In this document: piece after piece, positions 1 through 34,719 of the stretch
Layout of the letters: each line of letters starts with the position of its first letter
Position numbering within the stretch: the stretch's first letter is position 1
Assembly: GCA_030550615.1 (NCBI GenBank)
Contig: JAUQPA010000014.1
Span: 1 to 34,719, forward strand
Reading direction: 5' to 3'
Source of the DNA: Thermoproteota archaeon
Lineage (GTDB): Archaea; Thermoproteota; Thermoprotei_A; Sulfolobales; Desulfurococcaceae
DNA: 34,719 bases
Notes under the pieces: model-generated
Seen by the model: the letters and a program-made list of their open reading frames with translations, nothing else
Told to the model about the DNA's origin: nothing
The model's database searches: none
Made by a program: the position numbers and the translations under genes

Positions 1-829
1 TTATAGCTGGATATTTCTTTGCTTTTTTCTTCGCTATTTTAAATATTTCCCTCAATCTCTGCTCGGATTCCCCGTAGAACTTGCTCATTATTTCCGGTCC
101 GTTTATAACTATGAAGTAAGCGTTTAGCTCATTAGCGAGCGCTTTTGCTAGTAGTGTTTTTCCGCACCCAGGTGGACCATAGAGTAGAATTCCCTTAGGT
201 GGCTCAATGCCTAGTTTGCTGAATACCTTGCGGTATTTAAATGGTAGTTCCACGATGTCGCGGACTTTTTCAATAACCCCTGCTAGTCCCCCGATATCAT
301 CGAAGGTTACTTTGGGTATCTCACCTACAGGTTCTTCGAACACTATTACCTCGGTTTCTTCGGAGACTATGGCTGGACCCTTTGGTTTAATTGAAACAAC
401 TTTGAAGGGTATTCTCATACCTTCTATTTTAATTACCACCTCGTCTCCTTCGTGAACAGGCGATGAAATAATGCTATGTTTTATTCTACTAACTACGTTT
501 GCATCTACAGGTGCGTGGAAATTCAGTGGAGCAAGCTTTACGACTTTAGCGTATTTACGTTCCGTTTTCTCAACATACACAATGTCCCCTACATCTACTT
601 TAGCGTTCTTCATGGTGATTCTACTGAGCCTAATGATGTTTTTCCCCCGGTCCTCGTTACTACTCCTATCTGCAATAACGGCAGTTTCATGTTCACCTTC
701 AATTAGTAGCAAGTCACCTTGAAGTATCCCGAATTTCTCCATTATCTCGGGATCTAACTCTGCAACACCAATGTTCTTTTCATTATTTAACTCTTCTACT
801 CTAAGCGCTAATCTTATTTGCTTCAACAT
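1..829 (-). CDS. cdc48: CDC48/p97-type AAA+ ATPase, N-terminal part (cut by window edge)
   Basis: The first 276 residues of a CDC48/VCP/VAT-family ATPase; the rest lies beyond position 1. Residues about 1-170 fit the double-psi-barrel N domain that binds substrates and cofactors. The D1 ATPase domain begins with VTFDDIGGL (residues 174-182), and the Walker A loop GPPGCGKT is at residues 218-225. The family unfolds and extracts proteins, in archaea probably feeding the proteasome, in the cytosol. The start is the ATG at 829, followed by the typical N-domain opening [14 protein letters not shown]; the reading frame is open to the edge. The call is firm for the family; only D1 is partly visible, so a two-ATPase-domain architecture is assumed, not seen. 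Confidence 0.93.
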
Positions 830-872
830 GGATTTTCACACTTACTTCGATTACACGAGAATTTGACCATAA

Positions 873-947
873 TGGGCCCGCGGGGATTTGAACCCCGGAC
901 CTCCGCCTCGTCAGGGCGGCGTCCTAACCAGGCTAGACGACGGGCCC
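873..947 (-). tRNA. tRNA-Val (GAC)
   Basis: A complete 75-nt cloverleaf with no intron. The acceptor stem GGGCCCG/CGGGCCC ends in discriminator A. The D stem is GTCT/GGAC, the anticodon stem CCGCC/GGCGG holds loop CTGACGA (anticodon GAC), and the T arm is CGGGG-TTCAAAT-CCCCG. CCA is not encoded, so it must be added after transcription. It lies upstream of and in the same direction as the CDC48 gene. Confidence 0.96.
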
Positions 948-1026
948 TACTAAACTAAGAACATTACATATGGGTTTAAAAATAACTACAATTAACTGGT
1001 CGGAATGAAACACAGAGTTATCACAG

Positions 1027-1152
1027 TGGGCCCGGGGGGATTTGAACCCCCGACCTACGGGTCACCCCCTCCAGACTTCTCTCATCCCGATTGGTCGACT
1101 GACCCATAGTGTGTCTGGAGCCCGCCGCTCTGCCTGGCTGAGCTACGGGCCC
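1027..1152 (-). tRNA. tRNA-Trp (CCA) with a 52-nt intron
   Basis: The gene is 126 nt long and gives a 74-nt mature tRNA. The acceptor stem is GGGCCCG/CGGGCCC with discriminator A. The anticodon stem GCGGG/CCCGT holds a spliced loop CTCCAGA (anticodon CCA). The extra 52 nt at 1063-1114 sit at the canonical 37/38 site. A bulge-helix-bulge can be drawn with CTCC paired to GGGG and bulges AG^A and TG^A, although the exon-intron complement CTCCAGAC/GTCTGGAG offers a competing pairing. Splicing would use the archaeal tRNA endonuclease and ligase. CCA is not encoded. Intron borders are inferred from the fold. Confidence 0.9.
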
Positions 1153-1252
1153 ACTGCAGGTCATCTAATAATAGACTCTGGTAACAAGGTATTAAAAAGC
1201 TTTAAATTCTTAGTAGTTTAAGAAGAGTGCTTAGATAACGGTGTAATGTACA

Positions 1253-1750
1253 TTGAAATATCCACTAGATAAAATATGTGTAAAGAGCGGTGTTTTTTGC
1301 CCATCATGTCAACGTAAAATAGAATCAGGTGTTGTTACAAGCGATGACATAAAGGTACTTCAAGCTCTCGTTAACCTCGAGGAGAAATTAAAGTTTCTGA
1401 AGAAGGGTGAATACGTTAAATCAATAGATCTAGGTGAATACATGGTGGTGTTAATTAAAAATGGGTTTGAACAAGTGGAATTAGCGATGTTGGAGAAAGA
1501 GCTATCGGATATTATTGGCAAGAGAATTAAAGTAATAGAACATGTAAGTGACTTAAAGAAACTCATAGAACAAATCATAGCTCCAGCATCGCTGCTTGGA
1601 ATAAACAAAATATGGTTGCCGACAGGCGAGGAAATAGTAAGCGTGAGAATATCGAGGAGAGATCGAAAATATATTGCGAAGAATAAGGATCAATACGAAG
1701 AATTAATAGAGAAAATAAGTGGAATCAAAGCTAGAATAGTTTTTGAATGA
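1253..1750 (+). CDS. NusA-like KH-domain transcription factor with N-terminal Cys cluster
   Basis: A 165-residue protein that I recognise as the archaeal NusA-related family found in crenarchaea, thought to bind RNA and act in transcription elongation or termination. The N-terminus carries Cys9, Cys16 and Cys19 (C-x6-C-x2-C), a possible metal site. The rest has two alpha/beta repeats resembling KH folds; no clean GxxG loop is obvious, so RNA binding is a family inference. The start is a TTG at 1253 shortly after a GGTG-like site. The gene stands alone, opposite to the tRNA genes and convergent with truD, from which it is separated by 5 nt. Confidence 0.65.
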   Translation: MKYPLDKICVKSGVFCPSCQRKIESGVVTSDDIKVLQALVNLEEKLKFLKKGEYVKSIDLGEYMVVLIKNGFEQVELAMLEKELSDIIGKRIKVIEHVSDLKKLIEQIIAPASLLGINKIWLPTGEEIVSVRISRRDRKYIAKNKDQYEELIEKISGIKARIVFE

Positions 1751-1755
1751 TATCA

Positions 1756-2856
1756 CTATTCTCCAAATACCAATTTATCTTTAAATATTTCTCTCAAAAC
1801 CACTGAGGCGTACATACCGGGCTCTAATTGAAATTCGTAGACTAAGTATTCATTTTGCTTATTCACAGCGTTGTTGAGCGGCTTAAATAAACCCACTCTA
1901 TGATAGCATGGAAGATCACCAAGGATGGAATTACTTAATCCTTCGCTGTAGATCACCGGTTCGTAGTAAATTACACTTTCCTCGCATCCAGGCATCGGTA
2001 GCTTCGAGGAAAGAGCATGGTATCCCCTGGTTTCTATCAAGGAATTCAATAGTAAATTAAACAAGTAACTAGCATACGCATCTATTAACATATTATGCAG
2101 CTTCTTCAAAACTACTCTAACTCCCTGTCCTACGCGTGATTTAACATACGTTTTTTCATAGATTAAGTTATCATAATTCCCTAGGAACCTACTAATAGTA
2201 GGTTCAATGTCTTCTCTTAAATAAATTGTTTTCAGAAATTGCTCCGAGAACAGATCTTCCCTCCCAAGGAGAATGTATTTACCTAGAATATGCGAATTGT
2301 ACCTTCTGGAGCCAAATCTCTGATAACCGTAGTATGAGGGTAGCCCTTTCTCAACGAGCTCGCTTATTATCTTCTTCACTATTAATAAATGCTCTTCATT
2401 CGAACTATGTATAGCGACTTTGAAGTAGTTTCCTCGAAAGTGAATTCTCCGCGGTTTAATACTAGTGAATCCAATTAATTCAACTTCGAGATTTCTTCTA
2501 ATTAATGGAAAATTAGATTTATCCACTAATTTCGATTTAATGAATAAGTATGATTCCGTGGTTGCATTTTTATCCTTTACACCATAGAAGTAGAAGTTGG
2601 AAACAGGAACGCCTAGTTTCTCCGCGGTTAATTCAAGGGCTTTGAACATTTCGAGGTTTCTTTTACGTATTTTCAAAACAGCGTATTCTCCTTTCTCCGG
2701 GTTAAAGCCCATGTTATTTAAATCTACAAGTTCTTTCACGTAAAAGTTTTCAGATGTAATTCTGAATTCAAGTGGTAATCTCATGTTGGTTACCGTGTAT
2801 TTTATTCCAGTAACGTAGTCTAATGGATGTGGATATATCATCAACCCTGATACCAT
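1756..2856 (-). CDS. truD: tRNA pseudouridine(13) synthase TruD family
   Basis: A 366-residue TruD-family pseudouridine synthase (TruD/Pus7), which isomerises uridine in tRNA (U13 in the bacterial enzyme; archaeal and eukaryotic members may modify other sites). The family signature FYGVKDKNATT is at residues 89-99 with the catalytic Asp95. The second conserved block, YYGYQRFGSRRYNSH, lies near residue 180. Length fits the archaeal family. The ATG at 2856 shares its first base with the stop codon of the upstream pth2 gene (TAATG), which indicates translational coupling. The pair therefore forms a two-gene tRNA-related operon. Confidence 0.93.
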   Translation of the reverse strand: MVSGLMIYPHPLDYVTGIKYTVTNMRLPLEFRITSENFYVKELVDLNNMGFNPEKGEYAVLKIRKRNLEMFKALELTAEKLGVPVSNFYFYGVKDKNATTESYLFIKSKLVDKSNFPLIRRNLEVELIGFTSIKPRRIHFRGNYFKVAIHSSNEEHLLIVKKIISELVEKGLPSYYGYQRFGSRRYNSHILGKYILLGREDLFSEQFLKTIYLREDIEPTISRFLGNYDNLIYEKTYVKSRVGQGVRVVLKKLHNMLIDAYASYLFNLLLNSLIETRGYHALSSKLPMPGCEESVIYYEPVIYSEGLSNSILGDLPCYHRVGLFKPLNNAVNKQNEYLVYEFQLEPGMYASVVLREIFKDKLVFGE

Positions 2857-3203
2857 TAGAGAGTTTTCAAATGACCAGTTATTTTATCTATTTTTTCATC
2901 GGGAGCAGGTCCTATGCCCACAGCCGTGGATGTTCCTGGTGGTAGTTCCGTTAATCCCGCATCAATGATTAGTACTGCTGGTAAATTAAAGCTCCTGGCT
3001 TTTTCATATACCTCGAGAAGTTCCTTTTCACTTGTAACTTTTAAAACAATCTTTTTTTGCCCACTAGCATACCACTCGTTAAACCAATCAGGGTTCTTCC
3101 TGTAGGTTTCAAAAGCAGCTGATACTGAAGCATGTGCAACTTGAACTGCTAGCTTACCTTTACTCATGTTTAAATCTGTTCTAACAACAATCACCTGCTT
3201 CAA
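2856..3203 (-). CDS. pth2: peptidyl-tRNA hydrolase, Pth2 type
   Basis: A 115-residue Pth2 enzyme that cleaves peptidyl-tRNA and so recycles tRNA from aborted translation. The N-terminal block [19 protein letters not shown], followed by VAHAS and near the C-terminus [18 protein letters not shown], matches the archaeal/eukaryotic family. I place the start at the TTG at 3203 ([11 protein letters not shown]), six bases after an AAGGTG site. The GTG at 3212 is part of that ribosome-binding site and would add only MIA-L. The gene is divergent from the Zn-ribbon/aEF-1beta pair and coupled to truD. Confidence 0.94.
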
Positions 3204-3295
3204 AGCAATCACCTTGAATCTGCAATTCTAAACTCGGGATATAGTTTTAACGACGCAAAATTTCAACGTTAGTTCAACATGGAATGATCAGTATA

Positions 3296-3303
3296 TTTAT
3301 AAG
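3296..3303 (+). promoter_or_regulatory. TATA box for the Zn-ribbon/aEF-1beta operon
   Basis: TTTATAAG lies about 25-30 bases before the expected transcription start and about 40-50 bases before the candidate GTG/TTG starts. No experimental start is known; the call rests on spacing and consensus. Confidence 0.45.
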
Positions 3304-3349
3304 CTCTTTAAACATGTAAACCCTTTAGATAAAAAAGGTGTTATGTGCT

Positions 3350-3559
3350 TTGACATATACACTAAGAGAAGAAGTTAAAATACAGGAAACAGCTGTAATG
3401 GTAACATGCACTAGTTGCAAAAAGCCCTTTATTCCGGGAGAGCATGGAGTGGAATTCATATGTCCAAACTGTAATAAAAGCGTGATTAGAAGATGCAAGA
3501 AATGCAGGCAATTAGCAGTCGAATACGTGTGCCCAAACTGCGGGTTTAAGGGTCCATGA
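3350..3559 (+). CDS. Zn-ribbon protein paired with aEF-1beta (COG2888-like)
   Basis: A small basic protein (69 residues from the TTG at 3350) with four CxxC knuckles at Cys20/23, Cys38/41, Cys49/52 and Cys61/64, enough for two zinc sites. It matches the archaeal Zn-ribbon family predicted to bind RNA in translation, which is commonly encoded directly before elongation factor 1-beta, as here. Two starts are possible: GTG at 3338 or TTG at 3350. I prefer the TTG because GTG 3338 overlaps the AGGTG site that would serve as ribosome-binding site. Its exact role is not established. Confidence 0.85.
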   Translation: MTYTLREEVKIQETAVMVTCTSCKKPFIPGEHGVEFICPNCNKSVIRRCKKCRQLAVEYVCPNCGFKGP

Positions 3560-3568
3560 GGTGTGAAT

Positions 3569-3844
3569 ATGGCTAAAGTAGCAGTAGTAGTAAGAGTACT
3601 ACCCGAAGATGTATCAATTAACATGGAACAATTAGTTGAAAACATTAAGCAAAAACTACCAGAGCAGTATAGTCTTAAAGCATGGGATGAGGAACCAATA
3701 GCATTCGGGTTGAAGGCACTTAGAATACTAGTAACTATGCCGGAGGAAACCGAGGGAGGAACAGAGCCGCTCGAGGAACTAATTAACAGTATTCCAGGAG
3801 TAAGCCAAGTAGAAGTCTTAATGGTTCACAGAGTGTTAGAATAA
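3569..3844 (+). CDS. ef1b: translation elongation factor 1-beta (aEF-1B)
   Basis: A 91-residue nucleotide-exchange factor for elongation factor aEF-1A. The single alpha/beta domain is recognisable from MAKVAVVVRVLPEDV at the start, the block WDEEPIAFGLKALRI, and the acidic C-terminus. The ATG at 3569 follows a GAGGTG site by five bases; the GTG at 3563 lies inside that site and is less likely. It follows the Zn-ribbon gene by about ten bases and shares its promoter. Confidence 0.93.
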   Translation: MAKVAVVVRVLPEDVSINMEQLVENIKQKLPEQYSLKAWDEEPIAFGLKALRILVTMPEETEGGTEPLEELINSIPGVSQVEVLMVHRVLE

Positions 3845-3924
3845 TTTTCAATAAGTAAAAGAAATTGTTGTTTACTTAAAGATTAAAACGAATTATTCAC
3901 TTAACTCCTCTTTTCATTGAAGCA

Positions 3925-4077
3925 TTGAGAATCACTAGATTACTAGTGAATGCTCGTGGAGAAATCAGCTTAAACCCTCATGATGCGGGCCTTATCAGCA
4001 TTATAGTATCAGCGGTCTCTAACCCGGGTTCTTTCTTCATCGGGATTTTGATAAAACATATGTTTTACTACTCCTAA
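3925..4077 (+). other. short open frame in a gap; possible decayed gene
   Basis: The 250-nt gap between aEF-1beta and the Dim2 gene holds a stop-free plus-strand frame from about 3883 to a TAA at 4077. From the TTG at 3925 it would encode 50 residues, including hydrophobic stretch AGLISIIVSAVSNPGSFFIG. There is no good ribosome-binding site and I recognise no family. The segment is more GC-rich than a usual gap here. It may be a gene remnant, a small peptide gene or an unrelated structured RNA; none is established. Confidence 0.2.
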
Positions 4078-4096
4078 TAAGTATGATTACTCCACG

Positions 4097-4681
4097 TTAC
4101 TTTATACCTTCTTTCTGCTCTTTCCATAGTTCAGTTATTCTCTTTCTTCTCAATGTAAACATCTCTCTCTCCACATATCTATACACGGTTGAATGCATTC
4201 TACCCTCAATTATCATTTCAACAGCTTTTTTAGCTATATTTGCTGTTTCATAGTCACCTATAATAGCAACGTAGTGTTCATAAACGGATATGTAAGTACC
4301 TGTGAGCTCCTCTAAAGTTCTTCTAGCTTTTCCCTCTTCACCAATAATTCTTCCCAGTACTCTTTTCAGGTGATTGGGTTTATCACCTACGTATTGTCGA
4401 ACATCTATAACTTCTAGAATTTGATCATCCTCAAGTAATCTAAACGCTCGTTCGGGGCTGAACCCACATCCTATTGCTCTGATGATGTTTTGCGCCTTCA
4501 TTAACTCCAGCGCGGTAGTGTTGGGGAAGGCTGGTTCAATTATTATTGAACCCGTGGTTGGATCTATTGTTAACATTGTTCTGGTTTTTTCCTCGATCTC
4601 CTTTTTAACTGCTCCACCACCTCCCAGCAATACACCGACGCGTTCAACTGGTATTTTCTCGTATAGTCTCGTTACACCCAT
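4097..4681 (-). CDS. KH-domain ribosome biogenesis protein (archaeal Dim2/Pno1)
   Basis: A 194-residue protein with two KH-like domains, the archaeal homologue of Dim2/Pno1, which binds the 3' end region of small-subunit rRNA during 30S maturation. The first KH domain contains the glycine-rich loop VLLGGGGAVKKEIE near the N-terminus. The second contains GRIIGEEGKARRTLEELT with a GxxG loop. The ATG at 4681 overlaps the rio1 stop (TAATG) and is preceded by GGAAGG inside rio1, so I prefer it to the ATG ten codons upstream. Rio1 and Dim2 act on the same late 40S/30S precursor, which agrees with the coupling. Confidence 0.9.
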   Translation of the reverse strand: MGVTRLYEKIPVERVGVLLGGGGAVKKEIEEKTRTMLTIDPTTGSIIIEPAFPNTTALELMKAQNIIRAIGCGFSPERAFRLLEDDQILEVIDVRQYVGDKPNHLKRVLGRIIGEEGKARRTLEELTGTYISVYEHYVAIIGDYETANIAKKAVEMIIEGRMHSTVYRYVEREMFTLRRKRITELWKEQKEGIK

Positions 4682-5499
4682 TATAAACCTTCCTTTTTCC
4701 TCTCCAGGCATGGTGCAACCCTTTCAAGCAGTTTTTCCGGGTTTTCAAGTGTAAGCCCAGCTTCCTTGGTAAAAAATCTATGTATATTTTCAACATCGCG
4801 CTTTAAGAACTCATATGCATTAGGGTGATTTATATCAACTGCTTGACTAACATCTATTACTGCGATCTCGAGATCGGATTTAACCATTATATTGTACTCT
4901 GAGTAGTCGCCGTGAACCAATTTGGCTTTGCAAACAATTTTTTCTAGTTCACCTACGACAAGCTCGTATATTGTGTAAAGTTCGTTCTCAGTTAACTCCC
5001 TATATGCTTCAACTAGGAGAGGATACCTGGCTCTATCCTCGCCGAGGAACTCCATGACTAATACGTTATTTAAGCACGCTATGGGTTTTGGGACTTTTAC
5101 ACCCGATTCATACATTCTAACGAGATTTTTGAATTCTTTCCGTGCCCACGCGAGAATAAGTGATCTCATATCTTTTGGTTTCAAACCCTCGAACCTAGGA
5201 TCTCCTATGATGTATTTATATATGCTTTTTCTAAACTCTGCACTACTAATTAAATATATTTTGATAGCGAGAGGGTTTCCTGATTTATCATAGCCAAAGT
5301 ATACTTTGGATTCCTTACCTGAGCTTATTACACCGCTTATTTTTCTAATAATGCTTCTTCTATATAATTCAATTATAGTCATTACTGTTGAGTAGTCAAA
5401 AACCTCGTCAACTACCTCGAATAAATCCCTATCTTTGATCCTCTCCTCCCAGTCCTTAGTTGCTTCTTTAACAAGTCGTTCTATTTCATCTAGCTTCAT
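4681..5499 (-). CDS. rio1: RIO1-type atypical protein kinase
   Basis: A 272-residue RIO1-family kinase/ATPase involved in the last steps of small ribosomal subunit maturation. The shortened P-loop SSGKESK is at residues 59-65, the ATP-binding Lys is Lys80, the block YIIGDPRF (residues 96-103) is typical of RIO1 rather than RIO2, the catalytic loop HGDYSEYN is at 196-203 with Asp198, and the metal-binding IDVSQ is at 215-219. As in the family, no activation segment for peptide substrates is present. It overlaps aIF1A upstream (ATGA) and Dim2 downstream (TAATG). Confidence 0.95.
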   Translation of the reverse strand: MKLDEIERLVKEATKDWEERIKDRDLFEVVDEVFDYSTVMTIIELYRRSIIRKISGVISSGKESKVYFGYDKSGNPLAIKIYLISSAEFRKSIYKYIIGDPRFEGLKPKDMRSLILAWARKEFKNLVRMYESGVKVPKPIACLNNVLVMEFLGEDRARYPLLVEAYRELTENELYTIYELVVGELEKIVCKAKLVHGDYSEYNIMVKSDLEIAVIDVSQAVDINHPNAYEFLKRDVENIHRFFTKEAGLTLENPEKLLERVAPCLERKKEGL

Positions 5500-5834
5500 A
5501 TAGCGCCACTTAGTGCGTCAATGAATTCTTTTGGTATAATTCCTTGGTCAACTAGTTTATTTACTTCACTTCTACTATACTTGTGTATTACATCGCCTTT
5601 GTCTGATCCCGGGGCCCATAATCCTATGAGAACCATGTCTCCTTCCATGATCCACACTTTCTTCCTTAGTTTACCGGGTATTCTCGCTTTTCTATCGTAG
5701 CCGTCTAGGCATTTAACCAACAAGTAGTCTCCGCCTAAATGCCTTATAACACCACATATTACTGTTGCTTCTTGTGGGTTGGGTAAAGGTATATCTGATG
5801 GTTTTTCCTCTACTGGTTCTTTCTTTTTAACCAA
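5496..5834 (-). CDS. eif1a: translation initiation factor aIF-1A
   Basis: A 112-residue aIF-1A, an OB-fold protein that binds the ribosomal A site and promotes initiation-complex assembly. The conserved OB core runs from EATVICGVIRHLGGDYLLV to KVWIMEGDMVLIG, followed by a C-terminal helix-rich tail. The start is a TTG at 5834 placed immediately after the NMD3 stop codon, with a strong GAGGGGG site just before it. The stop overlaps the rio1 start by four bases (ATGA). Co-expression with NMD3, Rio1 and Dim2 suggests joint control of initiation and subunit biogenesis. Confidence 0.95.
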   Translation of the reverse strand: MVKKKEPVEEKPSDIPLPNPQEATVICGVIRHLGGDYLLVKCLDGYDRKARIPGKLRKKVWIMEGDMVLIGLWAPGSDKGDVIHKYSRSEVNKLVDQGIIPKEFIDALSGAI

Positions 5835-6890
5835 TTAATCCCCCTCTTGTTTAGGTACAATGGTTTCTATATCATCAACCTTAATTAATATAACATGATC
5901 GTTTTGCTTTAAGTTTTTCAATAGTTTTCTTGCTTTTAGTACTCTTGTCTCACCCGTGGACATGCTCTCTACTATTAAGTTATCGTTCTTTATTTCTTTT
6001 ACAATAAATTCCTCTTTTTCAACTCTAGTTGGGTGTTTTAGTTTATTCACCCAGTACATCTTTACATCTACTTCTTCGAGCAAACCAGTGTCTAAGTGCA
6101 TTATCATTAGCTTATTTTTATCAACTAGTTTAACGACACCAACAGTATTCTTGTATATGACGATATCGTTCTCCCTGAATACAGGTATTCTAGCAACGTA
6201 CGTTGTTACCCCAATCCATTTTCCACGCGATGGATCGAAGCGAGTTGACCTAAACGATGTATTTATCTTAGCTGAGTACTTCTTGGATAATACTTCGATG
6301 ATCCTCCTCGCGGTTGTTCCATCATCCAGCTCTATGTCAATGCCCTCTGGTAATTCCTTGATGTTGACAATGGAGTCCCTTTGAACACCCGATAAAACCA
6401 TGCCCAGGACCTCGTGGGATAAATTCGGCGGGTAGTTCCTGCTCGTGAATCTTATTTGAACAAGGTAACTATGTTTACCTACAGCTCTAGCTGTGCACCG
6501 GGGGCATTTTTGGTAATTAATTTTAGCTGTAAATTCCCGTGTATACGCCAAGGGCTTCTCATCTATGTTTACTTCTAATTCAGCAGAAGCACTTATCGTA
6601 CGTGAATCAATGTACTTCCAGTCATTAACATATGTTTCAAGCAACTTCGCTCCTTCAATAAGATTGTTCTGTACTTCATGGTTGATTAATGCTTCGAGGA
6701 TCTCGGGCTCTGAAGCAGGAGGCCACCAGTCTCCTCTATAAAGCCATGAACCGCAAATTGGACATATTGTTATCTTTAGCTCAGGTATATTTTTAAAAAT
6801 ATTAATGTTTTTTCTAAAGCAATCTAAGCAATATCCCCGAATCAACTCCTCTTTTTTAACGGGTTTTCCGCACTTAATGCAAAACCACAA
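5835..6890 (-). CDS. nmd3: NMD3 family ribosome biogenesis/export-like protein
   Basis: A 351-residue archaeal NMD3 homologue. In eukaryotes NMD3 is the 60S export adaptor; the archaeal protein has only the conserved core and its role is probably large-subunit assembly or quality control. Zinc-binding cysteine pairs are visible at Cys4/Cys7, Cys21/Cys24, Cys43/Cys46 and Cys129/Cys132, followed by mixed alpha/beta domains, the last resembling an OB-like or SH3-like barrel. The gene lies 3 nt after DUF424 and directly abuts aIF1A, so the row is certainly one transcript. Confidence 0.88.
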   Translation of the reverse strand: MWFCIKCGKPVKKEELIRGYCLDCFRKNINIFKNIPELKITICPICGSWLYRGDWWPPASEPEILEALINHEVQNNLIEGAKLLETYVNDWKYIDSRTISASAELEVNIDEKPLAYTREFTAKINYQKCPRCTARAVGKHSYLVQIRFTSRNYPPNLSHEVLGMVLSGVQRDSIVNIKELPEGIDIELDDGTTARRIIEVLSKKYSAKINTSFRSTRFDPSRGKWIGVTTYVARIPVFRENDIVIYKNTVGVVKLVDKNKLMIMHLDTGLLEEVDVKMYWVNKLKHPTRVEKEEFIVKEIKNDNLIVESMSTGETRVLKARKLLKNLKQNDHVILIKVDDIETIVPKQEGD

Positions 6891-6893
6891 ATT

Positions 6894-7217
6894 CTAGACC
6901 CTCGTGAAAAAAGCTATTGGTATATTCTTTACTTCTACAACGGCTTCCCTGTGAATAAAACCTGCTTTTAACGCTGCTTCCACAACGCGTTTCCCCACGA
7001 GGTTAGCACAAGTAGCATTTCTAAGTATCTCTACGAGCGATTCAACATCTTTTAATTCTCCTTTAAAATACGCTGGATCAATATAGAAGCTTATGTTGCG
7101 CTGAGGATCCTCGAGTTTTAATCCGAGAACTTCTTTGTCACATGCAGCAACAATAGTTTCCCTCTCTACACTGTATATTTTTACATATATGTCTCTCTCG
7201 TCATTCATTACGATCAC
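6894..7217 (-). CDS. DUF424 family protein
   Basis: A 107-residue member of the archaeal DUF424 family, recognisable from the block ETIVAACDKEVLGLKLED and the central FYIDPAYFKGE. Its function is not known; it is regularly found next to translation initiation factor genes, as here between aIF2beta and NMD3. The GTG at 7217 overlaps the aIF2beta stop (TAGTG); ATG 7208 is the alternative. No membrane segment or metal cluster is visible. Confidence 0.82.
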   Translation of the reverse strand: MIVMNDERDIYVKIYSVERETIVAACDKEVLGLKLEDPQRNISFYIDPAYFKGELKDVESLVEILRNATCANLVGKRVVEAALKAGFIHREAVVEVKNIPIAFFTRV

Positions 7218-7651
7218 TAGAATGCTTGGAAAGTTGTTTCAGCACCGCATGCTTCGCATTTTAGTACAAATACTTTCCCTTTCTTTGTAAGCTTCGTGTG
7301 AATAGAACCACAAGTAGAGCACTTTACGTATTTCTGAACAAATCTCTCTAATAATTGATTTATAGCTACTGCATTGAATTTTCCTCTCAACTCTAATTGA
7401 CCTGCCTCGTTCACGGAGCCTGGTACATTTAGTTCTTTCATGAAATATCTTTTTAACAACTCCTCTTCTCTATTCAGTATTTGCGCTACATCCCTAAAGT
7501 TCTGTATTATTGTCTTTCCCCCTATTACAAGCACGCTGACTTTGGGCATTTCAAATACCTCCGCGCTTCCTCTTCTCCCAGCTAGTTTTTCAAAAGCTCT
7601 GTTGAGTAGATCCTCGTACTTGTACTCGCTGATGTTCTTCAATGAGTACAC
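7217..7651 (-). CDS. translation initiation factor aIF-2 beta
   Basis: A 144-residue beta subunit of heterotrimeric aIF2, which delivers Met-tRNAi to the ribosome. An N-terminal helix (binding the gamma subunit) is followed by the alpha/beta core and a C-terminal zinc ribbon with Cys111, Cys114, Cys132 and Cys135. The first possible start is GTG 7651, but TTG 7642 stands six bases after an AAGGTG site, so the protein may begin three residues later. It is the first gene of the six-gene minus-strand run and faces the methylthiotransferase gene across an 80-nt divergent promoter region. Confidence 0.95.
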   Translation of the reverse strand: MYSLKNISEYKYEDLLNRAFEKLAGRRGSAEVFEMPKVSVLVIGGKTIIQNFRDVAQILNREEELLKRYFMKELNVPGSVNEAGQLELRGKFNAVAINQLLERFVQKYVKCSTCGSIHTKLTKKGKVFVLKCEACGAETTFQAF

Positions 7652-7733
7652 CTTGGTCTAGAGTCTATTATATGACTAACTAAATAGGGACTATTATATT
7701 AAGTTACTCGCTGGGAGGAAGGAGCGAGGAGAC

Positions 7734-9038
7734 ATGGTTTTCAAAGTATACATTGAGACCTATGGTTGTGCGCTAAATAAAAGCGATGAAGCATTAATGA
7801 AGACCAAGCTGGAAGAAAGAGGACACAGGGTAGTTAACTCTATTGATGAAGCAGATGTGATTATACTTAATACTTGCGTTGTTAGATTAGATACAGAGTA
7901 CAGAATGCTTCATAGAATAAAGGAATTAAGGAATTACTGTGAGAGAACGGGTAGAAGATTAATAATAGCGGGATGCATGTCTAAAACCCATCCCTACACC
8001 ATTAGCTTGATTGCGCCAGAAGCTTCCCTTATTTCACCTCAAAACGCTGATAAAGTATACTTAGCCGTTGAGAACTCAAACAGAGTACTTCTATTAGAAG
8101 GCAGGCGTACAAGAGATGCAATAGGACTCGCCACGGGTAGCAGCGTGGTTCCTATTCCAATACAGGAGGGGTGTTTAAGTAACTGTAGCTTCTGCATAAC
8201 GAAACATGCGAGAAGGGAGCTTGTTAGCCATAGCATAGAAGCAATAGTGAATATTGTTAAAAAAGCGGTTAGAGAAGGAGCGGTGGAAATAGAGCTTACA
8301 GGCATGGATCTAGGTGCCTACGGAGTAGACTTATACAGGCGGAGAAGTCTACCAGCTCTTCTAGAGAGAATTACAAAGGATGTTGAAGGAAACTACATGC
8401 TCAGAGTAGGAATGATTAACCCAGAGCACATGGTGGAAATAATGGATGATTTAGTAAACATTATTAAAAACTCACGTAGAATATACAAATTCCTTCATAT
8501 ACCACTTCAATCTGGGAGCAATAAGCTCTTGAAGTTGATGAATAGAAAGTACACGGTGGACGATTATAGAGAAATAGTTAGAGAAATAAAGAAGCATATT
8601 CCAGATGTGAGTATTGCAACGGACATTATAATTGGTCACCCAGGGGAAGATGAAGAAGATTTCGAGGAAACATTGAAGATAATTAGGGAACTGGAATTTG
8701 AACGAGTACACTTAGCTGGCTATAGCATTAGACCTCTCACATTATCTGCTTCCATGCCCCAGATTAATACAGCTGCGAAAAAGGAGCGGTTAAAGAAAGC
8801 ACTCGATGTTATAATTGAAGTTGGATTGAAAGTGAGGAAAAAATACCTTAATAGAATTGTCAACGGCTTTGTAACTGAGAGAACAAACACGTGGATTGCA
8901 AGATTAGATAATTATATACCAATAGTAATTAAGAACAATATTGGCTTAAACTATGGTGAATGGGTAAATATCCATGTTGATGAAATAACGTTTTTCGATA
9001 TAAGAGGATATGTTAACTCGAAGGAGTTATTCCCTTGA
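7734..9038 (+). CDS. tRNA methylthiotransferase (MtaB/CDKAL1 type, radical SAM)
   Basis: A 434-residue methylthiotransferase expected to convert t6A to ms2t6A at position 37 of ANN-decoding tRNAs. The N-terminal UPF0004 domain supplies Cys12, Cys48 and Cys81 for one Fe-S cluster. The radical-SAM motif C-x3-C-x2-C is Cys147, Cys151 and Cys154. A TRAM-like domain fills the C-terminal 60 residues. ATG 7734 has a GGAGG-rich leader. The 3' end overlaps the convergent RCK gene by 26 bp. MiaB is excluded because the substrate isopentenyladenosine is absent from archaea (family knowledge). Confidence 0.92.
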   Translation: MVFKVYIETYGCALNKSDEALMKTKLEERGHRVVNSIDEADVIILNTCVVRLDTEYRMLHRIKELRNYCERTGRRLIIAGCMSKTHPYTISLIAPEASLISPQNADKVYLAVENSNRVLLLEGRRTRDAIGLATGSSVVPIPIQEGCLSNCSFCITKHARRELVSHSIEAIVNIVKKAVREGAVEIELTGMDLGAYGVDLYRRRSLPALLERITKDVEGNYMLRVGMINPEHMVEIMDDLVNIIKNSRRIYKFLHIPLQSGSNKLLKLMNRKYTVDDYREIVREIKKHIPDVSIATDIIIGHPGEDEEDFEETLKIIRELEFERVHLAGYSIRPLTLSASMPQINTAAKKERLKKALDVIIEVGLKVRKKYLNRIVNGFVTERTNTWIARLDNYIPIVIKNNIGLNYGEWVNIHVDEITFFDIRGYVNSKELFP

Positions 9039-9693
9039 TTTTACCTAGGAATTTCTCATCTTGAGCTAGAATAAACAATATGTGACCAGGCACGAGCTCC
9101 ATGTCCGGTTGCGCTGGCACTATCTCCTTGCCATTGTACACCATTAAAACCTGGGCGTTTTCCTCTTCTAAATGAAGCTCCTCAAGCTTCGTATATGCTG
9201 CTAGATCATCCTCTCTTATTGTCACAGCATATATCCTTAGTTCACTAGCTGGAAGCTGTGCTACTACGCGGGGGTTTACTAGGGATGTAAGCATTTGTTT
9301 TATAACTCCAGCGGTTATAGCTGGTTTAATAACGGGTATTCCTAGTTTCAGGTTCTTAACTATCTCCGCTACTTTATCGTCTTTGAAAACACCTATCCTA
9401 ATTGGTACATTGAACTGTGTTGCAATAGCTAATACCAGGAAATTAACCTCGTCTTTACTAGTGAGAGCTAGAACTACATCTACTTCACTCATATCTATGT
9501 TTTCATATATGGACGTATCCGTGGCATTACCTTCGATGACAAGCACGTCACCTAGTCTCTCAAGTGCTAATCTTCTATCAGGGTCGTTTTCGATAATTAC
9601 AACTTGATCAATGAGATCCCGAAGCACCGGGTCCTTCAATAAAGTTTCAACAGTATCTCCTCCACCAGCTATAAGCATACTTATCTTAGCCAA
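9013..9693 (-). CDS. TrkA-like RCK (potassium-channel regulator) protein
   Basis: A 226-residue protein with an RCK/TrkA-N Rossmann domain (residues about 1-120) and a TrkA-C domain (about 135-220). The nucleotide-binding loop AGGGDTVETLL near residue 9 is followed by the acidic strand end VVIIENDP typical of NAD-type RCK domains. Such proteins bind nucleotides and gate K+ channels or transporters at the membrane. No pore gene is adjacent in this window, so its partner is unknown. It overlaps the 3' end of the methylthiotransferase gene tail to tail. Confidence 0.88.
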   Translation of the reverse strand: MAKISMLIAGGGDTVETLLKDPVLRDLIDQVVIIENDPDRRLALERLGDVLVIEGNATDTSIYENIDMSEVDVVLALTSKDEVNFLVLAIATQFNVPIRIGVFKDDKVAEIVKNLKLGIPVIKPAITAGVIKQMLTSLVNPRVVAQLPASELRIYAVTIREDDLAAYTKLEELHLEEENAQVLMVYNGKEIVPAQPDMELVPGHILFILAQDEKFLGKIKGITPSS

Positions 9694-9814
9694 AACAATC
9701 TACCACTAAATATTCTTACATCTATATTATCTGTTATACATATCTCCGCTTATAATAAAAAACATAGCATAAGAGAGCACATTCCACAAGGTAAATCAAA
9801 TTCGCATCAAGATA

Positions 9815-9824
9815 AAATATAAAC
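9815..9824 (+). promoter_or_regulatory. TATA box for tRNA-Arg(UCU)
   Basis: An AT-rich block AAATATAAAC lies 39-48 bases before the tRNA 5' end, which would start transcription about 15-20 bases before the tRNA. The call is by consensus and spacing only. Confidence 0.4.
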
Positions 9825-9862
9825 CTCCCTTAACTTCATAAGGATAAGGGATTAGAGTAAAT

Positions 9863-9958
9863 GGGCCCGTCGCCTAGCCAGGATAGGGCGCCGGCCTTCT
9901 AAGCGCCGGCGGGTTCGAAGACAGCCGGAGGCCCCGGGTTCAAATCCCGGCGGGCCCG
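9863..9958 (+). tRNA. tRNA-Arg (TCT) with a 21-nt intron
   Basis: The gene is 96 nt long and gives a 75-nt mature tRNA with acceptor GGGCCCG/CGGGCCC and discriminator G. The anticodon stem is CCGGC/GCCGG and the spliced loop is CTTCTAA (anticodon TCT at 9898-9900). The intron at 9902-9922 sits at the canonical 37/38 site. The bulge-helix-bulge is good: CTTC (9896-9899) pairs with GAAG (9917-9920), with bulges TA^A and AC^A. The intron also carries a GCCGG copy (9905-9909) that could compete for the anticodon stem. CCA is not encoded. A near-identical partner gene lies at 33690-33785. Confidence 0.95.
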
Positions 9959-10076
9959 CTTCATCCCGGCTTGTTAACTTTACGTTAAGAGTACTGGATT
10001 CTATGTTATCGAAAGAAAACTTTTAGAATATAAATTAGTATACAATAAAAACTTAGGTAGTTAGGTAGTATTTATG

Positions 10077-12812
10077 CTAGTGCCTGCAGAGGATTTTCCT
10101 TAATGCTTCCAATACGGTGTTCTTATCGAATGTCCCAGCGGCTTTAAGGATTACGTGGTCTGGTTTACCACCTCCTTTGAACCCGTGTATGGATAGGGGT
10201 TTGATTATTTCTCTGAGATCAATATTTATTTCGCGAGCTTTCAACGGATCCACTGAGATCTCAACCGTGTCGCCTGTTATTACCACGGTTAGAATCTTGT
10301 AGTCGAACACTATTTTATCCAACAAGGATTTAATTAACTTCTCGTCGCGTAGTGGAAGCTCTATTACTGATGCATCTACGTTGCATATGTTCATTGTTTC
10401 TTTTAAAGCAGTTTCAATAAGGTATTTCTCCGTGACTTCTCGGTATTTGTTCACTAGTGCTGCCTGCTCCTGGTGTTCGCTATGTAGTTTTCTAATAGCT
10501 GTCACTAGATCCTGGTCTTTGGCGTTGATGATTGATAGAACTGTTGCTTTCTGCTCCTCGAGTTCCCTGATGTAATCAACTAGTCGTGTTCCAGCTATGA
10601 ACTCTAATCTAACGACGCCGTCCTGTATTCTCTCGTAGTTCACTATCTTTACTCCACCTATCTCAGCGGTGTTAAATACGTGTGTTCCATAGCATGCTTG
10701 TGCATCCCATCCAGGTATTTCCACTATTCTCAATGTTTGAGTGTGAATTGCTCCTCCTTGATGTATTTTTAAACCGTATTTCTCCTCTGCTTTAAACCTA
10801 TCTAAGTAATTGAATTCAAGGTTTATTCTATTGTTAATAATCTCGTTTGCAACATCCTCGATTTTCTTGATGAGATCAGGTGTCAATGGTTTATGATGTG
10901 TTATATCAAGCCGAGCTTTCTCAGTTGTTTTCTCGGCTCCAGCCTGCCATACATGCTCGCCCAGGACTCTGCGAGCAGCTGCGAGAACAACGTGCGTGGC
11001 TGTATGATGCTTCATTAATTTATATCTCCTATCCCAGTTAATTTGAACGAGAACACTATCTCCGGGTTTAAATTCAGGGGCTCGATCTAACACGTGAACT
11101 ATGACATCGCCTATTTTACCTACATAGTCTATTTTATATATGTTTGAGCCATGAATAATGACTCCTTCATCATGATCCTGGCCGCCGGCCCATGGATAAG
11201 CAACTGTTTTATCTAGTACAACGTATTTACCGTTTACTCCGAGAACAACTGCGGACGTTGATGTAATATATGGATTTTCATGGAATAATCTACGGGTTTC
11301 CTTGAATCCCATAGTCCACTTAACAATATCATCGGGGAATTCGTGTTCCCTTGATTTAATTAAAACACCTGGAGATGAATGCTTTGAAGCAATTAGTGAG
11401 TAGAAGTCCTTTGGGATCTCAATGATTACACCTTGCTGGGATGCTCTCTCGGCGATGAACTCGGGGGGTATTCCGTGCGAATCATAGAGTTCAATTAAAT
11501 CCCCGACTCCAATAGTTTTTTTCTTTTTAATTACTTTATCGACTACCTCGATTCCTTTCAATACGTTATTCACAAACTTGTTAACTTCGGTAGTTAAAAC
11601 ATCCACGATGTATTCTCTGTTCTTCTCGAATTTACCATAAATATAGTCTCCTTTCCAGTGATTTACTTGTTTATCTACGAGTAGTATGATTAAATCAGGT
11701 AGCCTATGGTACTCTACTCCTAGCTTAACTAGGTTTCTAATCAGTCTTCTTATCACCAATCTAGCTAAGTATCCTTCACCTGTGTTTGAGGGAACTATTC
11801 CATCTGATAACATTAGGGAAATTGTTCTGATGTGATCGAGCGTGCTGTATAGGTAAACAGAGTTCACTAGTTCCTTCACGTAGCCCCTGAACTCTGTTGA
11901 TTCAACTTGTTTAACGAGATCGTTGATTCCACTTAGTTCTTTATCGCTCAGCAGGTAGACAATCCTCTTTAGTACATCATGTGGTGGTTCATCAATTCCT
12001 AAGATATCTGCGTACTCTTTAACTAATTTTCCATAGATACTGTGAAAACCCGTGGGCGCCCTCTGAGTAAGCCATGTAATTCTCTCGATCCCATAGCCGC
12101 AATCTACGACAAGCACGGGATTTAATTCGTGTTTCCCGTTGATAACTTTATAAGCCATATGTACTAGTGTAGCAACCTCCATACCATCTACTAATACCTC
12201 TGGCGCAGGACCCGCGTTTCCCCCACCCTCCCACCAACCTTCCTTAAATACTATGTCATCGAGATCTAAACCTATTTCCTTAGTGAAGAAATCTATAGTG
12301 TTTTCAAATATTCCTTCTGACCAGTAGATTATCTTGTTGTTTTTGTTGAAAGCATGCATGCCTCCCATTTCAAAACTTGATAAATGCCTTCCAAAAGTTA
12401 ACCCCACGTTATCTATGTCGGTTAGCCTTATGGAGGGCTGTATTATTACTAGAGGATTATGAGGCGGATCAACGAGGCCGTCTGTTGCTTCCGGTTGGAA
12501 AACAACAATGGAAGCGATTGTCAAGTAAAGATCGTTCCTCCACTTGGCTAGAACAGGGTAAGGATCAACGATTTCGTGACCACGTTTCTTCAGAAAATTC
12601 AGGAATTTTTCTCTAACTTCAGCGAGGCTTAAGGGTTTAACCCCCCTGTAGTCTTTATACAGGAATTCATATTTACTACAAGGTCTATCTGGACAAGTAT
12701 CTCTTGGAACCCTGCTCCAAAAGTATTCTCCACAGATTTTGCATCTATATCTTTCGTATCCATATTGTTTACTCAAGTATTCATAATTAACGTCGACTCT
12801 CAACGTAGTCAC
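10077..12812 (-). CDS. alaS: alanyl-tRNA synthetase, archaeal type
   Basis: A 911-residue class II synthetase that charges tRNA-Ala. The N-terminal extension with Cys24, Cys27, Cys40 and Cys45 is the zinc-containing domain of archaeal AlaRS. The catalytic domain follows; the editing domain carries HHTATH near residue 597 and CYGTH near residue 705, which hold zinc and clear mischarged Ser/Gly. The C-terminal segment ends with a DHHA1-like glycine-rich block (HGFKGGGKPDH). Length is normal. The gene appears to be transcribed alone, between a tRNA-Arg gene and the L12 end of the ribosomal cluster. Confidence 0.97.
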   Translation of the reverse strand: MTTLRVDVNYEYLSKQYGYERYRCKICGEYFWSRVPRDTCPDRPCSKYEFLYKDYRGVKPLSLAEVREKFLNFLKKRGHEIVDPYPVLAKWRNDLYLTIASIVVFQPEATDGLVDPPHNPLVIIQPSIRLTDIDNVGLTFGRHLSSFEMGGMHAFNKNNKIIYWSEGIFENTIDFFTKEIGLDLDDIVFKEGWWEGGGNAGPAPEVLVDGMEVATLVHMAYKVINGKHELNPVLVVDCGYGIERITWLTQRAPTGFHSIYGKLVKEYADILGIDEPPHDVLKRIVYLLSDKELSGINDLVKQVESTEFRGYVKELVNSVYLYSTLDHIRTISLMLSDGIVPSNTGEGYLARLVIRRLIRNLVKLGVEYHRLPDLIILLVDKQVNHWKGDYIYGKFEKNREYIVDVLTTEVNKFVNNVLKGIEVVDKVIKKKKTIGVGDLIELYDSHGIPPEFIAERASQQGVIIEIPKDFYSLIASKHSSPGVLIKSREHEFPDDIVKWTMGFKETRRLFHENPYITSTSAVVLGVNGKYVVLDKTVAYPWAGGQDHDEGVIIHGSNIYKIDYVGKIGDVIVHVLDRAPEFKPGDSVLVQINWDRRYKLMKHHTATHVVLAAARRVLGEHVWQAGAEKTTEKARLDITHHKPLTPDLIKKIEDVANEIINNRINLEFNYLDRFKAEEKYGLKIHQGGAIHTQTLRIVEIPGWDAQACYGTHVFNTAEIGGVKIVNYERIQDGVVRLEFIAGTRLVDYIRELEEQKATVLSIINAKDQDLVTAIRKLHSEHQEQAALVNKYREVTEKYLIETALKETMNICNVDASVIELPLRDEKLIKSLLDKIVFDYKILTVVITGDTVEISVDPLKAREINIDLREIIKPLSIHGFKGGGKPDHVILKAAGTFDKNTVLEALRKILCRH

Positions 12813-12965
12813 CAGTGCTGAGACCTAAACTAAAAATAGATACAAGGATTATTTAATTATGGGGTATAAACTCAACTGTTCAACTAGGAAGCTGGATTAT
12901 TGCTAGAGATTGAAAATCACTAAAAACCTCGTTTTCTTCATTAAGAGGATTTCTCGGTGAAACCA

Positions 12966-13292
12966 CTAGCCGAATAGTGCTGAGAATCCTTCTGCGAGTG
13001 CTTCTTCGCTTAGTTCTTTTGATTCTTCTTCCTTCTTCTCCTCCTTCTTCTCTTCCTTTGGTTGCTCAGCAGCTGGAGCAACTTGTGCTGGAGCAGCAGC
13101 TACGGGTGCCACAAGAGCTTGTTCAAGAACTTTAGCTATGTCAATGTTCTTCACAGCTGCTACTAGCGATTTCACACGTACATCATCTACGGTTATACCA
13201 GCGGCTTCGAGAACTCGCTTTAGGTTTTCCTCGTTTATTTCCTTACCTGCCTTGTAAAGCAATAATGTTGCATATACGTACTCTATATCCAT
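12966..13292 (-). CDS. rpl12: ribosomal protein L12 (P1-type stalk protein)
   Basis: A 108-residue acidic stalk protein which recruits translational GTPases. A helical N-terminal dimerisation/P0-binding domain is followed by an Ala/Pro-rich hinge, a charged Lys/Glu run and the conserved tail ELSEEALAEGFSALFG. The start is ATG 13292 just after a GGGGTG site; GTG 13295 overlaps that site. It is the last gene of the cluster, about 55 nt after P0. The last 91 bp are identical to the end of the P0 gene. Confidence 0.96.
   Translation of the reverse strand: MDIEYVYATLLLYKAGKEINEENLKRVLEAAGITVDDVRVKSLVAAVKNIDIAKVLEQALVAPVAAAPAQVAPAAEQPKEEKKEEKKEEESKELSEEALAEGFSALFG
12967..13057. repeat. 91-bp perfect direct repeat, copy 1 (3' end of rpl12)
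   Basis: This segment encodes the charged hinge and the C-terminal tail of L12 and ends within its stop codon. It is identical, base for base, to 13352-13442. The match stops one base before the third stop-codon base (TAG here, TAA in P0). Confidence 0.9.
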
Positions 13293-13350
13293 CACCCCTA
13301 GTCTAAGCCTCTAGGTTAAGATGTGTTAAAAGGTTTTTAAATACTCATAT

Positions 13351-14364
13351 TTAGCCGAATAGTGCTGAGAATCCTTCTGCGAGTGCTTCTTCGCTTAGTT
13401 CTTTTGATTCTTCTTCCTTCTTCTCCTCCTTCTTCTCTTCCTCTCTCTTGGTTTCCTGTTTTTGTGGTGTTGGGAGTTTTACTTCTAACCCTAGCTCCGG
13501 AGCATGTTTTGAAAGCTCGGTTGCGAGTGCTAGGGCTTTCGCCTGTGCAATTTGTATCACGTATTCGGCTGTCTCCGCTGTTATGAAACCTGCTTCTGCT
13601 GCCAGTGCTAGTGCATGCTTATATGCTCTTGTAAATACTACTTGTAGGACTACCGGCTCGGGTATAACCAATTCGGCGCCTAGCTTCAATGCATCCACAA
13701 CAGCCAGCTTGATCATATCCATGTATTCTGAAATATTCAGTTTTAATTTATCACCCGGTATTATTAAACCGCCGTCCCGGCCACATTTGATTTTAACTTT
13801 AATTTCCTTGAGAGCCAAGCCGAGTTTTTGTAGCAATGCAGCTAAATCAGATGAGATTACATCACCTGGTTTAGCCACCACCGTGTCTTTTGCTACGTGT
13901 ATTACGTTTCCTTGAACTTTCGTAGGTATTTTTAATCTGCCGAACGTGCTTAAAACAGGGCCAGCGGGGAGACCGGTGTTTCCCTCAGGTATAACTATTT
14001 CCTTATCTACTACTTCTCCGGGTCCATAAAAGTCCTTTGTGGTGAAGTTTTGAACAATATCAGCGACTTCAAATGCATTCATACTTGTAAATATCAACAT
14101 TACTTGGCCAGTCATATATGGTTCAAGCTCCTTCACCGGTAATCCAGCTGCTTCAAATGCTTTCAGGGCTATTCTGGGTTTAACTACCTTTAGAACAGCA
14201 CTTTTACTTAGTTTCTTGCGAAGCATCTGCACGTGTTTAGCGGGTATTCCAGTTAAATCAACAACTAGAAACGTTGGATATTTCTCAATTAATTCAACTA
14301 GTTCAGCATTTAACTTTAACTTCCATTCCGGTATTCTTTTATGCTGTGCTTTAACCATACTCAT
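13351..14364 (-). CDS. rpl10: ribosomal protein L10 (P0)
   Basis: A 337-residue P0 protein which anchors the L12 dimers to the large-subunit rRNA near L11. The N-terminal rRNA-binding domain is followed by the archaeal/eukaryotic insertion domain, the helical spine that holds L12 dimers (alanine-rich region around residues 235-290), and a charged tail ending in the same ALAEGFSALFG as L12. ATG 14364 follows a GAGGTG site by six bases. The order L11-L1-P0-L12 is conserved in archaea. Confidence 0.97.
   Translation of the reverse strand: MSMVKAQHKRIPEWKLKLNAELVELIEKYPTFLVVDLTGIPAKHVQMLRKKLSKSAVLKVVKPRIALKAFEAAGLPVKELEPYMTGQVMLIFTSMNAFEVADIVQNFTTKDFYGPGEVVDKEIVIPEGNTGLPAGPVLSTFGRLKIPTKVQGNVIHVAKDTVVAKPGDVISSDLAALLQKLGLALKEIKVKIKCGRDGGLIIPGDKLKLNISEYMDMIKLAVVDALKLGAELVIPEPVVLQVVFTRAYKHALALAAEAGFITAETAEYVIQIAQAKALALATELSKHAPELGLEVKLPTPQKQETKREEEKKEEKKEEESKELSEEALAEGFSALFG
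13352..13442. repeat. 91-bp perfect direct repeat, copy 2 (3' end of rpl10/P0)
   Basis: Identical to 12967-13057, in the same orientation. It encodes the tail that P0 shares with L12. Similar protein tails are known across archaea; identity at every third codon position is not required by that. Confidence 0.9.
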
Positions 14365-14378
14365 TTATTACACCTCTA

Positions 14379-15026
14379 TTAAAGAGACACCTCTACTGGT
14401 ATACCCATGGTTGTTTTAAATATCAATTTACCTATATTCGCGAATCTAGCGGGCAGCTTACTTTCAATAGCTGAGAGAACGGCTATGGCGTTTTCTGCTA
14501 AATCCTCGGGATTCATATCCTCGGAGCCTATAATTGTCATTATTACAGGCTGGTCTTTTATGCGCACGAGAACAGTGTTCTTATATCTTGAAACCAATGC
14601 TTTCACAGCACCACCTGAAGGTAAAGGCACAGGTATTTTACCCCGAGGTCCCAGAGCGGGACCCAGTACTCTTCCTACAGTCCCCATTAAGTCTGGTTTA
14701 ACTAATATCCAATCACATTCAGATGCTATTTTCTTAGCTTGTTTCTTATTTAGTTCACGTAGCTCCGTGCTCAGTATTATTCTATGAGCCCCGGCTTCCT
14801 TAACGCCCTCCGCTATGTCCGGATCACATACTACGCATACTTTTGCTTCTTTACCTCTACCTTTAGGTAGATAAACAACTTCCCTTATCTTTAACTGCTG
14901 TGATTTTATATCAACATCTTTTAGTACTATTACTAGCTCCACGCTTTGTTTAAAGTTTCGGCCTTTACCTAGATCAATCGCTTTCGAAATATACTTAGCT
15001 AATATGTCTTTACTGGGTAGAGACAT
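14379..15026 (-). CDS. rpl1: ribosomal protein L1
   Basis: A 215-residue L1 protein of the large-subunit stalk that handles the E-site tRNA. The conserved block MGTVGRVLGPALGPRGKIP (rRNA-binding region) is clear. Length fits the archaeal family. ATG 15026 follows a GGGGTG site by five bases, and the gene lies 4 nt after L11. In many archaea L1 represses its own operon by binding the mRNA leader; I did not find an obvious mimic of the rRNA site here. Confidence 0.97.
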   Translation of the reverse strand: MSLPSKDILAKYISKAIDLGKGRNFKQSVELVIVLKDVDIKSQQLKIREVVYLPKGRGKEAKVCVVCDPDIAEGVKEAGAHRIILSTELRELNKKQAKKIASECDWILVKPDLMGTVGRVLGPALGPRGKIPVPLPSGGAVKALVSRYKNTVLVRIKDQPVIMTIIGSEDMNPEDLAENAIAVLSAIESKLPARFANIGKLIFKTTMGIPVEVSL

Positions 15027-15030
15027 TCAA

Positions 15031-15540
15031 TCACCCCGCTTTCTCCCATTCCTCCTCATACTTGGAAATAACATCGTCGTAAAACCCTTGCTCAACGAGA
15101 CGAGTAATCTCCTTGGGGTCTTTTCCATCAACAGTTATACCAATAGAGCGAGCTGTTCCTAGAATAGTTTTTACAGCTGCTTTAAGTGTTTTAGCCGTTA
15201 ATTGCTCTTTTTTGAGAATAGATATCTTAACTATTTCTTCGAATTTTAAATCCCCTATTTTCTTGTGAATAGGGTCTCCCGTGGGCTCCTTTGCTCCAGC
15301 TGCTTTCATTAATAATGCAGTTGTTGTTGGAATACCAACCTTAACCTCGAATTTACGTGTATCGGTGTCAATAATCACCTCCACTGGAACAGGCAGGCCC
15401 TCGTAGTCTTTGGTAGCTTCATTTATTTTATTTACAACTTCTACTACGTTTAACTTATAGGGGGATAAGGCTGGACCTATGGGCGGCCCGGGTGTAGCTT
15501 TTCCTCCTTCCACTATGAACCTCAGTGTTTTCTTCACCAT
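15031..15540 (-). CDS. rpl11: ribosomal protein L11
   Basis: A 169-residue L11 of the GTPase-associated centre. The N-terminal domain contains the proline-rich [20 protein letters not shown] block, and the C-terminal rRNA-binding domain contains [16 protein letters not shown]. Length is typical for archaea. It starts at ATG 15540, after an AGGTGG site that lies in the 3' end of the Spt5 gene, from which it is separated by 2 nt. Confidence 0.97.
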
Positions 15541-15542
15541 GT

Positions 15543-16016
15543 TTAACCACCTTTCTTCTTAACATAATTAATTGGTATAGTTATAGGTATGGAAAACGTA
15601 GCCTCTAATAGATTAACTGTAAGAGTATTTTTGGTTTTATCAATTGATACTATTCGCGCTCTCATACCTCTGAACGGCCCTCTTGTTATTTCTACTTCGT
15701 CTCCCACATTGATCTCCTCGGCTACGGATTTTGGTTTAAGCATATTTAAAAGGTCATTAAAAGAAACCTTTAATAACTTATGAGTTGACGTGTATTTTAT
15801 ATTTGATAGCAAATTATAAATCTCTGCGGGTTTACTTGTCTCTATGAAAACAAAGCCTTTAACTCCAGGTGCAACGAGAATACTAGTTACTCCTGTTTCC
15901 TCTCCTTTGCTGATCTTATCTAGGACTCGTCTTTCAACTATGAATGCTACGTCTAGTTCTCTCCCGGAGGTTGTTCTCACGGCGAAAACTGATGGTTGTT
16001 GATGCTCAGCATCCAT
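15543..16016 (-). CDS. spt5: transcription elongation factor Spt5 (NusG family)
   Basis: A 157-residue archaeal Spt5 with an N-terminal NGN domain (about residues 9-95) that clamps RNA polymerase and a C-terminal KOW domain containing [19 protein letters not shown]. With Spt4 it increases processivity; the spt4 gene is not in this window. It is encoded between secE and rpl11, an order shared with the bacterial secE-nusG-rplK cluster. Confidence 0.96.
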
Positions 16017-16022
16017 GTTTGA

Positions 16023-16202
16023 TCAACCCATGTACGGAAATAGTAATGTGTAAAATAAGAGTCTAATAATAAATGCTACAACACCAATAATTAGTAAACC
16101 AAGCATTGTAATTTTAAATACTGCTAGATACTCGTCCTTAGTTGGTTTACTTGATATTTGAAATATTCTTCTCCACGAATCAATCAACTCTCTTAAATTC
16201 AT
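16023..16202 (-). CDS. secE: protein translocase subunit SecE (Sec61 gamma)
   Basis: A 59-residue SecE, the clamp subunit of the SecYE channel. An amphipathic N-terminal helix with ELIDSWRRIFQISSKPTKDE is followed by a single membrane helix at about residues 34-56 rich in Leu/Ile/Val. ATG 16202 follows an AGGTG site by seven bases. It sits 6 nt before spt5 and 10 nt after ftsY. It is easily missed because of its length. Confidence 0.93.
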   Translation of the reverse strand: MNLRELIDSWRRIFQISSKPTKDEYLAVFKITMLGLLIIGVVAFIIRLLFYTLLFPYMG

Positions 16203-16212
16203 TAATTTACAC

Positions 16213-17103
16213 CTAGTTCTCTGCTGGAAGCACCTTATCCAGGTATTCTAAGGGATTAAAGGGCTTTAAATCTAAATAATCTTGACCTGTACCAACGAAT
16301 AAAATTGGTTTCTTGACAACGTAAACTAATGAAATAGGTACACCGCCTTCCTCATATGCATCAAACTTCGTCACTATGAATCCATCTACTCCTACTGCTT
16401 CGTGAAAGAACTTAGCTTGCTCCACTGCATCATTACCTGTTAATGCATCTACGACGAGCAACTTTAGATCAGGTTTAACAACTCTAGCGACCTTGCGTAA
16501 TTCATTTATTAAATCTATATCTGTGTGCATGCGTCCAGCAGTATCAATTAATATGACATCGAAGCCTCTTGAAGTAGCGAATTGAATACTATCGTATGCT
16601 ACGGAGGCGGGATCAGCACCATACTTACCCATGAATATAGGGATTTGTGTCCTTTCCGAGTGTTTCTTTAATTGCTCCTGTGCAGCAGCTCTGAAGGTGT
16701 CTGCTGCAACCATGAGTGGTTTATATCCATTTTTCCTGAGGTATACTGCGACTTTAGCTATTGTCGTTGTTTTACCTACTCCGTTTACACCCATGAACAT
16801 TATTTTATAGGGCTTCCTGGATTTTACGAGCTCATTGATATTTATCGAACCTGCTTCGTTGAAATAGCTAAGTATGATCTCGCGTAGTGTTTTAACTAGT
16901 TGTTTCTTGTCTCTAATTGCTTTGTTTTCGATTAACTCAATCAGCTTGCTTGAAATATCCTCTGCCACTTCAAATGCTACATCTCTACTTATTAATCCAA
17001 GTTTAAACTCCTCAACGGATTCTATTAGTTTTTCTTTCGAAGTAAGCAGAGAAGAAGTAGTGTCAATAAATTTTTTAAAAACATCTCTTAGTTTAGTAAA
17101 CAA
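16213..17103 (-). CDS. ftsY: signal recognition particle receptor FtsY
   Basis: A 296-residue SRP receptor GTPase that docks SRP-ribosome complexes at the membrane. It has the NG domain only, with a short N-terminal helix and no acidic A domain. GTPase motifs are GVNGVGKT (105-112), DTFRAAAQEQL (135-145), DTAGR (187-191) and TKFD (245-248). The start is a TTG at 17103. Its position directly before secE links co-translational targeting with the translocon. Confidence 0.96.
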   Translation of the reverse strand: MFTKLRDVFKKFIDTTSSLLTSKEKLIESVEEFKLGLISRDVAFEVAEDISSKLIELIENKAIRDKKQLVKTLREIILSYFNEAGSININELVKSRKPYKIMFMGVNGVGKTTTIAKVAVYLRKNGYKPLMVAADTFRAAAQEQLKKHSERTQIPIFMGKYGADPASVAYDSIQFATSRGFDVILIDTAGRMHTDIDLINELRKVARVVKPDLKLLVVDALTGNDAVEQAKFFHEAVGVDGFIVTKFDAYEEGGVPISLVYVVKKPILFVGTGQDYLDLKPFNPLEYLDKVLPAEN

Positions 17104-17109
17104 TTCTTA

Positions 17110-17574
17110 TCAACTTTGTTGACGTGTTTGCTGCGATTCAATAGCTTGACTTAATATTCTCTGCAATCCCACGTATTCCTCGGCGAGAGTTCTACGTTGT
17201 GCTTGAACACTATTTATTGTTTTCTCTAATTCCTGAATCCTCTTAGTTAAAATTTCGATAGCTTTATCTTTATTTAATTTAACGTAATAGCCTAATCCAA
17301 GGTTTACTAGGATATTGTTATACCAGTTCTCACTAATACTCGCGGGGATCATCAGGCTTGACAACCTGTCTAAGACTACGTATCCCTCAATTGATTTATT
17401 CGATAAGTTCTTTATTGTTTCCACAGCTAATTGTAGCTCCTTATAGTGACTTAAATAAGTGTTCAATGTGGAGTCAAGTATTTCTATGCGTTCTCTTAGC
17501 TCATTTACTCTAGCTACAAGTTCTTCGAGGCTAATAACCTTCTTCTGCTCTTTAATAGGCGTGTTCGTGTCCAT
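17110..17574 (-). CDS. pfdA: prefoldin alpha subunit
   Basis: A 154-residue prefoldin alpha subunit. Two coiled-coil helices (about residues 12-60 and 105-150) flank the beta-hairpin core. Two alpha and four beta subunits form the jellyfish-shaped holdase that passes unfolded proteins to the thermosome. The start codon at 17574 overlaps the LX stop codon (TAATG), so the two are translationally coupled. The beta subunit gene is not in this window. Confidence 0.92.
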   Translation of the reverse strand: MDTNTPIKEQKKVISLEELVARVNELRERIEILDSTLNTYLSHYKELQLAVETIKNLSNKSIEGYVVLDRLSSLMIPASISENWYNNILVNLGLGYYVKLNKDKAIEILTKRIQELEKTINSVQAQRRTLAEEYVGLQRILSQAIESQQTRQQS

Positions 17575-17837
17575 TATCTAACAAGCCTCTCGACTTTCAG
17601 TAATCTATGGATTTCAGGCTTGGTTGCTTCCTCGGGAGTAATAGTTCTGACTTCGGTTACTCTAATGTGGTATCGTTTTAATTTATGCCTACTACCTAGG
17701 AGTGAATATACTTTCTCAAGTGCATCTTTTTCACTTAATGCAGTTACTTCCTGTGCGAATTTCTGCCATGTTGGGAGTTTATCGTGATTTATCAACATGT
17801 ACCCGGTTACTCTATATATCTTTACCTCTCCGCTCAT
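17574..17837 (-). CDS. rplX: ribosomal protein LX (L18a/L20a)
   Basis: An 87-residue archaeal ribosomal protein LX, homologous to eukaryotic L18a. Recognisable blocks are KIYRVTGYMLINHDKLPTWQ at the N-terminus and HYxI-type strands in the second half (RYHIRVTEVRTITPEEA). It lies between aIF6 and prefoldin alpha, with the stop/start overlaps found at both ends, an order conserved in archaea. Confidence 0.93.
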   Translation of the reverse strand: MSGEVKIYRVTGYMLINHDKLPTWQKFAQEVTALSEKDALEKVYSLLGSRHKLKRYHIRVTEVRTITPEEATKPEIHRLLKVERLVR

Positions 17838-18529
17838 TACCTCCCACCTCCTTCGAACCCCGCTTTTATACGTAATACCTCCGGACCAGTAGTATTTCCA
17901 CCAACAACCACTCCCTTATTATTTGCTAGTAAGCCGCTTTTAACATATGGCATTCCTCCGTTCACCGTGGCATATTCAACAGTTATTTTTGCAACGTTTT
18001 TTATTATTTTTAAATCATCTTCGTTTGCATCCGGGTGGATTACGCCCCCCTGATCATTTATTACGGCAACGCTTCCAGGTACATCTAGGTTTACGAGCCG
18101 AGCTTTTAGTACTTCCACACCTAGGATATCCGCGAGTTTCTTAACTTCACTTTCCTCAATCAGAGGACTTACGATGCATCCGCGGCTATTACATAGAATT
18201 AAGTTACCTAGAGCAGTGTATTTGCTCTCTGAGACCACTACTTCTACATCTAATCCTAGTTCTTTAATCGATTTCCTTATGTGCTCTAATTCTTCCTCGA
18301 AGACAATATGAGGTACAATTATGGTATTGTTGTTGCCCGCTAGAAAAACTCCATTTAGAATTGTTCCAGCGATCTTAGCTTCGATAGGTATCGTTTTCAA
18401 CACGCTGTTCATTTCATCAATATCATCTTTTCCTATACCAGGTGGAACCACTAGGATTTTATCGTTTACATAAGCATATATTCCAATATTCGGGTTGCCG
18501 AAAAAACTCATTTTAGTTATTTCAACCAA
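17837..18529 (-). CDS. eif6: translation initiation factor aIF-6
   Basis: A 230-residue aIF6, a pentein-fold anti-association factor that binds the 50S subunit near the sarcin-ricin loop and L14 and keeps subunits apart. The repeat pattern is visible, for example NPNIGIYAYVNDKILVVPPG near the start and CNSRGCIVSPLI in the middle. Length is typical. It shares a base with the LX start and follows L31e by 17 nt. Confidence 0.95.
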   Translation of the reverse strand: MVEITKMSFFGNPNIGIYAYVNDKILVVPPGIGKDDIDEMNSVLKTIPIEAKIAGTILNGVFLAGNNNTIIVPHIVFEEELEHIRKSIKELGLDVEVVVSESKYTALGNLILCNSRGCIVSPLIEESEVKKLADILGVEVLKARLVNLDVPGSVAVINDQGGVIHPDANEDDLKIIKNVAKITVEYATVNGGMPYVKSGLLANNKGVVVGGNTTGPEVLRIKAGFEGGGR

Positions 18530-18546
18530 ATAAAACCCCTCCTTAA

Positions 18547-18840
18547 CTACTTACGCCCGTGTTTACTGGGTCTTACGAGCAAGACTTTCGCGGTCCTGGA
18601 TTCCTTATCAAACCTAACTTCTACAACAACTCTCCTAGGGGGTTTTTCTCGTCCTTTTGACCATATGTGAACATTAACGGCTGGATCAATTACTATTTTC
18701 TCCGCTTCTTTATAGTGCCTCATAATGTACTTTCTCACGAGTCTAATGGCCCTATCTGCACGGTTCGCTCTGCGTCCGAAGTAAACTCGTTTTAGTGGAA
18801 TGACATGAACATCAACATCTACCCCACGCCGCTCGCTCAT
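18547..18840 (-). CDS. rpl31e: ribosomal protein L31e
   Basis: A 97-residue basic L31e of the large subunit, located near the polypeptide exit. The block RANRADRAIRLVRKYIMRH is diagnostic. Its start follows L39e by 10 nt. The L39e-L31e-aIF6-LX order is an archaeal hallmark. Confidence 0.96.
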   Translation of the reverse strand: MSERRGVDVDVHVIPLKRVYFGRRANRADRAIRLVRKYIMRHYKEAEKIVIDPAVNVHIWSKGREKPPRRVVVEVRFDKESRTAKVLLVRPSKHGRK

Positions 18841-18850
18841 GCTACCACCC

Positions 18851-19009
18851 TTATATGTTCTTTAGTTTTGTTCTTCTCCAATGTCTTAATCTAAATGTCC
18901 TCCTAACCTTTAATCTCGTTTTCAATGTAACCCAGATTGGAACAGGTTTATTACTATTATGAGCGGCTGCAAGCCTTAATTTGCGAGCAACATGTTTAGC
19001 TCTTGCCAT
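18851..19009 (-). CDS. rpl39e: ribosomal protein L39e
   Basis: A 52-residue, very basic L39e that lines the peptide exit tunnel. Beginning MARAKHVARKLRLAAAHNSN and containing KPVPIWVTLKTRLKV and RHWRRTKLK, it matches the family throughout. ATG 19009 is preceded by a GGTG site. It is preceded by the PDCD5-like gene and followed by L31e. Confidence 0.95.
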   Translation of the reverse strand: MARAKHVARKLRLAAAHNSNKPVPIWVTLKTRLKVRRTFRLRHWRRTKLKNI

Positions 19010-19021
19010 ACATGACCACCC

Positions 19022-19357
19022 TTATTTTCTTTTGAAAGTGATTCTAGTCTCGCGACGAGTCTGCTCATATAGTTCTGATAATAGCTTCTTTAAAAAATCA
19101 TCTGTTATGGGTATGGGTACCCGCCTACTCTGGGCAAGGAGAATTAATTGCTCCTCGAGAGCAGCAGCTAGTTCAGGTTTAACAAGCCTCAAGTTATTTA
19201 ATCTCTCTCTAGCTTCAGGCGTCAAGATCTGTCTTAATAACGCCTCTATTCTCGATCTTCTCTCTTTTTCCTCCTCCATTTTCTTCCTTAATTCAGCTAG
19301 CTTGCGCATTCTAATAGCTTCGAGCTCCTCATCGTACTCGGTGTATTCATCGCTCAT
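19022..19357 (-). CDS. PDCD5/TFAR19-family DNA-binding protein
   Basis: A 111-residue archaeal PDCD5 homologue: a compact three-helix core preceded by a long charged helix ([20 protein letters not shown]) and ending in RITFKRK. Archaeal members bind double-stranded DNA non-specifically; cell role unclear. It overlaps the end of S19e by four bases (ATGA) and is part of the ribosomal cluster in most archaea. Confidence 0.92.
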
Positions 19358-19860
19358 GATGCACCACTCTGCTCGGGATAAGCTTTGAGCCTTAGTGATG
19401 GCGGGAGGTACTTGGCTAAGTCCGGCCGTTCTTTAACTAGCTCCGTCATTATTTCTATTGATATACGATCAAGGAGAGCTTTACCTTGGGGTGTTAATAC
19501 TCGCCCTCCTTTGGTTTTCCTAACTAGTTGAGCCTGCTCGAGTTGTTGTAGCATTTTCCTAATAGCATTACCGGGAGCTCTATAGGATCTCTCGGGCCTT
19601 GATCCGCGGCGCTTTCTACCCCCATACTCTCTTCTAAGCTCAGTTAAACCTACTGGTTTACCTGCTTTGTATAGTTTCCTTAAAATACTTGCTACTCTGA
19701 AATACCACCAATCAGGGTTTTGCGGGGGTTTTTCCTTGAAGCACCCTGTTTTAGTGAACCTGGCCCAGTATGGCGGCTTCACTTCTGGTATGTTCTCCTT
19801 TATGTATGCCGCTAATTTCTCAATTAACTTATCCGCAGGTACCTCTAGCGCTGTAACCAT
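19354..19860 (-). CDS. rps19e: ribosomal protein S19e
   Basis: A 168-residue S19e of the small-subunit head, with a winged-helix-like fold. Diagnostic blocks are [20 protein letters not shown] and [19 protein letters not shown]. In eukaryotes it is needed for 3' processing of small-subunit rRNA. It is followed by the PDCD5-like gene with a four-base overlap. Confidence 0.95.
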
Positions 19861-19899
19861 TATTTAACACCAAGACCTAGTGTACCTAAACATTTTAGA

Positions 19900-20190
19900 C
19901 TATTTTTCCTTTATAAGTATGATTGTAAAGCCCCTAATTTCATAAACCCTTGACTCTGTTTTCTCAGCTAAAATACTTGCTAATGAATCAATATCGCCCG
20001 TGAAACTTCTTCTAAAAGACTTTAAAACCCTAATTTTTACAACGCCGTGTTTATTAAGCCTAGCTTTAAGTTCATTTACAAATCCATCTGTGATGCCGCT
20101 TTTACCTAGCTGAACATCTATTTTTCCAGCGATTCTTTCCTTAACTTTCTTCTCGAGGTTTTTATCATGAATCTTCTTGTCCATCCACAT
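19900..20190 (-). CDS. YhbY/CRM-domain RNA-binding protein
   Basis: A 96-residue single CRM (CRS1-YhbY) domain protein. The core reads VQLGKSGITDGFVNELKARL followed by KHGVVKIRVLKSFRR, as in ribosome-associated YhbY proteins. It probably helps large-subunit assembly. The start is placed at ATG 20190, six bases after AGGTG; GTG 20199 and ATG 20184 are alternatives. All of them leave an unusually long overlap (67-82 nt) with the Rpp21 gene upstream. Confidence 0.88.
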   Translation of the reverse strand: MWMDKKIHDKNLEKKVKERIAGKIDVQLGKSGITDGFVNELKARLNKHGVVKIRVLKSFRRSFTGDIDSLASILAEKTESRVYEIRGFTIILIKEK

Positions 20191-20471
20191 AGGAGACACC
20201 TATATACAACCCTTGAGCCTTTGCCTTCACTGTGAACGCGAACTCTAAGTGTTAAACCGGGTATTAAAGGTATGAAGCACTTTCTGCAATAGCTTCTTTT
20301 ATATTTTAAGGGAATTTTAACTTTAGCTTTTCCAGCTATTCTTAACGCTATTTCAACATATCTTTTAGCTAATTCAAAGTCGTGTTTTCTTGTTTTCTCG
20401 AAAGCCATATTGAACAATAGTACTATCCTCTCCCGCGCAATGTTCTTCATCAATAATTCTTTTCTCTTCAT
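20118..20471 (-). CDS. rnp4: ribonuclease P protein component 4 (Rpp21/Rpr2)
   Basis: A 117-residue Rpp21 protein of the archaeal RNase P, which removes 5' leaders from pre-tRNAs. Two N-terminal helices (residues about 8-50), which pair with Rpp29, precede a zinc ribbon with Cys62, Cys65, Cys92 and Cys95. It is the first gene of the leftward cluster and is divergent from nep1. Its last 73 bases are also read in another frame as the start of the YhbY-like gene. Confidence 0.92.
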   Translation of the reverse strand: MKRKELLMKNIARERIVLLFNMAFEKTRKHDFELAKRYVEIALRIAGKAKVKIPLKYKRSYCRKCFIPLIPGLTLRVRVHSEGKGSRVVYRCLLCGWTRRFMIKTSRRKLRKESLEK

Positions 20472-20541
20472 TCTTTTCTCACGTTGGTTATTATTACATT
20501 AATTGGAATTAAATATAGACTTCGGTGATTAAGCAACAAAG

Positions 20542-21243
20542 GTGTATTCTGTGAATAGCAAGTTGAAGATCATACTGTTGGAGGCTTCATTAGAAACCGT
20601 GCCACCATCTATTGCCAGCCACCCAGCAGTCGTTAAATCAGCAGCTAGGCGTGGTAAGAAACCAACTGAGATAATACTTGATTCTAGTTTACACTACCAT
20701 GCTATGAAGAAGCTACCGAAGATCGAGAAACGCGGTAGACCGGATATTGTTCATGTAAGTTTACTTGAAGCACTAGAAAGCCCGCTGTGCAGAAAAGGCA
20801 TGCTCGACGTCTACGTGTATACTATTGAAGGCCATGTTCTATTCATAGATCCATCTACACGTATTCCAAAGAACTACAACAGGTTCATTGGGTTAATGGA
20901 GCAATTGTTTAAGCACGGCCGAGTTCCCCCCGGAAGCGAGAGACCTTTAATATTTCTTAGAACAATTAAGCTCAAGGATTTATTTGAAGAGATCCATGTT
21001 AATGGATTAATTATTCTAAGTGAGAGATGTAGCTATAAACCACTACACGAGGTCTCCGCGATGGCTTTAAATGAGAATTTAGCCATCGGCATAGGGGCTT
21101 TTCCACATGGGGATTTCGAGGAAGAAACAATGAAGCATGCGAACTACTGTTACTCAATCTACAGCGGGTCTCTAACGACGCATATAGTTGTATCAAGAAT
21201 TCTGGCTTCAACCGAGAGACTGTTAAATATACTAGAATTGTAG
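20542..21243 (+). CDS. nep1: rRNA pseudouridine N1-methyltransferase Nep1 (Emg1)
   Basis: A 233-residue SPOUT-class methyltransferase that N1-methylates a pseudouridine in the small-subunit rRNA and assists 30S assembly. Diagnostic blocks are AARRGKKPTEIILDSSLHYH, RGRPDIVHVSLLEAL and the knotted AdoMet-site strand AIGIGAFPHGDF. The start codon at 20542 is a GTG/ATG-type start read as MYSVNSK, after an AAGGTG site. It faces the ribosome-related leftward cluster across a short divergent promoter. Confidence 0.94.
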   Translation: MYSVNSKLKIILLEASLETVPPSIASHPAVVKSAARRGKKPTEIILDSSLHYHAMKKLPKIEKRGRPDIVHVSLLEALESPLCRKGMLDVYVYTIEGHVLFIDPSTRIPKNYNRFIGLMEQLFKHGRVPPGSERPLIFLRTIKLKDLFEEIHVNGLIILSERCSYKPLHEVSAMALNENLAIGIGAFPHGDFEEETMKHANYCYSIYSGSLTTHIVVSRILASTERLLNILEL

Positions 21244-21302
21244 TAACGGAAAGTTTAATTAGTGAATCATTCCATGAACCTTTAATTAAACATAACAACC
21301 CC

Positions 21303-21312
21303 TCTTTAAAAA
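21303..21312 (+). promoter_or_regulatory. TATA-like box upstream of nrdD
   Basis: TCTTTAAAAA lies about 35-40 bases before the TTG start. Transcription would begin very near the start codon, giving a short leader. Confidence 0.35.
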
Positions 21313-21345
21313 TGATTAATAAGATAGTGTTAATGAAGAATCAAA

Positions 21346-23253
21346 TTGCACAGGGTATTCATATTGGAGAAGATTTTAAACACTCATGACCCCTTGAGGG
21401 AATATGCTAGTTGGAATAGACTTGACGTGAATGAGAACGCTAACAGGTATCAAGGTCCAAGTAGCTTCTTCGCTTGGCTACTGGATAAGTATATGGAGCA
21501 GGATTCATTAAACCTGTTGCCGGGCAGCGTGCTTAAAGCTCACCTGGATGGAGTAATATATGTTCACAAGTTGCCTCACAGCGTCTACATACCTTACTGC
21601 ACAGGCCACAGTATTTCAAGATTGCTTAAGAAAGGCCTTAGAACAATCACGATTGTTTCAAGGCCCGCCAGGCACTTCGACACGTTCGTAGACCACGTGG
21701 CGAACTTCCTGATAACGATGCAGCACTACTTCACCGGCGCACAGGCTTTATCCAGCGTTGAATGGTACGCTGGCCCATTCATAAGGAACGATAAGCCAAC
21801 GTATAAGCAAATCAAGCAACAAATACAGAGGCTACTGTATAATTTGAACTACCCTACTCGCATAGGAATGCAAACATGCTTCACGAACTTCACTGTAACT
21901 ATGAATGCACCGAGGAAAATGCTGGAGGGCGATAGAGCAGTCTACGGTGGTGTAGAGGTAGAGCCCCTCGGCGCATACGAGGAGGAGGCGAAAACCTTCT
22001 TCAAGGCGCTTACAGAGCTCTACTACGAGGGCGACAGCGTTGGGCAACCCTTCACGTTCCCTATTCCAACATTGATGGTTACGGCGAAGTGGATATGGGA
22101 GGACCCCGAGATACATGAAGCAGTGTTCAAAACCGCGGCTAAGAGGGGTAGCTTCTACTGGTTGAACACGAGGATGGTGGACCCGGACGCTACCTACGCG
22201 ATGTGCTGTAGGTTGTCTGTGCGAATGGATGAACTAGGCTACGCGTACAGCAACTCGAAGTTCACGCTGAGCCTGAAGAGAGACCTCGAAGCCGTTAGAG
22301 AAGAGTACTGGAAAACCATTGAGAGGCAGAGGTTCGGTGGATTATGGGCTATGCCCGATATAACCGGTAGCGTGAACGTTGTGGATGTTAATCTCCCGAG
22401 GCTGGCTCTCGAAGCGAGGAAAGAGGAGTCAAGGTTCTGGGAGCTATACGATGATGCGTTGAAGATCGTCAAGGAGGCTATGGATTGGTTTAGAAACCGG
22501 TATATTAGCATCATGAGGAACTACCCGAACTTCTACGCTATGATAGTCGAGTACATGCCCGAGTTCCCGGCATTCCACTTCAACACGATTGGCCTGATTG
22601 GTTTACCGGAGGCGTCCGCCATACTGATGGGTGAACCAAAACTATGGCTGGACGGCGCCAGGAAGGACTGGCTTCGAGCCGCTGAGCTCATGAGGAGAAT
22701 TGTTGAGCACGCGACGGAGACGGCTAGGAAGTGGATGCTTGAAGAAGGAGTCCCCTGGAACGTGGAGGAGGTCCCCGGTGAATCTGCTTCGCCCAAGCTA
22801 GCGTTGCTCGACTTGAAGAGGTACCCTGAGCTAGCCGAGTACCTGCCGGACCCCGGTAACCCCGTTTACGCTACTAGCATAGCCCCGTACTATGCTCCAA
22901 TGGAGCTACCTGACCGGGTGGAGGTTGAGCAACGGGTTCAGAAGTACTTCACGGGCGGCGTCATGATGCACATATTCCTAGGTGAGGAAGCTGAGCCGGA
23001 GGCGCTAGCATCCCTTACAAAGAAGCTCATGGACACCGAGCTCGTCTACTGGAGCTACACGCCGGCTATAACGCACTGCAACAACTGCGAGAAAACATAC
23101 ACGGGCATATACCAGGCCTGCCCATCATGCGGAAGCAACAACGTCGACATATGGAGCAGGATAATCGGGTACTACCGCCCACTGAGAAACTGGAACCCGC
23201 AGAGAAGAAGAGAGTTCTGGACGAGGAGACACTACATATCTTCTGTAATATAG
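21346..23253 (+). CDS. nrdD: anaerobic ribonucleoside-triphosphate reductase NrdD, no ATP cone
   Basis: A 635-residue glycyl-radical reductase making dNTPs from NTPs without oxygen. The catalytic core is complete: Cys287-Cys288 in MCCRL, the zinc site Cys578/581/592/595 and the glycyl-radical motif IIGYYRP with Gly608. The TTG at 21346 is ten bases after an in-frame stop (21334-21336) and the protein opens directly at the core. No N-terminal ATP-cone, the usual allosteric domain, is present. Base composition is striking: segments inside the gene run at about 50-58% GC and use C/G-ending codons, while the flanks and the first 70 bases are AT-rich. Confidence 0.95.
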   Translation: MHRVFILEKILNTHDPLREYASWNRLDVNENANRYQGPSSFFAWLLDKYMEQDSLNLLPGSVLKAHLDGVIYVHKLPHSVYIPYCTGHSISRLLKKGLRTITIVSRPARHFDTFVDHVANFLITMQHYFTGAQALSSVEWYAGPFIRNDKPTYKQIKQQIQRLLYNLNYPTRIGMQTCFTNFTVTMNAPRKMLEGDRAVYGGVEVEPLGAYEEEAKTFFKALTELYYEGDSVGQPFTFPIPTLMVTAKWIWEDPEIHEAVFKTAAKRGSFYWLNTRMVDPDATYAMCCRLSVRMDELGYAYSNSKFTLSLKRDLEAVREEYWKTIERQRFGGLWAMPDITGSVNVVDVNLPRLALEARKEESRFWELYDDALKIVKEAMDWFRNRYISIMRNYPNFYAMIVEYMPEFPAFHFNTIGLIGLPEASAILMGEPKLWLDGARKDWLRAAELMRRIVEHATETARKWMLEEGVPWNVEEVPGESASPKLALLDLKRYPELAEYLPDPGNPVYATSIAPYYAPMELPDRVEVEQRVQKYFTGGVMMHIFLGEEAEPEALASLTKKLMDTELVYWSYTPAITHCNNCEKTYTGIYQACPSCGSNNVDIWSRIIGYYRPLRNWNPQRRREFWTRRHYISSVI

Positions 23254-23373
23254 AAAGATACTTAACACAGTTACTTCTTCGTTAATAGTTTTTCATAACG
23301 TATCTTAGAACTCACTACTGTATTAAATTCAATTATAAGTTTATTGCAGATGACTATATTACAATTAGATTGT
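23254..23373. other. AT-rich spacer after nrdD
   Basis: I see no gene here. At its right end, 23375-23397, TGCCTCAA and TTGAGGGCA can form a hairpin with one bulged G and a six-base loop. This hairpin covers the start of frame A of the broken gene, so it may also be chance. Confidence 0.4.
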
Positions 23374-23787
23374 ATGCCTCAAACTTACTTGAGGGCAGGA
23401 ACTAGAAGATGCTTCGGGAAATGGGGTAAGCTTTTGGAGGACGAACAGCGTCGAAGAAGGCTTCGCAGTGAGATCCATAGGGTTGGAGTGGTAATGTTAG
23501 TCGTTTAAAGGCAATGCTCCATGGAAGAAGATGGTGAGAAAAGAAATGGATTACGAGATACTGCTGACTATACTTAGAGGTCTCATCGAAGAAAAAGTTA
23601 TACAAATCGTAAACCAGGATAAGTACTTAATTCAAGCTTTTCATTAGTACTTAGTGAGAACATAGCTACATACGGCGCATCGTTCACAACGTTAGCTAAA
23701 GAACTTAAAGCAGAGCTTGTTAAAAGTAATAGAAGACAGATGAATACAGCGGTAAAAATAGAATATTTAAGTAGCTTTACTTCCTAA
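23374..23787 (+). pseudogene. frameshifted small gene between nrdD and nrdG
   Basis: Three overlapping open frames join into one possible reading of about 130 residues. Frame A runs from ATG 23374 to TAA 23508 (contains FGKWGKLLEDEQRRRRLRSE). Frame B runs 23501-23647 (contains APWKKMVRKEMDYEILLTIL). Frame C runs from about 23623 to TAA 23787 and is again in the frame of A (contains [20 protein letters not shown]). A +1 shift near 23500 and a return near 23635 would restore the product. The middle part looks like a small helical, possibly winged-helix, DNA-binding domain; I recognise no family. Composition is coding-like. Confidence 0.45.
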
Positions 23788-23808
23788 CACTAATCTGGTG
23801 TGTTTTAA

Positions 23809-24558
23809 TTGAATCTTCTCACGGCTGGTTGGAAAAATGTTTCGTTAATAGATGTATATGGATACACGTCCTTCACGATATGGACATGTGGATGCAACCT
23901 GCGATGTCCTTTCTGCCACAATTATAGGTTAGCCGAGAAGGACCCCTCCCTGTGTAGAGAGATAAATATTGGTAAAATAGTTGAGGAGCTGGAGGCAAGC
24001 AAGCATCTAGTTGACTACTTACATGTAACTGGTGGTGAACCATTATTACAACACCGAGCACTTGGAGAATTATATCGCGAAGCAGGGTCTATGGGTATTA
24101 AGCGCAGTTTAAACTCTAATCTAACACTTCCCTCACAATTAAGATACTTGCTGGAAGAAGAGCTAGTAGATCACGTCGCCACGGACCTGAAGATCCCACC
24201 CATCGACCTATATGGATTAAATCCCAATATAGTGGAAATATATTGGAGAAGGTTTCTAGAATCACTCGACTTGGTTAGAGAACATGGAGTTAAACTGGAG
24301 CTAAGAATCCCTGTATCGAGGAAATTGACGCCGGGTGTACTAGAGAAGTATATTAATGAAGTAGAGAACAAATTGAATGTAAACAATACACTAGTATTAT
24401 TAAACCCGCTTCTAGGAGAGCCGTATGTTAAGCCTAGGAATCCCGCTTGGTGTAGAGAAAATTGCAATGTAAGTGAAAACGAGGTGAGAACATTAGTAGA
24501 CATATTGAAATCAAAGGGCTTCAGTAAAATAGTAATTAAAACCATTCCTGGATTCTAG
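23809..24558 (+). CDS. nrdG: radical-SAM activating enzyme of NrdD (NrdG-type)
   Basis: A 249-residue radical-SAM activase of the NrdG2 kind that would install the glycyl radical on NrdD. The motif C-x3-C-x2-C is Cys29, Cys33 and Cys36 in GCNLRCPFCHN; the AdoMet-binding block VTGGEPLLQ follows at about residue 78. The start is a TTG at 23809 preceded by a GGTG site. It follows nrdD and the broken gene in the same direction. The pairing supports the function, although the family also contains activases of other glycyl-radical enzymes. Confidence 0.88.
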   Translation: MNLLTAGWKNVSLIDVYGYTSFTIWTCGCNLRCPFCHNYRLAEKDPSLCREINIGKIVEELEASKHLVDYLHVTGGEPLLQHRALGELYREAGSMGIKRSLNSNLTLPSQLRYLLEEELVDHVATDLKIPPIDLYGLNPNIVEIYWRRFLESLDLVREHGVKLELRIPVSRKLTPGVLEKYINEVENKLNVNNTLVLLNPLLGEPYVKPRNPAWCRENCNVSENEVRTLVDILKSKGFSKIVIKTIPGF

Positions 24559-24870
24559 GGTAAAACACGCTATTTCAATAACCATAGGTCACGATGATTT
24601 TCCTGCGAGATGATTTCAGCGTTAGCAAAACACATAGATATGCGAAGTCTAATAGGGTTAAAATTAGAGGGAGTTAATTCAATACGTTATCATAGTTAAA
24701 TACATTTCTACTGGAACAGAGTAATACATCTAAAGATCAAAAGCATTACTCAATAGTACAATCCACGAATTTATAATTACAAAAATGTTTGTCTCGAGAT
24801 TTATCAATGAAGCTTTATAGTAATCTCTTTAAAATTTCATAGTACTAGGTTTTAGTTATATAGAGTACAA
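24559..24870. other. AT-rich gap without a recognisable gene
   Basis: No open frame with a family signature or tRNA-like fold is visible. The tract is about one-third GC and rich in stop codons in all frames. It precedes the mobile-element end at 24871-24917. Confidence 0.5.
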
Positions 24871-24917
24871 GAACTCGCAACTCGAAAGCCCAGTTCTTTA
24901 GGGCGGGGAGGAGGCCA
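24871..24917 (+). mobile_element. remnant of an IS200/IS605-like right end
   Basis: The stretch CTCGAAAGCCC ... TTTAGGGCGGGGAGGAGG resembles the right end of archaeal IS200/IS605-family elements (the 3' border of TnpB elements, which also ends the guide RNA scaffold). In intact copies a GC-rich hairpin is expected; here only GCCC (24888-24891) and GGGC (24901-24904) still pair, across a nine-base loop. No transposase or tnpB gene is nearby, so this is at best a solitary worn end. It abuts the dcd promoter. Confidence 0.35.
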
Positions 24918-24919
24918 GC

Positions 24920-24928
24920 TTATAAATA
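24920..24928 (+). promoter_or_regulatory. TATA box for dcd
   Basis: TTATAAATA lies 33-41 bases before the dcd ATG, which predicts a leader of about ten bases. It directly follows the insertion-element remnant. Confidence 0.55.
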
Positions 24929-24960
24929 GTTCTAGTAGTATTGAAACTAAGGGCTTAGCT

Positions 24961-25488
24961 ATGATTCTCAGCGACTGGGATATAAGGGTTTACTTGGAGA
25001 AGAAACTGCTTGTTATAAATCCATTGTTTGATGACACCGTGAGAGAGAATGGTGTTGACTTAAGGTTCGGCTACAGGTTCTGCCGGTTTAGGGGCGGTGA
25101 AGTTGTTGTAGATACAAGAGTTATGAATGTACCAGATGTACTAGAATGTATAGATGTGGATAAAGAGAATGGGTTTCTAATTAAACCATACGAGCACGTG
25201 TTAGCTACAACACTTGAGTGGATTGAGCTACCGTATGATTTGGTAGGATTAGTAAACCTGCGAAGTAGCTTCGCAAGAGCAGGTACATTCATCCCACCAA
25301 CAGTTATTGATAGTGGATTCAAAGGCAATATCACCATCGAGATTATAGGAGGACCACACCCTGTTAAAGTATATCCTGAACAAAGGTTTCTCCACGTAGT
25401 CTTCCTGAGAACTAGTAGTCCAGTTTACAGACCCTACAGCGGCAAGTACCAGGGGCAAGTAAATGTAACGCCACCTAAACCGGACTAA
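24961..25488 (+). CDS. dcd: dCTP deaminase (Dcd/DUT family)
   Basis: A 175-residue trimeric enzyme that deaminates dCTP to dUTP, supplying dUMP for thymidylate synthesis. The family blocks are ENGVDLRFGYRF near residue 21, the catalytic core LRSSFARAGTFIPPTVIDSG (residues about 99-118), and the terminal YSGKYQGQ. Some archaeal members also hydrolyse dUTP; sequence alone does not settle it here. ATG 24961 follows a short leader. With nrdD and nrdG just upstream, this makes a deoxynucleotide-synthesis neighbourhood, though not one transcript. Confidence 0.93.
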   Translation: MILSDWDIRVYLEKKLLVINPLFDDTVRENGVDLRFGYRFCRFRGGEVVVDTRVMNVPDVLECIDVDKENGFLIKPYEHVLATTLEWIELPYDLVGLVNLRSSFARAGTFIPPTVIDSGFKGNITIEIIGGPHPVKVYPEQRFLHVVFLRTSSPVYRPYSGKYQGQVNVTPPKPD

Positions 25489-25788
25489 GGATATCGATTA
25501 CTGTTCTAGATACGGCTTCAGCATGTGATGGTTCACGAACTATTGGGTTTATTCATCAATGTGGTTTTCATAATTGATCCTTTGAGCCTATCGGAGCAAT
25601 GATAACTCAACGAATTAGTAGTCGAGAAACCCGTTACCTACCGGTTGAGGTGAGTTTCGAGACAAGAGTAGTCTCCACGTTTCTATTACTCGACCTTGAA
25701 GGCCATTATAGCTAAGATCACAGGGGATTTAATTGAAGTTAGAAAAGACCTATTTGTAGAGTTTATGCCTGTACTAATCGATTAAATT
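25489..25788. other. gap with possible decayed coding sequence
   Basis: No intact gene is seen. Plus-strand stop-free tracts occur, one running through most of 25570-25714 after an in-frame TGA, and another from about 25665 to TAA 25785 ending in VRKDLFVEFMPVLID. They do not match a family I know and lack good starts. Decay of a former gene is possible but weakly supported. Confidence 0.3.
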
Positions 25789-27711
25789 CTATTTTCTATC
25801 GAGGCTGAAGGGATTGATTACATCTCCATGCTTCATTCTTGCATCTTCTAGTCTCTTTTTCTGCCACATGAGGATTTCAAACAGCTTTCTCGGAGTATCG
25901 TTAATTGCTTCATATATTTTCCATATTCTCTCTATTTTTTCAAGATGCTTGCTTATTCTCGTTGAAAACAACTTAATATATAGTGTTTCACTAAACTCCT
26001 TGTTCAAATATTTGCCGAATAATTCTGCTAGGTCACCATATATTGGTATCAAGCCTGTTGGTGTTTCAATAGCTTCAACATCGTTATTTACTCTCAGTTC
26101 CATCCATTTAAGCCAAACTAATTTGTCTGTTTTATCGGTTAGGTACTTTCCATTTTCATCTCTAATAAAGTAGTTGACTCCGAATATTCGTGGTTTTTCT
26201 CTTAGTAGTTTTCCAAATCTAAAATGCAACTCCACGAAAGCACCGGGTGATATTGAGAGAAAATCTAGCATTGCGAATGGGTTAAATTCCATTTTACCCA
26301 CTTGACCGAGAACCGCTGCTGTTCTCTCGGATTCAAGAGAGGCTCCTTTTGTTACTATTCCATGGTCCCAATCAAAGGATTCTTCTACGGGAACCCACGT
26401 ATCTGGGTCTCTGCCACCGAATATCATTCCTTTCACGGGCACACCTAGAGGGTCTTCTATTCTAGGATCAACCCTCTTTAGGTAGAAGATGCTCGTTGTA
26501 AATCTACCATTCGGATGGGAAGGCGGTATTTCAACTCCGTTTTCATCGCTCATACCAGGAGTCCATCTTCCAGCATAGTTTATACCGGGTTTGGGTGGGT
26601 ATGGTTTGCCGTTCCACCATATGTCACCATCATCTGTGAGCAAAACATTTGCAAATATGACCTCGGTTTCCCGGCTCGTGAGGATCTCGTATATCTCGGG
26701 ATCATCCCTCGGATTAACGCCATCTATTATTCCGAACATTCCAATCTCTGGATTAATAGCTCTTGCTTCTCCATTTACATTCCTAATTATCGCGAGATCG
26801 TCCCCAACTACTGTATCTGCTATTAATGCTGTAGATGTTTTCCCGCAGCCGGCTGGGAAAGCCCCCGTAAAATAAGATATCCTATCTCCAGGTCCTTTTA
26901 CACCAATGATAAACATGTGTTCACATAGCCAGCTTTCCCTGTAACCCTTGTACACGCATAGCCTTAGGGATAGTTTCTTTAATCCCACGGTGTTACCTGC
27001 GTATTGTGTGTTCACGCTATACACGATGTTTTCCTCGGGATCTATGTAAATTCTTCTCTTATGAATGTTGCGAGACCAGCCGTTTTCATCTCTTTCGCCG
27101 GCACTGTGCAGGAATCTCATGAACTGTATATTGTTGCGTGTCGTGAATACATCATAGCAAATTCGATATAGAATATTACTACTGTGAATAACGTATGCGG
27201 AGTCGGTTACTTGAACACCATAGAGGGAGAACGGCGAGTTCTTGGGTCCGAAGCAGTATAATCCTATGAACATTTCCTTGTTTTCCATAATTCCTTTAAG
27301 TACTTCCCTGATCTCAGCTAATCCCTCCATTTTCTCCTTCGTATTGATCATCGGTATCTTGGCGTATCCTGTGACAAGTATCCTGGTGTTTTCTCTATCT
27401 CTTGCAAGGTCTCTTGGTCCATCCATGTGCACCGTATGTCTTGGATTATACTTAGAAGGATATTCTTCTTTTCTCTCGACGGCAACTCTACGAATGTACT
27501 CTAAGTCCTCGGGGTTCTCTGTTACAACAAATACCTTTCTCGGTCTAACCAGCTCTACTACTTCGAGAATCCACTTTAATAACTCGTAGTTATTGATACG
27601 GGATATTTTTTCAAGATTTACATCATCCATGTACTTCGATAACTTTTCCAGAACCAGCTTCTTGTTATCGGTTCTATTCAACTCTACTTGGCTACTTTGA
27701 GAAAAATGCAT
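25789..27711 (-). CDS. pckG: phosphoenolpyruvate carboxykinase, GTP-dependent
   Basis: A 640-residue GTP-dependent PEPCK that interconverts oxaloacetate and PEP, the gateway between C4 acids and gluconeogenesis. The P-loop of the family is FPAGCGKTS at residues 285-293, preceded by the hypermobile substrate loop and followed by the metal-binding block VVGDDLA. The GTP-type rather than ATP-type is supported by this FPxxCGKT signature. ATG 27711 follows a GGTG-like site; a TATA-like TTTATATTA stands about 60 bases upstream. It is transcribed alone. Confidence 0.96.
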   Translation of the reverse strand: MHFSQSSQVELNRTDNKKLVLEKLSKYMDDVNLEKISRINNYELLKWILEVVELVRPRKVFVVTENPEDLEYIRRVAVERKEEYPSKYNPRHTVHMDGPRDLARDRENTRILVTGYAKIPMINTKEKMEGLAEIREVLKGIMENKEMFIGLYCFGPKNSPFSLYGVQVTDSAYVIHSSNILYRICYDVFTTRNNIQFMRFLHSAGERDENGWSRNIHKRRIYIDPEENIVYSVNTQYAGNTVGLKKLSLRLCVYKGYRESWLCEHMFIIGVKGPGDRISYFTGAFPAGCGKTSTALIADTVVGDDLAIIRNVNGEARAINPEIGMFGIIDGVNPRDDPEIYEILTSRETEVIFANVLLTDDGDIWWNGKPYPPKPGINYAGRWTPGMSDENGVEIPPSHPNGRFTTSIFYLKRVDPRIEDPLGVPVKGMIFGGRDPDTWVPVEESFDWDHGIVTKGASLESERTAAVLGQVGKMEFNPFAMLDFLSISPGAFVELHFRFGKLLREKPRIFGVNYFIRDENGKYLTDKTDKLVWLKWMELRVNNDVEAIETPTGLIPIYGDLAELFGKYLNKEFSETLYIKLFSTRISKHLEKIERIWKIYEAINDTPRKLFEILMWQKKRLEDARMKHGDVINPFSLDRK

Positions 27712-27848
27712 TCTTGAACACCATTTTCAGGCATCATCACTAGTTATATTATGTAAAGAGGAAATAATATAAACAATATATATACATACAGTTCAATATC
27801 TCTATATTCAAGACATATCAAAATATAGTTGTAGTGGTGATTTTACCT

Positions 27849-27868
27849 TATTCTCTGCAGAGAGAATA
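27849..27868. repeat. perfect 8-bp hairpin in the pckG/tRNA-Glu gap
   Basis: TATTCTCT and AGAGAATA flank the loop GCAG. A second small hairpin (CTACC-TGCA-GGTAG) follows at 27876-27890. They lie downstream of the tRNA-Glu gene and upstream of pckG. No U-run follows on either strand, so a terminator role is not clear. Confidence 0.4.
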
Positions 27869-27943
27869 TCAACGCTACCTGCATGGTAGTAAAGATAAAG
27901 CACAGTTGTGTTGATGACTCCGAGGAATTCTTAAAGAATAGGA

Positions 27944-28045
27944 TGCCGCCGCCGGGATTTGAACCCGGGTTTCCCGCACCCACGGTGCCTAGGGTGTCAC
28001 GGGCTCGAGAGGCCCGCATACTTGACCGGGCTATACTACGGCGGC
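27944..28045 (-). tRNA. tRNA-Glu (CTC) with a 27-nt non-canonical intron at 45/46
   Basis: The gene is 102 nt and gives a 75-nt tRNA with acceptor GCCGCCG/CGGCGGC and discriminator A. The anticodon stem CGGGC/GCCCG holds loop CTCTCGA without insertion. The variable region is enlarged by 27 nt (27971-27997). A bulge-helix-bulge accounts for it: CCCG of the anticodon stem pairs with CGGG in the intron, bulges are TG^A and AA^A, and the intron hairpin is CACCC/GGGTG. Splicing restores the variable region TGAC and T stem CCGGG. It is a relaxed motif because the outer exon helix is nearly absent. Confidence 0.92.
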
Positions 28046-28085
28046 ATTCCATTAATTCACTAGCGTTAAGGGATTTTTAAGTCTT

Positions 28086-28805
28086 TTAATCGCGTGAATA
28101 GGTGTCCTGGCAATCGAGATCAACCGGTAGATCAGGGCTGTGTAGCAATATTGCCTCTTTGAACGGGTCTAGGTATACTCCCATAGCTTTGAATAAAACA
28201 CCTTTCGAGCGAGCTTCCTGCATTGTTCTACCTATGAGTTTATCTTCATTACAGTATAGTTTGAATCCTTTTGACCTAGGTATCCCAGCTACGAATACTA
28301 CTATTCCAACTCCTCCCCGCTCTACGTATTTTCCTAGTTCCCTAATTTGTCTTCTGCCTCTAGGTGTTGGAGCATCTGGGTAACCAGCATAGTTTCCAGG
28401 TAGATTCATAACCGCGCTTTTCAATTCAACTAGAACCAATTGACCCCCACATAAATACGCGAAATCTATTGTCTCCGATGATAGCTTGTAGTTCCTCTTG
28501 AATAATCGGCAGTCTTTAAGCCAATTGAGTAATCTATTTCTTTGTGCAATTAGAAATGCTTGTTCTTGGAGCCTGGTATCTATAAGTGAAGCGTAATCAC
28601 CACTCTCTACTCCTATGATCCTGTATTTTAATTTACCATTTCTATTTTCAATACAATAACCTCGTTTTCCTTTCTCGAGAACACCCTTAAGTCTACCGGT
28701 GTTATTGATGTAAGCGGTATAGTGTTCACTGTTCACAAGTACTTTTACCGTGAATAAACTGGTTCTCTCAATAATAATGCATTCATGCAACCTAAGATCA
28801 TTCAT
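28086..28805 (-). CDS. sfsA: SfsA family protein (DNA-binding/nuclease-like)
   Basis: A 239-residue SfsA homologue. The N-terminal OB-like domain carries YINNTGRLKGVL and the C-terminal restriction-nuclease-like domain carries VELKSAVMNLPG and YPDAPTPRGRRQIREL. SfsA was named for sugar fermentation stimulation; its molecular role is unclear, and the fold suggests nucleic-acid binding or cleavage. I place the start at ATG 28805; the longer form from 28865 would add 20 residues outside the family and overlap the upstream membrane protein by 68 bases. From 28805 the overlap is only eight bases. Confidence 0.88.
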   Translation of the reverse strand: MNDLRLHECIIIERTSLFTVKVLVNSEHYTAYINNTGRLKGVLEKGKRGYCIENRNGKLKYRIIGVESGDYASLIDTRLQEQAFLIAQRNRLLNWLKDCRLFKRNYKLSSETIDFAYLCGGQLVLVELKSAVMNLPGNYAGYPDAPTPRGRRQIRELGKYVERGGVGIVVFVAGIPRSKGFKLYCNEDKLIGRTMQEARSKGVLFKAMGVYLDPFKEAILLHSPDLPVDLDCQDTYSRD

Positions 28806-29169
28806 TAACGGTATACTCTCCGCCAGTGGAAGAACACCTCTTAATAGCCGGTTTAATTCTATCACGCCATAGTATAAGAAGCAAAATTATTGATAGCTGT
28901 CCAAAATCAAGGTAGAAGGCGGAACCCGCGTCTGAATGCTCCACAATTATCAATGGATAAATAGTGATAACTACATATTGTGAGATACTAAATAGAACAG
29001 CGTAGTGTAAACCCCCGATCAACACTAGAATTGTTGATGTTATCAGCCTTATTTTCTTTGAGTCGAATAAAGCGTGTATAAACACCACTGTAATTAACAG
29101 TATTGCTAGTAGTCTACTGAGCAGAAAAACCCCTTCACTCAAACCAATGCTCATTGACCATTGCCTCAT
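28798..29169 (-). CDS. small membrane protein of unknown function
   Basis: A 123-residue protein with three or four hydrophobic helices (about residues 11-33, 41-60, 62-76 and 88-103) and a polar, basic C-terminal tail (RDRIKPAIKRC). I do not recognise the family; no signal peptide or catalytic motif stands out. It precedes sfsA with a short overlap, so the two are probably co-transcribed, but this gives no functional clue. Confidence 0.65.
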   Translation of the reverse strand: MRQWSMSIGLSEGVFLLSRLLAILLITVVFIHALFDSKKIRLITSTILVLIGGLHYAVLFSISQYVVITIYPLIIVEHSDAGSAFYLDFGQLSIILLLILWRDRIKPAIKRCSSTGGEYTVNE

Positions 29170-29366
29170 TCAATATTTCTCTCTACTCTTAACAATTAAG
29201 AATTCTCGGTTTTATTATAAAATCTATAAACTCTACTCAGCGATATGAGATCTTATGCATCATAAAGACCTGGGGTATCGGAGCATGATTTAAGGGATCA
29301 GCTTAACGATTGAACACTGCTTACAGCACCTTGTATTCTTATGTTGTTATTTTTCTAACATTAAGG

Positions 29367-29374
29367 TTATAAGC
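29367..29374 (+). promoter_or_regulatory. TATA box for the rubredoxin-like gene
   Basis: TTATAAGC lies 43-50 bases before the TTG start, with the strong ribosome-binding site AAGGGTG (29404-29410) in between. Confidence 0.45.
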
Positions 29375-29416
29375 TTTGATTTATTATTGTAATTAATGAA
29401 GATAAGGGTGTAAAAA

Positions 29417-29752
29417 TTGACGATGTGGAAATGCGAGGTATGTGGATTAATATATGAAGGAACCGAGCCGCCGGAGAAGTGTCCTAAGTGTGGTGCTCCA
29501 AAAGAGAAATTCAGAAAATTAAGTGAAGACGAAGAAAAACTAGTCACAAGGTCCAGGTATTCAAACTACCTACATATGAAAGCGTATACTTTGCTACAAG
29601 AATTGCTCGAAGTAGCTGAGAAAGGTATACAGGATAATTTGGATCCAGGTTGCTTCAGGATCTTCACGGAGGAAAAGGGGTTTGCATTAATAACAATGCA
29701 GAAAATAAAAGCTGAACTCGAAGCACATATGAAGAAGCAGAAGTGGGGTTAG
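29417..29752 (+). CDS. rubredoxin-like domain protein with helical C-terminus
   Basis: A 111-residue protein. The N-terminal 30 residues form a rubredoxin-type iron knuckle pair (Cys6/Cys9 and Cys22/Cys25; CEVCG and CPKCGAP), as in the rubrerythrin tail domain. The remaining 80 residues are predominantly helical (MKAYTLLQELLEVAEKGIQDN) without a diiron EX2H set that I can see. Such proteins may shuttle electrons in peroxide or superoxide defence of anaerobes; the exact partner is unknown. TTG 29417 is favoured over ATG 29423 by ribosome-site spacing. A T-run follows the stop at 29776-29780. Confidence 0.75.
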   Translation: MTMWKCEVCGLIYEGTEPPEKCPKCGAPKEKFRKLSEDEEKLVTRSRYSNYLHMKAYTLLQELLEVAEKGIQDNLDPGCFRIFTEEKGFALITMQKIKAELEAHMKKQKWG

Positions 29753-29775
29753 CTTCAAAATAGTATTCTTAATTG

Positions 29776-29780
29776 TTTTT
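29776..29780 (+). terminator. T-run after the rubredoxin-like gene
   Basis: TTTTT within TTGTTTTTCTTAATTCT lies about 24 bases after the stop. Archaeal termination commonly uses such runs; no hairpin is needed. Confidence 0.3.
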
Positions 29781-29848
29781 CTTAATTCTCCCTGGTTGCT
29801 TTCAACGGCTTTAAAGATTTAATATTTTTCTCTTTTGAACTCGGGGGT

Positions 29849-29930
29849 ATGAATTATGAAATAGTATCCCTAGATCACTCGAGAAAACAGAGCTATGCAA
29901 GATTAGTTCTAAGGACTCTTATGATGAGAA
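29849..29930 (+). other. start-like segment of a possibly truncated gene
   Basis: A TATA-like TTTAATATTT, a GGGGG ribosome site and ATG 29849 introduce an open frame beginning MNYEIVSLDHSRKQSYARL. After about 27 codons the frame runs antisense into the helicase gene and stops at 30058. I recognise no family. The arrangement suggests the first codons of a lost gene, but chance is possible. Confidence 0.25.
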
Positions 29931-32900
29931 TTATTGCTTTACAAGTTCATTTAAAGCAAGGTGGGCTATGTAGAGCATTTTTGATTTCTCCTCGAGGTAT
30001 TTCAATATTGATTCCTTCTCTTTATCCAGGATCTTCCTGTGCTCTCCTATTTTCCTGAACACGTTGGATATAATTGCATAGTTCACGGAAGGCATTAAAC
30101 CTAGAGCTGAGGCTACTTCATCGATGCTCAGAGCTTTAACTCCGTATTTATCTATTAATACTGAAGCATCTATTACAGCATCCCTATTGTTCTCCAGGAG
30201 AGAGATAAGTCTCCTCAGATTAGCTTGCTTCAATTGCATGAGGGTAACTTCTCTGTTCTCCACGAGCAACTTATACTCCTCGTAGAAAACCTTATCTATA
30301 ATCAAATTCTCGAGTTCTAGCAGGGATTGTGGTGGTTTAATTAAAGGCACTGGGGGATACAAGTCGACTGATCCTTGGAACTTTTCGCCATCGAAGAAGC
30401 CGTGTGCCGTGATCAGAGTTGGCGAAAGAGATTCCTCATCTATTACTTCACTCACGATAACATATGATAATATCCTTAATGCTGGACTAGGACGAGGAAT
30501 ATATAATTCCTTACCGTGAATCAACGCCTTGATTTTATCACGAGCTAGTATGTAATCAATAGCTCTTATTGCATATGTTTTCACGAGATCCCAGTTGAAT
30601 TCAATTGTCACTAAAGTAGAGTACGCTATATCATCTACCTCGGAGATCAGAATCCTATCGAGGTCGCTTGGAGAATGTTGCTCCACAATTCTCCTTATAT
30701 TTAACCAATCCAAGTTCTCTATGATCCCAGCTGCTTCCGGTTCATGTAGTGAGAAATACTTGTACTCGCCGAGTTTAACTACATCGTAGAGTATTGTGTA
30801 TAATGGTATTCCAAGATACCGTCTTAGTAGAACAACTAGGTATGATAGAGCAAGTCTCAGTAGCTCCGGGTTTTCCCTCGGATCAATAGAGTATGTATAT
30901 CCATATGTGAAATCCCGGTATTCGCCGCCAGTGGGCGTTGGAACGTATATTGTTCTTTTATCGTAGTAGACAACTGGTTCACCTCTTGTAAACATATACT
31001 TGGGTTTTTCGGATCGAATTGTCCAAATACACCTCTCGGGTATTTTAATGTATTTGCCGAAGCCGTTTCTAGGAGTATATACGATGCAGAGCTCCTCGCT
31101 CGTAATTCTACCTGAGAGCAGATCTCGTATTATACTCGGTGTTTCGTTCCATTTCAATTTAATATATCTATATTCCTCGAGGGCCTGCGCTAATGCATCA
31201 TTAGCTCTAAAGTCAATGTCACGTATCCTTTTCTCAACAACGCTTCTTACATATCTAGTTGATTTCCCATAGTTAAGTGCTGTGACAATAGCTTCTTCGC
31301 CATAGTCTATGCACCCGGGTTGAAACTTCTCCACGAGGTCAACGTGTCCAATGGGTTCTAGTGGGATGAGAGCTCCTTCTTTCTCCAGGTATCTTTTAAT
31401 ACCGTATGGTGGAGCATACTCGTAGAAGTTTATTTTTTCAAATAAATCCCGGAGCATTTTTTCATTTACCTTATTCTCGGATGTTAAAACACCTGCGCTT
31501 CTGAGGGCATCGATCTCCATGTTGTTTAGTTCCATTTTGAACCATGGGGATTTGAGTTTAATTACACCTGTGAATAAGTACATGTACAAGTTTCTCGGGT
31601 TAACGAGTGTTTTCTCTAATCCAAGATTAAGCCAGGAGTTGAAGGTGCTTAACCCGCTGCTTAATAGTTCCTTATCCCACCTTGAATAAGGAACAATAAT
31701 TGTCTCAGAAAACCCTAGTTCCCTACGTCTTCCTTTTCGCCCCTCTCGTTGATAATATTCTCTAACGTCGTCAGGTAAACCTAGGTGAATCACTCTAGCT
31801 ACAACCCCTATGTCTATCCCCTGGGAGAGAGTGCGAGGAGACACTATGACCTTTACTTCTCCTTTTCTCGCTTTTTCCTCTATTTCCTCCCTGGTTTTCT
31901 TTGGAACAAGATGGTGGTGTGCTGCTATAGGTGCTTTTTCACCGTATTTCATCTTTAGTGATTTAACAAGTTCCTCTGCTGATCCTATGCTCCTGGTGAA
32001 CACTAGGGTTACATATTCATCATTGAAATACTCTGAGATGAGTTCATGTGGATCAATACTTATACTTGGTATACTGTATCCAAGACCTTCAAGAATGGAG
32101 GTTACCTTGTATGCTTGTTTCTTGAATTCGTCGAAGTTGTGAATAATACTTGTGAACGAATTTAGCTCAGGGTGTTTGCTAACTATAGTGTTCCACTGAT
32201 TGCGGATACTCTGCCAAATTAACTCAAGGTTTTTACCGAGCACTATGTAAGTGTGGTTTTCGACTTTGAAGGGTTCTCCTTCTATTATTCTACACTCCCC
32301 GCTCGTTGTTTCCCTAATGAAATGGCACAGATCACCTGGATTAGCGATGCCTGCTGATAATATGGCGACTTGGAGTTTTTTCTCGTTAATACTCGAGAGC
32401 AGGTAGATCATTGCCAGTAACAAAGCTAAGCTACGAGGTCCATAGAAATCCAATTCATCTACTACTAATAAGTCAAGCTTACTGTATATGGGTGCTAAGT
32501 AAGCGGCCTCCTTCTTCACGAAGAACTTCTTTAAATCATGTAGTAGGAAAGCTGGATTAGTTATTATTAAATTAGAGGAAGCAATGCTTAGTCTAAGAGT
32601 AGTTAAATTATTCTTCTTCAAGTGTTCTTCTTTTCTAACACTATCTAGTTGCACTGGTTTTTTACCTATTAAACCCAAGTATTTTTCGAGGCGTTTGATT
32701 TGATCATTGGCTAATGCTAAAGTAGGGTATAGAGCTAAAACGTGGAAATCACTTCGCTTTTTAACTTCATCGAGAAAATATAGCGCCCATGCCTCTGTTT
32801 TACCACTACCTGTTCCCGCTCTCAGAACAATACTTAATCCTTTTCCTAAAGCTGAGTAAGCTTCATACTGGTGTTTGTAGAGTTTAAGATCACCCAGTTC

Positions 32901-33047
32901 TATGGAGGAGAACTCCGGGACTATATCCTTGAATCTTAATTCAATGTACTGTGGTTCAGATGAAGGTGCAACGATTTTTATATAGCTATAACCCTTACTT
33001 GCTAAAATGGCTTCACTATAGATTCTGCTCATATGGTAGCCCGACAC
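29931..33047 (-). CDS. large superfamily 2 helicase with atypical motifs (COG1205-like)
   Basis: A 1038-residue putative DNA/RNA helicase. Visible SF2 motifs: Q-like LYKHQYEA, I AGTGSGKT (77-84), Ia PTLALANDQ (108-116), II DELD (197-200), III SAG (231-233), IV LVFTRS (348-353), V SPRTLSQGIDIG (403-414) and VI QREGRKGRR (433-441). The layout resembles the Hrq1/MrfA (YprA) branch. A C-terminal segment EPEAAGIIENLDW recalls the DUF1998/MZB region, but its four-Cys metal site is not present. Start is GTG 33047 or ATG 33032. Substrate unknown; it stands alone. Confidence 0.8.
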   Translation of the reverse strand: MSGYHMSRIYSEAILASKGYSYIKIVAPSSEPQYIELRFKDIVPEFSSIELGDLKLYKHQYEAYSALGKGLSIVLRAGTGSGKTEAWALYFLDEVKKRSDFHVLALYPTLALANDQIKRLEKYLGLIGKKPVQLDSVRKEEHLKKNNLTTLRLSIASSNLIITNPAFLLHDLKKFFVKKEAAYLAPIYSKLDLLVVDELDFYGPRSLALLLAMIYLLSSINEKKLQVAILSAGIANPGDLCHFIRETTSGECRIIEGEPFKVENHTYIVLGKNLELIWQSIRNQWNTIVSKHPELNSFTSIIHNFDEFKKQAYKVTSILEGLGYSIPSISIDPHELISEYFNDEYVTLVFTRSIGSAEELVKSLKMKYGEKAPIAAHHHLVPKKTREEIEEKARKGEVKVIVSPRTLSQGIDIGVVARVIHLGLPDDVREYYQREGRKGRRRELGFSETIIVPYSRWDKELLSSGLSTFNSWLNLGLEKTLVNPRNLYMYLFTGVIKLKSPWFKMELNNMEIDALRSAGVLTSENKVNEKMLRDLFEKINFYEYAPPYGIKRYLEKEGALIPLEPIGHVDLVEKFQPGCIDYGEEAIVTALNYGKSTRYVRSVVEKRIRDIDFRANDALAQALEEYRYIKLKWNETPSIIRDLLSGRITSEELCIVYTPRNGFGKYIKIPERCIWTIRSEKPKYMFTRGEPVVYYDKRTIYVPTPTGGEYRDFTYGYTYSIDPRENPELLRLALSYLVVLLRRYLGIPLYTILYDVVKLGEYKYFSLHEPEAAGIIENLDWLNIRRIVEQHSPSDLDRILISEVDDIAYSTLVTIEFNWDLVKTYAIRAIDYILARDKIKALIHGKELYIPRPSPALRILSYVIVSEVIDEESLSPTLITAHGFFDGEKFQGSVDLYPPVPLIKPPQSLLELENLIIDKVFYEEYKLLVENREVTLMQLKQANLRRLISLLENNRDAVIDASVLIDKYGVKALSIDEVASALGLMPSVNYAIISNVFRKIGEHRKILDKEKESILKYLEEKSKMLYIAHLALNELVKQ

Positions 33048-33201
33048 TAGGCTTCTAATTGATTACTATGCTCATAGTACAATATAAGTTATAGTTGTGA
33101 AATAAGCATACGTTAACCTTGCTTGATGAAGATATACCTATAAACAACGCCGAGCCTCACGTTCCTTATAAACAAACACCATGAAATGAATAAACAGGTT
33201 G

Positions 33202-33604
33202 ATGCTGGTGATGAGCAGCGAAGCATCGAGCAGTTACTTGGGTAAGCTTCTTGTTCTAAAGGAGCTTGATAGCATAATAGATTTCGCTAGAGCTAGCCAA
33301 TTTCATAGATATCTTCAGCACGTTAATTCAGAGCTTTATAGGTGTTATACCCGGTGAGTTCTATGGCATATTAAGTTTCTTTAGTGTAAGTAAAGCTGAG
33401 TTGGCGTTGCTAACGAACTTGATACTAATTACTATTAGTATTGCTAATATACTAGCTTTATATGCAGTAAACCCTGGGTCAAAATACGCTATTTACTATT
33501 ATGCATCTATAATATTGATTCTAACAGGATTGGGGTTACTTGTTGGTATTTATATAATTAAAACATTCATGGGTGAGTTTATTCAACTGGGTGAATCTCC
33601 TTAG
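33202..33604 (+). pseudogene. frameshifted fragment, FlaJ/TadC-like membrane protein
   Basis: Two overlapping frames join into one coding tract. The first, ATG 33202 to TGA 33357, encodes 51 residues starting MLVMSSEASS. The second frame opens after a TAG at 33278-33280 and runs to TAA 33604; it contains FIDIFSTLIQSFIGVIPG and two membrane helices (ending GLGLLVGIYIIKTFM). The tail pattern resembles the C-terminus of crenarchaeal type II/IV secretion F-type proteins (archaellum FlaJ, TadC). A shift near 33281 would be needed. No N-terminal part or partner ATPase is in the window, so I call a remnant. Confidence 0.4.
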
Positions 33605-33689
33605 CTAGAATGGATACATATATCTAGATTTGGTTTCAAAGCAAATTACTCAACGAATTTTCCACAATAGGTCTTCTTCGCTAGGGTAG

Positions 33690-33785
33690 CGGGCCCGCCG
33701 GGATTTGAACCCGGGGCCTCCGGCTGTCTTCGAACCCGCCGGCGCTTAGGAGGCCGGCGCCCTATCCTGGCTAGGCGACGGGCCC
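33690..33785 (-). tRNA. tRNA-Arg (CCT) with a 21-nt intron
   Basis: A 96-nt gene, mature length 75 nt, identical over its full length, intron included, to the tRNA-Arg(TCT) gene at 9863-9958 apart from position 34: anticodon CCT (33748-33750) instead of TCT. The intron is 33726-33746 at the canonical 37/38 site. Because base 34 takes part in the central helix of the bulge-helix-bulge (CTCC with GAAG), the change leaves a C-A mismatch. The discriminator is G and CCA is not encoded. Confidence 0.95.
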
Positions 33786-33893
33786 TAGTGACTCATCCTA
33801 GTTTTTAGAGCTATAATTAGGGGTATATAAGCAATACGTGTTTAGTTACTTCGAGTGAAACATATTTCTATAATTGATCCCCATGTCTATGTT

Positions 33894-34719
33894 TTACGTC
33901 AGTAACATAGCTATGGTGTATGAGAACACTGCTAGTAGATAAGCTGTAGTAAGCATTAATACAAGAGATGTTAGAGCGTATTTTAAACTCCTAGTTTCAC
34001 TATATATCGCTATAATCGTGGGAGCGCATGGAATATAGAGAGCAATGAACAGTGATAACGCCACCGCGGAGGGTGTTGATAAACCAATGTACCTAAACGC
34101 CTCCTCGAATGATAATGCTCTCGTTGTTGTAATTATTGCGCTGATCACTAGTTCCTTGGCTAAAAAGCCCAATATAACTGCATAAGCAACTATCCACGCG
34201 TTTTCACCAGTTACTCCAATGGGGTTCAGAAATGGTGCAATGCTTCTAGAGAATACTGCTATAATGCTTTCCTCGACGTTATCTGTATATGCTCCATGAA
34301 TAGTTAAGTGTTGTAATCCCCACGAAATTATGCTTACGAGAAAGATCACTGTGCCCGCTTTGATCAAGAAGTGTTTTAATTGAAACCACGTGAACCACCA
34401 AATTACGCGGAGGTATGGTCTATGAAGAGGCGGGACTTCTAGTAATAGCTCGATTTCAACACTCCTTTTTCTTTCGAAAAACACGTGTATAATATAGCTT
34501 AATGCTAGGAAAACCGAGAAAGCAACTAGGTAAACAAACGGCACGAGAACTGATCCAGCGAACCCTCCTAGCGCTGTAGCAATCGCTAACAACACAATCA
34601 GTCTTGCTTGGCACGGTATGAATGGAGTTAATAGAATTAATTTCAATCTCTCAAAGTAATTAGGGGATGCACGAGTGGACATCACGCCGGGTACATTGCA
34701 ACCCAGGGATAGTGTAATA
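33894..34719 (-). CDS. feoB: ferrous iron transporter FeoB, C-terminal membrane part (cut by window edge)
   Basis: The last 274 or so residues of FeoB, the GTPase-linked Fe2+ uptake permease of the cytoplasmic membrane; the frame is open to the right edge. The conserved GCNVPGVMSTRA lies just inside the edge (about 34676-34707), followed by LTPFIPCQARLIVLL, LEVPPLHRPYLR and KAGTVIFLVSIISW, typical for the second half with its Gate domains. Five to seven membrane helices are visible. The N-terminal G domain is outside the window. Taking ATG 34685 as the start would cut the family motif, so it is not the true start. Confidence 0.9.
   Translation of the reverse strand, partial: ITLSLGCNVPGVMSTRASPNYFERLKLILLTPFIPCQARLIVLLAIATALGGFAGSVLVPFVYLVAFSVFLALSYIIHVFFERKRSVEIELLLEVPPLHRPYLRVIWWFTWFQLKHFLIKAGTVIFLVSIISWGLQHLTIHGAYTDNVEESIIAVFSRSIAPFLNPIGVTGENAWIVAYAVILGFLAKELVISAIITTTRALSFEEAFRYIGLSTPSAVALSLFIALYIPCAPTIIAIYSETRSLKYALTSLVLMLTTAYLLAVFSYTIAMLLT

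Follow-up and report, generated by a model that had tools for sequence, protein, structure and literature searches.

The window analysed here, a stretch of 34,719 nucleotides that forms one whole contig (contig 49) of a 1.29-Mb genome, carries a helicase gene (29931..33047, minus strand) whose product belongs to an uncharacterised archaeal family of superfamily 2 (SF2) that is not assignable to a named family. The family is a sound new one, built like the DNA helicase MrfA/YprA, and not a mechanistic oddity. That its members share the MrfA/YprA plan and serve as stand-alone DNA repair enzymes, 3'-5' helicases with a canopy that lacks zinc, is a reading we hold with moderate confidence. An unnamed, widespread archaeal helicase family is hereby placed beside MrfA/YprA. 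It offers a repair-helicase candidate for archaea in which no gene of the MrfA/SftH type was found, and it raises the question of whether the zinc cluster that marks the MrfA/YprA family is needed for the mechanism. No description of the family and no experiment on any member was found in the largely open-access literature searched. A preliminary annotation made from the letters of the window alone (the sequence-only reading) had placed the protein among SF2 helicases outside any named family, and profile, domain and tree comparisons bear this out.

The large ORF with the motifs DELD, SAG and QREGRKGRR on which that annotation rested is real. It encodes 1038 residues from a GTG start, and its full-length homologues range from 77% down to 27% identity. 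Since several of the closest homologues begin at the ATG of codon 6 (base 33032), translation probably starts there, giving a protein of 1033 residues; numbering below follows the longer form, and all features of the gene lie on the minus strand. Pfam searches returned DEAD (residues 58–235) and Helicase_C (residues 342–441) together with two overlapping sub-threshold helicase matches. Pfam, alignment and profile alignment together show an SF2 core in which two RecA domains carry motifs I–VI. RecA1 (residues 53–262; 32262..32891) and RecA2 (residues 336–475; 31623..32042), both with putative limits, include the DEAD and Helicase_C matches, respectively. Motif I, GTGSGKT (residues 78–84; 32796..32816), was located by alignment. 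The Pfam search gave nothing in the last ~600 residues, in agreement with the earlier remark that the C-terminal 600 residues are mostly unassigned.

The distribution of the family was determined with a profile of residues 470–835, a region beyond the helicase motifs. The profile matched 101 of 229 genomes of the window's class and 106 of 398 genomes sampled from the phylum; most members are ~1030–1060 residues long. The family has so far been found only in crenarchaea and other members of the phylum, and an exact-pattern scan, the one search that reached chromosomes beyond the phylum, gave eight loci, all archaeal by title. Conservation was measured on 78 aligned proteins of at least 850 residues, comprising 58 rows and 20 phylum members hand-picked from the profile matches. 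The 58-row alignment left out homologues shorter than 850 residues (broken, partial or divergent, for example L088, L097, L098, L099 and L100) and two duplicate stretches (L035 and L038). One relative, at 9506-13825 of L095, is extended at its C-terminus by several hundred residues to a total of 1439; Pfam found nothing in it beyond the helicase core. A broken second copy, interrupted by in-frame stops, lies at ~9000–10400 of L088; the same genome encodes a copy of 1046 residues as well.

Motif II, DELD (residues 197–200; 32448..32459), has aspartate at its fourth position in all 78 aligned proteins (six of them DDxD) and is never DEAD, and motif VI (residues 433–441; 31725..31751, located by alignment) is exactly QREGRKGRR in 67. 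These two motifs, previously listed as unusual, are therefore standard for the family. The third, the motif III sequence SAG (residues 231–233; 32349..32357), is lineage-specific, occurring in six of the 78 proteins, all from the window's genus. Elsewhere motif III reads TAT (48 proteins), SAT (11) or other sequences (13), and its third residue is T in 66 proteins, G in 6, M in 4 and A in 2.

By both profile and fold, the nearest solved structure is MrfA/YprA. The family profile matched MrfA first in the PDB (E = 1.3e-46), followed by Lhr (1.9e-24) and a DEAD/DEAH helicase of 2108 residues (2.3e-22), and a profile-profile comparison with 18 archaeal MrfA proteins covered residues 12–593 (E = 3.4e-57). 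Beyond the RecA domains, this alignment pairs a winged-helix-like linker region (residues 478–545; 31413..31616; name and limits putative) with the same region of MrfA, strongly within the whole and weakly when aligned alone (probability 12.7%). The following beta-rich region (residues 546–600; 31248..31412) pairs with the MrfA OB-fold region, QPGCIDY facing YPGAIYF; its putative OB assignment is carried over from MrfA, and the profile alignment ends at residue 593 in an OB/connector region where the models are of low confidence. An AlphaFold model of the whole protein had a mean pLDDT of 58.0, with good stretches up to about residue 400 and at about 490–540. With this overall poor model, MrfA chains ranked 1–4 in Foldseek (5.6e-22 to 4.1e-14; best other match 1.0e-13), and VIA gave MrfA a Z score of 21.1 (469 residues aligned) against 18.9 for Lhr, a lead of only ~2 Z units. 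Single-sequence NCBIfam scores did not separate the helicase families. A ligase-associated model, which we take to be Lhr-type, scored 6.3e-26, the ATP-dependent helicase model PRK13767 scored 3e-21, and TIGR03817, presumably MrfA-like, was slightly below the others at 1.1e-20.

The window protein is not MrfA itself, because the genome carries a separate MZB helicase; the only MZB match in the genome is that helicase, on contig 19. A core tree of 44 proteins, built without DrmA, DpdJ or DruE rows, set 22 family members apart from 15 MrfA/YprA-type, 4 ARMADA-like and 3 Lhr-type proteins by a branch with an SH-aLRT of 100 and a stem of 1.68; it is unrooted, was made by a quick method and has some long branches. 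A careful tree of 31 rows gave the same split of the family from the others. The labels ARMADA-like and YprA-type are those of this analysis, assigned from neighbouring genes and PMC12458937; the records themselves mostly read DEAD/DEAH box helicase.

The sequence-only reading had noted the absence of a zinc cluster, which is borne out: cysteines occur only at residues 241, 252, 579, 654 and 673, with none after 673, and the MZB/DUF1998 domain (PF09369), with its four zinc-binding cysteines, had no match in the window helicase. Across the family, a CxxC, CxC or CC pattern follows the column of residue 700 in three of 78 members, and four members (L089, L095, L168 and L177) have at least four scattered cysteines after that column, outside any such pattern. 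Loss of the cluster is not unheard of, since the same four cysteines are reported lost in Dpd helicases in PMC12458937. Residues 470–835 of 51 members gave scattered weak matches only (best 0.0093 in Pfam and 0.037 in NCBIfam).

The same reading had described a block recalling DUF1998, a suggestion that fold comparison favours weakly and the sequence tests do not. Residues 478–850, folded alone from seven sequences, gave an AlphaFold model that was again poor as a whole (mean pLDDT 53.5). Of the 12 ten-residue blocks spanning 718–837, however, 11 had values of 65–91 and one had 55. For residues ~709–831 of this model (709–831; 30555..30923), the DUF1998 end of MrfA (residues 571–749) came top among 998 chains (Z 7.2, rmsd 3.4, 115 residues aligned), formally tied with unrelated folds such as AlbEF and M16 peptidases (6.6 and less) and below the guide value of Z 8. 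The stretch is colinear with the MrfA order. Foldseek gave no match for the C-terminal model at E ≤ 0.001, hhalign of the C-terminal parts stayed under 1% probability, and the C-terminal profile alignment fell short of significance, its score being reached in 18 of 200 column shuffles. In that non-significant alignment, the glutamate E769 of HEPEAAG (30741..30743), invariant in 78/78 members, is paired with the invariant D680 of YD..GG.G in the MrfA of the same genome. We read residues ~709–831 as a probable cysteine-free DUF1998 domain. The remaining C-terminal extension (residues 835–1038; 29934..30545) is poorly conserved by alignment, predicted to be mainly helical, and has no assignment.

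The plan proposed for the window helicase starts with a pair of RecA domains, continues through a winged-helix-like linker into an OB-like region, and probably includes a DUF1998-like canopy. Single-stranded DNA would be bound across RecA1 and RecA2, along which the enzyme would walk 3' to 5' with ATP hydrolysis, and by analogy it may unwind duplexes in an ATP-dependent manner. A canopy formed by the OB region, connector and DUF1998-like module would close over the strand as in MrfA, and would hold in the absence of the four zinc-binding cysteines, with E769 placed where MrfA may have the aspartate of YD..GG.G. PMC12458937 presents MrfA and SftH as 3'-5' DNA helicases and describes the OB-connector-DUF1998 canopy of MrfA, and PMC10003305 reports that deletion of sftH in Sulfolobus acidocaldarius causes sensitivity to H2O2 and mild sensitivity to cisplatin. 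Because no conserved operon partner was found, and in view of this deletion phenotype, stand-alone DNA repair would be the most likely role and is our best guess.

The helicase gene lies on an ordinary chromosome. It had been described as sitting between remnants of other genes in accessory DNA; its neighbours are instead intact and partly syntenic with those of relatives. Downstream, a rubrerythrin-like ORF (29417-29752) and SfsA (28086-28865) both have their Pfam domains, and these two and a small membrane ORF (28798-29169) recur together in relatives. Upstream, a piece of FeoB (33894-34685) runs past the contig end, and relatives have a FeoB of 692–695 residues at that place. Six distinct places were compared within the window's genus: FeoB lies upstream in four of them, either adjacent or separated by a single ORF, and five have the small membrane ORF and SfsA on the downstream side. 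No full-length helicase match was found on 72,556 plasmids, where eight records matched part of the core (7–18% of the query), and there was no match at all in 50,697 phage records, so mobile or accessory DNA was rejected as a setting. Two short patterns searched against viral contigs gave seven matches, with no relative behind them. No gene cluster within three genes of the helicase was shared by more than three of 11 families, and the one shared by three was discarded, since single linkage had joined dissimilar radical-SAM proteins in it.

Several features of the surrounding DNA were recorded in passing. The small membrane ORF (minus strand) overlaps the start of SfsA, and its cluster was found in 18 of 65 stretches (two pairs of which are the same place), usually near the helicase; its relative in L043 had no Pfam match. 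The rubrerythrin-like ORF (plus strand) encodes 111 residues with a rubredoxin-like N-terminus (RUBY_RBDX) and a remainder that has no assignment. In the window and in L035 it separates the helicase from the SfsA pair, but in L045 it lies on the opposite side of the helicase. A tRNA gene is located upstream of the helicase at 33690-33785. Insertion targeted to a tRNA was dropped as an explanation because, by inspection, a tRNA lies no more than 600 bases from the gene in only five of 52 relative stretches. ARAGORN called this tRNA (minus strand) and another at 9863-9958 (plus strand) tRNA-Pyl (CTA). Judged by sequence, both resemble tRNA-Arg genes with introns (CCT and TCT, respectively), and in L036 and L043 a tRNA close to the helicase was called tRNA-Arg (CCT). 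Further tRNA matches at 1027-1152 and 27944-28045 (both minus strand) were returned by Rfam and not by ARAGORN, perhaps owing to introns.

The features of the core allow other readings. The sequence-only reading had suggested that the changed motif III may alter the coupling of ATP hydrolysis to unwinding, from which it would follow that the protein is a degenerate relative with impaired coupling. SAG does replace S/TAT in six of 78 members, and in Thermococcus aLhr2 the motif III substitution T215A leaves only residual ATPase activity, according to PMC8301817. A special change in coupling is nevertheless not needed, as other lineages also tolerate substitutions at the third position of motif III; the reading frame is intact, the remaining motifs are kept, and SAG is common to five other proteins of the genus that are 64–77% identical to the window helicase, so the motif is kept and not decaying. 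We regard degeneration as very improbable. Motif II, with DExD in place of DExH, could instead point to an RNA or RNA-DNA helicase whose function is less like that of MrfA than that of archaeal Lhr2 or DEAD-box proteins. Lhr is the next-best fold match, and the aLhr2 of Thermococcus unwinds RNA-containing duplexes, as PMC8301817 reports. An RNA role is unlikely, however, given that MrfA is clearly ahead of Lhr by profile and that the helicase has no WH_Lhr domain (PF19306). In the window's genome WH_Lhr matched only two other genes, located on contigs 47 and 46. Among 16 further carriers none had a match at the place of the helicase gene; carriers have Lhr genes elsewhere, and identity with Lhr or aLhr3 was ruled out by these searches.

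A role in anti-virus defence, alone or with unlinked partners, as an effector related to the BrxH, DISARM, Dpd or Druantia helicases, would account for the patchy presence of the gene, which is absent from 10 of the 40 genomes in its taxonomic family and from 4 of the 23 more complete ones. In PADLOC, the core matches helicase models, SngC at 3.2e-25 and BrxH at 7.3e-25, and the cysteine loss reported for Dpd helicases parallels that seen here. Short or split homologues also stand at the end of operon-like arrays in L098 (4019-10644) and L100 (789-7660), which hold an ATPase weakly STAND NTPase-like (below Pfam cut-offs), proteins that have no assignment and a ~130-residue protein common to both, with a Cas3-like helicase in the L100 array; these arrays are a candidate defence cassette. 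The full-length members, in contrast, have within three genes no common partner genes of the kind that mark the DISARM, Dpd, Druantia and ARMADA systems. The helicase is present in all eight genomes of the genus, its C-terminal region (residues 470–835) had no PADLOC match in 51 members, and it is missing from the plasmid and phage records as a full-length protein. We consider defence decidedly unlikely and retain stand-alone repair as the preferred role.

The family might also be a deep sister of YprA with a zinc-less DUF1998 canopy that replaces MrfA/SftH in lineages without an MZB gene, which we regard as doubtful. In the 229 genomes of the class, 38 have both genes, 63 the window gene alone, 69 MZB alone and 59 neither; outside the window's own family the corresponding counts are 14, 57, 64 and 54. 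The high-quality subset comprised 121 genomes, with G007 (MZB only) left out. The hint of replacement comes from a few lineages: in families f4, f5, f6, f8 and f10 the window gene is present in 45 of 55 genomes and no MZB match exceeds the cut-off (G124 has a single weak one), whereas in f11, f12, f14 and f15 MZB is found in nine of 11 genomes and the window gene in none. Both genes share a genome in f1 (24 genomes), f3 (5) and f9 (9), and the same holds for 25 of the 64 carriers found outside the class. As a general rule replacement remains a suggestion, because of these 25 carriers and because many of the genomes are incomplete and their relatedness uncorrected.

Among known systems, Lhr proteins (aLhr1/2/3) resemble the window family in having an SF2 core followed by a winged helix (PMC8301817), and differ in the WH_Lhr match that the window helicase lacks. 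DpdJ, a Dpd-type YprA helicase also reported to lack the four-cysteine cluster (PMC12458937), is part of multi-gene defence clusters, and its match to the window helicase core is weak (1.9e-11). The ARMADA-like YprA helicases have a YprA-type core as in the window family; the four examined are plasmid proteins of 1,768-2,082 residues with a second helicase or methylase gene nearby, and in the core tree they fall with MrfA and not with the window family. The closest likeness is to MrfA/YprA/SftH (COG1205), represented by Bacillus subtilis MrfA (6znp) and by the 765-residue MZB helicase of the same genome: the order RecA1, RecA2, winged helix and OB-like region is the same over residues 12–593, the fold match is the best, and a possible DUF1998-like module follows in the same order. 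The 18 archaeal MZB-type proteins have DExH (H in 18/18, with SAT as motif III in 15), whereas the window family has DExD (78/78). The window family is further distinguished from MrfA by QREGRKGRR, by an extra stretch of roughly 45 residues between RecA1 and RecA2, by the absence of the cysteine cluster, by a C-terminal extension of ~200 residues and by its position in a separate clade.
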